A program made the translations under genes and the position numbers. DNA of 64,000 nucleotides from an uncultured Opitutia bacterium. Lineage in GTDB: Bacteria; Verrucomicrobiota; Verrucomicrobiia; Opitutales; Opitutaceae. The notes below the pieces were generated by a model. That model did not search any database. It had not been told where the DNA came from and was given only the letters and a program-made list of their open reading frames with translations. Positions within the stretch are counted from its first letter, which is position 1. Each line of letters begins with the position of its first letter. The stretch covers positions 1 to 64,000 of the forward strand of contig CAITWF010000055.1 of the NCBI GenBank assembly GCA_903896015.1, read 5' to 3'. This document shows, piece after piece, positions 1-64,000 of this stretch.

Positions 1-2
1 AA

Positions 3-296
3 CGAAGCACCTTGCACCACTACGTTTCCCGGTTCCCCAAGGCCAACCGAGCGCTGAACGACTGGGCCCGACTGGTGCTCAGCGGCAAATGGCAAAATCT
101 CGTCGAAACCCGCCGCATGTTTCCTCACGCCGACCAAGTAAGAGTGAAAAGCGGGAAAGTCGTCACTATCTTCAACGTGTGCGGCAACGATTTCCGCCTT
201 ATCACTGCCATCCACTACGACCGACAGAAGGTCTTTGTCCTTAATTTTCTCACTCACGCCGAATATAGCCGCAACGATTGGAAGAACCGCCTATGA
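3..296 (+). CDS. higB: HigB-like mRNA interferase toxin, 5' end outside window
   Basis: Toxin of a type II toxin-antitoxin pair. The HigB family consists of ribosome-associated mRNA endonucleases of about 95-105 residues. The frame is open to the left edge and the first visible codons read R-S-T-L-H-H-Y, which fits the usual N-terminal stretch of the family, so a few codons probably lie upstream; a TTG at 12 is the only in-window alternative start. The C-terminal half, with FRLITAIHYDRQKVFVLNFLTHAEY, is the typical HigB core. The stop overlaps the antitoxin start (ATGA), so the two are translationally coupled. The order toxin-then-antitoxin is the usual HigBA order. Confidence 0.8.
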   Translation, partial: RSTLHHYVSRFPKANRALNDWARLVLSGKWQNLVETRRMFPHADQVRVKSGKVVTIFNVCGNDFRLITAIHYDRQKVFVLNFLTHAEYSRNDWKNRL

Positions 297-718
297 AAAC
301 CGCGACCCCAACCTCAACGCCTTACGCGAAGATTCCCAAAACCTATGCCGGGTTGATGGCGCTGCACCTGCTTCGACCCATTCGGGACCAGGTTGATGCG
401 GACGATGCCTCCGAGATGATTGACCTGCTCGCCGGACACACCCTCAACGCCGAACAGGCCGATTACCTCGACCTCCTGAGTGATCTCTATGAAAAATGGG
501 AGCACACCCAATTTCCCCTCAGCCGGGCAACGGGAGCGGAGCTGCTGCGTCTCGCGCTCGCGGAACGCAACGAAGGGGCGGCTAATCTCGCGAAACTTCT
601 CGGGATTGATGTGTCGCTCTCCTATCGGCTCCTGCGCGGTGAACGACAATTGACCGCCACACAGATTCGAAAAGTCGCGGACACCTACGGTATCGATCCG
701 ATGGCACTTCTGCCGTGA
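293..718 (+). CDS. higA: HigA-like antitoxin, HTH domain
   Basis: Antitoxin partner of the upstream HigB. The 141-residue protein carries a C-terminal Cro/C1-type helix-turn-helix at about residues 88-135 (AANLAKLLGIDVSLSYRLLRG, then LTATQIRKVADTYGID), which would bind the module's own promoter, and an N-terminal part that should neutralise the toxin. The ATG at 293 was chosen because it sits in an ATGA overlap with the higB stop; a TTG at 278 in the same frame is less likely. The family normally autoregulates; the operator would lie left of the window. Confidence 0.82.
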   Translation: MKTATPTSTPYAKIPKTYAGLMALHLLRPIRDQVDADDASEMIDLLAGHTLNAEQADYLDLLSDLYEKWEHTQFPLSRATGAELLRLALAERNEGAANLAKLLGIDVSLSYRLLRGERQLTATQIRKVADTYGIDPMALLP

Positions 719-820
719 GCGGCGCGGGGGGACCGAAGTGGTTATTAGCATCACCTTGGTTCGTGTTGAAATCGCGCGTCCTCCGCCATTTTTCTCCTCT
801 GAGGAGGAGAATCCCGAAGC

Positions 821-848
821 TAGGTTGCCAGCTTGACGCGGCAACCTA
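821..848 (+). terminator. Hairpin downstream of higA
   Basis: TAGGTTGCC (821-829) and GGCAACCTA (840-848) form a 9-bp perfect stem with a 10-nt loop, about 100 nt after the higA stop. There is no clear U tract, so it may be a weak terminator or a mobile-element end. The same 9-mer TAGGTTGCC recurs at 1788-1796, on the other side of the integrase remnant. Confidence 0.4.
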
Positions 849-866
849 AGCATGAATGTCTAATCG

Positions 867-1243
867 ATGTTCTCTGTCAGCCGGTTTAAGAACCGGAACG
901 GCGTGTTCTCGTTCCGCGTCGATGGTCAGCTCAACGGCGTCCGCATCCGCCGCAACTTCAAGAGTCAGGAGGAGGCTGCCGCCGAAAAGGGCGTCCTTGA
1001 ACTCAAGGCGCTGCAACTGGCGTCGAGACTCTGTAAGGCGCCGACTAAACGTATCAGTCGTGGTAATTCTAATTGGCGCTGGACAAGCATGAGCAGAAGC
1101 TCATTTCTGCGTCCCAGCTAACCACGATTAACCGGCACATGAAGGCGCTGAAAAAGCACTTCCCGGGCATCACCGTCGCCGAATTGAATGCGACACACTT
1201 GACGGCGTATTTCCAGCGAGCCAACGGGCCCCTCAAGACCTAG
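867..1243 (+). pseudogene. Tyrosine site-specific integrase, N-terminal remnant
   Basis: The first frame (from ATG 867) reads MFSVSRFKNRNGVFSFRVDG, followed by VRIRRNFKSQEEAAAEK and LELKALQLAS. This is the arm-type N-terminal segment of phage-like tyrosine integrases common in Verrucomicrobia. After about 1030 the homology moves to another frame, where from about 1080 it reads DKHEQKLISASQLTTINRHM, then KALKKHFPGITVAELNATHL and ends at TAG 1241-1243; this is the SAM-like core-binding domain. The catalytic domain with the R-H-R-Y residues is absent. The gene is therefore frameshifted and truncated, and marks an old integration. Confidence 0.75.
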
Positions 1244-1293
1244 GCCGCCCAGCGATGGCTTGCCAGAGGACCACCGCTCACTACCGTGCGGCT

Positions 1294-1506
1294 ATGTCCA
1301 CCGTGCCTGAAATTGAGGCAGCTATCGAACGGCTTTCTCCCCCGCAAATCCGGGAACTGGCTGATTGGCTGACTGACCGCCTGTTACCCGGTGAAACGCC
1401 GGCTATGCTGGCGGCGCTCGACGCGGGCATTCGTTCGTTGGAAAGCGAGCCGACCGTGCCGGCAGAAGACGTGCGCAAGAAAATCAAGGCATGGACTACC
1501 GGGTAA
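1294..1506 (+). CDS. Small antitoxin of a RelE/ParE-type module
   Basis: Encodes 70 residues beginning MSTVPEIEAAIERLSPPQIR, followed by ELADWLTDRLLPGETPAMLAALDAGIRSLE. This helical, acidic layout matches antitoxins encoded just upstream of ParE/RelE toxins. It overlaps the toxin gene by 16 nt (1491-1506), which indicates a coupled pair. The ATG at 1294 is preferred over one at 1255 because only the residues from 1294 look like the family. No experimental partner is known to me; the call rests on size, composition and the downstream toxin. Confidence 0.7.
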   Translation: MSTVPEIEAAIERLSPPQIRELADWLTDRLLPGETPAMLAALDAGIRSLESEPTVPAEDVRKKIKAWTTG

Positions 1507-1790
1507 CGTTCGCGGCCCACGCGGACCGAGACCTGGAGGAGATCGTTCGCTTTCTTGCTCAAAAGAATCCAGGTGCAGCCGAGCGGCTGGGTAATGCTTT
1601 GGTTGATGATGCGCTTTCACTTTCAAGCCTGCCACGGCGTGGCGTGGCTTTCCAGCAGCGCCCGGAGTATCGGCGAATTCTGCACCGGCCGTGGTTCCTG
1701 ATTTTTTACCGGATCGACGAAGCCCGGCGGTTGGTGGAGGTCGCGAGAATCTGGGACGCACGTCAAGACCCGGACACGTTCCGCCTTTAG
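1491..1790 (+). CDS. RelE/ParE family toxin
   Basis: A 99-residue protein with the ParE/RelE fold signature: an N-terminal strand (MDYRVTFAAHADRDLEEIVR), two helices, then RPEYRRILHRPWFLIFYRID and VEVARIWDARQDP near the end, the typical last strands of the family. Members either cut ribosome-bound mRNA (RelE) or poison gyrase (ParE); the sequence alone does not decide. The start overlaps the antitoxin's 3' end. The stop TAG (1788-1790) is the first part of a TAGGTTGCC 9-mer also found at 821. Confidence 0.8.
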   Translation: MDYRVTFAAHADRDLEEIVRFLAQKNPGAAERLGNALVDDALSLSSLPRRGVAFQQRPEYRRILHRPWFLIFYRIDEARRLVEVARIWDARQDPDTFRL

Positions 1791-1872
1791 GTTGCCCCAA
1801 GGTTGCCGGCGGTTCGGTTTTTGCTTCCACTTCGTTTCGTCTGCATGTTGCTTGTTTCCGTTCGCAATAGAT

Positions 1873-2245
1873 TAACCGGCGCTGTTGCAAAAATCGTAAC
1901 GCGTCCCGAAAGCCCGCCGTATGAGGCAAGCAGAACGGTAGCCGGGGTGGGCCAACGGTTGAGGAGATGGCGCGAATCAACGCTTCATGCTGCTGATTGG
2001 GTTGCAAGCGAGAGCGGAGCCGCTGACCGAAAGCAGATTTAAGGCGGTGCATGGCGGACTTGCGCAAGAGAGCGGCGATGGTAACCGACGGCGACTTTCC
2101 AATCCGGACGTCCCAGGAACCGCACCTCCTCAATGGCTCGATTGCGTTCGCGCCAGTCGCGGCCGGGATGAAGCACAGCGCGTTTGCCGGGCGGCGCGAT
2201 CAGTTTTGCGCGGTGTCGTCGGGCCGCGGCATAGCACACGCATTT
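1873..2245 (-). pseudogene. IS5-like transposase, 3' remnant with frameshift
   Basis: On the minus strand, from about 2245 to 2060, the sequence reads AAARRHRAKLIAPPGKRAVL, then GRDWRERNRAIEEVRFLGR and VAVGYHRRSLAQ, the characteristic C-terminal region of DDE transposases of the IS5 kind (…LGR..WK…GYHRRSLAE…). It then shifts frame near 2060 and continues SAMHRLKSAFGQRLRSRL, QPNQQHEALIRAI down to about 1880. At 1873-1891 lies GGCGCTGTTGCAAAAATCG, which resembles a terminal inverted repeat of such elements. The 5' half and the other end are missing, so this is a dead fragment. It fills the otherwise gene-free stretch 1791-2330. Confidence 0.65.
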
Positions 2246-2276
2246 TGGTCTATGGCGCGCGGGTGACGATGCGCAC

Positions 2277-2318
2277 CATAAAACAGAAAGCGGCGCCCAC
2301 CCCGGGGGATGGACGCCG
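2277..2318 (-). terminator. Rho-independent terminator of the mtrB-like operon
   Basis: The stem pairs 2291-2302 with 2307-2318 (two G-U wobbles on the minus strand) and is followed in the minus direction by a U-rich run (complement of 2277-2290, GCTTTCTGTTTTAT). It lies 20 nt past the stop of the minus-strand porin gene at 2338. Confidence 0.75.
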
Positions 2319-2337
2319 CGCGACCTAATGAACAATT

Positions 2338-4569
2338 TTAGAGGGCGTGCTCGAGTGTGACGTAGGCGACAGGACCGTGGAAATTGAGGTTTCCGCCGGA
2401 CGTGTCGTTTGCGCTGTCGAAGTAGCCGACTTTGGCGTTGCCGATCCACTTATCGGAGAACTTGTGCTTCAGTCCAACTGTGGCCTGGACGTCACGCACC
2501 GCGACGCCGTAGGGCGTCGTGTAGGCCGCTAGCACGGCGTTACCGTTAGCCGCGTGATAGTAGTTCACCTGGACTTGGGCGTCGGTGAGTTTGTCCACCA
2601 CGAATCCAGCCAGCGCGCTGCCCGACAGGTAATTGTTGTTCGAGTTTTGAACGACTCCGTTGACGTTCCACGCGCTGGCAGTCGCGGTCGCGACTGTCAC
2701 ACCGGCGTTCGGATAGACGGTGTTGATCTGGTTGAACACAGCGTTGCCGTTGAGCTGCACGTAGCACTGTGTGCTAGGCGTCCAGTCAATCGTCTCACCC
2801 AGCATGTAGTTCTTGCCGTCGAGCGAGTCGTTGGCCGGGAAGGTCGGCAGGAAACCGGTCACCTGCATCTTGCTGAGCTGCGACACGAAGCGCGTCGTGA
2901 AGCTCAGGGCCATGGTCGGCTTCACGATCGCGGTGAGCTTGTAGCCGGTGTCGGTCGAATCCAGCAGGTAGTTGTCACCGAGGCGGCTGCCATAGCCCGC
3001 GTAGTCATCCTTGTGACCCTTCCGGTAAATTTCCGCGCGTAGCGTGAAGATTGAAGAAGCTTTCCAGTTCGCGCCGAGTTTGTAGTTACCGTGGTCCTCG
3101 CTGGTGTTGTTGAGGGCGAGCGTGCCAACGGCCGCAGTAAGCGGATTGTAGGACGACGTGTTTTGATCGATGCCGTTGAGGCTGCGCTTGCTGCCCGTGA
3201 AGTAGAGCGCGAGATCCTTGATGCCGGTGTAGCGGAGATCCAGGACGGGCGTTTCTGAATTCTGGTGGAGCTTCGACCATTGCAGGCGCGGCGTACTGGC
3301 GAGTGTCGTCGCGGGGGTCCCCGAGGCGGCGACCACGGTGTAGCTGCTCGCGGCGCGGGCGAACTCATCCTGCGCACGCAGCGCGAGCGTCGCGGTGAAG
3401 TTTTTCGTGGGCTTGAGCTCCAGGGCGATGTTGCCGGTGAAATCCTTGACGCGGGCGCCGCCGAGGAGGCCGAGATTGTTGTCAGTCGCCACCACCACGG
3501 GACCTGTCGCCGTGGGCGTGGTGGTGTAGATCGGACGATCGCCGCTGAGATCGGAGTGCACGAGTTCGTAATTGAGGCCGAGGCGCAGGCTGACCCGGTC
3601 GCTGAGCACCGTGTCCGACGTCGCCGTCACACCGGAGGTCTTCGTCGCCGAGCCGTCCGACTGCGATTGCACGATCTGGTTGTTCCAGTTCACCGCGGAG
3701 ACCGCAGCTTTCGCGATCGCCTGCGGGCTCGCCACTTGGCCAGTCGGCACAGTCGTCGAGAGACTCGCGATCGACCACGGCACGACCTCACCGGGGAAAC
3801 GCGTGACATAGCGCGTATCGAGGTTGTTAGTCTGATCGCCGAAGAGCGTCAGCTCGATCGTCGTCTTGCCAATGGTCTTTTGCGCGATCGCTTCGAGCCG
3901 TTGATGGCGTTCGCCGATGTTAATGTAGCTCGGGACAATCTTGCGCGCAGGGGTGACCGGATTGGGCGCAAGGTTGTAAGCGAGGCCGGTCAGATCCGTA
4001 TCCCCCCAGATTGTGGAGTCCTTGCGGCCGTCGCGCAGCTCATTCGTGTAACGGAGCGTGAGCGCGGGCGCGTTGGGCATAGCCAGCTTGGCCTCGGCCC
4101 AGAATTTCGCTCGGTCGAGGTGGAGATCCTCGTTCTGCAATGGCAACCATTGCTTGTTGAGCGGGAAAAATCCGCCCACGCCGTCGTAGAAGGTGCGGAA
4201 GCGCTTGTAGCCGACTTCGACAGAGCCGACCTCGTTCTTGGTGACATTGATCTGCGCGAGGTAATCCTCGCTGCCGGTCATGGCCTTGCCGTCTACGGTG
4301 AGCGTCGTGGTTTTCGAGAGATCCTTCGAGAGATGAAGGTCCTCGATGCCGACACCACCGTCCTTGGGCTGCTGGGTGCGGCGTTCGAAGGCGGTCTTGT
4401 CGCCGGTAATATCGGCGGCCTGGCCGGTGATCTTAATATAGCTGTCGTAGGTTGGGAAGGCGTCGGTTTGCTTTTGCGCCGACACCCGATTGGGCAGAGC
4501 TACGAGGAGAAGCGCGACGCTCGACAACATGCCGGCGCTGCGAAAGAGGAGGTAAAAATTTGCTTTCAT
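2338..4569 (-). CDS. MtrB/PioB-like outer-membrane beta-barrel
   Basis: Predicted porin sheath of a porin-cytochrome conduit that lets a periplasmic multihaem cytochrome cross the outer membrane. The 743-residue protein has a signal peptide (residues about 1-31, ending …NRVSAQ) and then continuous alternating beta-strand sequence rich in aromatic and polar residues (for example LTLRYTNELRDGRK, TVGLKHKFSDKWIG, NAKVGYFDSAND), ending in the strand VAYVTLEHAL. Its size fits MtrB/PioB (about 700-800). The N-terminal CXXC pair of Shewanella MtrB is not present; only one Cys is seen in the mature part. The gene follows the octaheme gene by 24 nt in one operon. It could also be a related barrel of unknown cargo, but the cytochrome partner supports the call. 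Confidence 0.8.
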   Translation of the reverse strand: MKANFYLLFRSAGMLSSVALLLVALPNRVSAQKQTDAFPTYDSYIKITGQAADITGDKTAFERRTQQPKDGGVGIEDLHLSKDLSKTTTLTVDGKAMTGSEDYLAQINVTKNEVGSVEVGYKRFRTFYDGVGGFFPLNKQWLPLQNEDLHLDRAKFWAEAKLAMPNAPALTLRYTNELRDGRKDSTIWGDTDLTGLAYNLAPNPVTPARKIVPSYINIGERHQRLEAIAQKTIGKTTIELTLFGDQTNNLDTRYVTRFPGEVVPWSIASLSTTVPTGQVASPQAIAKAAVSAVNWNNQIVQSQSDGSATKTSGVTATSDTVLSDRVSLRLGLNYELVHSDLSGDRPIYTTTPTATGPVVVATDNNLGLLGGARVKDFTGNIALELKPTKNFTATLALRAQDEFARAASSYTVVAASGTPATTLASTPRLQWSKLHQNSETPVLDLRYTGIKDLALYFTGSKRSLNGIDQNTSSYNPLTAAVGTLALNNTSEDHGNYKLGANWKASSIFTLRAEIYRKGHKDDYAGYGSRLGDNYLLDSTDTGYKLTAIVKPTMALSFTTRFVSQLSKMQVTGFLPTFPANDSLDGKNYMLGETIDWTPSTQCYVQLNGNAVFNQINTVYPNAGVTVATATASAWNVNGVVQNSNNNYLSGSALAGFVVDKLTDAQVQVNYYHAANGNAVLAAYTTPYGVAVRDVQATVGLKHKFSDKWIGNAKVGYFDSANDTSGGNLNFHGPVAYVTLEHAL

Positions 4570-4593
4570 GGCGTGCAGGGATGAGGTGGCGCG

Positions 4594-5385
4594 TTAATAG
4601 CGGAGGTGGTAGTTGGCGTTTGAGCCGTGCGGCGCCTCGTGGCAGCCGGAGCTCCAGCAGGTGCCCTGCATGAGGCGCGAGTTGTGATTCTGCGCACTGG
4701 GATTGATCGCGTTGGCGTTAAGCACGCCGCCGCCGGCGCTCTCGAGATGGCAGCGGAGGCAGAGATTCGCGTCGCGGGCAACGAGCATCTTCGCGTTGAC
4801 CGTGCCGTGCGGGTTGTGGCAAGAGATGCAGCCTTCGCGCATGGCGCCGTGCTCGTAGACGAACGGACCCTTTTGCTCAGTGTGGCACTTCACGCAGGTG
4901 GCGTTCATGCCCTCAAGATCGGCGCCGGTGCCGACCACCGCGTTGCCCTTGTGGACTTCGTGGCAGTCGCCGCAGCTCATCTTGCCGTTCATCACCTGGT
5001 GGCTGTTCGGCAGGCTGAACTGCGCGCGCTTGTCGAGATGGCACTGGAAGCACGTGTCGGGCGATTTCTTCGGGTTGACGATGTTCGTTTTCCCGCCGCC
5101 GGCCGCGACGTGGATGCTGCCCGCGCCGTGGCAGGCCTCGCAGCTCGTGTCGCCCAGTTTCGGATCGGCGAGGTTAAGCTTCGCGTGGCTGGCCGTGGCG
5201 AAGTGATCGGTTTTGTCTTCGTGGCATTGTTTGCACTCTTTGGTGCCAACAAATTTCGCGCCCGCGACCTGCGGCGGGGCGACGAGCGTGCGGTTCGCGG
5301 CGACGCATCCGATCAGCACGAGGCCCCAGAGGGCGGTGCCGCCGATGATGAGCGCGGTTTTATTCCAGCGAGGAGGTGAGATCAT
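4594..5385 (-). CDS. MtrA/DmsE-like periplasmic octaheme cytochrome c
   Basis: Predicted electron wire inserted into the MtrB-like barrel. The 263-residue protein has an N-terminal hydrophobic segment (about residues 10-27, WGLVLIGC) that could be a lipobox or membrane anchor. Seven CXXCH haem sites follow: CKQCH, CEACH, CFQCH, CGDCH, CVKCH, CISCH, CLRCH. An eighth near the end is CWSSGCH (C-X4-CH), followed by EAPHGSN and the end motif NYHLRY typical of DmsE/MtrA-type proteins. Classical MtrA/DmsE members have ten haems, so this is a shorter variant. It is the first gene of the operon, starting at ATG 5385 and transcribed divergently from the small cytochrome c at 5686. Confidence 0.85.
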   Translation of the reverse strand: MISPPRWNKTALIIGGTALWGLVLIGCVAANRTLVAPPQVAGAKFVGTKECKQCHEDKTDHFATASHAKLNLADPKLGDTSCEACHGAGSIHVAAGGGKTNIVNPKKSPDTCFQCHLDKRAQFSLPNSHQVMNGKMSCGDCHEVHKGNAVVGTGADLEGMNATCVKCHTEQKGPFVYEHGAMREGCISCHNPHGTVNAKMLVARDANLCLRCHLESAGGGVLNANAINPSAQNHNSRLMQGTCWSSGCHEAPHGSNANYHLRY

Positions 5386-5685
5386 GGTGAAAAAGGATTC
5401 GAGGTGAGAGCAGCGGTGTGGTGGAGGGTATTTTCTGAGTTAGCGTGATTCATCATGCCTGATCATCGACCCAGTAGCTGCGCATGGGTTGCCTAGCTCT
5501 GCGCAGACCTTGGTTTTTTTCGATCGCGATAACGACAAGATCTGCGCGCCCGCAAAAACAAAATCTGCGGCATCGTCGCCAAGATGCGAAGAGCAAGATC
5601 AGCGCACTTCGCCGATAGTGAACACGACCGCGCAGCTGATCCTCACGCCGCGATCAACAAGCCTCCAACCAAGATTATCCTCCTC
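5386..5685. promoter_or_regulatory. Divergent control region with tandem CGCA-N4-TTG boxes
   Basis: This is the 300-nt divergent gap between the octaheme and small cytochrome genes. CGCATGGGTTGCC (5481-5493) and CGCAGACCTTGGT (5502-5514) are direct repeats spaced exactly 21 bp. On the opposite strand two CGCAGATYTTG-type boxes lie at about 5538-5548 and 5561-5571, 23 bp apart. These belong to the motif family described in the findings. No gene fits here. Confidence 0.55.
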
Positions 5686-6015
5686 ATGAAAAACTCCCAC
5701 CGCCTCCTCGCGCTCGCACTCACCTGCGCCGCACTCTCCGCCTACGGCGCCGATGCCGCCGCCACCTGGACCGATCAATGCGCCAAGTGCCACGGCGCTG
5801 ACGGCAAGGGTGAAACCAAAATGGGCAAGAAGCTCGGCATCGCCGATCTCACCGACGCCGCCATCCAAGCGAAGTTCACCGACGCCGACGTCCTAAAATT
5901 CGTGAAGGAGGGCATCAAGGACAAGGAAGGTAAGCTTGCGATGAAGCCGATCGAGGGCCTCACCGACGACGACATCAAGGCCCTCGTGCCCGTGGTCCGC
6001 GGCTTCAAGAAATAA
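5686..6015 (+). CDS. Small periplasmic class I cytochrome c
   Basis: A 109-residue soluble electron carrier. A signal peptide (about residues 1-21, …LSAYGADA) precedes one haem site, CAKCHGADGKG, and the likely axial Met lies in KLAMKPIEGLTDDDIKALV. The ATG at 5686 starts a clean signal peptide; longer versions of the frame lack one. It begins the operon 5686-10049 and would shuttle electrons between the inner-membrane complex encoded downstream and the octaheme cytochrome encoded divergently (inference). A close paralog of the same size is encoded at 23268-23603. Confidence 0.88.
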   Translation: MKNSHRLLALALTCAALSAYGADAAATWTDQCAKCHGADGKGETKMGKKLGIADLTDAAIQAKFTDADVLKFVKEGIKDKEGKLAMKPIEGLTDDDIKALVPVVRGFKK

Positions 6016-6040
6016 CCGCCGGCGATCGCACCCCGCCGCC

Positions 6041-6718
6041 ATGAACTATTCTCCCCCGTCTGCGCCAAACGAGAAAGCCGCCCGCACCAACTTAATGCTG
6101 GTTGGCATCGCGGTGGGGTTTCTCGTGTTCGCGGCGTTGTTCACGAAAAACCTCTGGGGTCGCGTCGAACCGCGAAAGGAAATTCCACTCGTCGACAAAA
6201 AATTCCTCGAGACCACGCCGTGGCGCAAGACCTACGCGGATTTCGTGAAGGCCAAGGACAAGGATGCGCTCGAGGACTACGATTGCTACGGCTGCCACGA
6301 GAAGAACAAGGCTCCACCGATCCGTTATGACAAGGCCGGGAAGATTCTCATCCCAAAGGAGCATTCCGACATCGTGATGGGCCACGGCTCGCACGATCGA
6401 AACAATCTCTGCTTCAACTGCCACAACGAGCAGAACCTCACAACGCTCCAGGTCCGCGACGGTCGCGAAGTGAAGTTCGATAACATCCCGCCGCTGTGCG
6501 GCAGCTGCCACGGCCCGACCTACCGCGACTGGGAAGCCGGCGCACACGGTCGGATCAGTGGCAGTTGGAACCACGCCAACGAGGCCGACTTCACCCGGCT
6601 CAGTTGTGCAAACTGCCACAACCCGCACGCGCCGAAAATTCCCACGCGCGAGCCCGCTCCCGGCCCGCATCTCCTGCGCGCCAATCCGGAAACCCACGCC
6701 ACCGAGGCGACCCACTGA
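6041..6718 (+). CDS. Membrane-anchored tetraheme cytochrome c
   Basis: A 225-residue protein with one N-terminal transmembrane anchor (about residues 17-36, LMLVGIAVGFLVFAALF) and a periplasmic domain carrying four haem sites: CYGCH, CFNCH, CGSCH and CANCHNPH. Together with the following ferredoxin and NrfD subunits it forms a cytochrome/iron-sulfur/NrfD set as in Hmc, Qrc or alternative-complex-III-like quinone oxidoreductases, where the cytochrome is the periplasmic electron entry or exit. It starts 26 nt after the small cytochrome; the next gene starts 1 nt past its stop. The exact family is not recognised beyond 'cytochrome c3-like'. Confidence 0.82.
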   Translation: MNYSPPSAPNEKAARTNLMLVGIAVGFLVFAALFTKNLWGRVEPRKEIPLVDKKFLETTPWRKTYADFVKAKDKDALEDYDCYGCHEKNKAPPIRYDKAGKILIPKEHSDIVMGHGSHDRNNLCFNCHNEQNLTTLQVRDGREVKFDNIPPLCGSCHGPTYRDWEAGAHGRISGSWNHANEADFTRLSCANCHNPHAPKIPTREPAPGPHLLRANPETHATEATH

Positions 6719-6719
6719 C

Positions 6720-7664
6720 ATGGCTCCCAACTCTCCCTCACTCGACAAAACCTCCGACGCCGCGATGTCGCGTCGCAATTTTTTGCGCGGCTCCGCGGCC
6801 GTCGGCGGACTCACGGCGCTCGCCGCCAGTCTCTCGCCGCTGCGCGAGTTGCATGATTTCACCAACACCGATCAGTTCCTCCAGAAATATTACAAGGAAC
6901 TCACGCCCGACGACATGGCTAAGGTCCTCAAGCGCATCGAGAGCGAGGTCGAAAAAAACTACGGCGTCCGTCCGCACGTTCGCGATCTCAAGCCGATGGA
7001 CGGCGTCGAGTTCGTCTACTGTCTGAATCTCACGCGCTGCATCGGCTGCCGTAAATGCGTCCATGCCTGCGTCAACGAGAACAACCAGTCGCGCAGCCCC
7101 GAGATCCAATATATCCGCGTGCTCAAGCTGCCGCACGGCTCGATGGACGTGGAGAAGGCCGATCAGAATTACGCGCCGGCGTCGGTGCCGGAAAAGGGAT
7201 TTTTCTACATGCCGGTGCAATGCCAGCAGTGCAAAAATCCGCCGTGCGTGAAAGTCTGCCCCGTCCACGCCACGTGGCAGGAGAAGGATGGCATCACCGT
7301 AATCGACTACGACTGGTGCATCGGCTGCCGCTACTGCGAGGCCGCGTGTCCGTATTTCGCGCGGCGCTTCAATTTCACGAAACCGGAAATTCCGAAGGAC
7401 CGGCTTAACACGAATATGGCCTACCTCGGCAACCGCCCGCGCAAACAGGGCGTGATGGAGAAATGCCACTTCTGCATCCAGCGCACGCGCGCGGGCCGCT
7501 ACCCGGCGTGTCTCGAAGTCTGCCCCGTCGGCGCACGCAAATTCGGCAACATCCTCGATCCGAACAGCGAGGTTTCCTACATCCTCCGCGAGAAACGCGT
7601 GTTCATTCAGTTGAAGGAGGAAATGGGGACCTCCCCGCGCTTCTTCTACTACTTCGACAAATAG
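6720..7664 (+). CDS. Tat-exported ferredoxin subunit with four [4Fe-4S] motifs
   Basis: Iron-sulfur subunit (HybA/DmsB/NrfC-like) of a quinone oxidoreductase. The 314-residue protein has a twin-arginine signal (SRRNFLRGSAAVGG at residues about 17-30), so it is folded before export and faces the periplasm. Four cysteine sets are visible: CIGCRKCVHAC, CQQCKNPPCVKVC, CIGCRYCEAAC and CHFCIQRTRAGRYPACLEVC, enough for four cubane clusters. The start at 6720 lies 2 nt after the preceding stop and just ahead of the Tat signal. It should pass electrons between the tetraheme cytochrome and the NrfD-type subunit encoded next. Confidence 0.9.
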   Translation: MAPNSPSLDKTSDAAMSRRNFLRGSAAVGGLTALAASLSPLRELHDFTNTDQFLQKYYKELTPDDMAKVLKRIESEVEKNYGVRPHVRDLKPMDGVEFVYCLNLTRCIGCRKCVHACVNENNQSRSPEIQYIRVLKLPHGSMDVEKADQNYAPASVPEKGFFYMPVQCQQCKNPPCVKVCPVHATWQEKDGITVIDYDWCIGCRYCEAACPYFARRFNFTKPEIPKDRLNTNMAYLGNRPRKQGVMEKCHFCIQRTRAGRYPACLEVCPVGARKFGNILDPNSEVSYILREKRVFIQLKEEMGTSPRFFYYFDK

Positions 7665-7730
7665 TCCGGCCGAAATTCTCGGCGGCTTCACCCTCGCAAC
7701 CTCCGGTTCCCTCCCCCTCTCCCTCGCAAA

Positions 7731-9476
7731 ATGATCTCCGTCGCGAAAAACTATTTCCGCTTCATCACGCGGTGCGCCCGCATCGCGTTCGTCGGCGACT
7801 GGCGCTACTACGCTTGGATGGGCGCGCTCACCCTCGTCGCCCTCCTCGGGCTCAACGCCTACTGCAAGCAGTTCGTCAACGGACTCATCGTCACCGGCAT
7901 GAGCGACGAGGTGTCGTGGGGCGTTTACATCGCCAACTTCACCTTCCTCGTCGGCGTCGCTGCCGCCGCCGTCATGATGGTCATTCCTGTCTACATCTAC
8001 GACAACGAGGAGCTGCACGATCTCGTGATCTTCGGCGAGCTGCTCGCGGTCGCCGCGATCGTGATGTGCCTGCTCTTCGTCACCGTCGATCTCGGGCGGC
8101 CGGATCGGTTCTGGCATCTCATCCCAGGCATCGGGCAACTCAACTTCCCCGCGTCGATGCTGAGCTGGGACGTCATTGTCCTCAACGGCTACCTTCTGCT
8201 CAACGTCTGGATTTGCGGTTACCTGCTCTACTCGCGCTATCAGGGAAAGAAGCCGTCGAAGTGGTTCTACATTCCGTTCGTGTTTACCGCGATCGTGTGG
8301 GCCGTCTCGATTCACACCGTTACGGCGTTCCTCTACGTCGGCCTTGGCGGCCGGCCGTTCTGGAATTCCGCGATCGTCGGCCCGCGGTTCCTCGCCTCGG
8401 CGTTCGCCGCCGGCCCCGCGCTGATCATTCTTGCGCTGCAGGTCATCCGGCGCGTCACCGCCTCCACGTCGGAAGACGAGGCGATCGCGCTGCGCGCCGC
8501 GCAGACGGTGCATCCCACGAGCCGGCCCGCGACCGAATCCCACCTAGATCTTCTCGCTCAGCACCTGCCCGAAATCGCCGCGCTCACCCCGACCGAGCGG
8601 GCGGAGTGCCTCGCGGGCGCGACGGTGTTCGACGTCACGACCGGCGCGGTGTTGCTGAAGCAGGGCGAGACCGACACGCACGCGTTTTTTGTCCTCAACG
8701 GCCGCGTCGTCGTGAAGCGCGAGGAGAGCGGCCGCTTCCGCATCACGCGCAGTGTCGTCCCCGGCGGCCAGTTCGGTGAAGTTTCCGCACTGCAGGCCAC
8801 GCCGCGCCAGGCCACCGCGGTCGCCGAGGAGCCGACGAGCGTGCTCTGCGTTCCCGCTGAATCGCTGCGCGTGCTGCTGCACAACCCGAAGGTCGAGCCC
8901 GTCATCCGCTCGCACATGGGCGAGCGTCTCATGATGAGCGATCATGCGCTCCTTACGCTGCGCGGCATCGTGCAGGTTTCGATGATCATCAATGTCTTCC
9001 TGCTCGCATGCGAAGTCTTCAAGGAATTCTACTCCGGCACCGCGCACGGCATCTCCGCGCGCTACCTCTTCATCGGCCTCGAAGGCCACCACGCGCTCGT
9101 GCCGTGGATCTGGACTGCGATCGGCCTCAACCTCATCGCGATGACTATCCTCCTGCTGCCCGTCAGCCGCAGCCTGAAATATCTGAACATCGCCTGCGTG
9201 CTCAGCATCGTCGGCATCTGGATTGAAAAGGGCATGGGCCTCGTCATCCCGGGCTTCATCCCCACACCGCTCGGCGCCGTCGTCGACTACCTGCCGTCGC
9301 TCAACGAGACGCTCGTGTGCCTCGGCATCTGGGCGTTCGGCCTTCTGCTCTACACCATCTTCCTTCGTATGTCCGTGCCAATTCTCCAAGGCCGCATGAC
9401 ACGGGCCAACGAGGGCAAGGTGGACGATGCCAGCGGTGAAGCGCTCCCACGCGCCTCCGCCGCACCAGCCCACTAA
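7731..9476 (+). CDS. NrfD-type quinone subunit with internal cyclic-nucleotide-binding domain
   Basis: Integral membrane subunit that reacts with the quinone pool. The 581-residue protein has about six transmembrane helices in residues 30-245, then a soluble cyclic-nucleotide-binding (CNB) domain at about 268-402, then about four more helices (408-548); ten helices in all is the ActC/HmcC-type NrfD layout. The CNB part contains GAVLLKQGETDTHAFFVLNG, VVVKREESGRF and the phosphate-binding cassette FGEVSALQATPRQATAVAEE, which keeps the key Glu and Arg that bind the cyclic phosphate. Typical NrfD proteins lack such a domain, so quinone chemistry here may be allosterically gated by cAMP or a similar ligand (inference). 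It follows the ferredoxin gene by 66 nt. Confidence 0.88.
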   Translation: MISVAKNYFRFITRCARIAFVGDWRYYAWMGALTLVALLGLNAYCKQFVNGLIVTGMSDEVSWGVYIANFTFLVGVAAAAVMMVIPVYIYDNEELHDLVIFGELLAVAAIVMCLLFVTVDLGRPDRFWHLIPGIGQLNFPASMLSWDVIVLNGYLLLNVWICGYLLYSRYQGKKPSKWFYIPFVFTAIVWAVSIHTVTAFLYVGLGGRPFWNSAIVGPRFLASAFAAGPALIILALQVIRRVTASTSEDEAIALRAAQTVHPTSRPATESHLDLLAQHLPEIAALTPTERAECLAGATVFDVTTGAVLLKQGETDTHAFFVLNGRVVVKREESGRFRITRSVVPGGQFGEVSALQATPRQATAVAEEPTSVLCVPAESLRVLLHNPKVEPVIRSHMGERLMMSDHALLTLRGIVQVSMIINVFLLACEVFKEFYSGTAHGISARYLFIGLEGHHALVPWIWTAIGLNLIAMTILLLPVSRSLKYLNIACVLSIVGIWIEKGMGLVIPGFIPTPLGAVVDYLPSLNETLVCLGIWAFGLLLYTIFLRMSVPILQGRMTRANEGKVDDASGEALPRASAAPAH

Positions 9477-9494
9477 TCTCCCTTCCCCACTCCC

Positions 9495-10049
9495 ATGGCC
9501 AAACAACTCACCGCAGAAGACGCGAAACAATCGCTCACCACCCACGTCGAGACCAAGGGCATCGAAGTCTTTTCGAAATACGGTCCGCAACTCGACTGGT
9601 CCGCGCTCCAGCGCCTCCTCGACGATCGCGTCTACGTGCGCTACCCAATCGAAATCGCCTTTGACGACACCCCGCTGCTCCCCGGCGAATTCGCGACGCC
9701 CGTGCAAAAGGGCGACATGCCCGAGGACGGCTTCACGATGGCGGTGCATCAGATGTTTGCCACGCAGCCCCAACTCGTGCCCGCGCTCGTGCTCTACCAG
9801 CTCGTCGCGGTGAACTACGGCGTGTTCGCCTCGTGCGAAGACGCCGAAACCTTCGGCGCCGCCGCCCTCGGTCTGACGCGCGACGAATACTATTCTCTCA
9901 TCTGCGACGCCGCCGACCAACTCGGCGCCAACGTCCCGACGGACATCGTCGGCACCCCGCTGGACTACGAACAAGTCGGCAACGGGTGCGGCAGCAGTGG
10001 CGACGATATCGGCGGTTGTGGCGGCGGGTGCAGTTGCGGCGGGCATTGA
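9495..10049 (+). CDS. Unrecognised protein with Gly/Cys-rich C-terminal tail
   Basis: The 184-residue soluble protein has no signal peptide. Residues about 1-165 look like a helical globular domain (EVFSKYGPQLDWSALQRLLD, VYVRYPIEIAFD, LVPALVLYQLVAVNYGVFA). The last 23 residues form a flexible tail, GNGCGSSGDDIGGCGGGCSCGGH, with four Cys and a final His, resembling metal-binding tails. It begins 18 nt after the NrfD-type gene and ends the operon, so it may serve assembly or metal delivery for that complex. I do not recognise the family; the function is open. Confidence 0.75.
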   Translation: MAKQLTAEDAKQSLTTHVETKGIEVFSKYGPQLDWSALQRLLDDRVYVRYPIEIAFDDTPLLPGEFATPVQKGDMPEDGFTMAVHQMFATQPQLVPALVLYQLVAVNYGVFASCEDAETFGAAALGLTRDEYYSLICDAADQLGANVPTDIVGTPLDYEQVGNGCGSSGDDIGGCGGGCSCGGH

Positions 10050-10283
10050 TCCGCGGTCGCACTGCTTTGACGAAGCCCAAACCGGGCAAACCGCTAATCG
10101 GATTTCCTCAATCGAGGAAATCATTGAAGCGCGCACCGGCTCATCGCCTCCGCGACAACGACGGGGTTCGCTCATCGCGAACCGATCGGTCTGCGCTGAG
10201 CAGACCCCACAGCATTGCACCGGAGGCGATGAGCCGTAGGGGTGAATTCAATTTGGCCCATTGGCCAAATCAATTAGCGGTTT
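10050..10283. repeat. Gene-free intergenic block of nested inverted repeats
   Basis: This lies between two convergent genes and no coding frame is convincing. Perfect stems seen: GATTTCCTC (10101-10109)/GAGGAAATC (10114-10122); an outer 15-bp pair GGCTCATCGCCTCCG (10138-10152)/CGGAGGCGATGAGCC (10221-10235), extended by CACC/GGTG; inside it two 7-bp hairpins, 10165-10171/10177-10183 and 10188-10194/10200-10206; and ATTTGGCC (10251-10258)/GGCCAAAT (10263-10270). Together they form a cloverleaf-like unit flanked by two hairpins. It could be a REP/BIME-like element, a bidirectional terminator or a structured RNA. Confidence 0.7.
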
Positions 10284-11936
10284 CTATCTCGGACTCAGAG
10301 ACTGCCGTTTCCTTAACCGCGTGAAGACCAGCGACACGACCAGCAGCACCGTGCCCAGCACGAGGAACGACAGCACGCGGTAGACCGGCTCGAACCGGCT
10401 CGTGCCGACGACGACCACGTAGCACAGCGTCAGCAGCAGCGTCGCGTGGCCCATCCACCGGTATTTCTGATTTTGCACGAGGAGATTCAGCGCGTAGTAG
10501 CCGAGCGCGAGCCCAACCCACGCGAGCCCCACGTGCTTGCCCGGCACGAGGTGGTAGAGCGCGTAGGGAAACACGAGCCACGCACCGACCAGATACGCGT
10601 TGCGCATGAGGGTGGTCTTCAACTCAAGGCGATCCTGCTGCCAGTTGAGGATGCGCGCACTCACGAGTGCGACGAGACCGAAGCCGAGACTGATGCCCGT
10701 CTCGCGTTCGGCGACGACGATGTAGCCGAGCACAATCGCAACGTAGATCAGGAAATTCGCCACGACGATGAAGCGCGAGCGAAACCAGATCGCCGTCGCG
10801 ACCACGACCACGCTCTGCACCGAAAGCCACACAAACACCGCCGGAACGGACGAGGCCTTGAAGATCGCGACGCTGAGCGCCGCGTAGCCCGTCATAGCGT
10901 AGAAAAACGTCGCCACCCGGCTCGCTCGCCGTCGCCAAAATACAATCGCGATCCCGAGAAACACGGCAAACGCCGCCGCGTGCCACGCCGCAACTTCGGC
11001 CGGAAACGCGGCGAGCGTGTGCACGAAGAACAACCCGTAACCGAGCCCGCAGTTGAGCAGCGCGTGGACGGCGTCCACCGCACCCTCGGCCTCTGTTCGC
11101 GGCTGCCACCACCGACCCGCGGCAAATACCAACACGCATGCGAGCAGAATCGCGGGCGCAACCGCATGCGTCGCAAAGTGCGGCGCCACACCGCGCAACT
11201 GAGGACCGAGCGCCCAAGCGAGGTATGCGGCATATCCCCAGATCAGCGCCCCGAAAGAAAGCGCCCGCCAGTTTTCGCGTTCGCTGAAATAGACCGCGAT
11301 AACCACGAGCGTCACGAGCCCGCCGAACGCGAGCCAGTGCGCACCCGTCACCGCAATCGCCACGCCGCCGGTCGCGAGCGCAAGGCCGGTGAGCCCGGGA
11401 GATTTCCGGCGCAGCGCGACCCAGAGGTTAAACGCCACCGTCGCGATCAGCAGCGCATGGGCCCCCGGCGAATCGACCGCGAGTAGGGAGCGCGAGAGCG
11501 GGAAACTCAGCCGCAGCGTCGAAAGAAATAACAGCACCATGCCCGCCCCGCGCAGGTGGCTAGCGACGAACGCAAACGCGTCGCGCCACACACGCGACAG
11601 CCCGAAGAGCGCGAGGCTCACCGCGTAGCCCGCGAGCGACGGCACGATCGCCGGCAGGTTCGCGAACGGCAACGACATTAGAAATCCGGCGCCGAGCGTG
11701 AGTGCGACGATGCCTGCGACCGCGAACCCGTTTTGCCCGAGCTCGAACTCAAGTTCATCCTCCGTGCGCGCGGCCACCGGCGGCAATGGCAGCGGGGCCG
11801 GGATCGGATTTGTTGCGCGCACGATCGCCGGCTCTGCGGCGAGACCCAGGTGCACCTCCAGACGAGCAAGCCGTTGCTCCAACAGCGCGAGGCGGTGGGC
11901 TTCGTTCGGCGCGGGCGAGTGGGGGTGATCGGCCAT
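10284..11936 (-). CDS. DUF2339-type polytopic membrane protein
   Basis: The 550-residue protein begins with a short coiled segment (LALLEQRLARLEVHLGL) and a Pro-rich linker, followed by about 16-18 closely spaced hydrophobic helices from residue 72 to the end, finishing with a basic tail. This layout and pieces such as LGQNGFAVAGIVALTLGAGF match DUF2339 membrane proteins, whose function is unknown. It is monocistronic, convergent with the NrfD operon. Two CGCA boxes (12027, 12060) lie 90-135 nt upstream, suggesting control with the redox genes (inference). Confidence 0.75.
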   Translation of the reverse strand: MADHPHSPAPNEAHRLALLEQRLARLEVHLGLAAEPAIVRATNPIPAPLPLPPVAARTEDELEFELGQNGFAVAGIVALTLGAGFLMSLPFANLPAIVPSLAGYAVSLALFGLSRVWRDAFAFVASHLRGAGMVLLFLSTLRLSFPLSRSLLAVDSPGAHALLIATVAFNLWVALRRKSPGLTGLALATGGVAIAVTGAHWLAFGGLVTLVVIAVYFSERENWRALSFGALIWGYAAYLAWALGPQLRGVAPHFATHAVAPAILLACVLVFAAGRWWQPRTEAEGAVDAVHALLNCGLGYGLFFVHTLAAFPAEVAAWHAAAFAVFLGIAIVFWRRRASRVATFFYAMTGYAALSVAIFKASSVPAVFVWLSVQSVVVVATAIWFRSRFIVVANFLIYVAIVLGYIVVAERETGISLGFGLVALVSARILNWQQDRLELKTTLMRNAYLVGAWLVFPYALYHLVPGKHVGLAWVGLALGYYALNLLVQNQKYRWMGHATLLLTLCYVVVVGTSRFEPVYRVLSFLVLGTVLLVVSLVFTRLRKRQSLSPR

Positions 11937-12006
11937 GCAGGTAATCGACGGCGCAGGCCGCGCCGTGGTCAGCGTGAGTATCGCCGTAATCGCGCCTGCG
12001 GGCTAA

Positions 12007-12072
12007 CGCACCCTTGCCCGAAGCTCCGCATATTTTGCGGGCCGCCGGGTGGCCCGCTGCGCAGATTTTTCC
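12007..12072 (-). promoter_or_regulatory. CGCA-N4-TTGC boxes upstream of the DUF2339 gene
   Basis: CGCATATTTTGCG at 12027-12039 is a perfect CGCA-N5-TGCG box. CGCAGATTTTTCC at 12060-12072 is a half match 33 bp away, and CGCACCCTTGCCC at 12007-12019 is a looser copy 20 bp to the left. A GCGGGCC/GGCCCGC hairpin (12037-12057) lies between them. Confidence 0.5.
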
Positions 12073-12077
12073 GCGGC

Positions 12078-13388
12078 TCAGGGCGCGGCCACGGGCTGCG
12101 GCACGCCGCCGAGCGGCACGGCCTCGCGCTCCAACCCCGCGTGCACGCGCATCGCCTCGCGGTAGCCGTTCACCGCTTCGAAAAATTCGGACATCATGAG
12201 CATCAGCCAATACATCCCGCGCTCCGTGAGCTGCCAGCCGTGTTCGGTGCGCCGCGCCGCACCGAGCAGTTCGAGCGTGCGCAACTCGCCCCACAGCGTG
12301 CGAAAAAATTTCTTTCCGTGGCGCCGCAGCGCCCACTCGCGATCGAGCCCGAGCCCAAACATCCGCACGAGGAGCACGTAGCGCATCTGATCGGCGGCGC
12401 TGAGCTGGTGGTGCGCGACGATGCCGGTCAGCCCCTGCGCGATGCGCTGCTCGTAGGCGTTCAGCGAAAACGTCGTCGCGTGCAACGTGCCGTCGAGATA
12501 ACTGAACGCGCCGCTGCCGACGCCGACGTAGTTGTCCGCCGTCGTGAGATACTCGTCACTCCCCTCGCCCGTGCGGGTGAAACACCACGCCGAGGTCGGC
12601 TTGAAGTCCGGCGCGAGCCGCCGCCGAATGGTCTCGAAAAACGTGCGCAGCCGGCCGCGATCGGGGGTGCCCATCGCGTCTGACATCCGGCGCAGCACGG
12701 TCGGCGAGGTCATCAGCGGGTAGCACGACACCTGGTTCGCCCCGAGCGTGCGGAAAATTTCCAGGTCGCGCTCCAGCGACGCGAGCGACTGGTGCGGCTG
12801 GTTGAAAATCAGATCGACGTTGAGCGTGGGAAACAACCCCGCCGCAGCGCGGATGTGCTCCGCGACCTCGGCGCCGCTGCCGTATTTTTCGTAGCGCTCC
12901 ATTTCGCGGAGCAGTTCGTCGTCGAAGCTTTGCACGCCGACGGAGAGCCGCGTGACGCCGGCGGCGCGCAAGCGGGCGAGCACCTCCGGGCGCAAATCCT
13001 TCGGGTTGGTCTCGACGGAAATTTCCCTCACCGCAAACCGCCCCCGCACGAGCGCGATCGTTTCAACGAGTTCCTCCGGCTCGATCGTCGGCGTGCCGCC
13101 GCCGAAATAGACACCGGTGAATTGATGACCGGCGTCGGCGTAGAGGCAGATCTCGTTGCGCAGCGCCGAGAAATAGCGCCGCGCGTGCTCGTGGCAGTGC
13201 TGCACGCGATGGAACGAGCAAAACGGGCACAGCACCTCGCAGAACGGAATGTGCACGTAGAGATAGCAGCCGCCCAGCGCCGGGCGCGGCGGGACTTCGC
13301 CGGCCGATTCCTCCATCCGCAAAAAGCCGCGCGTGCGAAAGCGAAAAATTCGCAGCAGAAGGGCGTCGGTGATCGGTGAGTCAAACAT
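12078..13388 (-). CDS. HemN-like radical SAM protein
   Basis: Oxygen-independent coproporphyrinogen oxidase-like radical SAM enzyme, 436 residues from ATG 13388. The cluster motif CEVLCPFC (CxxxCxxC, in YVHIPFCEVLCPFCSF) binds the SAM [4Fe-4S] centre; FGGGTPTIEPEE is the SAM-binding GGGTP motif, and SVETNPKDL and SVGVQSFDD are HemN-family segments. It is distinct from the canonical HemN at 23793: the motif is followed by a Phe instead of Gly-Cys, and the N terminus lacks the HemN tail, as in HemW/HutW relatives that act as haem chaperones or haem-degrading enzymes. A GTG at 13418 could extend it by ten residues. Being divergent from a 13-haem cytochrome suggests a role in haem handling; the true reaction is uncertain. 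Confidence 0.78.
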   Translation of the reverse strand: MFDSPITDALLLRIFRFRTRGFLRMEESAGEVPPRPALGGCYLYVHIPFCEVLCPFCSFHRVQHCHEHARRYFSALRNEICLYADAGHQFTGVYFGGGTPTIEPEELVETIALVRGRFAVREISVETNPKDLRPEVLARLRAAGVTRLSVGVQSFDDELLREMERYEKYGSGAEVAEHIRAAAGLFPTLNVDLIFNQPHQSLASLERDLEIFRTLGANQVSCYPLMTSPTVLRRMSDAMGTPDRGRLRTFFETIRRRLAPDFKPTSAWCFTRTGEGSDEYLTTADNYVGVGSGAFSYLDGTLHATTFSLNAYEQRIAQGLTGIVAHHQLSAADQMRYVLLVRMFGLGLDREWALRRHGKKFFRTLWGELRTLELLGAARRTEHGWQLTERGMYWLMLMMSEFFEAVNGYREAMRVHAGLEREAVPLGGVPQPVAAP

Positions 13389-13458
13389 GAGGGCGTGGGC
13401 TTGCCACCAGTCTCGCACATCGCGCCGCCGGCTCCTACCGGCCCCTTGCGCGATGCTC

Positions 13459-13471
13459 CGCAGATTTTGCG
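13459..13471. promoter_or_regulatory. CGCAGATTTTGCG box in divergent promoter region
   Basis: A perfect CGCA-N5-TGCG palindromic box lies 70 nt upstream of the HemN-like start (13388, minus) and 85 nt upstream of the 13-haem cytochrome start (13557, plus). A looser CGCACATCGCGCC lies at 13414. Confidence 0.5.
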
Positions 13472-13556
13472 AGCCGATTATCCAGGATCCGCGCCAACAA
13501 GATTCGCCTAGGGTTGGTCAACCAATGCGACGCCGCGGCGCACCATTCGGCCTAAG

Positions 13557-15761
13557 ATGCGACTCAGGGAAAACCCTTTTACCATGCGTGCCGGACAACC
13601 TGCTTCGGATACCACGCCCGCCCGCCGCGGATCGCGGCCCGGGTGCCTGTTGGCGGGGCTGTGGCTCGCCGCCCTCACCGCGATCGGTTTTGGCGCCGAG
13701 CCGGTGAAACCCGCGGCACCGGCGCCGACGGCCAGCACGGCCTGCCTCGCCTGTCACAGCGACGACAACGCCAAATCCGTGCACCGCGCGTTGGAGTGCG
13801 CCGACTGTCACGAAAAATATGACGGCGACGCCCTTCCGCACCGCTCGCCGATGGTGCCGGTCGATTGCACGTCGTGTCACGACGCGACGGCGAAGAAGCA
13901 CGCATTTCACCCGCGCCTCGCGCAGCAGCCGGTGCCCGCCGGCAAGGACACCTCCTGCGTCGGCTGCCACGGCACGCACGCGACCGCGGCGGTGAAGAGT
14001 CCCGCGTTTGCGTTCAACGATGGGCCGCAGGCGAAGGCCTGCGGCGAGTGCCACGTCGCGGCGCGCGATCATTTTCTGGCGTCGGCGCATGGCCGTGCGT
14101 TCGCGGCGAAGGAGGCCAACGCACCCGAATGCCTCACCTGCCATCGGCAGCCCGTCGTCGCTCTCGCGCCCGCAAAGATTACGCTCGCGCAAAAGCTCGA
14201 GCAGACGAAGCAGTGCGAGTCGTGCCACGTTGGAAAAGTGAACGTCGCCAATCAGGCGGTGCGCGGCTCAAAGTTCGTCTCCTCCTTCGATCAGAGCGTG
14301 CATGGCGCGGCGCTCCTCGCCGGCAAAGTCGGCGCCGCCAACTGCGTCGACTGCCACGGCGCGCACGAGATGAACCGCGCGCTCGTCGGCAGCGCCAAGG
14401 TCAACAAGCTCCGCGTCGCCGACACGTGCGCGAATTGCCACGAGAAAATCGCCACGGAGTTTGCCGGCAGTGTCCACGCTGCCGCGCTCGCCAAGGGCAA
14501 CCTCGACTCCGCGGCCTGCACCGACTGCCACGGCGAGCACGCGATCCGAAGCCACACCGACGCCGCCTCGCCCGTCAACGCCAAGAACGTGACCCAGCAG
14601 GTCTGCGCCAACTGCCACGCCTCGCTCCGCCTCACGCAAAAATACGGGCTGCCGTCGCAGAGTTTGCAGACCTTCGCCGACAGTTACCACGGCCTCGCGG
14701 TGCGCGGCGGCGCCGTCGAAGTCGTCAACTGCGCCAGCTGCCACAACTCGCACGCCATCAAATCGCAGACCGATCCGACCTCGAGCATCCATCCGACCCA
14801 TCTCGCGCAGACGTGCGGCCAGTGCCATCCGGGCGCCAACACGCGCTTCGCCGTCGGCAAGGTCCACGTCAGCCCCGAGGCCGCCCAGGGCGCCGACGGC
14901 AACAGCCCGATCCTTTATCTCATCTCCAGCCTCTACGTCGTGCTGATCGTCGCGGTGGTCGGTGGCATGTTTTTTCACAACGCGCTCGATTTCCTAAAGA
15001 AAATCCGGCGCAAGCTCGCGATCCAGAAAGGCGCGATCGCCGAGCCTTACGTAGCCCACCGGCTCTATCTGCGCATGAGCCGGCATGAGCGCTGGCAGCA
15101 CGCGATCCTCATGTTGAGTTTCACGCTGCTCGTGGTCACGGGCTTCATGCTGCGCTATCCCGAGGCTTGGTGGGTCGTCGCGATCCGGCGCGTAAGCGTG
15201 CGCGCCTTCGAGTGGCGCGGCTGGATCCATCGCGGCGCGGGTGTCGTTATGCTCGCCTCCGGACTCTGGCACTTCGGTTACCTCGCGTTCACCGCCCGCG
15301 GTCGCCAGCTCTTCCGCGATCTCCTCCCGCGCTGGCGCGACGCCACCGATCCGATCGCCGTGATGAAATACAACCTCGGCCTCGCGCCGACCAAGCCGGC
15401 CTTCCCGCGTTTCTGCTACATTGAGAAGGCCGAGTATTGGGCGATGATGTGGGGCACGTTTCTCATGGGTGTGACCGGAGCGATCCTGTGGTTTGACAAC
15501 ACCTCGATCGGGCTCTTCACGAAACTAGGCTTCGACATCTCACGCACCGTGCACTTCTACGAGGCAATCCTCGCGACGCTCGCGATCCTCGTCTGGCATT
15601 TCTATTTCGTGATTTTCAATCCGGACGTCTACCCCATGAGCCTCGCCTGGCTCACCGGCAAGATGTCGGAGCGCGAGATGCTCGACGAACACCCGCTCGA
15701 ACTTGCGCGCCTCAAGGCCGAGGTCGCCGCCAAGCGACACGAGCCGCCGCCCAGCGCCTAA
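13557..15761 (+). CDS. CbcL-like fusion: 13-haem cytochrome c plus cytochrome b membrane domain
   Basis: Likely menaquinol oxidase that moves electrons to periplasmic carriers. The 734-residue protein has a signal anchor (about residues 28-46), a periplasmic part with 13 CXXCH motifs (CLACH, CADCH, CTSCH, CVGCH, CGECH, CLTCH, CESCH, CVDCH, CANCH, CTDCH, CANCH, CASCH, CGQCH; residues about 62-425), and a membrane domain (about 460-700) with several helices and histidines (WQHAIL, GWIHRGAG, LWHFGYL, VHFYEAIL, VWHFYFV) that fit a di-haem cytochrome b561/FdnI-type fold. Geobacter CbcL has the same architecture with nine c-haems. An internal ATG at 13584 could also start it. It is transcribed alone, divergent from the HemN-like gene. 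Confidence 0.87.
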   Translation: MRLRENPFTMRAGQPASDTTPARRGSRPGCLLAGLWLAALTAIGFGAEPVKPAAPAPTASTACLACHSDDNAKSVHRALECADCHEKYDGDALPHRSPMVPVDCTSCHDATAKKHAFHPRLAQQPVPAGKDTSCVGCHGTHATAAVKSPAFAFNDGPQAKACGECHVAARDHFLASAHGRAFAAKEANAPECLTCHRQPVVALAPAKITLAQKLEQTKQCESCHVGKVNVANQAVRGSKFVSSFDQSVHGAALLAGKVGAANCVDCHGAHEMNRALVGSAKVNKLRVADTCANCHEKIATEFAGSVHAAALAKGNLDSAACTDCHGEHAIRSHTDAASPVNAKNVTQQVCANCHASLRLTQKYGLPSQSLQTFADSYHGLAVRGGAVEVVNCASCHNSHAIKSQTDPTSSIHPTHLAQTCGQCHPGANTRFAVGKVHVSPEAAQGADGNSPILYLISSLYVVLIVAVVGGMFFHNALDFLKKIRRKLAIQKGAIAEPYVAHRLYLRMSRHERWQHAILMLSFTLLVVTGFMLRYPEAWWVVAIRRVSVRAFEWRGWIHRGAGVVMLASGLWHFGYLAFTARGRQLFRDLLPRWRDATDPIAVMKYNLGLAPTKPAFPRFCYIEKAEYWAMMWGTFLMGVTGAILWFDNTSIGLFTKLGFDISRTVHFYEAILATLAILVWHFYFVIFNPDVYPMSLAWLTGKMSEREMLDEHPLELARLKAEVAAKRHEPPPSA

Positions 15762-15801
15762 CTTTCGTCCGCAACCAAAATCCCAAACCTCGGAGGCCGC
15801 C

Positions 15802-16071
15802 ATGCCCACCCTCAAAATCCACCTCGAACATGCCGAATACGACGCCGTGGAACGTTTCGCGTCCGGCTTGAACACTACGCCCGAGGCCGTCGCCTACTGC
15901 GCCCTCAACCGCCTCATGCTCGACACGCACAACCCCGGACTGCCCGAAGAGATCGCTCAGACGTGGGAGGCCCACCGCGAGAATCTCCCGCTGTGGAGTG
16001 ATTCCGCCGGCGGCCCGCACGGCTACGAGGGCAAGGCCGACTCCGAGCCGACGCCGAGCAAGTATCTCTGA
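15802..16071 (+). CDS. Small hypothetical protein, RHH-like N terminus
   Basis: Encodes 89 residues, MPTLKIHLEHAEYDAVERFA first, then SGLNTTPEAVAYCALNRLML. The strand-helix-helix beginning resembles ribbon-helix-helix DNA-binding or antitoxin-type proteins, but the C-terminal half (NLPLWSDSAGGPHGYEG) is not recognised. It starts 40 nt after the 13-haem cytochrome with an AGG-rich ribosome site (CGGAGG at 15791) and probably shares its transcript. Function unknown. Confidence 0.6.
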   Translation: MPTLKIHLEHAEYDAVERFASGLNTTPEAVAYCALNRLMLDTHNPGLPEEIAQTWEAHRENLPLWSDSAGGPHGYEGKADSEPTPSKYL

Positions 16072-16099
16072 GCGGGCGGCGGAAAAAACTCTGTTGTGT

Positions 16100-16124
16100 A
16101 GGGCGGCTGTCTTGCAGCCGCCCT
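16100..16124. terminator. Hairpin between convergent genes
   Basis: AGGGCGGCTG (16100-16109) and CAGCCGCCCT (16115-16124) form a perfect 10-bp stem with a 5-nt loop, between the stop at 16071 (plus) and the malic enzyme stop at 16145 (minus). In the minus direction a T6 run follows about 10 nt later. It is probably a bidirectional terminator. Confidence 0.65.
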
Positions 16125-16144
16125 CCGTGACACGTCCGACGCGC

Positions 16145-17818
16145 TTAGACGCAATCGCGATACACCGGCTCGAACATCCGCTTGCGGATGTCTGCCTCCA
16201 GATCCTTCGGCCGGCGTGCCTGGGCGAGCTTCGCGTCGAAGGCCGACGACGCCACCGCCGTCGCGATTTGCAGCGAGACCTCGCGCACTTTCGTGAGCGC
16301 AGGATAAACGCGGCCGACCGCGAGGTCGTCGGGGCCGACGAGATTTGCGAGCGTGCGCGCCGCCGTGAGAAACATCGCATCGGTCACCTCCCGTGCTTCG
16401 CTCGCGAGCGCGCCAAGGCCAACGCCCGGGAAGATGTAGATGTTGTTTCCCTGACCCGGCACGTGACGCTGGCCGTTGAGCTCGATGGGTGCGAACGGAC
16501 TGCCGCTGGCAAAGATCACCTTTCCGCCAGACCACGTATAGGCCTGCTCCGCGGTGCACTCGGCCTTCGAAGTCGGATTCGACAGCGCGAAAATTATCGG
16601 CCGTGAATTCAGCTTCGTCATCTGCTCGACGATTTCCTTGGTAAACGTCGCCGGCATGCCCGAAACGCCGATGAGCGCGGTCGGCTGGAAAATCTTCACC
16701 GCCTCGGCCAGCGTCGCGATCGGCTCACGGTCGAGGGCATAGGGAAGCTTGTGCGCCGCGAGTTTGTCGCCGCGGTTTTTCACCACGAGGCCCTTCGAGT
16801 CGACGAACCAGCAGCGCGCGCGTGCCTCCGCCTCGCTGAGTCCTTCGTCGCGCGCCGCCGCCACAAAAAGATCGGCGATGCCGGTCCCGGCCTCGCCCGC
16901 GCCAAGGAAGAGAATTTTTTGCTGCGAGAGTTTCGACTGCGTCAGCCGCAACGCGCCAATCACACCCGCGAGTGCGACGGCCGCCGTCCCCTGAATGTCG
17001 TCGTTGAAGCTCGGGAGCCGGTGCCGGTAATTGTTCAGCAGGCGGAAGGCGTTCGTGTTGCCGAAATCCTCCCATTGGAGGACGGCCTTCGGAAACACAT
17101 CCTTCACCGCGAGCACAAACTCTTCAATGAAGTCGTCGTAGTCGGCGCCGCGCGCGCGTTTCTGCTTCAGGCCGATGTAGGCCGCGCCGGCGTGGAGTTC
17201 CGCATTGTCGGTGCCAACATCGAGCGTAATCGGCAGTGTGTAGCTCGGATGCAGGCCGGCGCACGCCGTGTAGAGCGCGAGCTTGCCGACGGGAATGCCC
17301 ATGCCGAGCGCGCCAAGATCGCCGAGGCCGAGGATGCGTTCGCCATCCGTCACGACGATCAGCCGCACCCCCGGCTGCGGCCAGTGCCGCAGAATCTCCG
17401 CGATGTGTCCGCGATCTCGCAGGCTGATAAACATCCCGCGCGGCTTCGTGTAGATCGCGCCGTATTTCTGGCACGCTTCGCCGACGGTCGGCGTGTAGAT
17501 GATCGGTACCATCTCTTCGATGTGCTCGATCACGAGGCGGTAGAACAAAATCTCGTTCCGATTCTGAAGCGTCGTGAGATAAATGTATTTCTCGAGATTG
17601 GTCGCCTTGCTGCGCACCGAGATGAGCGTGCGCTGCAACTGCTCCTCCAGCGTGAAGACCCGGGGCGGCAACAGGCCGCGCAGGCCGAGGACATCGCGTT
17701 CACGCTCGGTGAATGCAGTGCCCTTGTTGAGCAACGGATCGGCGAGCACCGCGGCGCCACGCGGCGGACTCACTTCACCCCAGGCGGACAATCCTTTCGA
17801 GGACGGCTGAAGGTTCAT
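16145..17818 (-). CDS. NAD-type malic enzyme
   Basis: Oxidative decarboxylation of malate to pyruvate with NAD(P)H formation in the cytoplasm. The length (557 residues) is that of the large MaeA/eukaryotic-type malic enzymes. Family landmarks include YTPTVGEACQKYG, the catalytic Tyr region, GILGLGDLGALGMGIPVGK-like sequence (ILGLGDLGALGMGIPVGKLA), WEDFGNTNAFRLLNNYRHRL, FNDDIQGTAAVALAG with metal-binding Asp residues, and the nucleotide fold FLGAGEAGTGIADL. The pyruvate formed could feed PFOR (52458). Monocistronic, in the same direction as the GltD-like gene 35 nt upstream, so the two may be co-transcribed. Confidence 0.92.
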   Translation of the reverse strand: MNLQPSSKGLSAWGEVSPPRGAAVLADPLLNKGTAFTERERDVLGLRGLLPPRVFTLEEQLQRTLISVRSKATNLEKYIYLTTLQNRNEILFYRLVIEHIEEMVPIIYTPTVGEACQKYGAIYTKPRGMFISLRDRGHIAEILRHWPQPGVRLIVVTDGERILGLGDLGALGMGIPVGKLALYTACAGLHPSYTLPITLDVGTDNAELHAGAAYIGLKQKRARGADYDDFIEEFVLAVKDVFPKAVLQWEDFGNTNAFRLLNNYRHRLPSFNDDIQGTAAVALAGVIGALRLTQSKLSQQKILFLGAGEAGTGIADLFVAAARDEGLSEAEARARCWFVDSKGLVVKNRGDKLAAHKLPYALDREPIATLAEAVKIFQPTALIGVSGMPATFTKEIVEQMTKLNSRPIIFALSNPTSKAECTAEQAYTWSGGKVIFASGSPFAPIELNGQRHVPGQGNNIYIFPGVGLGALASEAREVTDAMFLTAARTLANLVGPDDLAVGRVYPALTKVREVSLQIATAVASSAFDAKLAQARRPKDLEADIRKRMFEPVYRDCV

Positions 17819-17853
17819 GCCCCAGCATAACGGAGCCCGCCCGCGCCACCTCC

Positions 17854-19329
17854 TCAGTTCTTGGCCAGTGCTGCGCTGATTTTTGCGCCGACCGTGACGC
17901 CGTGGGCCGAAAGAAAACGATCAATGCCCGCCGCCGCCTTGCGTGCATCCCGCACGGCGTGCACGACCAGACTCGGCCCGCGCACAGCATCGCCGCCGGA
18001 GAAGACGCCCGGCAGACTCGTCATCTGCTCGCGATCGACAAGGAGGCTGCCCCAGTCCGTCGTCGCCAGCTGCGCGAGTTCGCTGTCCGCCGGAAACGGC
18101 ACCGGATCGAAGCCATAGGCAACGAGGATCAAGTCGGCCGGCACGACAAATTCCGAGCCCGCCACCGGCCGCGGCTTGCGCCGCCCCGAAGCGTCGGGCT
18201 CGCCGAGCGCCATCCGCACGCAGCGCACTGCACTGACATTGCCGCCACCGTCGCTCACAAGTTCAAGAGGGTTGGCGAGAAACTCAAATTTCGCTCCCTC
18301 CTCGATCGCGTTGTAATATTCCTTCCGCGAGCCGGGCATGTTCGCGAGGTCGCGGCGATAGAGGCACACGGCCGATTTCGCGCCGCTGCGCAGCGCCGTG
18401 CGGAGACAATCCATCGCTGTGTCACCGCCGCCGAGCACGACCACATGTTTGCCCGCGGCCTCGATCGGCGGCAGGTCCATCACAGCCTCCGCCACATTTT
18501 TCTGCACGAGAAACGGCAGCGAATCACACACGCCCGCGAGCGCGGCCCCCGGCACGTCGAGCGGCTTCGCTTGCTGCGCACCGACGGCGAGAAAGATAGC
18601 ATCGAAGTCGCGCCGCAGTTGCCCGAGCGAGACGTCGCGGCCCACGCTGAGGCCGAGCTTGAAGTCCACGCCGTTCTTCGCGAGCAGATCGACGCGTCGC
18701 TCCACGATCGTTTTTTCCAGCTTGAACGAAGGGATGCCGTTCACGAGCAGTCCGCCCGGCAGCAGCAGCGCCTCGAACACTGTGACCGCGTAGCCGAGTT
18801 GCGCGAGTTCGTCGGCGCACGCGAGTCCGCCCGGCCCCGAACCGACGACCGCAACGCGGCGGCCGTTCGACGGCGCGCGGGTGATTTCGACGGCGTGACG
18901 CGCAAACGCATACTCGTTGATGAACCGCTCGACCGCGCCGATCGCGACGGGCTCGGTCTTGCAGTTGAGAATGCAAGCGCCCTCGCACAAACGCTCCTGC
19001 GGACAGACGCGCGAGCAGATTTCAGGCATGTTACTCGTCGCGCGCGAAATCGCGGCGGCTTCGAGAAACAGGCCCTGCGCCGCGAGCGCCAGCCATTCGG
19101 GAATGCGATTGGAAAGCGGGCAGCCTTCGCGGCAAAGCGGATTGGGACACTGAATGCAACGGCTCGCCTGCGCACGCACCGTTGCCTCGTCGAACTCGCC
19201 GTAGATTTCGTTGAAATCGCCGACCCGCTCGGTGGCGGTGCGCTTCGGCGGCGAACTGCGGGCGATCGTCCGCCAGGCATACTTGGCATTGGGCGGACTG
19301 GGAGGCGGAGCGGCGGCGGTTGGGTTCAT
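17854..19329 (-). CDS. GltD-like NAD(P)H:acceptor oxidoreductase
   Basis: Flavoprotein of the glutamate synthase small-subunit family. Over its 491 residues it has an N-terminal Fe-S domain with cysteine sets CIQCPNPLCREGCP and CSRVCPQERLCEGACILNC, then a FAD fold (VAVVGSGPGGLACADELA) and an NAD(P) fold (VVVLGGGDTAMDCLRTALR), ending with GVFSGGDAVRGPSLVVHAV. The start at ATG 19329 is chosen because upstream codons do not match the family. No gltB large subunit lies nearby, so it may act as an NADPH-ferredoxin-type or NfnB-like subunit with another partner. Two 21-bp-spaced CGCA boxes lie 75-110 nt upstream. Confidence 0.82.
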   Translation of the reverse strand: MNPTAAAPPPSPPNAKYAWRTIARSSPPKRTATERVGDFNEIYGEFDEATVRAQASRCIQCPNPLCREGCPLSNRIPEWLALAAQGLFLEAAAISRATSNMPEICSRVCPQERLCEGACILNCKTEPVAIGAVERFINEYAFARHAVEITRAPSNGRRVAVVGSGPGGLACADELAQLGYAVTVFEALLLPGGLLVNGIPSFKLEKTIVERRVDLLAKNGVDFKLGLSVGRDVSLGQLRRDFDAIFLAVGAQQAKPLDVPGAALAGVCDSLPFLVQKNVAEAVMDLPPIEAAGKHVVVLGGGDTAMDCLRTALRSGAKSAVCLYRRDLANMPGSRKEYYNAIEEGAKFEFLANPLELVSDGGGNVSAVRCVRMALGEPDASGRRKPRPVAGSEFVVPADLILVAYGFDPVPFPADSELAQLATTDWGSLLVDREQMTSLPGVFSGGDAVRGPSLVVHAVRDARKAAAGIDRFLSAHGVTVGAKISAALAKN

Positions 19330-19403
19330 GGGAAGTTTTCTCAGGCGAAACGCGATCGAACAAATGCCTCCCCTATCATGCGGCCAAACGGCACGAACGA
19401 CTA

Positions 19404-19437
19404 CGCAACGGTTGCGCGTTGATGCGCAGCGTTTGCC
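19404..19437 (-). promoter_or_regulatory. Tandem CGCA boxes, 21-bp spacing, upstream of GltD-like gene
   Basis: CGCAACGGTTGCG (19404-19416) is a perfect CGCA-N5-TGCG palindrome. CGCAGCGTTTGCC (19425-19437) is a near-perfect second copy exactly 21 bp away. The pair lies between the GltD-like start (19329) and the upstream cytochrome stop (19443). Confidence 0.55.
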
Positions 19438-19442
19438 CGGCC

Positions 19443-21590
19443 TCAGTGCCCGAGCCGCGAGGCCATGGCGTAGATGATCAAAGCGAGGAGCACGAGGCCG
19501 GTGCCGAAGAAGATGAAGCCCATGGCCTTCGCCATTTTCTTCCGCCCCTCCCACTCATCCTTCACGCGGAAACGCTCTAGGGTGCCGCTCGCCACGAGGC
19601 GATCATACCAGCGCTTTCGCTCGTGCAGCATCTCGGTCTGCGAGACACGGCCCGAGAAGATGACGGTGTCCATCGGGAATTTCTCGATGCGGAAATGCGT
19701 GTTGAAAAAATGGAAGGTGAAGATGAAGCCTGCAGCCAGCAGCGCCTCGTCGGAGTGGACCACGAGCGCAATGTTCATGATCCAACCGGGCATGAACTTC
19801 GTGAAAAACGCCGGGAACCACAGGATGAGCCCCGAGAAGCCGATGATCGTCACGCCCCAGAACACGGCGAGGTAGTCGAAGCGTTCCCAATAGGTCCAGC
19901 GATCGAACTGCGGGCGCGGGCCCTTGCCGAAGAACCATTTTTGGTGCGCCACGAAATCGCGGAAATCCTGGATCGACGGAACCATCGAGTCGGGACCAAA
20001 AACGGAGCTCCAGATGCGTTTCACCGAAATGCGGCCGGTCTGCGGATCGCGGATCGAGCCGCGCGCCCGCCAGAGTGCGACCACGCGGTCGCTAATGTGC
20101 AGCACGAAATACGTGAACGTGATCACCGCGCCGAAATGGTGCAACGACCGGGCGACACCGGCGCCGCCCATGAGCTTGAAGATCGCACGGGCCCATTCGG
20201 TGTAGTAGAACTTGAGCGGCATGCCCGTGATCACGAGGAGCAGGAAACTCGTCACCACCATCAGGTGCAGCGTGCGCTCGAACGGCGTGAACCGCGTGAA
20301 CTGCACGTCGTCCCGGTTCTGCTTGATGACCGCCTCGCGAAACGTCTTCGAGTCCGTCAGGTAGAGGTAGATCGAGCGGAAGAGCCAGAAGAGCGTGTGC
20401 AGGCCGAAGAACGAAAACGTGCCGACGAGCAGCGCCGTCATGAACCAAAAAACCTTGTTCAGGATCGGATAGTGGACGCTATCGAGCGGGTTAGCGTGCG
20501 GCTGGTAGCTCGTGAAGTTGACGTTGGCGCCGGCGTGGCACTGCGCGCACGTGCCGACAATCTTATCCTTCGAAAGCCGCGAGCGCGGATCGCTGACAGG
20601 GAAGACGTCGTGATGGCCGTGGCAGTCGTAGCACGCGGCAACGTCGGAGGCGACGTTGGGCTGGCCGAGCGCCATCGCCTTGCCGTGGTAGGTCTCGTTG
20701 TAGTGCTCGAGCCGATCGGCGTGGCACTTGCCGCAACTCGCGTCGCTGCCGGCCTTGAAGTGCGCGGTCGCGGGTTTCTCGATGTCGTGCGCGCTGTGGC
20801 AGTCGGTGCAGACCGGACCCCGCTTGTCGCCTTTCGCGAGGAGCTGGCCGTGGACGCTCGCGTTGTAGGTTTCCTCGATGCCAACGTGGCAGGTGCCACA
20901 GGACTTCGCGATGTTGGCGTGGCTCGTGTGTGAATCCTTGTCGATGCTGCGCTTGATGTCGTGGACGCCGTGGCAGTCGTTACATGAGGGCGCGACGACG
21001 AGGCCCATCTTCACGAGCGCGCGGCCGTGGATGCTGTCGAGGTAGTGGCCCGCGGCCTCGGTCTTGCCCATGCGGTAATCTTTCGTGAGCTTCGGATCGT
21101 CGTGGCAAGTGCCGCAGGTTTTCGGGAGGTTGAGCTTGAACACGGGCGAGTCGGCCTGCTTCACCGGCGAGATGTCGTGCGAGCCGTGACAGCTCACGCA
21201 GGTCGCGGCATCGGAGGCGCCGAGCTTGTGGCTCATGCCGTGGATGCTCGCGGCGAATTGCGCGGCAGGTTTCTCGTGGCACGAGCTGCACTGCGCCGGC
21301 GGCAGCTTGGATGCGTGCGGCGTCTCGGTGAGCGTCGCATGGCAGTCGATGCAGTTGAGTTTGCTGTGGACGGATTTTGCGAAGACCTCCGGCTTCACAC
21401 CGATCCACACGGGCTTCTCGCCCTTCTTCCGCGGCTTAAACTCCGCCTCGTGGCAGTCCATGCACTCGCTGTTCGGCACGGCGACTTTTTTCGGCGCGGT
21501 GGCCTCAGCCGCTCGAGCGAAGCCCGGAAGGAAAAGCGCGAGGACGAGGGCGCACACCGCAAGCCGCTGAACGGAGCAAAGGGGTTTCAT
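19443..21590 (-). CDS. CbcL-like fusion: 11-haem cytochrome c plus cytochrome b membrane domain
   Basis: Second membrane c/b fusion in the window, 715 residues. A signal peptide (about 1-27, …PGFARAAEA) precedes eleven CXXCH motifs: CMDCH, CIDCH, CSSCH, CVSCH, CGTCH, CNDCH, CGTCH, CTDCH, CGKCH, CYDCH, CAQCH (residues about 43-360). A membrane region (about 375-660) contains helices with paired histidines (RTLHLMVV, SLHHFGAV, FVLHISDR, VVHSDEAL, FTFHFFNTHF) suited to b-type haems, and a final helix at about 690-710. It probably oxidises menaquinol and passes electrons to the c-haem chain. It is in its own transcription unit with paired CGCA boxes 40-75 nt upstream. Confidence 0.87.
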   Translation of the reverse strand: MKPLCSVQRLAVCALVLALFLPGFARAAEATAPKKVAVPNSECMDCHEAEFKPRKKGEKPVWIGVKPEVFAKSVHSKLNCIDCHATLTETPHASKLPPAQCSSCHEKPAAQFAASIHGMSHKLGASDAATCVSCHGSHDISPVKQADSPVFKLNLPKTCGTCHDDPKLTKDYRMGKTEAAGHYLDSIHGRALVKMGLVVAPSCNDCHGVHDIKRSIDKDSHTSHANIAKSCGTCHVGIEETYNASVHGQLLAKGDKRGPVCTDCHSAHDIEKPATAHFKAGSDASCGKCHADRLEHYNETYHGKAMALGQPNVASDVAACYDCHGHHDVFPVSDPRSRLSKDKIVGTCAQCHAGANVNFTSYQPHANPLDSVHYPILNKVFWFMTALLVGTFSFFGLHTLFWLFRSIYLYLTDSKTFREAVIKQNRDDVQFTRFTPFERTLHLMVVTSFLLLVITGMPLKFYYTEWARAIFKLMGGAGVARSLHHFGAVITFTYFVLHISDRVVALWRARGSIRDPQTGRISVKRIWSSVFGPDSMVPSIQDFRDFVAHQKWFFGKGPRPQFDRWTYWERFDYLAVFWGVTIIGFSGLILWFPAFFTKFMPGWIMNIALVVHSDEALLAAGFIFTFHFFNTHFRIEKFPMDTVIFSGRVSQTEMLHERKRWYDRLVASGTLERFRVKDEWEGRKKMAKAMGFIFFGTGLVLLALIIYAMASRLGH

Positions 21591-21630
21591 GGCGTTACCT
21601 TACTATGGGGCAATTGGCGCCCCGCGGCTG

Positions 21631-21664
21631 CGCACGCGTTGTGCGTCTCGGCGCATTTGTTGAA
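21631..21664 (-). promoter_or_regulatory. Tandem CGCA boxes upstream of 11-haem cytochrome
   Basis: CGCACGCGTTGTG (21631-21643) and CGCATTTGTTGAA (21652-21664) are spaced exactly 21 bp and lie 41-74 nt before the minus-strand start at 21590. Both keep CGCA-N4-TTG. Confidence 0.5.
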
Positions 21665-21688
21665 AAAATCCGCGACCTGCAGATGCGC

Positions 21689-21720
21689 AAAAAAAACGCG
21701 CGGCCGGTGCGCCGCGCGTT
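21689..21720 (-). terminator. Rho-independent terminator after heptaheme cytochrome gene
   Basis: AACGCGCGGC (21695-21704) pairs with GCCGCGCGTT (21711-21720), a perfect 10-bp stem. In the minus direction it is followed by a U8 run (complement of the A run ending at 21696). It lies 27 nt after the stop at 21747. Confidence 0.85.
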
Positions 21721-21746
21721 TGCAGGGTTTGGTATGGCGCGAGAAA

Positions 21747-23255
21747 TTATTTCTGGATGCCGCCGTTGTGGCAGTCCGCGCAACTGAGCTCGGGATCGAG
21801 TTCTCCGCCCGGGTGCTTGAAGGTCAGGCCCTTCGTGCTGAGCGTCTCAAGCTCGGTGCCCTTGCCCTGCGAGATCAGGGTGTGGCACGAGGTGCAGTCG
21901 CTCGAGCGCACGGTCTGGCCGAGGGCGGTCTTGTGCTTGTCGTCGTGGCAGCGGAAGCAGCCGGGCCAGTCCTTGTGGCCGATGTTGTTCGGGTAGACGC
22001 GCCAGTCCGCCTTGCGCTCCGGGAAAATCGTCGTGGAGAAAATCTGCTGCACCGTGGCAATCGCGCCGGGCAGCTCCGCGGCAATGGCCGGATCGGTGTA
22101 TTTCGCGGCCATGAAATCGGCGATCTTCTGGGCTGCCTGGCCGTCGGTGGTGATTTCTTTTTGCGTGAGCGCCTGCACGGCGACGCGTTTCACGGCGGGC
22201 AGTTTCCCGCTCAGCGTGCCGATGGCGATAGCGCGCTCGACGGTGTCGTTGGCGGTTGGGAAGGAGTGCGCGGGGCGGTTGTGGCAGTCCATGCAGTCCA
22301 TCACGCGAATCGCCTCGGGCGGCGGCTCACCCTTGAACGCCTCGGTGCGAAACACGCGGGAGGTGCCGTCCTTCCGATTCGTCACCCGCATCCAGGGGAT
22401 GTCCTGCCGCTTCACGTCGACTGCGTAATACTCAACGCGCTCGGTTTCGCTCACATGCCAGTGGATGCCGCCAAAGGGGCTGCCCGGCGCGCTGCGGTTC
22501 ACGTGGAGCAGGAGGCTCACGGTGTAGGGCGTGTTCTTCTTGTCCGACAGCGTGTGATTGAAGCTGCGCTCGACGTTGCCGGCGAACTTCGCAGGCCAGT
22601 GGCATTTCTCGCAGGTGTCCTGCGCAGGCCGGAGATTTTTCAATGGCGTCTCGATCGGGCGCTTGTAGTTGTCGAGGGTGAAGGCGATGAGCTGGTGCGT
22701 GCCGTTGAGCTTCGCCTTCACGAACCATTGCGCGCCCGAGCCGACGTGGCACTCCACGCAATCGACGCGCGCATGCGCGCCGTGCTGGTAGGCGACGAAT
22801 TCCGGGTTCATCGCCGCATGGCAGACCTGGCCGCAAAACCGGTCCGACTCCGAATAATGGTAGGTCTGGTAGCTGCCAAACGCGCTCAGCATGATGAAGG
22901 CGAGCGCCCCCGCCCCAAACAGCACGATCCATCGCTGCTGGTGGCGGTCGGAGAAATCGAGCCGCCACTTGTCAGGCGCCGTCGCCGCGTGCTTGATCGC
23001 CCAGCGGCGCTGCGCCCATGCGCCAAAAAACACCGTCGCGAGTCCCGTGATCAAAAATCCGGGCGCGACGATGTAGGTGAAGATACCAAGGTAGGGATTC
23101 TTGTCCCCCTGCGTGAAATCCATCCACACCAGCAGCGCGAACGAGAACAGCGCGCCGATCGCGAGCACGCCGCCGACCGCGCTGATCCAGTTGTTGAAGT
23201 GCGACCGGGGCCGCGGCGCTTCGCCGCGGTCAGACTGGGGGGTGGGATCGGCCAC
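21747..23255 (-). CDS. NapC/NrfH-like membrane heptaheme cytochrome c
   Basis: Membrane quinol dehydrogenase-type cytochrome, 502 residues. Three hydrophobic helices occupy residues about 22-46, 57-79 and 107-128, followed by a periplasmic domain. The first haem motif is FCGQVCHAAMNPEF, a C-X3-CH variant followed by a Met as in NrfH/NapC haem 1. Six normal motifs follow: CVECH, CEKCH, CMDCH, CFRCH, CTSCH and CADCH. The ORF begins at ATG 23255; it is followed by a strong terminator. The small cytochrome c gene upstream (23268-23603) ends 12 nt before it, so the two form an operon and the small protein is a likely redox partner. Confidence 0.85.
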   Translation of the reverse strand: MADPTPQSDRGEAPRPRSHFNNWISAVGGVLAIGALFSFALLVWMDFTQGDKNPYLGIFTYIVAPGFLITGLATVFFGAWAQRRWAIKHAATAPDKWRLDFSDRHQQRWIVLFGAGALAFIMLSAFGSYQTYHYSESDRFCGQVCHAAMNPEFVAYQHGAHARVDCVECHVGSGAQWFVKAKLNGTHQLIAFTLDNYKRPIETPLKNLRPAQDTCEKCHWPAKFAGNVERSFNHTLSDKKNTPYTVSLLLHVNRSAPGSPFGGIHWHVSETERVEYYAVDVKRQDIPWMRVTNRKDGTSRVFRTEAFKGEPPPEAIRVMDCMDCHNRPAHSFPTANDTVERAIAIGTLSGKLPAVKRVAVQALTQKEITTDGQAAQKIADFMAAKYTDPAIAAELPGAIATVQQIFSTTIFPERKADWRVYPNNIGHKDWPGCFRCHDDKHKTALGQTVRSSDCTSCHTLISQGKGTELETLSTKGLTFKHPGGELDPELSCADCHNGGIQK

Positions 23256-23267
23256 GGCGGGTCAGGC

Positions 23268-23603
23268 TCAGCCCTTGAACTTCCGCACGTAGGCGACGAG
23301 GTCCTTGATCTCGTCGGCCGAGAGTTCGTCCTTGAACGCCTTCATCTTCTCCTTGCCGTCGACAAACACGCCGGCGGTGATCGCCTTGGTCATGTCGGCG
23401 TCCTTCATTTCGGCCTGCACCTTCGCGTCGGAGTAGTCCTTCAAATTGAGTTTTTTACCGACCTTCGTCTGGCCCTTGCCGTCGGCGCCGTGGCACTTCG
23501 TGCATTGGTTTTCCCAATTTTCGGCCGCGGGGGCGGCGTGCGTGAGGGCGGCGGTCAACGCCAGACCGGCGCCAAGCGTGAAGAGTTTGAGCGGAGTATT
23601 CAT
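23268..23603 (-). CDS. Small periplasmic class I cytochrome c (paralog of 5686 gene)
   Basis: A 111-residue soluble cytochrome. The signal peptide (about 1-23, …ALTHAAPA) is followed by one haem site, CTKCHGADGKG, and a Met in KEKMKAFKDELSADEIKDLV that can serve as axial ligand. It shares size, haem context and many positions (QC.KCHGADGKG.TK.GKKL) with the cytochrome at 5686-6015. ATG 23603 is chosen since it gives a proper signal peptide. First gene of the operon with the heptaheme cytochrome; CGCA boxes lie 75-140 nt upstream. Confidence 0.88.
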   Translation of the reverse strand: MNTPLKLFTLGAGLALTAALTHAAPAAENWENQCTKCHGADGKGQTKVGKKLNLKDYSDAKVQAEMKDADMTKAITAGVFVDGKEKMKAFKDELSADEIKDLVAYVRKFKG

Positions 23604-23656
23604 AGGTGGAGATTCTTTGTTAGGAAACTTATCGCACAACCGCAAGCGTGACGCTC

Positions 23657-23754
23657 TGCATCGCTTGACTACTTGCGCGCAAAATTTGCGGCGCCTATGG
23701 CCGTCCCCGCGCAAGATTTGCCGCAAGCCCGACAATCCGTGCGCAGCCCCGAAA
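23657..23754. promoter_or_regulatory. Divergent control region with CGCA boxes
   Basis: CGCAAAATTTGCG (23678-23690) is a perfect CGCA-N5-TGCG box. CGCAAGATTTGCC (23710-23722) lies 32 bp further, and CGCAGCCCCGAAA (23742-23754), a half match, another 32 bp on. A TGCA half-site at 23657 is 21 bp before the first. The region separates the small cytochrome c (minus) from hemN (plus). Confidence 0.55.
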
Positions 23755-23792
23755 ACGCCCTGGTGCGATACTGATCTCGTTCTCCCACTCCC

Positions 23793-25193
23793 ATGATCAC
23801 ACCGCACGAAACGCTCGCGCCGCGCACCGGCGCACTCGATCTCGACCTCATCCGGAAATACTCGATTCCCGGACCGCGCTACACGTCGTATCCGCCGGCG
23901 ACGCAGTTCACCCCCGCCCTCGCGCCCCACGCGCTCGAAGACGCCATCGCCGACGACAACGCGGCTGGCGGTCCGATCTCGCTCTATTTTCACCTGCCCT
24001 TCTGCGAAACACGCTGCTGGTTCTGCGGCTGCAATACCGTCATCACTCGCCGCCGCGACTCCGCCAGCGAATACCTCGATGATCTCGCGCGCGAGATGGC
24101 GCTCACCGCTGTCCGCCTTGATCGCAGCCGGCTCGTCACGCAAATCCACCTCGGCGGCGGAACGCCGACCTTCTTCCCGCCCGATCAACTCCGCCGCCTC
24201 GGCGCGCTCGTGCGCCAGCACTTTACCCTCGCCCCCGACTGCGAGTTCAGCGTCGAAATCGATCCGCGCCGGCTCACCGAGGAACACGTGATCGCCCTCC
24301 GCGAGATCGGCGTGAACCGCGCCTCGCTCGGCGTGCAGGACACCGATCCCCGGGTCCAACTCGCGATCCACCGCTTCCAGCCGCATCACCAAAACGAACG
24401 CGCCTTCGGCTGGCTCCGCGCCCATGGCTTCGAATCGATCAATGTCGATCTCATCTACGGGCTGCCGCTGCAAACGCCGGAGTCGTTCGCCCGCACAATC
24501 GACGATGTGCTCGGCCTCAACCCCGACCGCCTCTCGGTCTTCAGCTACGCCCATGTGCCGTGGATCAAGCCCGCGCAAAAAATCTTCGAGGACCGCGAGC
24601 AGCTCCCCGGCGCCGAGGAGAAACTCGCGATGTTCGCCGTCGCCCACGAGAAACTCACCGACGCCGGCTACGTTGACATCGGCCTCGATCACTTTGCACG
24701 GCCCGACGACTCACTCGCAGTCGCCCAGCGCGCCGGCACGCTCCACCGCAACTTTCAGGGCTACAGCACCCAGGCCGACGCCTCGCTGTACAGCTTCGGC
24801 ATCTCCTCGATCTCGTCGACGCCCGACAGCTATCGCCAGAACCACAAGACGCTCGAGGCGTGGCGCGCTTCGCTCGACGCCGGCCAGCTACCGACCGAAC
24901 GTGGTCTGCGGGTCACCGCCGAGGACAAGCGCCGCCGCACGATCATCATGCGCCTCATGTGCGATCGTCGCCTTGATTTCGCCGCGCTCTCGCGGGCGCT
25001 TGGGCTCGACTTCGCCGACACCTACGCCAGCGAACTCGCCAGCCTCGACGATCTCGAGGCCGACGGACTCGTCGAGCGCACGGCGCAGGGTCTGTGCGTC
25101 ACACCCGCCGGCGGACCGCTCCTCCGCGTGATCGCGATGCGCTTCGACGAACATTTCCTCACCGCCGCCAAACGGCACTCGCAAGTCATCTAA
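23793..25193 (+). CDS. hemN: Oxygen-independent coproporphyrinogen III dehydrogenase
   Basis: Radical SAM enzyme converting coproporphyrinogen III to protoporphyrinogen IX without oxygen, in the cytoplasm. The 466-residue length is standard for HemN. The N terminus contains YSIPGPRYTSYPPATQF, the HemN-specific tail; the cluster motif is CETRCWFCGC (residues about 71-80) with the HemN-type fourth Cys. HLGGGTPTFFPPDQL binds SAM, followed by EIDPRRLT, and NVDLIYGLPLQTPESF. It supplies haem for the many cytochromes here under anoxia (inference). Divergent from the small cytochrome c operon, sharing the CGCA-box region; a DHODH-like gene follows by 32 nt. Confidence 0.93.
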   Translation: MITPHETLAPRTGALDLDLIRKYSIPGPRYTSYPPATQFTPALAPHALEDAIADDNAAGGPISLYFHLPFCETRCWFCGCNTVITRRRDSASEYLDDLAREMALTAVRLDRSRLVTQIHLGGGTPTFFPPDQLRRLGALVRQHFTLAPDCEFSVEIDPRRLTEEHVIALREIGVNRASLGVQDTDPRVQLAIHRFQPHHQNERAFGWLRAHGFESINVDLIYGLPLQTPESFARTIDDVLGLNPDRLSVFSYAHVPWIKPAQKIFEDREQLPGAEEKLAMFAVAHEKLTDAGYVDIGLDHFARPDDSLAVAQRAGTLHRNFQGYSTQADASLYSFGISSISSTPDSYRQNHKTLEAWRASLDAGQLPTERGLRVTAEDKRRRTIIMRLMCDRRLDFAALSRALGLDFADTYASELASLDDLEADGLVERTAQGLCVTPAGGPLLRVIAMRFDEHFLTAAKRHSQVI

Positions 25194-25225
25194 CTCCGCT
25201 CGCCGGCCCCGCGAGCCCTCACCCC

Positions 25226-26206
25226 ATGAACCTCGCGACCAACTACCTCGGCCTCAAACTCCGGAGTCCGTTCATCGTCGGCGCCTCGCCGTTCTGTGAC
25301 GACGTGCATCACGCGCTGCAACTGCAGGACGCCGGCGCCGGCGCCCTCGTCATGCGCTCCCTCTTCGAGGAGCAAATCGAAAACGATCCCGCCGCGCAGC
25401 ACACGCCCTCCGCCGATCCGACGCGGCCCGAGGCTAACTACCCGGAGTTCGCCGACTACCAGCTTTCGCCCGAACAATATCTGAAACAACTCCGCCATCT
25501 CCGAAAGACGCTTACGATTCCCGTGATCGCCTCGCTCAACGGCCACCGGCCCGGTCACTGGATCGACTTCGCGGAACAACTCCAGGAAGCCGGCGCCGCC
25601 GCGATCGAGCTGAACTTCTACCAAGTCGTCACCGATCCCGCGATCGCCGCCGATGACATCGAAAGCGAGATGCTTCACACGGTGCGCGAGCTCGCTGCCG
25701 CCGTGAGCATCCCGATTGCCGTGAAGCTCTCGCCGTTCCACACCTCGCTCGCCCAACTCGCGCTGGCGCTTGAGCTCGAGGGCGCCGCCGGCGTCGTGTT
25801 GTTCAATCGCTTTTATCAACCTGACATCGATCCCGAGGAGCTCGACGTGCAGCCGCAACTCCGCCTCTCCGATCCAGGCGAGCTGCTTCTGCGCCTGCGC
25901 TGGCTCGCGATCCTCTCGCCGCAACTCCGGGGCTCGATCGCCGCGACCGGCGGCATCCACACCTCCGCCGCCGTCGCCAAGGCAATCCTCGCCGGCGCGC
26001 ATGCCGTCCAACTCGTCTCCGTGCTGCTCCGACAGGGCCCGCACATCCTCTCGGCGATCAACCGCGATCTCCAAACGTGGATGGTGCACCATGGGTTCGC
26101 TGACTTGGAGTCGTTCCGCGGCCGGCTGAATCTTCGCCGCTGTCCCGACGCCGTCGCCTTCGAACGCGCTAACTACGTTCGTGTGATGCAGAGCTGGAAA
26201 ATCTGA
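25226..26206 (+). CDS. Dihydroorotate dehydrogenase-like protein, copy 1
   Basis: FMN TIM-barrel protein of the dihydroorotate dehydrogenase-like group that is often found beside PFOR genes; its reaction is not known to me. Over 326 residues: MNLATNYLGLKLRSPFIVGA, FEEQIENDP, IPVIASLNGHRPGHWIDFAE, AAIELNFYQV, PIAVKLSPFHTS with the FMN-contacting Lys, GVVLFNRFYQPDID and IAATGGIHTSAAVAKAI. It is 326 residues against 330 for the paralog at 56246, with the same layout. Catalytic residues of true PyrD (the Cys or Ser base in the active loop) are not clear: where the base would sit the sequence shows NRF. It follows hemN by 32 nt. Confidence 0.75.
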   Translation: MNLATNYLGLKLRSPFIVGASPFCDDVHHALQLQDAGAGALVMRSLFEEQIENDPAAQHTPSADPTRPEANYPEFADYQLSPEQYLKQLRHLRKTLTIPVIASLNGHRPGHWIDFAEQLQEAGAAAIELNFYQVVTDPAIAADDIESEMLHTVRELAAAVSIPIAVKLSPFHTSLAQLALALELEGAAGVVLFNRFYQPDIDPEELDVQPQLRLSDPGELLLRLRWLAILSPQLRGSIAATGGIHTSAAVAKAILAGAHAVQLVSVLLRQGPHILSAINRDLQTWMVHHGFADLESFRGRLNLRRCPDAVAFERANYVRVMQSWKI

Positions 26207-26241
26207 CCAGGCATCAAATCAGGCGGCCACGGAGCGAGCGT

Positions 26242-28029
26242 TCACGGCTTCAGCCGGAATTCCTCAACCGTCAGCTCGCGCACAAATCGCGCCTCTTCAT
26301 GCCAGCCGAATCCCACGAGCTTTGCGTCCTCTCGCCATGACGGCTGCCAATCCACCCACTGGCCGTCGCGACTAATCATCTGCACAGGCGCAGAACAGTG
26401 ACCGCGGGAAACTTCTACCGAGCTAATGCGCACGCTCTCTATCGTTGCTCGCAGCCCGTCGAGTTGCCCTCGCGGCCGATCGATCACGCAGAACACATCA
26501 CCTTGCGACTCGTAGGGATATCCCCGCCGCTCGAAGCGAATGAAATAGGACGCCTCCCAATCTTCGCGCAACGTCGCTGGTCGCGTCGTGACGACGTGCA
26601 TCCGCACCTGGTCAATGAATCGACTCTTGTCGTTCGCGTCGCGCGCCACCGACTGGTTCTCATTCACAACCCGCACGATGCGCGTGCGAATCGCCTCGCG
26701 ACCTAGCCAGCCGCTCGGTTGCAGCGGGGTCTCCCAACGGATCTCCGGCCGCAGCAGCCTGAGCCAGACTTTCGCATCATAGGCCGGCGGCTGCTCGCGC
26801 ATACGCTGCGCGAGCGACGTCGGCACGGTCACCCGCGACGAAAGGCTGACATAATCGAGCTTCTGCGGCGGCCACCATGTCCGCCGCGGTAACAGTGGCT
26901 CCAAGCCCTGTTGCTGGCGCAGCTTGCGCGTGGCCTCGCGTTTCATCTCCCATTCTTGGTCGAGCACGCGTTCAGTCTCTGGATCGAGCACGACATCACG
27001 CAGGCCCAACGCCGATCGTAGGGCAAAGTCATTGCCTACTCGGTAATGTGCGCCCAACCACCACTCACGCGCCAACTCCGTCCCGTTCGCCCAACGCCAA
27101 ACATGTCGCGTGAAATCTGACTCCGCTAGTATCGTTCCGTCCGGCACGCCATGCGCTGTAGCCCACACCTCCACTTCGCGATCGGGTGATTTCTTTGGCG
27201 GCACTGGTTCGGAAATGCTCGCGTCGGCGAACGTCACTGTCACTCCCGCTGCGCGCTCGGCGTTCATTTCGATCATTTGCGATCCGCTCACCCAACGCTC
27301 AGGCCAGTGCAGCACGGCCATAATCGTCAATCCGAACCCAACCCCAAGCGTGATGAGCGAACACACCATCCTCCGTGTAAGAAATAGCACTGCAATCGTC
27401 GCCGCGATCACCACCCCGAGCACCACGAGTGCGTATAGCGTGCGCCAGAAAACCAAGTTCGGATTCTCTCGCATCTCCGACGGCGTCGCTACGAATAATG
27501 CCCAAAACGCCGTGCTCGCCGCGACGGTCATCGCAAGTGCCAGCGTCCACAACACTGCCCGCGCCAGGGAATCCGTGAGAGCCGCTACGAGCATCGCCGG
27601 GAGTGCGATCGCTAGTTGCCACAGTGCCATCTCCGCGAGCGCCCAAGCGATGTCGCCAGGCCCAAAGTTGCAAGCGAGCCACCAGGGCAGCGTGATGAGC
27701 GCCGGCAATCCCACGAGCGCAACGATCGCACCAAGCGCCTTCGCCGCGAGCAAACGCCCGCCCGCGACCGGGCGCGTAACCCACCAGGGTGCCGGGCCCA
27801 TGACGCGGTCTTCCTGCATGAGCAACAGCGCCAGAACAAATGTCATCACACCATCGAGCCACGTTAGCGTAAGAGCCGATTTCACCATCTGCTGCCAATC
27901 CAAAGCTGAATCGCCCGCACGCGCCGTCCATCCGACCGCGATCTTCGCGATCAGCAAGAGTGCCCAGAACGCCAGCCACGCGCGCATGCGCACCAAGTCC
28001 TTCCGCACGATGTGCAACACGAGCTTCAT
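26242..28029 (-). CDS. ABC exporter permease-like protein with large C-terminal domain
   Basis: Third gene product encoded in a GntR-ATPase-permease-permease operon. The 595-residue protein has six hydrophobic segments in the first 280 residues (MKLVLHIVRKDLVRMRAWLA, TLTWLDGVMTFVLALLLMQE, ALVGLPALITLPWWL, ALPAMLVAALTDSL, LALAMTVAASTAFWAL, LVVLGVVIAATIAVLFL), resembling the ABC-2 membrane subunits of YtrB-type systems (motif EDRVMGPAPWWVTRPVAG). The C-terminal half is soluble and probably periplasmic, not recognised. The gene overlaps the preceding permease by 4 nt (ATGA). Start at 28029 chosen for that overlap. Substrate unknown. Confidence 0.72.
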   Translation of the reverse strand: MKLVLHIVRKDLVRMRAWLAFWALLLIAKIAVGWTARAGDSALDWQQMVKSALTLTWLDGVMTFVLALLLMQEDRVMGPAPWWVTRPVAGGRLLAAKALGAIVALVGLPALITLPWWLACNFGPGDIAWALAEMALWQLAIALPAMLVAALTDSLARAVLWTLALAMTVAASTAFWALFVATPSEMRENPNLVFWRTLYALVVLGVVIAATIAVLFLTRRMVCSLITLGVGFGLTIMAVLHWPERWVSGSQMIEMNAERAAGVTVTFADASISEPVPPKKSPDREVEVWATAHGVPDGTILAESDFTRHVWRWANGTELAREWWLGAHYRVGNDFALRSALGLRDVVLDPETERVLDQEWEMKREATRKLRQQQGLEPLLPRRTWWPPQKLDYVSLSSRVTVPTSLAQRMREQPPAYDAKVWLRLLRPEIRWETPLQPSGWLGREAIRTRIVRVVNENQSVARDANDKSRFIDQVRMHVVTTRPATLREDWEASYFIRFERRGYPYESQGDVFCVIDRPRGQLDGLRATIESVRISSVEVSRGHCSAPVQMISRDGQWVDWQPSWREDAKLVGFGWHEEARFVRELTVEEFRLKP

Positions 28030-29537
28030 CGCGGTTCCTCCCATTTCAATCCATGCACTTCGATTGGTTGCGCGAATTCGCCCACACGTTCGAATCGCAC
28101 TACTGCCAGAGTCGAGTCGCGACCTGTTTCGGCGCCCGACACCGTCAACTGCTTGCACGTGACGAGGAACGAATGCATCGCGACTCCGCCCATGACATTC
28201 CACAACCCCAGTGGCACGGCTTCGTGGCGTGCGCGGTTGATGCAAAAATATTCTTCAAAGCTCCCAAAGTTCGGCCTCAGTAGAGCACGAATTCCGTCAC
28301 CCTCGCCAGGTTTCGCTTCGCACACCTCGACAAAAACCTTGTCAATCACCTCGCCCGTCTTCGCAAAGCCGAGGATGCGCGTGCGGGTAGAGCCCGCGAC
28401 GAACGTCGCGCCTTCGCGCAGCGGCATCTCGCCGAGCACTCGCGGCACCGCGAACCAGACCGAAAGCTGGCCGTGCCAGGTGGGAGCGTTCTCCGGCGTG
28501 AAACTCGCGATCGGTAGCGTGCAATTCAAGCGCCACCGGATTGGTTCTTTGCTGCGATCAAATCCGAGCATGCGCCGCGCGGCGGTTTGCCAACCGAATG
28601 CGAGTTTCAACGCCGGCTCTCCGTCGTCGCGCCACGCGCCGGTCGGCACATAAAACCCCGCCTGATTCCACGGCGTAGCCGCCGACAACGACGGGGTGTA
28701 GTGGATATTATCGGTGTCTCTCGGCTTCGTGAGCTGGGGGGCGACGTCGATCGCCGCGGTTGGCGGCACGCTCGGCGCAACCGGCGTCACATCCCACGGC
28801 CCTGCAAGCCGCACCGCGAAGCCTGCGGCCAGCGCGATGCCAACAAGCACCCAGGAGCGCGCGCTGCGCCGCGTGAGGAATTGATGAGCGAACACAGCCA
28901 CCGCCGCCGGCACCAAACCGATTTGCAAGATCAGACCGCGCGCGCGCCGGACAGCTGGCGCGACTTCTTTGATGAATGGCGCCGTCGTAAAATATGCGCT
29001 GCACAAAACGCACGCGAAGCCGAGCCCGAGCGTGGCGAAGAGAAACTGAGCAAGGTTGCATGAGAGCGAAGCCATTGCGAAGCTCACCGCCAGCACCACG
29101 CACTGACCGAGTGCAAACCACCACGCTGAGGCCACGATTTCGCTAACGCTGAAGCCGTTTGCCAGCCACAGCGGCGTCAACACCACCAATGGCGCAATCA
29201 CGAAGAGCAAGAGACTAGCGAGCAGTTTCGCCGCGAGCAGTCGCGCGCCGGCGATCGGGCGCGTTTGCCAAAATCCTGCGGTGCCCGGCAGCGCATCTTC
29301 GAGCACGAGCGCGCCCGCTAGCAAATAGGTGATTACGATTTTCACGCCGACAATCAGTTGCGTCCAGATTCCCATGAGCCGCGTCCACACCTCCACCTCC
29401 GCCATGAGCGCGTCGCCGGAGGGCGGATGGATCAAGCGAAACCCAATCGTCGTCGCCGCGATGAACGCGCACCAACCCGCGACCGGCAGCGCCATGCGCC
29501 GCAGATCTTTTTTGGCGATATGCCACACCAGGTTCAT
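28026..29537 (-). CDS. ABC exporter permease-like protein
   Basis: The 503-residue paralog of the next permease. Hydrophobic segments lie at residues about 18-37, 60-85, 105-130, 140-165, 170-195, 230-250 and 262-282; the motif EDALPGTAGFWQTRPIAGAR parallels EDRVMGPAPWWVTRPVAG of the partner, so the two permeases look like a heterodimer derived by duplication. A soluble C-terminal part (from about 290) includes several surface strands. It overlaps the ATPase gene by 4 nt (ATGA), so translation is coupled. Cargo unknown; YtrA-controlled exporters are commonly induced by cell-wall stress. Confidence 0.74.
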   Translation of the reverse strand: MNLVWHIAKKDLRRMALPVAGWCAFIAATTIGFRLIHPPSGDALMAEVEVWTRLMGIWTQLIVGVKIVITYLLAGALVLEDALPGTAGFWQTRPIAGARLLAAKLLASLLLFVIAPLVVLTPLWLANGFSVSEIVASAWWFALGQCVVLAVSFAMASLSCNLAQFLFATLGLGFACVLCSAYFTTAPFIKEVAPAVRRARGLILQIGLVPAAVAVFAHQFLTRRSARSWVLVGIALAAGFAVRLAGPWDVTPVAPSVPPTAAIDVAPQLTKPRDTDNIHYTPSLSAATPWNQAGFYVPTGAWRDDGEPALKLAFGWQTAARRMLGFDRSKEPIRWRLNCTLPIASFTPENAPTWHGQLSVWFAVPRVLGEMPLREGATFVAGSTRTRILGFAKTGEVIDKVFVEVCEAKPGEGDGIRALLRPNFGSFEEYFCINRARHEAVPLGLWNVMGGVAMHSFLVTCKQLTVSGAETGRDSTLAVVRFERVGEFAQPIEVHGLKWEEPR

Positions 29538-30439
29538 GAAGCACGTTCCTTCGCCAACGCACGCTCCGCCCGAGCGAGCGTCAGGAAAATTTCCCGCAAC
29601 GTCATCGCGTGTGCCGTCACCCGATCGCTGCCGAAGCGCTCTCGCCATGCGCGCTCCGTCGCTTGGCCTGCATAGCGCGTCTCCACAAACTTCGTAAGCG
29701 CCCCCGCCTGCTCCCAGTCGAGCCACTCATCGCCCGGCGAAAACGTCGAGGCTGCACCCGTCACCTCCACACGGCGAAAGCGTGCCTGCAATGTCTCCGT
29801 CGCTTCGCTCAGCCGCAGCCGCCCGCTTTCGAGCATCGCGACCCGATCGGCGAGACGCTCGACTTCATCGATGTCGTGCGATGACACGAGCACGGTCCAT
29901 TCGCCGGCCGCCGTGACTTCAAGCATGCCCTTGATGAATTCATCGCGCACCAGCGGATCGAGGCCGCTGAACGGTTCGTCGAGCAACAGCAGTTTCGGCC
30001 GGTAGGCCAGCGACGAGAGCAGCGCCGCCTTCATTAGCATGCCGCGGGAGAGATGGGCCAGCTTGCGCGATTCCGGCAGCGCGAACTGCGTAAGCAACGT
30101 CCGCTCCAATTCGCGATCCCATGTCGGATAAAATGGCCGGCAGTAGTCCAGGAATTGCCGCACCGTCATCCAGACGGGCAGCTGCTGGTTCTCCGACACG
30201 TAGCCGATCTGCGCGAGTTCGCGCTCGCCCAGTTTTCGTGCATCGACGCCGAGCACCCTCGCTTCGCCGGCCGTCGGCCGAAGCAGGTTCATCAGCAGCT
30301 TGATCGTCGTCGTCTTGCCGGCGCCATTCGGCCCGAGCAGCGCACACACGCTGCCCTGAGGCACGGCGAGGTTGAGCGCGTGCACGGCCTCCGCCCGCCC
30401 GAACCGCCGCGTCAGATTGTTCGTTTCGATAATGTTCAT
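29534..30439 (-). CDS. ABC transporter ATPase, YtrB-like
   Basis: ATP-binding subunit for the two permeases. A 301-residue protein from ATG 30439 (an ATG 21 nt upstream is possible). Walker A GPNGAGKTT (residues about 34-42), Q-loop in IGYVSENQQLP, a variant signature LSRGMLMKAAL in place of LSGGQ, Walker B LLLLDEPFSGLDP and the switch His in SSHDIDEVERL are all seen. The C-terminal extension (RRVEVTGAASTFSPGDEWLDW) is as in ABC-2 type ATPases. It is encoded directly after the GntR regulator and overlaps the first permease. Confidence 0.9.
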   Translation of the reverse strand: MNIIETNNLTRRFGRAEAVHALNLAVPQGSVCALLGPNGAGKTTTIKLLMNLLRPTAGEARVLGVDARKLGERELAQIGYVSENQQLPVWMTVRQFLDYCRPFYPTWDRELERTLLTQFALPESRKLAHLSRGMLMKAALLSSLAYRPKLLLLDEPFSGLDPLVRDEFIKGMLEVTAAGEWTVLVSSHDIDEVERLADRVAMLESGRLRLSEATETLQARFRRVEVTGAASTFSPGDEWLDWEQAGALTKFVETRYAGQATERAWRERFGSDRVTAHAMTLREIFLTLARAERALAKERAS

Positions 30440-30464
30440 GAGAGTGCGTTGAAATTTCATCCGA

Positions 30465-30848
30465 CTATTTGCCGCCGAGTTTTTTCCAGTGCGCGCCGAG
30501 CCCGGCCTGCACCTCCGCGAGCGTCAGCCCGAGTTTTTTTGCCTCGACGACGACGCGCTCCAACTCAGCCCCCAGCAAATCCGCCTTTTCCTGACGGCCG
30601 CCCATCGCGCGCTCCGCCACGATGCTCCCGACCGCGGGCGTCGTGATCAGCACGCCCTCATTCACGAGCGCAGCGATCACCTTGTGCGCGGTGTTGGGGT
30701 TGACCCGCAATTCCTGACTCAGCACGCGCACCGAGGGAAACCTGTCACCCGGGCGAAGCTGTCCGCCGACCACCGCCTTTTTCACGGCGAACAGGATCTG
30801 TTCCGCCACAGGTAGGCCGGGTTTGAGTTCGATCGAGAACGGCAGCAC
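30465..30848 (-). CDS. GntR-family (YtrA type) repressor
   Basis: Short GntR regulator of 127 residues, the YtrA size, with only the winged-helix domain (residues about 12-72: LPVAEQILFAVKKAVVGGQL, PGDRFPSVRVLSQELRVNPN, TAHKVIAALVNEGVLITTPA) and a small helical tail for dimerisation. It probably represses its own operon encoding an ABC exporter. Translation starts at GTG 30848. A direct repeat TAGGACAG (30865-30872) / TAGGACGG (30874-30881) lies 17-33 nt upstream and is the likely operator or overlaps the promoter (inference). Confidence 0.87.
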   Translation of the reverse strand: MLPFSIELKPGLPVAEQILFAVKKAVVGGQLRPGDRFPSVRVLSQELRVNPNTAHKVIAALVNEGVLITTPAVGSIVAERAMGGRQEKADLLGAELERVVVEAKKLGLTLAEVQAGLGAHWKKLGGK

Positions 30849-31064
30849 GCTGTTCTACTTGCACTAGGACAGTTAGGACGGCAAGCGTTTTTTCGCTGCC
30901 GCGAAAAAAGTACTCCCCATGTTCAGTCGGGAAGCTGAAGGACCACAGACCGCGGCCGAAGTAGCGCGCGTTGCCCTCAACGCGCACGGGGGTTCGGTGC
31001 AAATCGCACGAGCGCGTCGGGGGCCATGCGCTCCGCCCCCGAACCGATCGTTAGCGCCGAACGC
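30849..31064. repeat. Intergenic region with hairpins and a dispersed palindrome
   Basis: No gene was seen. Contents: the TAGGAC direct repeat near 30865-30881; a perfect 9-bp hairpin TTTTTTCGC (30888-30896)/GCGAAAAAA (30901-30909); the palindrome GCGCGTTGCCCTCAACGCGC at 30966-30985, found again identically at 38724-38743; and near 31015-31040 a GGGGGC/GCCCCC hairpin nested in GGTTCGG/CCGAACC, probably terminating the minus-strand TonB-like gene. Confidence 0.6.
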
Positions 31065-31856
31065 TCAACTGGATTGGTCCTTGATTCGGAAGATTATCGG
31101 CACCGACATCCGCGTGTTGACGCGTTTGCCATTCTTCATGCCGGGGTGGAACCGCCATTTTTCCACGCCCGTCAACGCGGCGTTGATGAAGCCCGGATGC
31201 GTCTCCTCGACAGAGACCGGGTTGCGCACGCGGCCCTCGGTATCGACAATGAATTCAACGACGACGCGCGCGTAGTTAACCTCGCGCTTGAGTTCGTAGG
31301 GGAAGATGGGCGCGGGCTGCACCGTTGGCTCGGGCACGCGATCGAGCTCGGCGAGATTGAAGATGTTGCCCAGGCCCTCCCCGAGCTTGGTGCCCGTCCC
31401 GATGTTGTGCGGGATGACGAACACCTTCGCCTGCGCCGTGTCCGGCGGCGGAATGAGCGAGGCGAAATCGATCTGCTGGGTGAACTGGTTCGGCAACGGG
31501 ATGCTGGGCGCGTCCATCAGCGTCGGGGCATACTCAGCCGGATCGAGTTTGTCCGCCGCGTCGTCGCGGGGCGCCGGCTCCGGCTCCTCCAAATCCTTGA
31601 GCAACGGCATCGTGAAGTTCACGGCAATCGTCGCCTTTTCCACGATGGGCGGCGGCGGCTTGGTGTGGCCGCGGAAACCCAGCAGCAGAACGGCGTGAAA
31701 CGTCGCCGAAAAGATCATCGCGAATGCGACCGACCAGCGCGAATAGCCAACCGACGGGTAGCGCCACGATCCGGGCTTCGATCCGACGGAACGGGTCAGA
31801 AGCTTCGGGGCCACCGGCGGAACCGGTAGGTGAACGATGGGGTAGTCGTGGGTCAT
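31065..31856 (-). CDS. TonB-like energy transducer
   Basis: The 263-residue protein has a cytoplasmic N terminus, one transmembrane helix (residues about 44-62, AFAMIFSATFHAVLLLGF with the typical SxxxH-type His), a Pro-rich spacer (HTKPPPPIVEKA, EEPEPAPRDDA) and a TonB C-terminal domain (YELKREVNYARVVVEFIVDT, ETHPGFINAALTGVEKWRFH, PGMKNGKR). It would couple the proton-motive force to outer-membrane receptors, but no exbB/exbD or receptor is in the window. CGCA boxes lie 16-68 nt upstream, which makes it part of the putative shared regulon. Confidence 0.84.
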   Translation of the reverse strand: MTHDYPIVHLPVPPVAPKLLTRSVGSKPGSWRYPSVGYSRWSVAFAMIFSATFHAVLLLGFRGHTKPPPPIVEKATIAVNFTMPLLKDLEEPEPAPRDDAADKLDPAEYAPTLMDAPSIPLPNQFTQQIDFASLIPPPDTAQAKVFVIPHNIGTGTKLGEGLGNIFNLAELDRVPEPTVQPAPIFPYELKREVNYARVVVEFIVDTEGRVRNPVSVEETHPGFINAALTGVEKWRFHPGMKNGKRVNTRMSVPIIFRIKDQSS

Positions 31857-31871
31857 GGCCGAAAATACTCC

Positions 31872-31924
31872 CGCACCCCTTCCTCAGCACCGCATCCCTT
31901 GGTGGAGGCTGCGCATCGCTTGCG
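31872..31924. promoter_or_regulatory. CGCA boxes, 21-bp spacing, between TonB-like and CoA-transferase genes
   Basis: CGCATCGCTTGCG (31912-31924) is a perfect CGCA-N5-TGCG box. CGCATCCCTTGGT (31891-31903) lies exactly 21 bp before it, and CGCACCCCTTCCT (31872-31884) another 19 bp before. CGCAGTTTCCGAT at 31971 is a looser copy nearer the CoA-transferase start. Confidence 0.55.
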
Positions 31925-32032
31925 CCGGCGCGTTCATGGACAAAATCTGCACAGCACTTCGCACGCTGCGCGCAGTTTCCGATTTTGCTTCGACTGCAAC
32001 ACACCGCACACTGACTTTCCCTCTCTATTTCC

Positions 32033-33328
32033 ATGAACGCCCACTGGTCCTCCCGCGCTGCCTGCGCTGCCGACACCGTCTCCGTCGTGCGCAGCGGCAC
32101 CAACGTCTTCGTGCATGGCGCCTGCGCCACCCCCGCGCCGCTGCTCGATGCGCTCTGCGCCCGACACGATCTCGCGGACGTGAAGCTTTATCACCTGCAC
32201 ACGGCTGGACCGGCACCGTTTGCCGAGCGCGGTCGCGAGAATGAGTTCCGCTCCGTCTCGCTCTTCACCGGTGCCCCGCTGCGCGCCGCGATCGCCGAGG
32301 GGCGCGCGGACTTTGTGCCGATTTTTCTTTCGGACATTCCCGGGCTTTTCCTCTCCGGCAACGTCCCGCTCGACGTCGCAATCCTTCAAGTCTCGCCGCC
32401 CGACGCCCATGGCTTCTGCTCGCTCGGCACCTCGTGCGATGCCGCCAAGGCCGCCGCGGAAACCGCCCGCATCGTCATCGCCGAGATCAATGAGCAAATG
32501 CCGCGCACCCACGGCAACAACGTCCTCCCCTTCGATCGCATCCACGCGTTCATCGCCACGAACCGCCCTCTGGTCGAACACCACCTCGAACCCGAGACCG
32601 CCGTCGAGGCGCGCATCGGCGAGCTCGTGGCTGATCTCGTCGAAGACGGCTCCACCCTCCAAATGGGCATCGGCGGCATCCCCGACGCCGTGCTCACCCG
32701 TCTACGCGGCAAACACGATCTCGGGATTCACACCGAAATGTTTTCTGATCGCGTCGTCGATCTCGTCGAAGCGGGTGCGGTCACGAACCGCCTCAAGGTC
32801 GTCGGCGCCGGTCGCATCATCACCAGCTTCATCAACGGCACGAAGCGACTCTTCGACTTCGTGCACGACAACCCGCTCGTCGCCTTCTATCCGTGCGACT
32901 GGACGAACGACACCTCCGTCATCCGCAAGAACCCCAAAGTCGTCGCCATCAACTCCGCGATCCAGATCGATCTGACCGGGCAGGTCTGCGCGGACTCGAT
33001 GGGCCACAAGATTTTTTCCGGCATCGGAGGCCAGATGGATTTCATCCGCGGCGCCGCGCTCTCGAAAGGAGGCAAACCGATCATCGCCCTCCCCTCGACG
33101 GCGTGCAGCGGCAAAGTCTCGCGGCTCGTCGTGCAACTCAACGCCGGCGCGGGCGTCGTCACCACGCGCGGCCACGTCCACTGGGTCGTCACCGAATACG
33201 GCGCGGTAAATCTCCACGGCAAATCACTACGCGAGCGTGGCGAGGCGCTGCTCTCGATCGCGCACCCGGACTTCCGCGCGGAGCTCGGCCGCGACTTGCG
33301 CGCCACCCGCACGTTTACCGGCAAGTAA
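32033..33328 (+). CDS. Acetyl-CoA hydrolase/4-hydroxybutyrate CoA-transferase family
   Basis: Transfers CoA between acyl-CoA and a carboxylate (or hydrolyses acetyl-CoA). The 431-residue protein fits the Cat1/Cat2/AbfT family: VFVHGACATPAPLLDALCAR at the start, VSPPDAHGFCSLGTSCDAAK, TLQMGIGGIPDAVL, HTEMFSDRVVDLVEAGAVT with the catalytic Glu, and VNLHGKSLRERGEALLSIAH at the end. With PFOR and malic enzyme it points to acetate or succinate/acetate CoA exchange during anaerobic carbon metabolism. Substrate cannot be fixed from sequence. Starts at ATG 32033; the AraC-type regulator follows by about 108 nt. Confidence 0.88.
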   Translation: MNAHWSSRAACAADTVSVVRSGTNVFVHGACATPAPLLDALCARHDLADVKLYHLHTAGPAPFAERGRENEFRSVSLFTGAPLRAAIAEGRADFVPIFLSDIPGLFLSGNVPLDVAILQVSPPDAHGFCSLGTSCDAAKAAAETARIVIAEINEQMPRTHGNNVLPFDRIHAFIATNRPLVEHHLEPETAVEARIGELVADLVEDGSTLQMGIGGIPDAVLTRLRGKHDLGIHTEMFSDRVVDLVEAGAVTNRLKVVGAGRIITSFINGTKRLFDFVHDNPLVAFYPCDWTNDTSVIRKNPKVVAINSAIQIDLTGQVCADSMGHKIFSGIGGQMDFIRGAALSKGGKPIIALPSTACSGKVSRLVVQLNAGAGVVTTRGHVHWVVTEYGAVNLHGKSLRERGEALLSIAHPDFRAELGRDLRATRTFTGK

Positions 33329-33405
33329 AACCCGCTAATCCCATGTGGAGCGCTCCTGCTGATTTCCCGGCCCCGCGCCTCCGGACGGGTTTAGCCGTTG
33401 CTTCA

Positions 33406-33418
33406 CGCATTTCTTGTC
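33406..33418 (+). promoter_or_regulatory. Single CGCA box before the AraC-type regulator
   Basis: CGCATTTCTTGTC keeps CGCA-N4-TTG and lies 19-31 nt before the regulator start at 33437. If the regulator binds the family of boxes, this would be an autoregulatory site. Confidence 0.35.
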
Positions 33419-33436
33419 GTCAGTAAAACTGTCATC

Positions 33437-34348
33437 ATGTCGTTGGAAACCAATCCCGCCCACCGCAGCCGTGCGCTCGTCGCTCAGCTGAAGCGCTCGC
33501 AGATTTTTCGCGACTACGAGCAGGCGTTCCGCGACACGACGGGCCTGCCGATCAACCTGCGCCCAATCGAGGCGTTTGATTTGCCGCATCACGGCGACCC
33601 AAAGGAAAATCCGTTTTGCGCGCTGATGGCGCAGTCGAATCATTCGTGCGCGGCGTGTCTCCAGTTACAAAAGCGCGTCGAGGAAGAGGCGAGGATGGAG
33701 CCGAAGACGCTGAAGTGTTTCGCCGGGCTGTGCGACTCCGCGGTGCCCGTGCGCGTAGGCGACAACCTCGTGGCATTTTTGCAGACCGGGCAGATTTTGC
33801 TGCACAAGCCGACGAAAACGGAATTCGCCAAGACCACGCGCGAACTCCTGAAATTCGGCACGGAGGTCGATCTGAAGAAACTGGAGGAGGCGTTTTTCCA
33901 GACGCGGGTAGTGACGAAGAAGCAATACGAGTCGATCGTGCGGCTGCTTACGATTTTTGCGCAGCACCTCTCGTCCCTCAGCAACCAACTCGTCGTGCAG
34001 GAGGCCAACGCCGAGTCACCCCAGGTAACGAAGGCCCGCGTGTTCATCGCCGAGCATCAGGCGGAGGAACTGTCGCTGGGCCAAGTGGCGGGCGCGGTCA
34101 ACATGAGCGCGTTTTATTTCTGCAAGACCTTCAAGAAAGCGACGGGGATGACGTTCACCGACTACCTCGCGCGCGTGCGGATCGAAAAGGTGAAAAATCT
34201 TTTGCTCAACCCGCACAAGCGCGTGAGCGAGGCGGCCTATGAGGCCGGCTTTCAGTCCCTCTCGCAGTTCAACCGTGTGTTCCGTCGCATCGCCGGCGAA
34301 TCACCGACGGTTTACCGCGAGAAGTTGCACGGCGCTGGCGTCAACTAA
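33437..34348 (+). CDS. AraC-family regulator with PocR sensor domain
   Basis: The 303-residue transcription factor has an N-terminal PocR-type ligand-binding domain (residues about 15-180) containing NPFCALMAQSNHSCAACLQL and TLKCFAGLCDSAVPVRVGDN, where conserved cysteines are typical of the fold. Next is an AraC double helix-turn-helix (about 195-298) with LSLGQVAGAVNMSAFYFCKT, FKKATGMTFTDYLARVRIEK and VSEAAYEAGFQSLSQFNRVF. The ligand is unknown; PocR domains are thought to sense small organic molecules. ATG 33437 is preferred to an upstream in-frame ATG (33398) because homology starts there. It is the only free-standing transcription factor among the redox genes and so a candidate for the CGCA boxes. 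Confidence 0.86.
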   Translation: MSLETNPAHRSRALVAQLKRSQIFRDYEQAFRDTTGLPINLRPIEAFDLPHHGDPKENPFCALMAQSNHSCAACLQLQKRVEEEARMEPKTLKCFAGLCDSAVPVRVGDNLVAFLQTGQILLHKPTKTEFAKTTRELLKFGTEVDLKKLEEAFFQTRVVTKKQYESIVRLLTIFAQHLSSLSNQLVVQEANAESPQVTKARVFIAEHQAEELSLGQVAGAVNMSAFYFCKTFKKATGMTFTDYLARVRIEKVKNLLLNPHKRVSEAAYEAGFQSLSQFNRVFRRIAGESPTVYREKLHGAGVN

Positions 34349-34363
34349 GCGCTGGCGTCGGCT

Positions 34364-34885
34364 TCAGCGGCGATTCGCGGTCGCGTTGCTCGGCGTCTGG
34401 GCCTCCTCCCGAGCCGGCTCCTCCACCGCGGCATGGGCGGCGCTCACGTCCGCTTCAGCCCGAAATTGGCAGACGGAGCAGAAGGACTCGATTTCACGCT
34501 GGCTGATATCGTGCATGCAGACCTTGAGGTCCGCGAGCGCGAGATCGCGCTCGTCCGAGTCGAGCCCAGGGCGCGCCGCTTGCGCAAGCACGAGCGCCTC
34601 GACGAGCGCCTGATTGCCCGCCTCGAAGTAAGCGAGATACGGATTACGCCCGCACGGGCAGTGAAAGCGATGCGTCGATACTGCGGTGTGCCGCGCCGTC
34701 TTTCGGCGCGCGCGCATCCGGCCCAGCTGCGCAAAAATCTGATCGAGGCTCCAGTCGAGCATGAACACCAGCGCGGCGGGATTCGCCAGCGGGGTGTTCA
34801 CGCGCTCGATGCGCAGCAGAGCTTCCCAGCGCGAACGTATCTCGTTTCGCCGGGCCTCTAGGGCGCGCAGAAAATCCTCTTGCAT
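34364..34885 (-). CDS. Cysteine-containing hypothetical protein
   Basis: The 173-residue soluble protein reads MQEDFLRALEARRNEIRSRW, then WEALLRIERVNTPLANPAAL, VFMLDWSLDQIFAQLGRMRA, FHCPCGRNPYLAYFEAGNQA and FCSVCQFRAEAD. The spaced pairs CPC, C at position about 129 and CSVC suggest a metal or Fe-S/haem site. ATG 34885 gives the conserved-looking start; upstream codons of the frame do not. It converges on the AraC regulator (16 nt gap) and is divergent from the DUF2934/cbb3 operon, sharing CGCA boxes with it. The family is not recognised. Confidence 0.65.
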   Translation of the reverse strand: MQEDFLRALEARRNEIRSRWEALLRIERVNTPLANPAALVFMLDWSLDQIFAQLGRMRARRKTARHTAVSTHRFHCPCGRNPYLAYFEAGNQALVEALVLAQAARPGLDSDERDLALADLKVCMHDISQREIESFCSVCQFRAEADVSAAHAAVEEPAREEAQTPSNATANRR

Positions 34886-34923
34886 GGTCGCCAGTGTGCC
34901 CGATTTGCGCGGACCGCGCTGCG

Positions 34924-34979
34924 CGCAGCTTGGCGAAGCCCGCGCATTTTTTGAGCCCGTTTGATGCGCAACAAGAAAT
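34924..34979. promoter_or_regulatory. CGCA boxes upstream of the cbb3 cluster
   Basis: CGCAGCTTGGCGA (34924-34936), CGCATTTTTTGAG (34943-34955) and CGCAACAAGAAAT (34967-34979) are partial copies with spacing of 19 and 24 bp. They lie 40-95 nt before the Cys-rich gene (34885, minus) and 80-135 nt before 35060 (plus). Matches are weaker than elsewhere. Confidence 0.4.
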
Positions 34980-35059
34980 GCACAGCCCTCGGCAACCCCT
35001 GCGGAGCAGGCCGGACACCACCCCACTATAGTCGGGGCGAACTCAACTCGGAGCTGCCC

Positions 35060-35281
35060 ATGCGCCACACCCATTCGCCTCTCCCCGACCTTGACGAAGC
35101 CGAAATCCAGCACGCCGCCTACCTGCTTTGGATCGAGGAAGGCCGCCCCGAGGGACGCGATCTCGATCACTGGATCGCCGCCAAGGAACTCCTCCGCCAC
35201 CATCACGGCCGCTCGATCGCTCGCACGCGCCGGCCGCCGGCCAAATCTGAAATTCCCGCCGCCACACCCATCAAAAATTAA
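35060..35281 (+). CDS. DUF2934 small protein
   Basis: 73 residues containing AEIQHAAYLLWIEEGRPEGR, DLDHWIAAKELL, the signature of DUF2934 (helix, 'GRPEGR.LDHW', helix), of unknown function. The ATG at 35060 precedes the domain directly; upstream frame codons are not conserved. First gene of the plus-strand run that continues into the cbb3 oxidase operon, 12 nt before the next gene. Confidence 0.75.
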   Translation: MRHTHSPLPDLDEAEIQHAAYLLWIEEGRPEGRDLDHWIAAKELLRHHHGRSIARTRRPPAKSEIPAATPIKN

Positions 35282-35293
35282 CCGTCTCCAACC

Positions 35294-35539
35294 ATGGCCG
35301 TTGTTCCCCTAACCCTCACGATCAGTCTCTGCCTCGTCTTCACCTTCGTGGTGTTTTTTCTCCGCGAGCAAAGCCGCGCCCGCCTCACCAGTGCGGAACG
35401 CGACTCGCTTCTCCCTCTCGCCGAGGAAACGCCGCGACTCGCGCACGCGCATGCGCGCTCCGACACAACCGAGCACGACGAGTGCGGCTGCCGCGATGGC
35501 AGCCGCGCGCCCTGCCCCGGTTGCCGCCGGCGCGGTTAG
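35294..35539 (+). CDS. Small single-span membrane protein, possibly FixS/CcoS-like
   Basis: 81 residues: one N-terminal transmembrane helix (about 3-22, VVPLTLTISLCLVFTFVVFF), a basic stretch, an acidic part (SAERDSLLPLAEETPR) and a Cys tail, HDECGCRDGSRAPCPGCRRR. The helix-then-acidic layout and place beside ccoNO suggest the cbb3 assembly factor CcoS, which is 50-70 residues, but the Cys tail with five Cys is unusual and no strong CcoS motif is seen. It could bind copper or haem. It lies 51 nt before ccoNO. Confidence 0.55.
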   Translation: MAVVPLTLTISLCLVFTFVVFFLREQSRARLTSAERDSLLPLAEETPRLAHAHARSDTTEHDECGCRDGSRAPCPGCRRRG

Positions 35540-35590
35540 TCGCGCGTGCGCCCCTTTCCCTCTCCACGAAACGTTCCTCCGCACCGCACC

Positions 35591-37909
35591 ATGTCTGACC
35601 GCAAAATTACCCTTGAATTTAACGACCAGATCGTCCGCCAGTTCCTGCTCGCCTCCATCATCTGGGGCGCCGTCGGTATGCTGGTCGGCGTGCTGATCGC
35701 CGCGCAGCTCAATTTTTGGCAGCTCAATTTCGGCACCCCGTGGCTCACGTGGTCCCGTCTGCGCCCGCTCCACACCAACGCCGTCATTTTCGCGCTCGTG
35801 GGCAACATGATGTTCGCCGGCGTCTACTATTCCACGCAGCGGCTCGTGAAAGCCCGGCTCGCGAGCGATTTCCTCTCGCAACTCCACTTCTGGGGCTGGC
35901 AACTCATCATCGTCGCCGCCGCCTGCACGCTCCCGTTTGGCCTCACACGTGGCAAGGAATACGCCGAACTCATCTGGCCCATCAACATTGCAGTCGCCCT
36001 GATCTGGGTCGTCTTCGGCGTGAACTTCTTCTGGACGCTCGCCAAGCGCCGCGAGCCCAGCCTCTACGTCGCGATCTGGTTTTACATCTCCACGATCATC
36101 ACGATCGCACTGCTCTACATCGTTAACCACCTCTCGATCCCGACGAGCTGGACCCACAGCTATGGCCTCTTCGGCGGCGTGCAGGACGGACTCGTGCAAT
36201 GGTGGTATGGGCACAACGCCGTGGCGTTCTTCCTCACGACACCGATCCTCGGCATCATGTATTACTTCGTGCCGAAGGCGGCCGAGCGTCCGGTCTACTC
36301 TTATCGGCTCTCGGTCGTGCACTTCTGGTCACTCGTCTTTCTCTACATTTGGGCCGGGCCACACCACCTCCTCAACACCGCGCTCCCAGGTTGGCTGCAA
36401 ACCCTCGGCATGACGTTCTCACTCATGCTTTGGGCCCCGTCGTGGGGCGGCATGCTCAACGGCCTGCTCACTCTCCGCGGCGCGTGGCACAAACTCCGCA
36501 CCGATCCGGTGCTGAAGTTCTTCGCCGCCGGCGTCACTTTCTACGGCATGGCGACCTTCGAGGGCCCGCTCCTCTCGATCAAATCCGTCAACGCCCTCGC
36601 GCACTACACCGATTGGATCATCGGCCATGTCCACGCCGGCGCACTCGGCTGGAACGGCTTCATGGCCGCCGGCATGATTTACTGGCTCGTCCCGCGCCTC
36701 TGGAACAAGCCGCTCCACTCGATCGGTCTCGCCAATCTCCACTTCTGGATCGGGACCGTCGGCATTCTCCTCTACGTCGCTGCGATGTGGACCAGCGGCA
36801 TCACGCAAGGCCTGATGCTCAACGCCACCACCGAGCACGGCACCGTCCTCGCCTACCCCAACTTCCTCGACACGCTCAACACCATCCGCCCGCTCATGCT
36901 GATGCGCGTCATCGGCGGCGTCCTCTACCTGACCGGCTGGCTGATGATGGGCTACAACGTCTGGCAAACCCTCAGGGGCGCCGCGCGCGTCAATGGCACC
37001 GTCGAAGTCTTCGAGGCCGACGCCGCGCACGCCCCCGCCGCCGACCTCAGCCTCCTCGGCTCTTTCTTTAACCCACCCGTGCTCTTCTCTGTGATCGGCT
37101 GCGTCTGCGCCTTCGCCTGGATGTTCGGCGGCGAATTCCTCGGGACCGTCGGCCTGGTCGGCGCGCTGCTCTGCGCAGTGCTCGCCTTCGCCCACTTCGA
37201 GTCCCGCGGCAAGAAATGGGGAGACTGGTATGACCGCCTGTTGATGAACTCACTGCCGTTCACGCTGCTCACGTTCCTCGCGGTCGTCGCCGGCGGGCTC
37301 ATCCAAATCATCCCGACCATTGTCGCGCACAACGCCGCCAGCACCGAGGATCGCAAACAGATCCCCTACACGCCGCTCGAGCTCGCCGGCCGCGACCTCT
37401 ACGTCCGCGACGGCTGCTACCTCTGCCACTCCCAGATGATCCGCACGCTCGTGCCCGACGTGCTCCGCTACGGCGACTACTCCCGCCTCGGCGAATCGAT
37501 CTACGATCACCCGTATCAATGGGGCTCCAAGCGCAACGGCCCCGATCTCGCTCGCGTCGGCGGAAAATATCCGAACGTCTGGCACCTGCGCCACATGGAG
37601 GACCCGCGCTCCATCTCCGTCGGGTCAAACATGCCGCCCTTCGCGTGGCTGCTAAAGAACCCGCTCGATACCTCGACGCTCGCGAAGAAAATCTCCGTGC
37701 AACGCATGCTCGGTGTCCCCTACCCGAACTGGACCCCCGAACAAATCGATCAGCGCGTCACTGATCAGGCCAAGGCGATCGCCGCCGATCTGAAAACCGC
37801 CGGCGCCTACGTCGCGCCCGACAAGGAAATCATCGCGCTCATCGCCTACCTCCAGCAACTCGGCCACGCGCCCATCGTGCCCGTCGCGCCCGCCGTCGCC
37901 ACGAAATAG
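35591..37909 (+). CDS. ccoNO: Fused cbb3-type cytochrome c oxidase subunits I and II
   Basis: Catalytic core of a high-affinity proton-pumping terminal oxidase. The 772-residue protein joins CcoN (about 1-490, 12 helices) to CcoO (about 500-760) in one chain. CcoN ligands seen: His in RPLHTNAVIF for low-spin haem, WWYGHNAVAFF and AGPHHLLN for CuB, and HYTDWIIGHVHAGALGWNGF for the haem irons. CcoO has a membrane anchor, then GRDLYVRDGCYLCHSQMIR, the monohaem site. The ATG at 35591 precedes SDRKITLEFND. N-O fusions are known in some phyla; separate genes are the rule in Proteobacteria. ccoQ follows by 31 nt. Confidence 0.95.
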   Translation: MSDRKITLEFNDQIVRQFLLASIIWGAVGMLVGVLIAAQLNFWQLNFGTPWLTWSRLRPLHTNAVIFALVGNMMFAGVYYSTQRLVKARLASDFLSQLHFWGWQLIIVAAACTLPFGLTRGKEYAELIWPINIAVALIWVVFGVNFFWTLAKRREPSLYVAIWFYISTIITIALLYIVNHLSIPTSWTHSYGLFGGVQDGLVQWWYGHNAVAFFLTTPILGIMYYFVPKAAERPVYSYRLSVVHFWSLVFLYIWAGPHHLLNTALPGWLQTLGMTFSLMLWAPSWGGMLNGLLTLRGAWHKLRTDPVLKFFAAGVTFYGMATFEGPLLSIKSVNALAHYTDWIIGHVHAGALGWNGFMAAGMIYWLVPRLWNKPLHSIGLANLHFWIGTVGILLYVAAMWTSGITQGLMLNATTEHGTVLAYPNFLDTLNTIRPLMLMRVIGGVLYLTGWLMMGYNVWQTLRGAARVNGTVEVFEADAAHAPAADLSLLGSFFNPPVLFSVIGCVCAFAWMFGGEFLGTVGLVGALLCAVLAFAHFESRGKKWGDWYDRLLMNSLPFTLLTFLAVVAGGLIQIIPTIVAHNAASTEDRKQIPYTPLELAGRDLYVRDGCYLCHSQMIRTLVPDVLRYGDYSRLGESIYDHPYQWGSKRNGPDLARVGGKYPNVWHLRHMEDPRSISVGSNMPPFAWLLKNPLDTSTLAKKISVQRMLGVPYPNWTPEQIDQRVTDQAKAIAADLKTAGAYVAPDKEIIALIAYLQQLGHAPIVPVAPAVATK

Positions 37910-37940
37910 CCCATGACAATAACCCCTAACCCGATTTCCC

Positions 37941-38144
37941 ATGTTCAAACGCCTCCTCCTCGATGACTCCGCCGGGCTCTTCACGCTCGTGGCCTTCATC
38001 ACCGCCGCCTCGATCTACGTCACGATCAGCTGGCGTGCGCTGAAGATGAAGCGCCCGCAACTCGAGCGTTTTGAAAATCTCCCCTTCGACACCGCGACCC
38101 CCTCCGCCCAACATGACACCCACGCCGCCAAACCTGCCGCCTGA
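37941..38144 (+). CDS. ccoQ: CcoQ-like small subunit
   Basis: 67 residues with one transmembrane helix (about 10-30, SAGLFTLVAFITAASIYVTI) and a polar tail (ERFENLPFDTATP). Size, topology and place between ccoNO and ccoP identify it as CcoQ, which stabilises the oxidase. The 3' end overlaps ccoP by 32 nt, an unusually long overlap implying translational coupling. Confidence 0.8.
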   Translation: MFKRLLLDDSAGLFTLVAFITAASIYVTISWRALKMKRPQLERFENLPFDTATPSAQHDTHAAKPAA

Positions 38145-38718
38145 AGATCCCGTCCGTAACCATTCGTTCGACGGCATCCAGGAATACGACAAACGCCTTC
38201 CGAACTGGTGGCTGATGACGCTCTACGTGAGCATCATCTTCTGGGTCGGATACTGGGCATACTACGAGTGGCTGCACGTCGGCCCAAGCAACTCCCAACG
38301 CGTCGAGGCCGCGCTATCACAAATCGAGGCGACCAAGCTCGCCAACGCCCCCGCCGTCGACGATCCGAATCTCTGGAAGATGAGCCGCAACCCCGTCTTC
38401 GTCGAGGCCGGCAAAGCCACCTTCGTCTCGAACTGCGTGCCGTGCCACCTCGCCAGCATGCGCGGCAAGAGCGAACTCGCCACCGCCATCGGCCCCGATC
38501 TCACCGATACGAAATGGATCCACGGGGGCAAACCCACCGAGATCTACGACACGATCACCAAGGGCGTCCTCGTCAAGGGCATGCCGACCTGGGGTCCCGT
38601 GCTCGGCGCAAAAAAGATCACCGAGGTCTCCGCCTACATCCTCAGCAAGCACAACGAAGGCGAACCGATCGAACTCGATCCGACCGCATTGGCGACCGCG
38701 CCACCGCCGGTCAAATAG
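38113..38718 (+). CDS. ccoP: CcoP-like subunit with a single haem c
   Basis: Cytochrome c subunit III of cbb3 oxidase, electron entry from soluble cytochromes. A 201-residue protein with N-terminal HSFDGIQEYDKRLPNWWLMT, the CcoP signature, one helix (about 36-55) and a single haem domain with CVPCHLASMRGKSELATAIGP and a Met in LVKGMPTWGPVLGAKKI. Standard CcoP has two haem domains and about 300 residues, so this is a monohaem version. ATG 38113 lies inside the end of ccoQ. Confidence 0.88.
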   Translation: MTPTPPNLPPEDPVRNHSFDGIQEYDKRLPNWWLMTLYVSIIFWVGYWAYYEWLHVGPSNSQRVEAALSQIEATKLANAPAVDDPNLWKMSRNPVFVEAGKATFVSNCVPCHLASMRGKSELATAIGPDLTDTKWIHGGKPTEIYDTITKGVLVKGMPTWGPVLGAKKITEVSAYILSKHNEGEPIELDPTALATAPPPVK

Positions 38719-38723
38719 TTGGA

Positions 38724-38746
38724 GCGCGTTGCCCTCAACGCGCTTT
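38724..38746 (+). terminator. Hairpin after ccoP, identical to a palindrome at 30966
   Basis: GCGCGTTGCCCTCAACGCGC (38724-38743) forms an 8-bp perfect stem with CCCT loop, followed by TTT, 5 nt after the ccoP stop. It may attenuate transcription into ccoG or be a dispersed repeat unit; an identical 20-mer lies at 30966-30985. Confidence 0.55.
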
Positions 38747-38796
38747 CACCGGTTGCGGCCAACCGCCTCCACCGGTGACCGCCGCCACCCGTTCCC

Positions 38797-40251
38797 ATGG
38801 CCACTCCTGCTCACTCCCCGCTTCCCAACCGCGACTCTGTCACCACGATTCGCACGGATGGCTCCCGGCCGTTCATGTTTCCGGCGGACACACACGGGCG
38901 CTTCACGACGGCGCGTCGGGTCGTCGCCTACGGTCTGATCGCGTTCTATCTTTCGCTCCCGTGGATCAAGCTCAACGGCTACCCTGCCGTCTTCCTCGAT
39001 ATCGCGGAACGCCGCTTTCATTTGTTCGGCCTCACGTTCGCGTTTCAGGACATGTGGCTGCTGTTCTTTGTCATCACCGGCCTGGGGTTTTCGCTCTTCT
39101 TTATCACCTCACTGTTTGGCCGCGTATGGTGCGGCTGGGCCTGCCCGCAAACCGTCTACCTCGAGCATGTCTTTCGCCGGATCGAGGTCTGGATCGAAGG
39201 TGACGCCGTCGCCCGCCGCACGCTCGACGCCGCGCCCTGGACCGCCGGCAAGATCCGGAAACGCGTGCTGAAACACGCCGTTTACCTCGCGGTCGCGGCC
39301 GTGCTCACCCACGGATTTCTCGCGTATTTCGTCTCAGTCCCTGAGGTGTGGTCGATGGTCCGATCGGCGCCATCGGAACACTGGAGCACGTTCGTCTTCA
39401 TGATGGCCTACACCGGGCTCACGTATTTCATCTTCTGCTGGTTTCGCGAACAGGTCTGCATCGTCATCTGCCCCTACGGCCGGATCCAGTCAGCGCTCAC
39501 TGACGACAACACCGTCACCATCGGCTACGATGCCAAGCGCGGCGAGCCGCGCGGAAAGGCTGGCACCGAGGGCGTTGGCGACTGTATCGCGTGCAATCGC
39601 TGCATTCATGTCTGCCCCACCGGCATCGACATCCGCCAGGGCCTCCAACTCGAGTGCGTCGGCTGCACCGCGTGCATCGACGCGTGCGACGACGTCATGG
39701 ACCGACTCAAGCGCCCGCGCGGCCTCATCCGCTACGATTCGCAGAACAAGTTCAATGGTCGCGCCACGCGCTGGATCCGCCCGCGCACGATATTGTATTT
39801 CGCATTGCTGCTCGCCGGCGCGAGCGTCGCGAGCTGGGCGGTGTCCACGATCCGGCCCGCGAATTTCCTCGTCACCCACATGACGGGCGCGCCCTATATC
39901 ATCGATGCGACGGTGGTTCGGAACCAGTATTTCGTCCGCATCGTCAACAAGCGCAACGGCCCGTCGCGCTTCGTGCTGAAGCTGCAAGGCACGCCCGCCG
40001 GCGTGCAGCAATCCGGCTTCGTCAGTGCCGTCGAAGTGCCTCCGCTCGGCGAAATCACGACGCCGCTCATCCTGCAACAGCGCCGGGCCGACTACACCGG
40101 CCCTTTCCACCTCACGGTGCGCGTCGAGGATGAGCGCGGCACTTTTCACCTCGAGCGCGCCGTCGATTTTCTCGGACCCGAGGCGCGGCTCCTGCGCGAA
40201 GACGAAGCGGAGCAAAAAAAAGCCGACCATGAGCACGGAAAAGAAAAGTAA
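38797..40251 (+). CDS. ccoG: CcoG/FixG-type cbb3 assembly Fe-S protein
   Basis: Membrane iron-sulfur protein reducing Cu(II) to Cu(I) for cbb3 assembly. Over 484 residues: helices at about 42-62, 88-110, 165-185, 200-225 and 338-358; the motif FGRVWCGWACPQTVYLEHVF, and CWFREQVCIVICPYGRIQSA; two ferredoxin-type sets CIACNRCIHVCPTGIDIRQG and CVGCTACIDACDDVMDRLKR; and a C-terminal Ig-like domain (about 370-470). All are as in CcoG. Its end overlaps the FixH-like gene by 23 nt. Confidence 0.93.
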   Translation: MATPAHSPLPNRDSVTTIRTDGSRPFMFPADTHGRFTTARRVVAYGLIAFYLSLPWIKLNGYPAVFLDIAERRFHLFGLTFAFQDMWLLFFVITGLGFSLFFITSLFGRVWCGWACPQTVYLEHVFRRIEVWIEGDAVARRTLDAAPWTAGKIRKRVLKHAVYLAVAAVLTHGFLAYFVSVPEVWSMVRSAPSEHWSTFVFMMAYTGLTYFIFCWFREQVCIVICPYGRIQSALTDDNTVTIGYDAKRGEPRGKAGTEGVGDCIACNRCIHVCPTGIDIRQGLQLECVGCTACIDACDDVMDRLKRPRGLIRYDSQNKFNGRATRWIRPRTILYFALLLAGASVASWAVSTIRPANFLVTHMTGAPYIIDATVVRNQYFVRIVNKRNGPSRFVLKLQGTPAGVQQSGFVSAVEVPPLGEITTPLILQQRRADYTGPFHLTVRVEDERGTFHLERAVDFLGPEARLLREDEAEQKKADHEHGKEK

Positions 40252-40372
40252 GCTCTGGATTTTTTTTGTCGCGGCGTTCGCGCTGCAGTTCGCGGCGTGG
40301 GCCGCGTGGTTCATCATCGCGTCGCATCATCGCGTCGAAGAAGTGCCGCTCGCCACGGCCGCCCCCCGATGA
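40229..40372 (+). CDS. Very short membrane protein at the FixH position
   Basis: 47 residues: MSTEKKSKLWIFFVAAFALQ, then FAAWAAWFIIASHHRVEEVP. One transmembrane helix and a short periplasmic tail. It lies where ccoH/fixH (about 150 residues) is expected between ccoG and ccoI, but lacks the FixH periplasmic domain. It overlaps ccoG by 23 nt and the next gene by an ATGA. It could be a minimal FixH or an unrelated stabilising peptide. Confidence 0.6.
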   Translation: MSTEKKSKLWIFFVAAFALQFAAWAAWFIIASHHRVEEVPLATAAPR

Positions 40373-41070
40373 TCGAACTCGCCGCCGTCAACTCGCCCGG
40401 CGCGGCGTTCGTCGCCGGGCTCGTCACCAGCCTGCACTGTGCCGGGATGTGCGGCCCGCTGGCGTGCACGCTGATGCCCGTGCGCGGCGATCGGGCCGAC
40501 GCGCAGACAGTCTCGACCGTCTATCACGTCACGCGCCTGACCGGCTACGTGGCGCTCGGCGCGCTCGCCGGCGGCATCGGCGCGGCGCCGCTGACGTGGG
40601 TTTCGCAGAGCGCGTTGCGGTGGCTGCCCTGGGTGTTCGTGCTGTTCTTCGTCGCGCTCGCGCTGCGCTGGGAGCGCTTCATTCCCAAATTCACAGCGCA
40701 GTTCCGCGTCACCTGGAAACTCCAGGCGTTTCTGCGCAACCGTTCGCGCGTCGAGGCGGCGGCCGCAATGGGATTGGCGACACCGCTCCTGCCGTGCGGC
40801 CCGCTCTATTTTCTCGTCGCGCTCGCGTTGCTGTCGGGCTCGGCGCTGCGCGGCGTCGAATTCATGCTCGCCTTCGGACTCGGCACCGTCCCGCTGCTGT
40901 GGCTCGCGCAAACGCAGTTTCACTGGGTGCGCCGGAAACTTTCGCCGCTGTGGCTGGAGCGCACCCGCATCGCGTTCGCTCTGACCACCGCCGCCGTGAT
41001 CGGCTGGCGGCTTCGCGCGACGCTCGGCTTCGCCGGCCCCGATCCGAGTTCGTTCATCTGCTTATTCTGA
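40369..41070 (+). CDS. SafE/UreH-like membrane protein of cbb3 clusters
   Basis: 233 residues, six helices. The N-terminal SLHCAGMCGPLACTLMPVRG and the mid-protein MGLATPLLPCGPLYF are the paired cysteine motifs of the 'sulfite exporter TauE/SafE' UreH/DsbD-like transmembrane group. Members in ccoGHIS clusters are believed to help copper supply or thiol transfer for cbb3 assembly. The start overlaps the FixH-like stop (ATGA) and ccoI follows after one nucleotide. Confidence 0.85.
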   Translation: MIELAAVNSPGAAFVAGLVTSLHCAGMCGPLACTLMPVRGDRADAQTVSTVYHVTRLTGYVALGALAGGIGAAPLTWVSQSALRWLPWVFVLFFVALALRWERFIPKFTAQFRVTWKLQAFLRNRSRVEAAAAMGLATPLLPCGPLYFLVALALLSGSALRGVEFMLAFGLGTVPLLWLAQTQFHWVRRKLSPLWLERTRIAFALTTAAVIGWRLRATLGFAGPDPSSFICLF

Positions 41071-41071
41071 A

Positions 41072-43432
41072 ATGAGCAACACGGCCCTCGAAACTCCACG
41101 CGCCCCGACGCGCGCGAAGCCCGCGTGCCGGCACTGCGGCGCTCCGCTGCTCGACGCCCGCATGATCGAGACGGGGTTTTGTTGCGCCGGATGCAGCTAC
41201 GTTTTCCGCCTCGTGCACGAACACGGGCTCGCCGGCTACTACCGCATCAAGGACGAGATCACCACGCCGGCGGACGCCGCCGTCTTTCAGCCGCGTGACT
41301 ACGCGTGGCTCGAAACCGCTCAGCGCGAGACCGAGGCCGCCACGGAAAAAACGCCCGAGCTGCTGCTCGACGTACAGGGCATTTCCTGCGCCGGCTGCGT
41401 CTGGCTAATCGAGCGGATTTTCCAACAGCAGCCCGGCGCGCGCGATATTTTCGTCAACGCCCAATACGGCTCGATGCGCCTGCGCTGGCTGCGCGGTGAA
41501 TTTTCCGCGGCCGCTTTTGCGCGCAAGCTCCAGGCCTTCGGTTACCTCGCCGGACCCGCCGGAGAAACGCCTGCCGAGCCCGAGAGCCGCGGGCTCGTGA
41601 AACGCATCGGCCTCTGCGCCGCGTTCGCGATGAACATCATGCTGTTCGCCTTCCCGGCGTATTTCGGGATGCCGAACACGTTCGAATATGCCGGACTCTT
41701 CCGCCTGCTCGCGCTCGCCTTCGGCACGCTGAGCTTCCTCGTCGGCGGCACGTATTTTCTCGGGCGCGCTGTCCGCGCCCTCCGCGAGCGCACCGTCCAC
41801 ATCGATCTTCCGATCGCGATCGGCATTCTCGGCGCCTATCTGGGCTCGGTCTACGGCTGGCTCGCGAATGAGGAGCGGTTCGTCTATTTCGATTTCGTCG
41901 GCACGTTCATCCTGCTGATGCTCATCGGACGGTGGGCGCAGGTCGCCGCCGTCGAACGCAACCGCCGCCGCCTGCTCAGTCAGCAGCCAAAACCGCCCCG
42001 CGTGAAGCTCGCTAGCGGCGAGACCGTGCCGCCCGAGGGCCTCGTTACCGGCCAGGTCATTTACCTCGCGTCAGGCCAAACGCTGCCCGTCGAATCGCGC
42101 CTGCTCGCGGCGGAGGCAACATTCTCGCTCGCCTCGATCAACGGCGAGGCTGAGCCGCGAATCTTTCGCGCCGGCCAGCGCGTGCCCGCCGGCGCGCTCA
42201 ACGTGTCCCACGCCGAGATCGCGCTCGAAGCCCAGCAGGCGTGGAAGGATTCATTACTCGCTCAACTGCTCAAGGTCGGAGACCGCGCGGATGCACGGCA
42301 CCTGTTTTTGGAGAAGATCGTTCGCGGTTACCTCATAGGCATCATCACCGTCGCTTTTCTCTCCGGTCTGGGCTGGTGGGTCATGAGCGGCGATGTGCCG
42401 CGCACGTGGGCCGTCGTGACCGCAGTGCTCGTCGTCTCCTGTCCCTGCGCGATCGGGCTCGCCTTTCCGCTGGCCGATGAAATGGCCACGGTTGCGCTGC
42501 GCCGCCGGGGCGTCTTCGTCCGGGAAGGCGATCTATTCACCAAACTCTCCCGCGTCAAAAAGCTCGTCTTCGACAAGACTGGCACACTCACGCTCGAGAC
42601 GCCCGTCCTCCAGAACCCTGAGTCGCTCCGCGCCTTGGACGCGACCGCGCGCGCCGCGCTGCACGCGCTCGTGCGCGACAACGCTCACCCACTCAGCCAG
42701 TGCCTGCTCGAAAATCTGCTCGCGGACGGCGTGCCCGATCCGCTCGCGGGCGACGTGCAGGAGACCGCCGGATGCGGCATCGAACTCGGCGCCTGGTCAC
42801 TCGGTCGCGCCGGTTGGCGCGACGGCGGAGCCGCAAGCGGCGAAACCGTTCTGACGCGTGATGGCGAAGTTCTCGCGCGTTTTCGCTTCGCCGACACCGC
42901 CCGACCCGATGCGCGCGCCGAACTCGCCGCCCTCGCGGCGCGCGGATTCGAAACGTTCATCCTCAGCGGCGACAGCGACCGCAAGGTCGCCGCGCTCGCG
43001 CACGATCTCGGATTGCCCGCGACGCACACGCTGGGAGCGCTCTCACCTTCCGACAAAGCCGCCTGGTTCGATCGCCACAGCGCCGACGACGCGCTCATGC
43101 TCGGCGACGGCGTCAACGACAGCCTAGCGTTCGATCGCGCGCTCTGCCGCGGCACGCCGGTCATCCACCGCGGCGTCCTCGAGCAGAAGGCAGATTTCTA
43201 CTACCTCGGTCGCGGCATCGGCGGCGTGCGGGCGCTGTTCGAAATCGATGCGATCCGCCGGCGCACGCAGATGTGGATTCTGATTTTCTCGGTCACCTAC
43301 AACCTGCTCGCGGTTGGCCTCGCCATCGTCGGCCGGATGAACCCGCTCGTCGCCGCGGTCATGATGCCGATCAATTCGCTGCTCACGCTCGCGCTCGTCA
43401 GCGGCGGGATGCGCGCCGCGTTCAAACGCTGA
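41072..43432 (+). CDS. ccoI: CcoI/FixI-type copper P-type ATPase
   Basis: P1B-type ATPase exporting Cu(I) for cbb3 oxidase maturation. The 786-residue protein begins with a zinc-ribbon-like CRHCGAPLLDARMIETGFCC and CSYVF, then a heavy-metal domain with GISCAGCVWLIERIF (residues about 104-118). It has eight helices, the transport motif VSCPCAIGLAFP, phosphorylation site DKTGTLT, the HP motif in NAHPLSQ and hinge GDGVNDSLAF. The A-domain loop has INGEAEP in place of TGE (SINGEAEPR, as in FixI-type enzymes). Last gene of the cbb3 cluster. Confidence 0.93.
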   Translation: MSNTALETPRAPTRAKPACRHCGAPLLDARMIETGFCCAGCSYVFRLVHEHGLAGYYRIKDEITTPADAAVFQPRDYAWLETAQRETEAATEKTPELLLDVQGISCAGCVWLIERIFQQQPGARDIFVNAQYGSMRLRWLRGEFSAAAFARKLQAFGYLAGPAGETPAEPESRGLVKRIGLCAAFAMNIMLFAFPAYFGMPNTFEYAGLFRLLALAFGTLSFLVGGTYFLGRAVRALRERTVHIDLPIAIGILGAYLGSVYGWLANEERFVYFDFVGTFILLMLIGRWAQVAAVERNRRRLLSQQPKPPRVKLASGETVPPEGLVTGQVIYLASGQTLPVESRLLAAEATFSLASINGEAEPRIFRAGQRVPAGALNVSHAEIALEAQQAWKDSLLAQLLKVGDRADARHLFLEKIVRGYLIGIITVAFLSGLGWWVMSGDVPRTWAVVTAVLVVSCPCAIGLAFPLADEMATVALRRRGVFVREGDLFTKLSRVKKLVFDKTGTLTLETPVLQNPESLRALDATARAALHALVRDNAHPLSQCLLENLLADGVPDPLAGDVQETAGCGIELGAWSLGRAGWRDGGAASGETVLTRDGEVLARFRFADTARPDARAELAALAARGFETFILSGDSDRKVAALAHDLGLPATHTLGALSPSDKAAWFDRHSADDALMLGDGVNDSLAFDRALCRGTPVIHRGVLEQKADFYYLGRGIGGVRALFEIDAIRRRTQMWILIFSVTYNLLAVGLAIVGRMNPLVAAVMMPINSLLTLALVSGGMRAAFKR

Positions 43433-43478
43433 CGGTTGCGAACGCGTTTTAATCGACGCTGCAAACCCTACGCACCGC

Positions 43479-43512
43479 ACAAAGAAAAGGGCGCGGACTT
43501 TCGTCCGCGCCC
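43479..43512 (-). terminator. Rho-independent terminator after uspA-like gene
   Basis: GGGCGCGGAC (43489-43498) and GTCCGCGCCC (43503-43512) form a perfect 10-bp stem with a 4-nt loop. In the minus direction it is followed by TTTTCTTTG. It lies 27 nt after the stop at 43539. Confidence 0.82.
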
Positions 43513-43538
43513 AGCGTTCCCACTGACCCAATTCATTT

Positions 43539-43991
43539 CTACGGCTTCGCCTTCGGATTCTCCGGCGGCACGATGACCACCGGACATTTCGAACGCATGA
43601 GCACGCCGTGTGTCGTGCTGCCGACGAGCAAATCATAAACGGCCGAGTGGCCGTGCGAACCCATCACTATGTAGTCCGCAGAAAGTTTCTCCGCCTGTTC
43701 GACGATGTTCGTGACGGGCGCGCCGTTGAACTGCAGCGTCTCGGCCGCGATCGACTTGGCCTCAAGCTGCTCAGCCAGCTTGGCGAGTTTCTTCGCAGCC
43801 GTTTTTTCGCCCGCGGCGACAATCTCGGAAATGTTTTCCATCAACGGCGCATACTCGCTGGTGATCACCGGCGGCTGGATGACCGTCAGCAAAACCACCC
43901 GCCCCGACAGAGCGCGGGCCAGCGTCGCCGCCTCGTCCACGACCACCCCGCTCACGGCGGAGAAGTCGATCGGAACGAGGATGGTTTTCAT
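43539..43991 (-). CDS. Universal stress protein, UspA family
   Basis: 150-residue cytoplasmic nucleotide-binding protein. It starts MKTILVPIDFSAVSGVVVDE and has the ATP motif G-X2-G-X9-G-S in MGSHGHSAVYDLLVGSTTHG, so it is of the ATP-binding type. ATG 43991 begins the domain. USP genes next to cbb3 clusters are often induced by low oxygen. Three CGCA boxes at exact 21-bp steps lie 14, 35 and 56 nt upstream. Confidence 0.9.
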   Translation of the reverse strand: MKTILVPIDFSAVSGVVVDEAATLARALSGRVVLLTVIQPPVITSEYAPLMENISEIVAAGEKTAAKKLAKLAEQLEAKSIAAETLQFNGAPVTNIVEQAEKLSADYIVMGSHGHSAVYDLLVGSTTHGVLMRSKCPVVIVPPENPKAKP

Positions 43992-44004
43992 GCGGTCAGT
44001 GTAG

Positions 44005-44059
44005 CGCATCCGCCGATTTGTGCTGCGCAACACTTGGCCGAAGGCGCGCAATTTTTGCC
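44005..44059 (-). promoter_or_regulatory. Three CGCA boxes in exact 21-bp register
   Basis: CGCATCCGCCGAT (44005), CGCAACACTTGGC (44026) and CGCAATTTTTGCC (44047-44059) begin exactly 21 bp apart, just upstream of the uspA-like gene and about 95-150 nt from the plus-strand gene at 44153. The third is a near-perfect box. Confidence 0.55.
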
Positions 44060-44152
44060 GGAAGGCGCTATCTGTTTGGTGCTCGAGTGCAATTTCCGCC
44101 CGGCCCTTTGCTCTCGTCATCGTCCCTGCGTGTGCGCTGAGATGGCCCCGCC

Positions 44153-46051
44153 ATGCCGGTCGACCGCGCCGTCCTTTCCGAAAATCCGGCTCAGCCAAAC
44201 GCTATCCCACTTCGCGCCCGATGGGTCACGCTCGGCTTGGCAGTTGGCTTCGTGCTCTTGCTCTACGCGTGGATCGCGTGCTCTAATCGATGGCCAGCCA
44301 ATGCCGGTCATCCGGAAAACGACTACTACAATCTGCTCGTCGAGGGCTTTCGCGCCGGCCAGTTGAGCCTGAAAACCCCGGTCCCCACCGGCCTCCTCGC
44401 GCTCTCTGATCCCTACGACCCGATTGCCAACGAGCCCTATCGCTTGCACGACGCGAGTTACTATCGCGGGAAATTCTACCTCTACTTCGGGGTGACGCCC
44501 GCGCTCGTCGCCTTCTGGCCGTATGCGACCCTCACCGACCATCACCTCTCACACCCGCAGGCCGCGGTGATTTTTTGCGCGATTGGATTTCTCGCCAACG
44601 CCGCGCTCATCCTTTCGGTCGCACGCCGGTTTTTCCCCGCCGCCAGCACGCTCATACTCACGACCTCCGTGCTTGGCGTCGGGCTGGCGAACATCGTGCC
44701 CGTGCTCCTCGGCCGTGCCGATGTCTATGAAGTGCCGATCGCGTGCGGCTACGCGTGCGTGATGCTGGCGCTGCTCGCACTCTGGCGGACCCTGCGCGAA
44801 CACGAACCGCGCGCGCGCTGGCTTGCGGTCGCCAGCGTCGTCTATGGTCTCGCCCTCGGGGCGCGCCCCTCCCTGCTGCCCGGAGCGCTGGTTTTGTTCC
44901 TCCCCATCGTCGCAACGTGGCGCGATGCTCCCGCAGGAAATCCCCGCCGTCACCGCTCCCTGCGCCGCCTCGCATGCGCCGCCATCCTCCCCATCAGCGC
45001 GATTGGCATCGCGCTGATGGCCTACAACGCCGCGCGCTTCGACCGCCCGTGGGAATTCGGCCAGCGCTATCAAATGGAAGGCGTACGGCTCTCGGCGATG
45101 AAGCTGTTCAGCCCCGATTATTTCTGGATCAACGTCCGGCTGTATTTTTTTCAGCCCTTGCGCTGGACAACCGATTTTCCGTTTGCGCAGGGCATCCTGC
45201 AGCCGCCGATTCCGCCGGGGCATCTCGGCTCCGAAGGCGCGTTTGGGGCGCTCGTCAACTTGCCGTTCCTGTGGTTTGCCGCCGCCGCGTTCTTGCCGGC
45301 CACGCAATTTTTCGCGGCGGACTCCCAGCGCCCGCTCCGCTGGCTGATCGCGACCGTCGCACTGCTGTTCGCCGCCAACGCCGCGATGCTCTGCCTGTTC
45401 GCCGGCGCCTGCGATCGCTATCAGGCGGAATTCTTGCCCGCGCTCAGCGTGCTCGCCGCGCTCGGATTGCTCACGCTGGAAAGTGCCGCGCCGACGCCCC
45501 CGCGACGCGCCGTCGTGCGTGCGGCCGGCCTCACGCTGCTCGCGATCTCTGCCGCGACCGACTGGCTCGCTAGCTACAAGTCGAGTCCGCAAGCGCAAAT
45601 CGTCATCGCCAACACGCTCGCCGAGTCCGGCCAGCCCGCCGCTGCGATCCTCGAATACGAACGCGCCCTCAAGACCGAGCCCGGCCTGCCCTACGCCCAT
45701 CACGGACTCGCCGTCGCCCTTGCGGCCACCGGCCGCCTGCCCGAGGCCAGCGCGCAGTTTCGCGCTGCCGTTCAAGCCAAGCCCGATTTCGCCGAGGCGC
45801 ACAACGGCCTCGGTGTCACCTTGCTCCGGCAGCACGATCCTTTGGCAGCGCTCGCCGAGTTTGAGACGGCGCTGCGGATCGCGCCGCGTTTCGCCGAAGC
45901 CCACTTCGATTGCGCCGTCGCGCTGCTCGCCCTCGGCCGCGTCGGCGATGCGATCCCGCACCTCGAAGAGACGCTCCGCCTTCGCCCCAATCTCCCGGGC
46001 GCGCGCGACCGACTCGAAGCTGCCCGCCGGCAATCCAGCCTCACCCGATGA
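44153..46051 (+). CDS. Polytopic membrane protein with C-terminal TPR repeats
   Basis: 632 residues. About 10-11 transmembrane helices lie between residues 25 and 480, with a large first extracytoplasmic loop ([40 protein letters not shown]) as in GT-C glycosyltransferase-like proteins. The C-terminal 140 residues hold four tetratricopeptide repeats ([80 protein letters not shown]). This architecture is typical of PVC membrane proteins of unknown role, perhaps in glycan or lipid-sugar transfer. The stop overlaps the next gene start (ATGA). Confidence 0.75.
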
Positions 46052-47406
46052 AGCGGAGAACACCGCCTCGATCGTCCGCGAGCTTCGCGGTCCTCGCGCT
46101 CCTCATGGTCGCCGGTTGCCGCACGGCACCGTGGCAGAGCCCGCTCGCATCCGGGTGGACCTCCGTGCATGCCCTCCTCACTCCACCGCCTTCGCCGCCT
46201 GTTCCGACTGACGCCACCGACCCCTCGTCGCTCGACGGAAAAATCATGGCCGGCTACCAGGGCTGGTTCGTAGCGAAAGGCGACGGCACCGGCCTTGACT
46301 GGACCCACTACGGCACTGGCCCGCGCAACGCGCGCCACTTCTAACCCGGCGCCGCAACGATTGATCTTTGGCCCGACCTGACCGAAGCGGGAAAAAGCGA
46401 ACGTTATCCCACTGCGTTTCGGGCCGCGGACGGTTCGCCGGCGGAGGTGTTCACGTCGCGCAATCCCGCCACGATCGATCGGCACTTTCGCTGGATGCAC
46501 GACTACGGGATCGACGGCGTGTTTCTCCAACGCTTCGCGTCGGAGCTGCAAAACCCCGCGCTCGCCGCCCTGCGCAACGAAGTGTTGCGCGGGGTGCGCA
46601 CGAGCGCCGCACGCCACGGCCGCACCTGGGCGATCATGTATGACCTCTCCGGAATGCGCGCCGGCACGGTCGAGCGAGCGATCGAGGAGGACTGGAAACG
46701 TCTCGTCGACCTCGGCAACGTGCGTCGTGATCCGCGGCTGCAACATTTCCGCGGCCGACCGCTCGTGGCCCTCTGGGGCGTCGGCTTCAACGATGGCCGC
46801 CGCTACTCGCTCGACGAATGCGAACGGCTGGTCCGCTGGCTTCGGGACGACCCAGTTTACGGCGGCAATGCCGTGCTGCTTGGCGTGCCTTACGCGTGGC
46901 GCACACTCGACCGCGACGCTGCGTCCGATCCTGCGCTCCTCCGCGTCTGCTCGCTTGCCGCCATTGTTTCGCCTTGGAGCGTTGGACGGATTCGTTCGCC
47001 CGGCGAAGCCGTGCAGTCGCGCGAGAAAATCGCCGCCGATCTTCTCTGGAGCCGCGATCACGGCGTCGACTATTTGCCGGTGATCTATCCGGGCTTCAGC
47101 TGGCACAACCTGATGCAGGCGCGCGGCCAGACGGCGGAACCGAACGCGATCCCGCGGCTCGGCGGAGTTTTCTTCAGCGCCCAGGCGGACACTGCGATCG
47201 CCGCCGGCGCGCGGATGCTTTATGTCGCGATGTTCGACGAGCTCGATGAAGGCACCGCGATCATGAAAACCAGCGACCATCCGCCCGCCGGCGCCAGCCC
47301 GTTCGTTTCCGAACCCGGCGTCCCACCCGACCGCTATCTGCAGCTGGCCGGTGACATCCGCGCCCAGCTGCAAGCCGCGATCGCCGCCACACCCCGCCAG
47401 CCGTAA
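46048..47406 (+). pseudogene. GH99-like glycoside hydrolase lipoprotein, in-frame stop
   Basis: A 453-codon frame interrupted by TAA at 46342-46344 (codon 99). Before the stop: a lipoprotein signal, LALLMVAGC, and [20 protein letters not shown] with WTHYGTG. After it in the same frame: PGAATIDLWPDLTEAGKSER, then RHFRWMHDYGIDGVFLQRFA, GRTWAIMYDLSGM, VALWGVGFNDGR and DYLPVIYPGFSWHNLM. These are hallmarks of GH71/GH99-like 'xylosidase/arabinosidase'-annotated proteins. The remaining 350 codons are intact, so the stop is recent, a sequencing error, or read through. A start at 46447 could give a truncated, signal-less protein. Confidence 0.8.
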
Positions 47407-47463
47407 CCCACGCTCGCGAGTTGCCAATCCGCCAAACGCATTGGAGATTTCGTTCTTCACGTC

Positions 47464-47937
47464 ATGTCCGCCGATCTCACCGAACTCTACCAGCAGGTCA
47501 TCCTCGACCACAATAAACGCCCGCGCAACCGCGGCAAGTTGCCGACCGCCAACCGCGTCGCGCATGGCGACAACCCGACCTGCGGCGATCAGTGCAGCGT
47601 TTATCTTCGGCTTGAGCCGAGCACCAGTGGCACGCCCGCCCGCATCGCGGAGATCTCCTTCGACGGCTCCGGCTGCGCGATCTCGCAGGCGAGTGCGTCG
47701 CTGATGACAACGCAGGTGAAGGGCAAAACAGCCCCTGAGGTCGAGGCGCTCTACAAAAACTTTCACGACATCGTCACCACCGGAAATGCCCCCGAGGAAA
47801 TCAGCGACCTTGCCGCGTTCGCCGGCGTGCACGCGTTTCCCGCGCGCATCAAGTGCGCGACTCTCGGCTGGCACGCGGCCATCGAGGCGCTGAAGGCCGA
47901 GCCGCACGAGACGACCACAGAGAGCCACACCGACTGA
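47464..47937 (+). CDS. sufU: Fe-S scaffold/sulfur transfer protein SufU
   Basis: 157-residue protein of the SufU/IscU family that accepts sulfur from SufS. The three conserved Cys are in NPTCGDQC (with the Asp), GSGCAISQASASLM and RIKCATLGWHAA; the 18-21-residue insertion before the second Cys that marks SufU over IscU is visible (VYLRLEPSTSGTPARIAEIS). Followed by sufS after 9 nt, the standard SufSU pairing. The rest of the suf operon (sufBCD) is not in the window. Confidence 0.93.
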   Translation: MSADLTELYQQVILDHNKRPRNRGKLPTANRVAHGDNPTCGDQCSVYLRLEPSTSGTPARIAEISFDGSGCAISQASASLMTTQVKGKTAPEVEALYKNFHDIVTTGNAPEEISDLAAFAGVHAFPARIKCATLGWHAAIEALKAEPHETTTESHTD

Positions 47938-47946
47938 CGCGCCGCC

Positions 47947-49185
47947 ATGCTCGACGTCCAAAAAATTCGCGCCGACTTCCCGATCCTGCACCAGTCGGTT
48001 AACGGCAAGCCACTCGTCTATCTCGACAACGGCGCGACCTCGCAGAAACCGCGGGCCGTGATCAATTCGCTCGTCCACTACTACGAGCGCGACAACAGCA
48101 ACGTCCACCGCGGCCTTCATGCGCTATCGATGCGCGCGACCGACGCCTACGAGGGCGCGCGCGCGCGCCTTGCCAAATTCATCAACGCCGCCGATTCCGC
48201 CGAGATCATTTTCACGCGCGGCACGACCGAGAGCATCAACATAGTCGCCCGCAGTTGGGGCCACGCTCACCTCAAGCCCGGCGACGTCGTGCTCACCACC
48301 GAGATTGAACACCACTCCAATCTCATTCCATGGCAGCAAGCCGCTCGGGTCAGCGGCGCCACACTCAAATACGTGCCGGTCCTCGGCGCCGACGCCGAAG
48401 GCGGACTCGACCTCGCGGCGCTGGACCAACTGCTCACGCCGAAGGTGAAGGTCTTCGCGTTCACGCACATTTCGAACACCCTCGGCACGATCAACCCGAT
48501 TGCGGAATTCTGCCGCCGCGCCCGCGCCGTCGGCGCGATCACGGTGATCGATGCCGCGCAATCGATCGGTCACGCGCCGTTTGACGTGCAGGCGCTCGGC
48601 GCGGATTTCGTTTCGTTTTCCGGCCACAAGATGTGCGGACCGACCGGTATCGGCGTGCTCTACGGCCGCCGCGCGCTGCTCGATAAACTCGCCCCCGACG
48701 AAACCGGTGGCGGCATGGTCAGCAACGTCACCTACGAGGACGCCCGCTGGAAACCCGCGCCGGAGCGCTTCGAAGCCGGCACGCCGAACATCGCCGATGC
48801 GATCGCCCTCGGCGTCGCCTGCGACTACCTTGACGCGATCGGTCGCGATCAAATCGCCGCACACGACGCCGCGCTTTCGCGCTACGCGATGGAGCAACTC
48901 TCCACGCTCCCGGGCATCCGGATCATTGGCCCACGCGTCGGCGCCGAGCGCAGCGGGCTCGCGAGCTTCTCCTTCGCTGATGTGCACGCGCACGACATCG
49001 TGACGTTCGCCGACGAGGACGGCGTCGCCCTCCGCGGCGGCCATCACTGCAACCAGCCGCTCATGCGCAAACTCGGCCTCACCGGCACGACGCGCGCGAG
49101 TTTCTATCTCTACAACACCGAGGGAGAGATCGACGTCCTCGTTGCCTCATTGCACCGCACGCTGAAATTCTTCGGCACGACGTGA
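47947..49185 (+). CDS. sufS: Cysteine desulfurase SufS
   Basis: PLP enzyme of 412 residues that takes sulfur from cysteine for Fe-S assembly. Group II features: YLDNGATSQKPRAVI at the start, FTRGTTESINIVARSW, EIEHHSNLIPWQ, IDAAQSIGHAPFDV, the PLP Lys in SFSGHKMCGPTGIGVLYGR, and the catalytic Cys in RGGHHCNQPLM. Its partner sufU lies upstream. The stop converges on the PVC cytochrome gene with a 4-nt gap. Confidence 0.95.
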   Translation: MLDVQKIRADFPILHQSVNGKPLVYLDNGATSQKPRAVINSLVHYYERDNSNVHRGLHALSMRATDAYEGARARLAKFINAADSAEIIFTRGTTESINIVARSWGHAHLKPGDVVLTTEIEHHSNLIPWQQAARVSGATLKYVPVLGADAEGGLDLAALDQLLTPKVKVFAFTHISNTLGTINPIAEFCRRARAVGAITVIDAAQSIGHAPFDVQALGADFVSFSGHKMCGPTGIGVLYGRRALLDKLAPDETGGGMVSNVTYEDARWKPAPERFEAGTPNIADAIALGVACDYLDAIGRDQIAAHDAALSRYAMEQLSTLPGIRIIGPRVGAERSGLASFSFADVHAHDIVTFADEDGVALRGGHHCNQPLMRKLGLTGTTRASFYLYNTEGEIDVLVASLHRTLKFFGTT

Positions 49186-49189
49186 TGGC

Positions 49190-52100
49190 TCACGGCTTCA
49201 TCACATACGCGAACAGATCCCGAAGTGCAGTGTCGGGCAGACCGCCGAGCAGCCCCTCGGGCATAAGCGACACCGGGAGCGCCGTGAGCGTTTCGATTTC
49301 GGCGGCCTTCGCGGTGTGCGACTGGCCGGCGAGATCCTTCAATTCGATGCCGGTCGCATCCTGACGCTTGAGCAGGCCCATCAGCGACTGACCGTTCTTC
49401 AGCGTCACCGAATAGGCACCGTAGCCCTCGCGGATTTCGAGACTCGGATCGAGGATCGCCACGAGCCAGAAATCGGGGTTGCTGCGTTCGTAGCCGGTCA
49501 GGTCCGGGCCGATCGTGCCCCCCTGGCCGAAGAGCGTATGGCAGACGGCGCAGCGCTGCTCGAACATCGCCTTGCCCTGCGCGGCGTCGCCCCCGGCACC
49601 GAGCAGCGCCTTGATGCGTTTGAGCTCCGCGAGTTTTTCCGGCGCGCTGAGACGTGGCGCCGACGCCGGCCAGTGTTTGTGCACTGCCGCGGTAATCGCG
49701 GGATCACGGTAGAGTTCGAGTTGCCGGACGACATCGTCGGCCACATCACGCGGCTTGATGTCGTGCTGAGCGACCACCGTAAGCATTAGCTTAGCCCACT
49801 CGCGTCGACTCGCGAGCATGCGGTGGGCGGCGTCGCGCAGGCCCGGATCGCCGGCGAACCGCGCCTCGTAGCCGTCGAGCACCGTTCGGGCGAGGCGGTC
49901 GTCGTCGAACCGGGCCGCGACTGCGAGCGCGGCTTTCCGCACGCCCATCGAACCGCTGCGACCAAGCACGCGCAGCAGGGCCGGCACCGCCTCGGGCGAA
50001 CCCGCCTCGGCGAGCGCCTGCAAGAGCGCGACGCGCATTTCGGTGGCCGCCTTGTCATCGCCCACGATCGCCAACGCGCGCTTGAGCGCGGCGGGATTGC
50101 CTGTCTTCACGGCGAGCGCGAGATCGGTATCGAGTTTGCTCTTCAGGTAGGCGTCGAGCGCCCCCGACAGCGCCGGCGGCAGCGCGGGCACGCTCCCGCC
50201 CTCGAAGGCCGCCGCGATTCCCTCGATCACGACCGAGCGATCGCGCTCGCCGGGCGCCAGCGCGAGCAGCTTCGCACAGGCGGCGTAGTTTTCCGGCCCG
50301 CCGGCCTGCGCCCAGCGGCGCGCGAGCAACCGCGCCCCGTGCGACCGCGCGAGCGCAAACTCCCACACGCCCCGCTCCGCGAAGATCGCGAGCAGAGCGG
50401 CGCGATCGGTTTCGGCGCGGGCTTCGAGCGCCCACCAGAGGAGGAGCGGGATTCGTTTGTCGGCCTGATCGGAGTCGCGCTCCATCATCACGCGAGCGAT
50501 GGCGAGCCCCGCTGCGGCGGGCAGCCGTCGCGCGCTCGCCAACAACTGCGTGCGCACCTCGACCTGCATTTCGCCGCGCGCGAGTTCGCCCAACGCCGCC
50601 GCGAGCAGCGGGCTCGCCTCACCGCGATCGCCCGCGCAGCGCACCACCCAGCGGCGGACGTAAGGATCGGGGTGATGCAACAACTCGACCGCGAGTTCAT
50701 CAGTGAGACCGCCAAGCATGTGCAGCGCGCACAGCGCATCGAAGGCGTGCGCGTTTGCTGGATCGCGCGCCTGCTGCGCCAGCTCCGGCAACGCGGCTTT
50801 CTCGTCGCGCCACGCGAGTTCGAGCGCGGCCTGGCGGCGGAACCACTTGTTCGCGTGGCCGAGGTAACCGAGCAACACGGCGATCGGCGCGGTGTGCAAA
50901 TTGAAGGGTGCCCGCGCCAGGTCCGCGCCGGCGGGACGCACCCGGTAAATACGGCCGTCGGTCTTGCTCCAGTCGTCCACGGGGCTCACGTGCGTGAGCC
51001 GCGCATCATACCAATCCGCGATCCAGAGCGCACCGTCGGGGCCGACCTTGATATCGACTGGCCGGAACCAGCGGTCCTTCGTCGTAACGAACGGTGCCTC
51101 GTCCACGGACTTGAAGGTCGAAGTGTCCGGCACGCGCGCACTCACGTAGATCATGTTCTGCAGTGAATTCGGCGCGATGAATTTCCCACCGAACTGCGCC
51201 GCCATGAGGTCGCCGTCATAGACGACGAGGGTCTGCGAGAAACGCTTCCGATCGCTCTGCGTGACCATGTGGTCAAAGTAGCCGAACGCGTAGGGATTTG
51301 CCGCGAAGCCGTGTTTGCCGAAATTCTTCACGCCGCTCATACCCTGCTCGTAGTGCATGCCGCGGTCGGAGCCGTTGGTGCCACTGAAGAAGCGGCCCTG
51401 TGCGTCGATCTCGAGGCTCATCGTGTTGCCACCACCCTCCGCGTATATCTCGAAGACTTTTGTCTTCGGGTGATAGCGCCAGATGTGCTGGCCGGCCCAG
51501 CGGACATTTTTCGTCACGGCACTGCTGACATTCCCCGTCGTCGTGCTGCCGGTGGCGCCGTAGAGCCAGCCGTCGGGACCGAACGCGAGGCTGCTCGCGA
51601 CTGAATGTGTGTCCTCAAGGCCGAAACCGCTCAGGCATACCTCGGGATCGCCGTCGGGGATGTCGTCGTCGTTCGCATCGGGGTAGAAGAGAAGATAGGG
51701 CGGGTTCATCACCCAGATGCCGCCGGCGCCCTTGATCGCTGCAGTCGCGATGTTGAGGCCCGTAAGAACATCGCGGTGCGTTCCGTAGACGCCATCGCCG
51801 TCGCGATCCTCGAAGATGGTGATCTTGTCGGCGCCCTTCTCGCCCCGCGGCGGAGGCTCAGGCACCTTGTCGAACTGCGCGCGCAGGTGCTGGTCGTAGC
51901 TCGTCACCTTCAGGCCGGCGGGGAAGGGATACTGGATATACTGTGTGACCCACAACCGGCCGCGCGAATCGAAACTCATATACAACGGCTGCACGACCGG
52001 CGGTTCGGCAGCGATGAGATCGATGGCGAGGCCGTCGCGCAGCTTCAGCGCTGCCATCGCCTCGGCGGGTGGCAGCGGTTTAGAGCCATCGTTCAGCACG

Positions 52101-52246
52101 CCACGACCCACGAATGTCTGCATGACCTTGCGCACCTCGTCGTTGGCCGCGGGACCGATCGGCTCGGCCGCATGCAGCAGCGCGGACAATTCGACCATCA
52201 GTAGAATCGCCGGTAGGGTTGCCCGGCGGGAGCTGAGAAGGGGCAT
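49190..52246 (-). CDS. PVC-type membrane-bound dehydrogenase with HEAT repeats and haem domain
   Basis: Secreted or periplasmic protein of 1018 residues, ATG 52246 (TTG 52252 possible). A signal peptide (about 1-28) is followed by a beta-propeller dehydrogenase-like domain (about 60-430) with GLAIDLIAAEPPVVQPLYMS, FDSRGRLWVTQYIQYP, FGPDGWLYGATGS and VGPDGALWIADWYDARLTHV. HEAT-like helical repeats follow (about 440-850) and a C-terminal haem-binding domain (about 870-1018) with CAVCHTLFGQGGTIGPDLTG. This is the Pirellula/Verrucomicrobium-type domain set. Substrate unknown; likely oxidises a sugar or alcohol. Divergent from PFOR, with CGCA boxes between. Confidence 0.85.
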   Translation of the reverse strand: MPLLSSRRATLPAILLMVELSALLHAAEPIGPAANDEVRKVMQTFVGRGVLNDGSKPLPPAEAMAALKLRDGLAIDLIAAEPPVVQPLYMSFDSRGRLWVTQYIQYPFPAGLKVTSYDQHLRAQFDKVPEPPPRGEKGADKITIFEDRDGDGVYGTHRDVLTGLNIATAAIKGAGGIWVMNPPYLLFYPDANDDDIPDGDPEVCLSGFGLEDTHSVASSLAFGPDGWLYGATGSTTTGNVSSAVTKNVRWAGQHIWRYHPKTKVFEIYAEGGGNTMSLEIDAQGRFFSGTNGSDRGMHYEQGMSGVKNFGKHGFAANPYAFGYFDHMVTQSDRKRFSQTLVVYDGDLMAAQFGGKFIAPNSLQNMIYVSARVPDTSTFKSVDEAPFVTTKDRWFRPVDIKVGPDGALWIADWYDARLTHVSPVDDWSKTDGRIYRVRPAGADLARAPFNLHTAPIAVLLGYLGHANKWFRRQAALELAWRDEKAALPELAQQARDPANAHAFDALCALHMLGGLTDELAVELLHHPDPYVRRWVVRCAGDRGEASPLLAAALGELARGEMQVEVRTQLLASARRLPAAAGLAIARVMMERDSDQADKRIPLLLWWALEARAETDRAALLAIFAERGVWEFALARSHGARLLARRWAQAGGPENYAACAKLLALAPGERDRSVVIEGIAAAFEGGSVPALPPALSGALDAYLKSKLDTDLALAVKTGNPAALKRALAIVGDDKAATEMRVALLQALAEAGSPEAVPALLRVLGRSGSMGVRKAALAVAARFDDDRLARTVLDGYEARFAGDPGLRDAAHRMLASRREWAKLMLTVVAQHDIKPRDVADDVVRQLELYRDPAITAAVHKHWPASAPRLSAPEKLAELKRIKALLGAGGDAAQGKAMFEQRCAVCHTLFGQGGTIGPDLTGYERSNPDFWLVAILDPSLEIREGYGAYSVTLKNGQSLMGLLKRQDATGIELKDLAGQSHTAKAAEIETLTALPVSLMPEGLLGGLPDTALRDLFAYVMKP

Positions 52247-52349
52247 GGCCAAGGACGTAGCGAAAAGCGTGGGATTCGTCCATCGCGCTCACACCGTCAA
52301 CAAGAGTTTCTCCGCCGGTGCGCCCCATTAGCGCCGCGAACGCTTCCGG

Positions 52350-52394
52350 CGCAATCACTGCGCTGAACTCGCCAACCCATGCGCAGTCGGCCTG
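52350..52394. promoter_or_regulatory. CGCA boxes between PVC cytochrome and PFOR genes
   Basis: CGCAATCACTGCG (52350-52362) is a perfect CGCA-N5-TGCG palindrome; CGCAGTCGGCCTG (52382-52394) lies 32 bp on. They sit 104 nt from the minus gene start (52246) and 64-108 nt from the PFOR start (52458). Confidence 0.5.
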
Positions 52395-52457
52395 CGCGTT
52401 TGTTGGCATCATGGTCCCACGCTGACCGGCAGCCTCTGCCGTTGGCGTTCCCTCGCC

Positions 52458-55400
52458 ATGAAATTCTCCGGACCCAAAGCCAACTTCATCACCTGCGACG
52501 CAAATGACGCCGTCGCCTCCGTCGCCTTCCGGCTCAACGAGCTCATCGCAATCTATCCGATCACGCCGTCCTCCACAATGGCGGAGACGTGCGACGAATG
52601 GGCCGCGCTCGGCAAAAAAAATCTCTGGGGCGAGGTGCCGCGCATCGTCGAGATGCAGTCCGAAGGCGGCGTCGCGGGTGCCGTGCACGGCGGCCTGCTC
52701 GGGGGCGCGCTCACCACGACGTTCACCGCCTCGCAGGGCCTGCTGCTCATGATCCCGAATCTTTACAAGATCGCGGGCGAACTACTGCCGTTCACCATGC
52801 ACGTGAGCGCCCGCGCGCTCGCAGCGCAGGGACTTTCGATCTTCGGCGATCATCAGGACGTGATGGCGTGCCGCGCGACGGGCTGTTCGCTGTTGTGCAG
52901 CAACTCCGGCCAGGAAGCGCACGATCTCGCGTTGGTGGCACACGCGGCGAGTTATCGCTCACGCATTCCGTTCATCCATTTCTTCGATGGCTTTCGCACG
53001 TCGCACGAGGTTTCCAAAATCGCGCAGCTCTCCGATGACGATCTGCGCGGTGTGATCGACGAGCACGACATCGCAGCGTTTCGCGCACGGGCGATGACGC
53101 CCGATCGGCCCACCCTCCGCGGTACCGCGCAAAATCCTGACGTCTATTTCCAGGGCCGCGAGGCCGTGAACTGGTTTTACGAGGAGCTGCCCGGCACCGT
53201 GCAGGCGACGATGGACAAACTGGCCGCTGTCACCGGCCGGAGCTATCATCTGTTCGACTATCACGGGCATCCCGAGGCGGAACGAGTGGTCGTCGCGATG
53301 GGCAGCAGTATCGAGACGATCGCGGAAACGGTCGACTGGCTCGTCGCGCGCGGCGAAAAAGTCGGCGTCGTTTCGGTCCGCCTTTTCCTTCCCTTCCACA
53401 TCAAGTCCTTCCTCGCGGCGCTGCCGAAAACGGTGAAGGCCATCGCCGCACTCGATCGCACAAAGGAACCGGGCTCAATTGGCGAACCGCTCTATCTCAA
53501 CGTCGTCGCCGCTCTCGCCGAGGGCCGCTCGCCGCTCGCAGGTTCGGCGCGCGTGATCGGCGGCCGCTACGGACTGGGCTCGAAGGAGTTCACGCCCGCG
53601 ATGGCGAAGGCGGTGTTTCAGCACCTCGCGCAGTGGGAGCCGCGGAATCATTTCACCGTCGGCATCAACGACGACGTCACCGGCACTTCGCTCGCCTACG
53701 AGAGCAATTTTGATCTCGAGGCGGCGGACGTGCGGCGCTGCGTGTTCGTCGGCCTCGGCGCCGACGGCACGGTCGGCGCGAACAAGAACTCGATCAAAAT
53801 CATTGGCGAGCAGACCGACAATTTCGCCCAAGGCTACTTCGTCTACGATTCGAAGAAGTCTGGGTCGATGACTACGTCGCATTTGCGTTTCGGCCCGCGG
53901 CCGATTCGCGCGCCGTATTTGATTTCGCAGGCGGACTTCGTCGCGTGCAGCCAGTTCAGCTTTATCGGTCGCACCGAAGTGCTGAAATACGCCGCGATCG
54001 GCGCGACCGTCCTGCTCAACTCGCCGCACTCCGCCGAAGCCACTTGGAAAAAACTCCCGCGCGAATGGCAGCACACCTTAATCGCGAAGAAGCTCCGGCT
54101 CTTCGTGATCGACGCCACCGCCGTCGCGCAGGCGAGCGGAATGGGTCGCCGCACCAATACCGTGTTGCAGACCTGTTTCTTCGCGCTGTCCGGCGTGCTG
54201 CCGCAGGACGAAGCCATCAAGCAAATCAAGAAGGCCATCGAGAAAACCTACGGCAAGAAGGGCGATCAGATCGTGAAGATGAACTACGCGGCGGTCGACG
54301 CTGCGCTCGCCGGTTTGCACGAAGTGAAAATTCCCACCGAAGAGGAAACCGACGCCGTCGCTAGCGTGCCGCCATCGTATGCGCACGCTCCTGAGTTCGT
54401 CCAGAAAGTCACCGCCCGCCTCCTCGCCGAGGAAGGCGATCTCATGCCCGTCAGCGCGATTCCGCTCGACGGCTGCTGGCCGACCGGCACTGCGCGTTTT
54501 GAGAAGCGCAACATCGCACTCGAAATTCCGCAGTGGGACGCGTCGATCTGCATCCAGTGCAACAAGTGCGCGATGGTCTGCCCGCACGCCGCGATTCGTG
54601 CCAAGTTCTACTCCCCGGAAAATCTCGCTGGCGCACCCGCGGGCTTCGCCTCGACGGCCTTCCGCTCGACGGAATTCCCCGGCCAGAAATATACGCTGCA
54701 AGTCGCGCCCGAGGATTGCACCGGCTGCTCGCTCTGCGTGCAGGTCTGTCCCGCTAAGGACAAAACCAATCCCCGCCACAAGGCGATCGACATGGTCGCA
54801 CAGGCACCGCTGCTCGCGCAGGAGCGCGCCAACTGGGACTTCTTCCTCGGTCTCCCCGATCCCGACCGCGCGAAGTTGGATGCGTCGACGGTGAAGGGTG
54901 CCCAGTTCATGACGCCGCTGATGGAATTCTCCGGCGCCTGCGCCGGCTGCGGCGAGACGCCCTACCTCAAACTTCTCACCCAGCTCGTCGGCGATCGCCT
55001 GCTCATCGCCAACGCCACCGGCTGCTCCTCGATCTACGGCGGCAATCTGCCCACCACGCCCTACTGCAAAAACTCCGATGGCCGCGGCCCGACCTGGGCC
55101 AACTCGCTCTTCGAGGACAACGCCGAGTTTGGTCTCGGCCTGCACCTCGCCGTCGAACAGCGCGCCAAGACCGCGCGCGCCCTCCTGCAACACCACGCTA
55201 CGCGGGTCGGCCCCGATTTCGTTCACGAAATCCTTACGGCCGATCAATCTAACGAGGCCGGCATCGCCGTGCAACGTGATCGCGTTCTCGCGCTCCGCGC
55301 CAAACTCTCCCAGCTCCGTGACGATCCTGGCGCCCAGCGCCTCGACTTCCTCGCCGACGATCTCGTGAAAAAATCCGTCTGGATCATCGGCGGCGACGGC

Positions 55401-56105
55401 TGGGCCTACGACATCGGCTACGGCGGCCTCGATCACGTGCTCGCCTCCGGCGCCAACGTGAAGGTGCTCGTCCTCGACACCGAGGTCTACTCCAACACCG
55501 GCGGCCAGGCCTCGAAGTCCACCCCGATGGGTGCCGTCGCCAAGTTTGCCTCGGGCGGCAAGGGTACTGCGAAAAAAGATCTCGCCCTCATCGCGATGCA
55601 ATACGGCCACGTCTACGTCGCGAAGGTCGCCTTCGGCGCGAAGGACAGCCAGACGATCAACGCGTTTCGCGAGGCGGAAAGCTACCACGGCCCGGCGCTC
55701 ATCATCGCCTACTCGCACTGCATCGCGCACGGATACGGGCTGCACCTCGGCCTCGAACAGCAAAAGCTCGCGGTCGATTCCGGCTACTGGCCGCTCTTCC
55801 GCTACGATCCGCGACTCGCCGAAAAGGGTGAGACGCCGCTCCGCCTCGATTCGACCGCACCGAAGGTCGCGCTCGAAAAGTTCATGGCGAATGAGACGCG
55901 CTTTGGGATTTTGAAAAACATCGCGCCCGCCCGCGCCGCCGAACTCGCCGCGGAGGCCCAAACTCAAGTCCGCCGCCACTACGCGCTCTACCAACAGCTC
56001 GCGACGCCGACCGCGGCGAACGGCAACGGTCACGCCGCACCCGCGACTCCGCCCGTCCCAGCCGCAGCTCCCGCCGCACCGAAACCCCAACCCGCCACCA
56101 GCTGA
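52458..56105 (+). CDS. nifJ: Pyruvate:ferredoxin (flavodoxin) oxidoreductase
   Basis: Cytoplasmic homodimeric enzyme forming acetyl-CoA, CO2 and reduced ferredoxin from pyruvate. 1215 residues, the full length. Seen in order: pyrimidine-binding domain IYPITPSSTMAETCDEWAAL, QSEGGVAGAVHGGLLGGALT; CoA-region segment; an 8Fe ferredoxin insertion with CIQCNKCAMVCPHAAIRA (about 698) and CTGCSLCVQVCPAKD (about 754); the [4Fe-4S] proximal site and TPP domain CAGCGETPYLKLLTQLVGDR, NATGCSSIYGGNLPTTPY (about 828) and GGDGWAYDIGYGGLDHVLAS with DTEVYSNTGGQASKSTPMGA (about 978-1020). A Pro/Ala-rich tail of about 30 residues ends it. It follows CGCA boxes and precedes a DHODH-like gene. Confidence 0.97.
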   Translation: MKFSGPKANFITCDANDAVASVAFRLNELIAIYPITPSSTMAETCDEWAALGKKNLWGEVPRIVEMQSEGGVAGAVHGGLLGGALTTTFTASQGLLLMIPNLYKIAGELLPFTMHVSARALAAQGLSIFGDHQDVMACRATGCSLLCSNSGQEAHDLALVAHAASYRSRIPFIHFFDGFRTSHEVSKIAQLSDDDLRGVIDEHDIAAFRARAMTPDRPTLRGTAQNPDVYFQGREAVNWFYEELPGTVQATMDKLAAVTGRSYHLFDYHGHPEAERVVVAMGSSIETIAETVDWLVARGEKVGVVSVRLFLPFHIKSFLAALPKTVKAIAALDRTKEPGSIGEPLYLNVVAALAEGRSPLAGSARVIGGRYGLGSKEFTPAMAKAVFQHLAQWEPRNHFTVGINDDVTGTSLAYESNFDLEAADVRRCVFVGLGADGTVGANKNSIKIIGEQTDNFAQGYFVYDSKKSGSMTTSHLRFGPRPIRAPYLISQADFVACSQFSFIGRTEVLKYAAIGATVLLNSPHSAEATWKKLPREWQHTLIAKKLRLFVIDATAVAQASGMGRRTNTVLQTCFFALSGVLPQDEAIKQIKKAIEKTYGKKGDQIVKMNYAAVDAALAGLHEVKIPTEEETDAVASVPPSYAHAPEFVQKVTARLLAEEGDLMPVSAIPLDGCWPTGTARFEKRNIALEIPQWDASICIQCNKCAMVCPHAAIRAKFYSPENLAGAPAGFASTAFRSTEFPGQKYTLQVAPEDCTGCSLCVQVCPAKDKTNPRHKAIDMVAQAPLLAQERANWDFFLGLPDPDRAKLDASTVKGAQFMTPLMEFSGACAGCGETPYLKLLTQLVGDRLLIANATGCSSIYGGNLPTTPYCKNSDGRGPTWANSLFEDNAEFGLGLHLAVEQRAKTARALLQHHATRVGPDFVHEILTADQSNEAGIAVQRDRVLALRAKLSQLRDDPGAQRLDFLADDLVKKSVWIIGGDGWAYDIGYGGLDHVLASGANVKVLVLDTEVYSNTGGQASKSTPMGAVAKFASGGKGTAKKDLALIAMQYGHVYVAKVAFGAKDSQTINAFREAESYHGPALIIAYSHCIAHGYGLHLGLEQQKLAVDSGYWPLFRYDPRLAEKGETPLRLDSTAPKVALEKFMANETRFGILKNIAPARAAELAAEAQTQVRRHYALYQQLATPTAANGNGHAAPATPPVPAAAPAAPKPQPATS

Positions 56106-56117
56106 ACCCAATCGCCC

Positions 56118-56217
56118 TCGTTCTCGTAATCTTTCTCGTTCTCTCGGCCGTTCGGATCGTCTCCACCAAAGAGGTAAACGAATAAGAATAAGAATATGAT
56201 TATGAGAACGAGAACGA
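56118..56217. repeat. Imperfect inverted repeat between PFOR and DHODH-like genes
   Basis: TCGTTCTCGTAATC (56118-56131) and the following TTTCTCGTTCTC are complementary to GATTATGAGAACGAGAACGA (56198-56217). The centre includes an A-rich run (AATAAGAATAAGAATATG). It is the 140-nt gap between two probably co-transcribed genes. It may act as attenuator or repeat element; no gene was seen. Confidence 0.5.
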
Positions 56218-56245
56218 TTCCAACCCACGCCCGCCGCGCCATCCC

Positions 56246-57238
56246 ATGAAACTCGCGACCACCTATCTCGGCCTGAAACTCAAAAACCCTCTCATCGTCG
56301 GCGCCTCGCCGTTCAGCGACAGCGTCCACGCCGCGTGCCAGCTCCAAGACGCCGGTGCCGCCGCGCTCGTCATGCGCTCGCTCTTCGAGGAGCAGATCGA
56401 CGCCGAGCAACGCGCGTTGATCCATCACATTGAGTCCCCCGCTGAGAGCACCTCGGAAGCCACGTCGTTTTTTCCCAGCTTCGAGGAATACCAGCTCACG
56501 CCCGATCTTTATCTGAAGCAAATCGAGCACCTGAAAAACTCTCTGACGATTCCGGTCATCGCCTCGCTCAACGGTTGCCGACCCGGCGGCTGGACCGACT
56601 ACGCCCAGAAATTCGCCGCCGCCGGCGCCGACGCGATCGAGCTCAATCTCTACCAACTCGTCACCAATCCGGAAATCTCCGGCGATGAAGTGGAGGCCGA
56701 CATGCTCGAGACCGTGCGCCGCGTCGCCTCCTCCGTGAAGATTCCGATCGCCGTGAAACTCTCGGCCTTCCACACCTCGCCCGCGCAGTTCGCGCTCGCG
56801 CTTGAGGAAGCCGGCGCCGCAGGCGTCGTCGTCTTCAACCGCTTCTATCAGTCCGATCTCAACACCGACGAGATGGAGGTCCAGCCGCAGCTCAAGCTCT
56901 CCGATTCCTCCGAGTTGCTGTTGCGCCTGCGTTGGCTCGCGATCCTCTCGCCCCACGTCCGCGGCTCGCTCGCCGCGACCGGCGGCGTGCACAGCTCTGA
57001 CGACGTCGCGAAAGCGATTCTCTCCGGCGCGCACGGCGTGCAACTCGTCTCCGTGCTGCTCAAGCACGGACCGCGAGTGCTCTCCACGCTGCTCAACGGC
57101 CTGCAGCATTGGATGGGCGAACACAGTTACACCGACGTGAATGAATTTCGCGGCGCAATGAACCTGAAGCGCTGCCCCGATCCCGCCGGCTTCGAGCGCG
57201 CGAACTACATGCGCATCCTCCAAAGCTGGCGCGTGTGA
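56246..57238 (+). CDS. Dihydroorotate dehydrogenase-like protein, copy 2
   Basis: 330-residue FMN TIM-barrel protein, close paralog of 25226-26206: MKLATTYLGLKLKNPLIVGA, SPFSDSVHAACQLQDAGAA, IPVIASLNGCRPGGWTDYAQ, DAIELNLYQLVTNPEISGDE, PIAVKLSAFHTSPAQFALA, VVVFNRFYQSDLN and SLAATGGVHSSDDVAKAILS. Proteins of this kind frequently sit next to PFOR genes, as here (140 nt downstream), suggesting a shared redox process; the actual substrate is not established to my knowledge. True PyrD would be needed elsewhere for pyrimidine synthesis. Confidence 0.78.
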   Translation: MKLATTYLGLKLKNPLIVGASPFSDSVHAACQLQDAGAAALVMRSLFEEQIDAEQRALIHHIESPAESTSEATSFFPSFEEYQLTPDLYLKQIEHLKNSLTIPVIASLNGCRPGGWTDYAQKFAAAGADAIELNLYQLVTNPEISGDEVEADMLETVRRVASSVKIPIAVKLSAFHTSPAQFALALEEAGAAGVVVFNRFYQSDLNTDEMEVQPQLKLSDSSELLLRLRWLAILSPHVRGSLAATGGVHSSDDVAKAILSGAHGVQLVSVLLKHGPRVLSTLLNGLQHWMGEHSYTDVNEFRGAMNLKRCPDPAGFERANYMRILQSWRV

Positions 57239-57251
57239 GCGCCGCCCGCGT

Positions 57252-57395
57252 TCACAACGGCTCCGAATTTTTCGGATCGGCGAGCAGCGCCTTGAACTCG
57301 GGTGCATCGCGAACGTCGTCCCAGTCTCGCAGCCGTCGCAGGAGGCTGGCGCGCGTGCGCTGCGAGGAGGTCGGGGTGTCGGTGGTCTTGGACAT
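57252..57395 (-). pseudogene. Short ORF resembling a sigma-factor N terminus
   Basis: 47 codons: MSKTTDTPTSSQRTRASLLR, RLRDWDDVRDAPEFKALLA. The piece TRASLLRRLRDWDD resembles the first helix of ECF-like sigma factors common in PVC bacteria, but region 2 and 4 are lacking. It may be a remnant, or a real small protein. It lies 13 nt past the convergent DHODH-like gene. Confidence 0.3.
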
Positions 57396-57504
57396 CGCGG
57401 CGGAGTGGCTCGGTTGACGGCGCGAGCAACGCAGAATTCCGCGCCGCTGAAAATCACGAAGACGATTTTTGCTAGATCGAGCGGGGGATCGCGGTTGCGT
57501 CGGA

Positions 57505-58308
57505 ATGAACCGCTCCCATCCCGCGCTCCGCCGGCACTCCGCCCGGCTCGTCCCACTCGTCTTCTCGTGCGTGCTGTTCGCCAGTTTGCGCGCTGCGCCC
57601 ACGCCGCCTGACTACCCCGACGCACAAGATTTCAATCGCGGCTGCCGTCTCTCCGCGCTGAATTTTCTATTTCGGTTCAACGCAAGTTTTCCCCACGAAA
57701 CCGGCCGCTAGCTGGAAGTCACGCGGCGGGGTGCGGCGGGGCCAACCCAAGCTCATACCGTCGCCCTCATTACCTGGTCTGGCATGTGGTGGTTCCGCGA
57801 TGAATATCTCGGCGTCATTCCGCTCGGCTGGGCCGTCACCGCACAGACGGATTCAGCACGACTGCGCGACCGGTGTGAAGCCGAGCTTGGCCGGCGCATC
57901 GCCAATCTGATCCGCTTCCAAATGACTCTCCCTTGGGACGACGTTCCGGACGACTTATCAGCCCGCGAGCGGATCGATGAGGTCTCGGCGGCGCGGCGAA
58001 TACTCCCGTTCGCAAGCACGATCTACTGGGTGCGCTCCGACGGGGCCGACATTCCCGTGCTTTTCTTCCGTCCCGCCGAAGTCCGCGCCGCCCTCTACGA
58101 TCCGGCGCTCGGCACGGCCGAGGCCCGCGTTGTCGCCCCCGACGACACCAAAATCGTAGCCGCGATCGCGGCGAAGCTCGGATATCGCGCGGATTCGATC
58201 CGACGCGAACCAACGGAGACCGAAACGGCGTTTACGTCCCCGAGCCAGTTTCCCACTCCACGCCTCGACGACGGAGCTCACCCGCCGTCGAACTACATGG
58301 CACGCTGA
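57505..58308 (+). pseudogene. Exported hypothetical protein broken by in-frame TAG
   Basis: The frame of 268 codons has one TAG at 57709-57711 (codon 69). The part before has a signal peptide (about 1-42, VPLVFSCVLFASLRAAP) and DAQDFNRGCRLSALNFLFRF; the part after continues in frame as LEVTRRGAAGPTQAHTVALI, TWSGMWWFRDEYLGVIPLGW and so on to residue 268. The pattern (Cys in NRGC, His in AHTVALITW) resembles a papain-like or C39-like protease core, which is speculative. Nonsense mutation, sequencing error or readthrough cannot be separated here. An ATG at 57784 might start a shorter protein. Confidence 0.65.
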
Positions 58309-58346
58309 ACAACAGCTCGCCGGCGCGCAGATTCACGGCATCGCCC

Positions 58347-58380
58347 GACCTTCGTGCTGCGTGCAGCACGCGAGGTCGTT
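58347..58380 (+). terminator. Hairpin between convergent genes at 58.35 kb
   Basis: GACCT-T-CGTGCTGC (58347-58360) pairs with GCAGCACG-CG-AGGTC (58363-58377), loop GT, followed on the plus strand by GTTTTC. It lies 38 nt past the plus-strand stop at 58308 and just before the minus-strand stop at 58382, so it can end the plus transcript. CGCAGATTCACGG at 58326 resembles the CGCA boxes but lies downstream of both genes. Confidence 0.6.
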
Positions 58381-58381
58381 T

Positions 58382-59464
58382 TCACTTTCCCGATCTCAGC
58401 GAACTCACGAAGGCCACGATTGCCACAAGATCGTCGTTCGTGAGGTTCGCTACGACGGGTTTCATCAGCTGCGCGAGCGGCGATTTACGCGTGCCCTGCT
58501 GAATGTCGTACAGTTGACGCGCGAGGTAACTCGGTGAGCGACCCGCGATGCCCGGCACCTCGACCAGTCCCTTGAGGTCGAGCCCGTGGCACGTCGCGCA
58601 CGCGACCGTTTTTCCCGGCACGGTCTGGCCGTTGATGATCGTCGCGCCGCCGGTCGTCACAAGCGCCTCGCCTTTTTTCACGCTGCCGATCGGCACGTAG
58701 GCAATGAAGCCGACGTGCGGGTTGCGGTTCAGCTCCACCTCGTCCGCGTTCTCCGGCACTTCGATGATGCGCGCGCCGATCAGTTCAGTGCGCTCGCTTT
58801 CGATTGGGATGAACATGTTCGTCTGGATGCGCGTGCGCGGCACGCGATCGGTTTCGACGACGCGGATCCACGGTGTCCACGGCATCGCCGCAAAATACTC
58901 CGCGGCCTCCCTGATCTCGGCGTCGGTCATCGCCTGCGCGAGCGCAATCATCAGGAGCGTGTTGGCTTTGCGCGGCTCGGCGGAGCTGCGCAGTCCCGCG
59001 CGCATATCCTGCATCTGGCGGATGAAATAGGCGACGGGCAGACCGGAAACGGGCGCGTTTTCCGGGCGGCCCTTGCCGTTCGGCATGTGGCAGAACGCGC
59101 AGCCGTAGGTGTTGCCGCCGCCGCTCGCCGGCCCGTGTTTCATGAGCGGCGTGAGCGGCGGGTGATCGCCGGGAAACCAGTCGACGACCTCGGAGCCGTT
59201 GCGAATTTGGAGCAGCGAAAAATGCTCCGCGCTGCCCTCGACCTGGCGAAGTTTGAGCTGCTCTTGGGCGTCTTCCTTCGGCCGCAGCGCGTGCGCCGGC
59301 GCGCCCGGCATTGTGGCCTTTTCACCGGGTGCGCCCGGCGTGACGAACCCGTAGGCCCACAGCGGCACAGGCTCGCCCGCAGCGCGCGCTCGGGCCGACA
59401 GGAGAACAACTATCAAAGCTACAAGACGAAGGGACCCACCACAACGAGGGGAAAAAATCAGCAT
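58382..59464 (-). CDS. Periplasmic diheme cytochrome c
   Basis: 360 residues with a signal peptide (about 1-28, LVALIVVLLSARARAAG). The first haem site is GCAFCHMPNGKGRPENAPVS (about 118); a middle domain lies between (VETDRVPRTRIQTNMF); the second haem site is VACATCHGLDLKGLVEVPGI with a downstream Met in LAQLMKPVVANL. This is a class I-like diheme 'c553'-type cytochrome found as electron acceptor for dehydrogenases. ATG 59464 precedes the signal peptide. Monocistronic, no recognised partner next to it. Confidence 0.85.
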   Translation of the reverse strand: MLIFSPRCGGSLRLVALIVVLLSARARAAGEPVPLWAYGFVTPGAPGEKATMPGAPAHALRPKEDAQEQLKLRQVEGSAEHFSLLQIRNGSEVVDWFPGDHPPLTPLMKHGPASGGGNTYGCAFCHMPNGKGRPENAPVSGLPVAYFIRQMQDMRAGLRSSAEPRKANTLLMIALAQAMTDAEIREAAEYFAAMPWTPWIRVVETDRVPRTRIQTNMFIPIESERTELIGARIIEVPENADEVELNRNPHVGFIAYVPIGSVKKGEALVTTGGATIINGQTVPGKTVACATCHGLDLKGLVEVPGIAGRSPSYLARQLYDIQQGTRKSPLAQLMKPVVANLTNDDLVAIVAFVSSLRSGK

Positions 59465-59545
59465 GGAGATTCGCGGCGGCACCTCGCCACGGGAAAACCT
59501 GAGAAGCCGTCCCGCCGGCTGGCGAGTCATTTATGGCAGGCGCGC

Positions 59546-60964
59546 CTACGCAGCCCGTTCCGCGAGTCGCGCCAGCGATACCACGCAGGCCGCCCGATCG
59601 GCTTCCTCCGTGCGCACCCGGATCGTGTGGGTAAACCTAGGCCGGCCGCCTCGGGCCGGCGCGTCGCGCCACGGCATTTTTTGCGGCACCGCCAGCTGCA
59701 GCGACTCGGCTCGCTCGACCACGAAACCCTGAATTCCCACCTCGGTTTTCAGGCAAAGCACGATTCGGCTGGCGGCCGAGTCCGAGCGCAGACCAAATCT
59801 TGCCGCCAACTCGATGAGCTGAACCGGCTGGCCAAAACGAACGCACACGCCACTCACCGCCTGGCCGCCTTCGCCGAGCATAACCTGGTCGCTGGGCAAT
59901 TCCATCACGGCCTCCAATTCCGTGAGCGCGGTCGCCATCGTCACCCCGCCGCACCGATAAACCAAAAAATGATCGCGCACCGCCGCGTCGCCGGAGTCGG
60001 TCCGTTCTCGGTCGCCTTCCTCGTCGGCAGCAAGACCGTCGCCACCGCATTGAATCTCGCGCAGCAGCGTCGCCACATCGAGCGCGAGCACGACCCCCTG
60101 TTTCGGGCTGATGTAACTGCCAAGGTAGGGCCCCCTCCTCTCCCCCGCCTCCGATTCGATGGGCTGCAACCGTTCCACGTCGATCGATTCAATCGCGACG
60201 ATTTCATCCACACAGAGCGCCGCCGCCGAAGCGTCGTGCTGGATAAAAACGAGATGCCGGCCGGCGGAAAACTCTTCGGTCACCGGCAGCTGCAGCAACC
60301 GATCCAGTTTCACCACTGGAAGATTGGTCCCGCGAAAATCCTGAAAACCCTCGACGAGCGCGCTGTCGAACGGCGAGTCGAGCGACCCCGGCCGCTTCTG
60401 CACTTCCCGCACATGCGAGGCCTCAATCCCGAGACACGCCCCGCCGGCGCGAAACAACACCAGCGGTCGCATCTTCGCCTCCTCCGCCTCGCGGCCCGCT
60501 TCGGTCACGCTCGCCAGCGCAGCGGATTTCACGCCCTCCGTCGCGAGCAGCGCATCCAGATCAAGCACCGCGGCCACCCGGCCGCCGACGGCAGGAGTGT
60601 AAATGCGCGAGAACAATCCGCCATCGGTGCGGGACTCGAGCTCGGTCATTTCATCGGACGCCGCTCGCCGCACACCGAGGACTTCATCCACTTGAATCGC
60701 CAGGCGTCCCGTTGCGTGCCGTAGCACCATCGCAAACGCCACCGGACGATCGGGCGCCGCGCCGGCCCGCCGCACCAGCGCCGCGAGATCGATGGTCGGG
60801 ACGGGTCGCCCGCGCAGTGCAAACGCTCCCAATACATGCCGCGGCGCGTGCGGCAACGGTGCGACCTCGATCGGTCCGCGCACCACCTCATCGATCACCT
60901 CACCCGGAATCGCGAGATCGACGGAACCGATGCGCACCAACCCGAGCGTGAGGACCGCGCTCAT
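59546..60964 (-). CDS. Protein of three tandem CheW domains
   Basis: 472-residue cytoplasmic coupling protein. Three CheW-like folds can be traced at about 1-145 (LVRIGSVDLAIPGEVIDEVV, ALRGRPVPTIDLAALV), 165-310 (VLFRAGGACLGIEASHVREV, FRGTNLPVVKLDRLLQLPV) and 328-470 (LVYRCGGVTMATALTELEAV, VRFGQPVQLIELAARFGL). Single-domain CheW links chemoreceptors to CheA; multi-CheW proteins are rarer and may nucleate or cap receptor arrays. It is encoded 11 nt after the PAS-containing receptor gene, so they form one operon; no cheA, cheR or cheB is in the window. Confidence 0.85.
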   Translation of the reverse strand: MSAVLTLGLVRIGSVDLAIPGEVIDEVVRGPIEVAPLPHAPRHVLGAFALRGRPVPTIDLAALVRRAGAAPDRPVAFAMVLRHATGRLAIQVDEVLGVRRAASDEMTELESRTDGGLFSRIYTPAVGGRVAAVLDLDALLATEGVKSAALASVTEAGREAEEAKMRPLVLFRAGGACLGIEASHVREVQKRPGSLDSPFDSALVEGFQDFRGTNLPVVKLDRLLQLPVTEEFSAGRHLVFIQHDASAAALCVDEIVAIESIDVERLQPIESEAGERRGPYLGSYISPKQGVVLALDVATLLREIQCGGDGLAADEEGDRERTDSGDAAVRDHFLVYRCGGVTMATALTELEAVMELPSDQVMLGEGGQAVSGVCVRFGQPVQLIELAARFGLRSDSAASRIVLCLKTEVGIQGFVVERAESLQLAVPQKMPWRDAPARGGRPRFTHTIRVRTEEADRAACVVSLARLAERAA

Positions 60965-60975
60965 GCGCCCAATCG

Positions 60976-62370
60976 TCAGGCCGCCGTCGCCATCCGGCGC
61001 GGCGCGGATTCATGATCCGAGACTCTGGCGAGCTGACGGATCAACTCCGCCACCTGTTGCGCCGATCGCGACTGCTCGTCCGTCGCCGCATCGATCGCCG
61101 CGATCGACTGGTTGGTCTCGACCACGCCTTCCGCGATCGCGGAGAACGCCGAGCACGCGCGCTTCGAGATTTCGTTGCCGGACTGAACGCGCTCGAGCGA
61201 AGCAGTGATTAGGCGGTTGATTTCGCGGGTGGCCTGCGCGGATTTCTCCGCGAGCCGGCGCACCTCCTCCGCTACGACCGAAAACCCCTGACCATGTGCG
61301 CCCGCGCGCGCCGCCTCAATTGCCGCATTGAACGCGAGGAGATTCGTCTGGTTGGCGATTTCCCCGATCACCTTCACGGTCTCGCAGATTTCGCCCGACG
61401 ATTTCTGGATCGCCTGCATCGACTGCATGACCTCCTCCAGCGCGGTGTTGCCCCGGTCGGCTTCGGTCTGCGTGCGGTTCGCGAGCACGTTGGACTGCTT
61501 CGCACTTTCGGAGATCGCCCGCACCGCGGCGAGCAGTTCGGCGACTTTCGCATCCATCGCGTTCGCTTTGGCCAGGATGTCCTCTTCGCGCTGCACCTGT
61601 TCGCTGATGTTGGTGGCAAACTTCACTACGCCGCGCACCCGGCCCTCGACATCGAGGAGCGGGTTGTAAGTCGCCTGAATCCAGATGCGCTGCCGGAATT
61701 TTCCGAAGCGCAGGAACCGCCCGTTGTGGAATTCGCCGCGCCGCAGCTGCGCCCAGAAGTCCACATACTCGGACGATTTGACGTAATCCGGGTCGCAAAA
61801 AATCTGGTGATGCTGTCCCTCGATTTCACGGAGCGTGTAGCCCATCGTGCCGAGAAAATTTTCGTTGGCTTTCAGCACGCGACCTTCGAGGTCAAATTCG
61901 ATCACGGCCTGCGCGCGATCGATCGCGGCGACCTTCGCCGCCAGCTCCGCGTGGCGCACTTTGACTGCCGTGATGTCTGTCGCAAACTTGATCACGCGCG
62001 TCACCTTGCCCGCCGCATCGAACACCGGGTTGTAGGAGGCCTGAATCCAAAACTCGCGCCCACCCTTGCCCACGCGCTTGTAGACTCCGGCGTCAAATTC
62101 GCCGCGCGTGAGCTTGCGCCAAAACTCCTGGTAGGCCGGCGACGCCGCATACTCGCGGTCGCAGAAATTCCGGTGGTGCTGCCCGACGATTTCCGCGCGC
62201 TCGTAGCCGCAGGCGGCGAGAAAGTTTTCGTTCACCGCCAGAATGCGCCCCGAGAGATCGAATTCGATGACGGCCTGCACGCGATCAATCGCGTTGAACA
62301 TCGCGGAGAGTTCGTTGGTGCCACGGGCAGGAGAGCCGCTCGATAGCTCAGAAGAGGGATTCAGATTCAT
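60976..62370 (-). CDS. Soluble methyl-accepting chemotaxis protein with two PAS domains
   Basis: 464 residues without a transmembrane helix. Two closely similar PAS domains (about 20-140 and 142-262): [36 protein letters not shown], each with the QHH.IFCD signature and NPV/PL…GRV.. segments; such repeated PAS are typical of Aer-like or haem/flavin-sensing receptors. The signalling domain follows with the hairpin tip [43 protein letters not shown] 62370 precedes [10 protein letters not shown]; an ATG 7 codons upstream is less likely. The coupling protein gene follows in the same operon. Cytoplasmic sensing of redox or energy state is inferred. Confidence 0.88.
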
Positions 62371-62551
62371 AATCGGGCAAAACATCCCCAACCAGCGACC
62401 AACTCGCCGGATAAATGAGAACGTGATGGATTGGCGTAAGTATCGGTCGTTTCGGGTCCAAGTTTAGCCGAATACCCGCGGCGATCGGAGGTTGGCGGCC
62501 CGCCGCTTCCGACTCGCATTTCACCGCCGGGATTGGCAGTTCTGCCACCCT

Positions 62552-64000
62552 ATGAAACTCCGTCCGGTCATCCTCCCCCTCCTCGCCGCACTCCTCGGCG
62601 GCGGTGCCGTGCGCGCCGACGAAGGCATGTGGCTCTATTCCGCGCCACCGCGCGAGCAGATCAAAAAGAAATACGGCTTTGACGTCGCCGACGCGTGGCT
62701 CGAGCACCTCATGAAATCCTCCGTCCGCTTCAACAGCGGCGGCTCGGGCTCGTTCGTCAGCGGCGACGGTCTCGTCATCACCAACCACCACGTCGGGCTC
62801 GACGCGCTCCAGAAGTTTTCCTCCACGGAAAAAAATTACGTGCGCGACGGCTTTTACGCCAAGACCGACGCCGAGGAAATCAAGTGCGTCGATCTCGAAC
62901 TCAACGTCCTCCAGTCGATCGAAGACGTAACGCTGCGCGTGAACGCCGCGATCCCCGCCGGCGTGACCGGCAACGACGCCGCGCTCGCCCGCCGCAAAAT
63001 CTTCGCCGAAATCGAGAAGGAGTCGACGGACAAAACCGGCCTCCGCAGCGACGTCGTCACGCTCTACCAGGGCGGCGCCTACCATCTCTACCGCTACAAG
63101 AAATACACCGACGTGCGCCTCGTGTTCGCTCCCGAGCAACAGGCCGCGTTCTACGGCGGCGACCCGGACAATTTTGAATATCCCCGCTACGACCTCGATA
63201 TTTGCATCTTCCGCGCCTACGAGAACAACGTCGCCGTGAAACCCGCGCATTTCCTGAAGTGGTCGGAGAAAGGCGCGGCCGACGGCGAGTTGACGTTTGT
63301 CTCCGGTCACCCGGGCAATACAAGCCGCCTGCTCACCGTGCCCGAGTTGGAATACACCCGCGACAGCGCGTTGCCTTACACGGACGCGGTGCTCAAGCGT
63401 CGCGAGGTGCTGCTCAGTGCCTGGGCCGCGCGCAGCGAGGAAAACTTTCGCCGGGCCAGGGAGGATCTCTTTTCGATTCAGAATTCGCGCAAGGTCCGCG
63501 ACGGTCATCTCGCCGCGCTCCAGGATCCGGTGTTCTTCGGCGCGAAAGTGACAGCGGAGACAAACTTCAAGAAACAGCTCGCCGATCGGCCGGACGGCAA
63601 AGACGCGCTCGCGGCCTTTGATCGTATCGCGGACGCGCAAAAAATCATCGCAGGCATCGCGCCCCGCCTGCGCCTCCTCGAGAACGGCGCCGGCTTCGTC
63701 TCCGACTCCTTCACCGTCGCGCGCCAGCTCCTGCGCGCCGGCGACGAGCGGCCGAAGCCCAACGGCGAACGCCTCCGCGAATATTCCGAGGCACGCCGCG
63801 AGTCATTCGAGCAGCAGCTCTTCTCCGACAAGCCCGTCTACACCGATCTCGAGATTCTCATGCTGAGCGACTCGCTGACCTTCTTCGTCGAGCAACTCGG
63901 CGCGACTGATCCCGTCGTGCAGCAGGTGCTCGCGGGCAAGTCGCCCCGCGCCCGTGCCGCCGAGCTCATCACCACCACGCAGGTGCGAGAAGTTGCGTTT
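62552..64000 (+). CDS. S46 dipeptidyl-peptidase (DPP7/DPP11 type), 3' end outside window
   Basis: Exported exopeptidase cutting dipeptides from peptide N termini. At least 483 codons, running off the right edge. A signal peptide (about 1-22, LLAALLGGGAVRADEG) is followed by MWLYSAPPREQIKKKYGFDV, the S46 start. The catalytic His is in GSGSFVSGDGLVITNHHVG, and the Asp region is FYGGDPDNFEYPRYDLDICI; SGHPGNTSRLLT is also as in the family. The catalytic Ser (normally near residue 650) lies past the edge. S46 enzymes occur in Bacteroidetes, Verrucomicrobia and related groups and serve protein use. Confidence 0.92.
   Translation, partial: MKLRPVILPLLAALLGGGAVRADEGMWLYSAPPREQIKKKYGFDVADAWLEHLMKSSVRFNSGGSGSFVSGDGLVITNHHVGLDALQKFSSTEKNYVRDGFYAKTDAEEIKCVDLELNVLQSIEDVTLRVNAAIPAGVTGNDAALARRKIFAEIEKESTDKTGLRSDVVTLYQGGAYHLYRYKKYTDVRLVFAPEQQAAFYGGDPDNFEYPRYDLDICIFRAYENNVAVKPAHFLKWSEKGAADGELTFVSGHPGNTSRLLTVPELEYTRDSALPYTDAVLKRREVLLSAWAARSEENFRRAREDLFSIQNSRKVRDGHLAALQDPVFFGAKVTAETNFKKQLADRPDGKDALAAFDRIADAQKIIAGIAPRLRLLENGAGFVSDSFTVARQLLRAGDERPKPNGERLREYSEARRESFEQQLFSDKPVYTDLEILMLSDSLTFFVEQLGATDPVVQQVLAGKSPRARAAELITTTQVREVAF

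Follow-up and report, generated by a model that had tools for sequence, protein, structure and literature searches.

Respiratory branches of bacteria are known to be controlled mainly via gene expression. Several described systems resemble parts of the locus presented here, which lies in a 64,000 bp stretch of DNA from an uncultured Opitutia bacterium (the window). DsrP of the DsrMKJOP complex has ten helices, with DsrO on the P-side according to the family description (PMC8076601), and this fits the topology found here. The protein encoded at 7731-9476 shares with DsrP the best curated model (NF045798), the ten helices, and a DsrO-like Tat ferredoxin and a multiheme cytochrome as partners; it differs by an inserted cyclic-nucleotide-binding (CNB) domain, a ferredoxin scoring under the DsrO cut-off, and the absence of an identified DsrM/DsrK and of dsrA. 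ActC/ActF of alternative complex III (6f0k, 8k9e, 6lod), the top structural match for the whole chain, shows about 15% identity to the protein and is without a CNB domain. Cbc4 of Geobacter (CbcSTU) and SirCD of Shewanella, which feed extracellular or periplasmic respiration, likewise combine a cytochrome, a CbcT/DsrO-like ferredoxin and a membrane quinone subunit, a likeness drawn from a single study (PMC11434368); no CNB domain is described for either.

The CNB domains of the PKA regulatory subunit, PKG, EPAC and MloK1 have their fold and the cassette FGE...PRxAT in common with the insert, but control kinases, exchange factors and channels, whereas the host here is a subunit of a quinone oxidoreductase. 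A CNB domain inserted within another fold is also present in the shell protein of family 2B encapsulins (NF041163), where, according to one report, the domain has a divergent site and binds no cyclic nucleotides (PMC12407261), in contrast to the invariant site of the present insert. The probable porin and the eight-heme cytochrome neighbouring the operon fit the clusters of a porin and a multiheme cytochrome that He et al. 2017 described in bog Verrucomicrobia and that have been proposed to serve extracellular electron transfer (PMC5615132); neither NrfD nor any cyclic-nucleotide domain is mentioned in the text of that paper. The open-access literature searched yielded no account of a CNB-bearing NrfD protein, and wider searches turned up nothing relevant.

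Architecture and predicted structure of the subunit

The open frame runs uninterrupted from ATG to stop (Table 1). Residues 54-248 match PF03916 (NrfD) with an E-value of 7.8e-37 (128 bits, gathering score 25.8), and residues 303-383 match PF00027 (cNMP_binding) with an E-value of 5.5e-18 (65 bits, gathering score 27.5). The NCBIfam DsrP model NF045798 is matched with 414 bits (cut-off 350) in two separate stretches, and CNB-free relatives score 424-426 bits against it in one unbroken stretch. Judged by its sequence, the product is an intact NrfD-family protein with DsrP, not NrfD or ActC proper, as its nearest subfamily; the original prediction, made from the sequence without database searches, had called it NrfD-type and ActC-like, of which the family assignment stands and the subfamily gives way to DsrP.

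The AlphaFold2 model, run on an alignment of 79 rows (pLDDT 84.3, pTM 0.84), displays ten membrane helices, within the range of 8-10 expected for the ActC/PsrC fold of the NrfD family, and a CNB fold comprising residues 269-397, with pLDDT mostly above 90. Since helices 1-6 (24-50, 64-89, 93-121, 143-170, 177-203 and 216-243) and helices 7-10 (404-435, 457-480, 482-504 and 524-552) flank the CNB fold, the insert is placed between helices six and seven, the position first predicted, and its edges, originally estimated at about 268-402, were refined to conserved edges at about 266-403. In Foldseek searches of the PDB, the whole chain ranks ActC chains of alternative complex III first (TM-score by target 0.64-0.68), while cAMP- or cGMP-bound PKA and PKG domains rank high for the insert (0.75 and 0.78). 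A profile built from the 44 inserted domains finds PKG, EPAC, PKA regulatory subunits, CAP and MloK1. The CNB fold, for which structure prediction had been proposed as a check, is in this way both predicted by AlphaFold2 and matched by Foldseek, a call that is not independent of the sequence match because AlphaFold has seen many CNB structures.

Table 1. Features of the subunit and its neighbouring genes; coordinates are those of the window.
Feature	Coordinates	Strand	Evidence
Probable outer-membrane porin, 743 aa	2338..4569	-	Position beside multiheme cytochrome, as in PMC5615132 clusters
MtrA/DmsE-like multiheme cytochrome	4594..5385	-	7 CxxCH and one CX4CH (CWSSGCH)
Monoheme cytochrome c	5686..6015	+	PF13442/PF00034
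Membrane-anchored 4-heme cytochrome c	6041..6718	+	4 CxxCH; Paired_CXXCH
Tat-exported ferredoxin (DsrO/QrcC-like), four [4Fe-4S] expected	6720..7664	+	Fer4 domains, Tat signal, 17 Cys
DsrP-like NrfD-family membrane subunit with inserted CNB domain, 581 aa	7731..9476	+	Open frame, PF03916, PF00027, NF045798, AlphaFold model
NrfD part 1, residues 1-243, membrane helices 1-6	7731..8459	+	Pfam, AlphaFold model; median dN/dS 0.064
Variable linker, residues 244-265	8460..8525	+	17-28 residues among 44 homologs; median dN/dS 0.55
Inserted CNB domain, residues 266-403	8526..8939	+	PF00027, Foldseek PKA/PKG, indel-free in 44 homologs; median dN/dS 0.21
Phosphate-binding cassette, residues 347-363	8769..8819	+	Glu350/Arg359 in 44/44; conserved-position enrichment p = 0.003
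Cassette Glu350	8778-8780	+	
Cassette Arg359	8805-8807	+	
NrfD part 2, residues 404-552, membrane helices 7-10	8940..9386	+	AlphaFold model; median dN/dS 0.069
Conserved operon protein, Gly/Cys/His-rich tail, 184 aa	9495..10049	+	Follows subunit at most loci

Distribution and history of the fusion

A search across 252 genomes of the window's family found a homolog in 83, about 34 of which carry the insert and the others do not; the match to the insert-free homologs is broken at about residues 243 and 402, and both forms occur within the genera g2, g5, g6, g15 and g223. Across the class, a sample of 384 genomes contains the insert in five families, the window's own and those numbered f19, f126, f96 and f124, all belonging to one Verrucomicrobiota class. 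Named genome contigs provided at least 46 loci with the insert and at least 34 without it, and the insert-bearing records, among the matches listed, are titled Opitutaceae/Opitutae, Limisphaerales, Verrucomicrobiales, Akkermansiaceae and other Verrucomicrobia. The fusion, whose recurrence the original prediction had proposed to check by such a search, is a recurrent one. Two records (L090 and L091) are titled Proteobacteria and Klebsiella pneumoniae, yet contain the verrucomicrobial operon; these titles are probably wrong, because the sequences group with other insert-bearing records. In the plasmid collection all NrfD relatives are CNB-free, and one match covers the CNB part alone.

No isolate carrying the fusion was found, the insert-bearing named records all being titled metagenome-assembled genomes among the matches listed, which would favour an artefact of assembly or binning. 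Against this stand junctions that are identical in 44 full-length records, produced with many assemblers from many samples, and an insert that is free of indels and under purifying selection. Such an artefact, whose chance we put at next to nothing, was ruled out by the architecture and boundaries that these 44 records share without indels, in line with the initial view that the frame is not an assembly join of two genes.

In a tree of the NrfD part the CNB bearers do not form one clade, and 10 changes are needed, at least three of them forced by well-supported branches. Grouping the CNB bearers as a single clade was rejected with an AU p-value of 0.03, a weak result given the long outgroup branches. 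A CNB-bearing and a CNB-free sequence (L096 and L103) are sisters, with NrfD parts that are 92% identical. That all inserted domains resemble one another and sit at a common point suggests a single insertion, with several later losses or with swaps of the gene's middle section. CNB distances covary with those of the NrfD part (Mantel r 0.57, with 0 of 2000 permutations as high), so that host gene and domain have for the most part moved together; the several losses or exchanges mean that the complex can do without the domain.

Conservation and selection of the inserted domain

Conservation was scored on the 44 full-length insert-bearing sequences. The cassette of the window's protein reads QFGEVSALQATPRQATA and contains Glu350 and Arg359, which had been noted at the outset as kept for binding a cyclic phosphate and are present in every one of these sequences; Phe348, Gly349, Ser352, Leu354 and Ala363 are invariant as well. 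Neither of the two outcomes named at the outset as refuting the prediction, an insert without the CNB fold and a cassette whose Glu and Arg are not conserved, was observed. Highly conserved positions are concentrated in the cassette (9 of 17, versus 22 of 121 elsewhere in the domain, p = 0.003). Residues 266-411 are indel-free, while the entry linker varies in length (Table 1), and M396, R399, L400, L407, L410 and R411, leading into helix 7, are invariant. On sequence pairs of at least 80% identity the CNB domain changes at about three times the rate of the NrfD part; with a median dN/dS of 0.21 it is therefore under selection, quicker than the redox core and far from neutral.

These data bear on two other readings of the domain. 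It might be ligand-free in the cell and act in assembly, in dimerisation or as a docking site for a cytoplasmic partner, as its repeated loss from a retained operon would allow and for which the very conserved charged stretch KREExGRxRITR could be an interface. The ligand-site residues, however, rank with the best-conserved positions of the CNB domain (p = 0.003), and no neighbouring partner gene was seen to track it across the compared loci; we consider this reading improbable. The domain might also sense another small molecule (a nucleoside, a metabolite or a lipid head group) with the same coupling to the complex. CNB folds elsewhere have adapted to other ligands, those of the family 2B encapsulins are thought to bind a non-identified one (PMC12407261), and two unusual invariant arginines adjoining the cassette, R337 and R340, are not explained by cyclic nucleotide binding. 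The residues that canonically hold ribose and phosphate, a Glu and an Arg, are nevertheless invariant, and another ligand seems unlikely to us. The version with an iron-sulfur or heme sensor was ruled out, as the 44 CNB sequences contain no conserved Cys or His.

Position relative to the membrane

Loop charges were averaged over 74 sequences. The N-terminus (3.7 K/R vs 1.4 D/E) and loop 4 (4.0 vs 0.1) are positively charged, as is loop 6 in the CNB-free relatives (2.3 vs 1.3), and loops 1 (0 vs 1.6) and 9 (0.1 vs 1.4) are negatively charged; the charges of loop 2 disagree with the cytoplasmic assignment. On this sequence-based criterion the CNB loop is placed in the cytoplasm, the side where cyclic nucleotides are made; the ferredoxin belongs on the opposite side by its Tat signal.

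Candidate ligand and proposed mechanism

The window's genome contains five class III cyclase (PF00211) matches, three of which display, as read by eye, the metal Asp, the substrate Lys and the Asn/Arg motifs of adenylyl cyclases. Cyclases are common throughout the family (208 of 252 genomes) and are found in 33 of 34 genomes with the CNB versus 29 of 33 with CNB-free homologs (p = 0.17). Co-occurrence was therefore dropped as a test of the ligand, and the mere presence of cyclases is used as support; comparison with the whole family gives p = 0.008, a value confounded by differing genome size. Cyclases in the genome do not prove the ligand. A cGMP-specific cassette was set aside and no base specificity is claimed, because the residue after Arg359, which helps to set this specificity, is variable.

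In CNB proteins such as PKA, CAP and CNG channels, ligand binding moves the C-terminal helical part. In the present model the last CNB helix (389-397) is followed by about six residues and then by helix 7, with fixed spacing at this exit and a loose linker at the entry; together with the invariant exit residues, this anatomy suggests that helix 7 reads out ligand binding. We propose that the PKA/PKG-like domain, inserted into the cytoplasmic loop 6-7 of a quinone-interacting DsrP-like subunit, would bind cAMP, or possibly another cyclic nucleotide, in the cytoplasm via Glu350 and Arg359. Binding would shift the CNB C-helix, the movement would be passed by the conserved, length-fixed segment 396-411 into helix 7, and the shift of helix 7 would change, in one direction or the other, quinol oxidation or a coupled proton path, so that the cell could tune one respiratory branch after translation. 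A DsrP-like quinone subunit gated by cAMP or another cyclic nucleotide, with coupling from the C-helix to helix 7, is in our judgement the best explanation of the data (probability roughly 0.6). Because dozens of genomes retain an intact sensor domain, a signal such as cAMP may act directly as the switch of a respiratory branch.

Operon context and putative redox role

The gene order cytochrome c, 4-heme cytochrome, Tat ferredoxin, DsrP-like subunit and 184-aa protein is found both with and without the insert. The divergently oriented probable porin, which has no Pfam or NCBIfam match, and the multiheme cytochrome are located beside the operon at many, though not all, loci, the flanks often being cut; this cytochrome seems to have an eighth heme site, which takes the unusual form CX4CH. 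The 184-aa protein likewise has no Pfam or NCBIfam match, and its confident AlphaFold model (pLDDT 87) has no significant match in the PDB; its tail reads GGGCSCGGH, and RYP and NYG motifs and C137 are conserved.

The ferredoxin scores 170 bits against the DsrO model, under the cut-off of 200, and no DsrM/DsrK gene was identified in the operon. A sulfite-reduction complex was ruled out despite the DsrP score, because the window's genome (97.9% complete) contains no match to dsrA. Geobacter CbcT is a homolog of DsrO, and the ferredoxin/NrfD pair SirCD can stand in for CymA as quinol dehydrogenase (PMC11434368); together with the adjoining probable porin and multiheme cytochrome, this makes transfer of electrons from quinol to cytochromes of the periplasm the most likely role of the complex. 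It is probably an inner-membrane quinol:cytochrome oxidoreductase that would feed periplasmic and extracellular acceptors.

A CNB-free relative on plasmid p1 of Flammeovirga kamogawensis (L149), with 56% identity in the N-terminal part, has napD and a molybdopterin oxidoreductase in front of it, an arrangement suggesting that this module is the quinol dehydrogenase of a Nap-type reductase outside Verrucomicrobiota, and therefore that the module can serve different end acceptors.

If a cyclic nucleotide does control the oxidoreductase directly, second-messenger signalling is tied to electron flow, and domain insertion has made a ligand-gated respiratory branch, a natural design for switchable current. 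In its widest form, a second messenger would gate, through a built-in domain, electron (and proton) flow to periplasmic or extracellular acceptors in a possibly proton-translocating complex, the module being gained and lost among close relatives; we hold this wider view tentatively, at somewhat less than even odds. The question can be tested directly, since closely related CNB-bearing and CNB-free subunits occur within the same genera and in matching operons.

At five loci a second NrfD-type subunit of a different kind, accompanied by a Tat ferredoxin of its own, adjoins the CNB-bearing subunit (L059:4832-6079, L064:5024-6259, L067:5108-6421, L073:11952-13259 and L097:4657-5907), and some operons therefore hold two quinone modules; this second subunit has no match in the window's genome. 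A few kilobases upstream of the CNB-bearing operon of L097 lies a gene (L097:1827-2546) for a protein resembling, at its start, a CRP/FNR-family or CNB regulator. The window itself encodes further candidate quinol oxidases: two multiheme cytochromes (13 and 11 CxxCH) fused to a cytochrome b561-like membrane domain, at 13557-15761 (+) and 19443-21590 (-), and a NapC/NrfH-like cytochrome at 21747-23255 (-).
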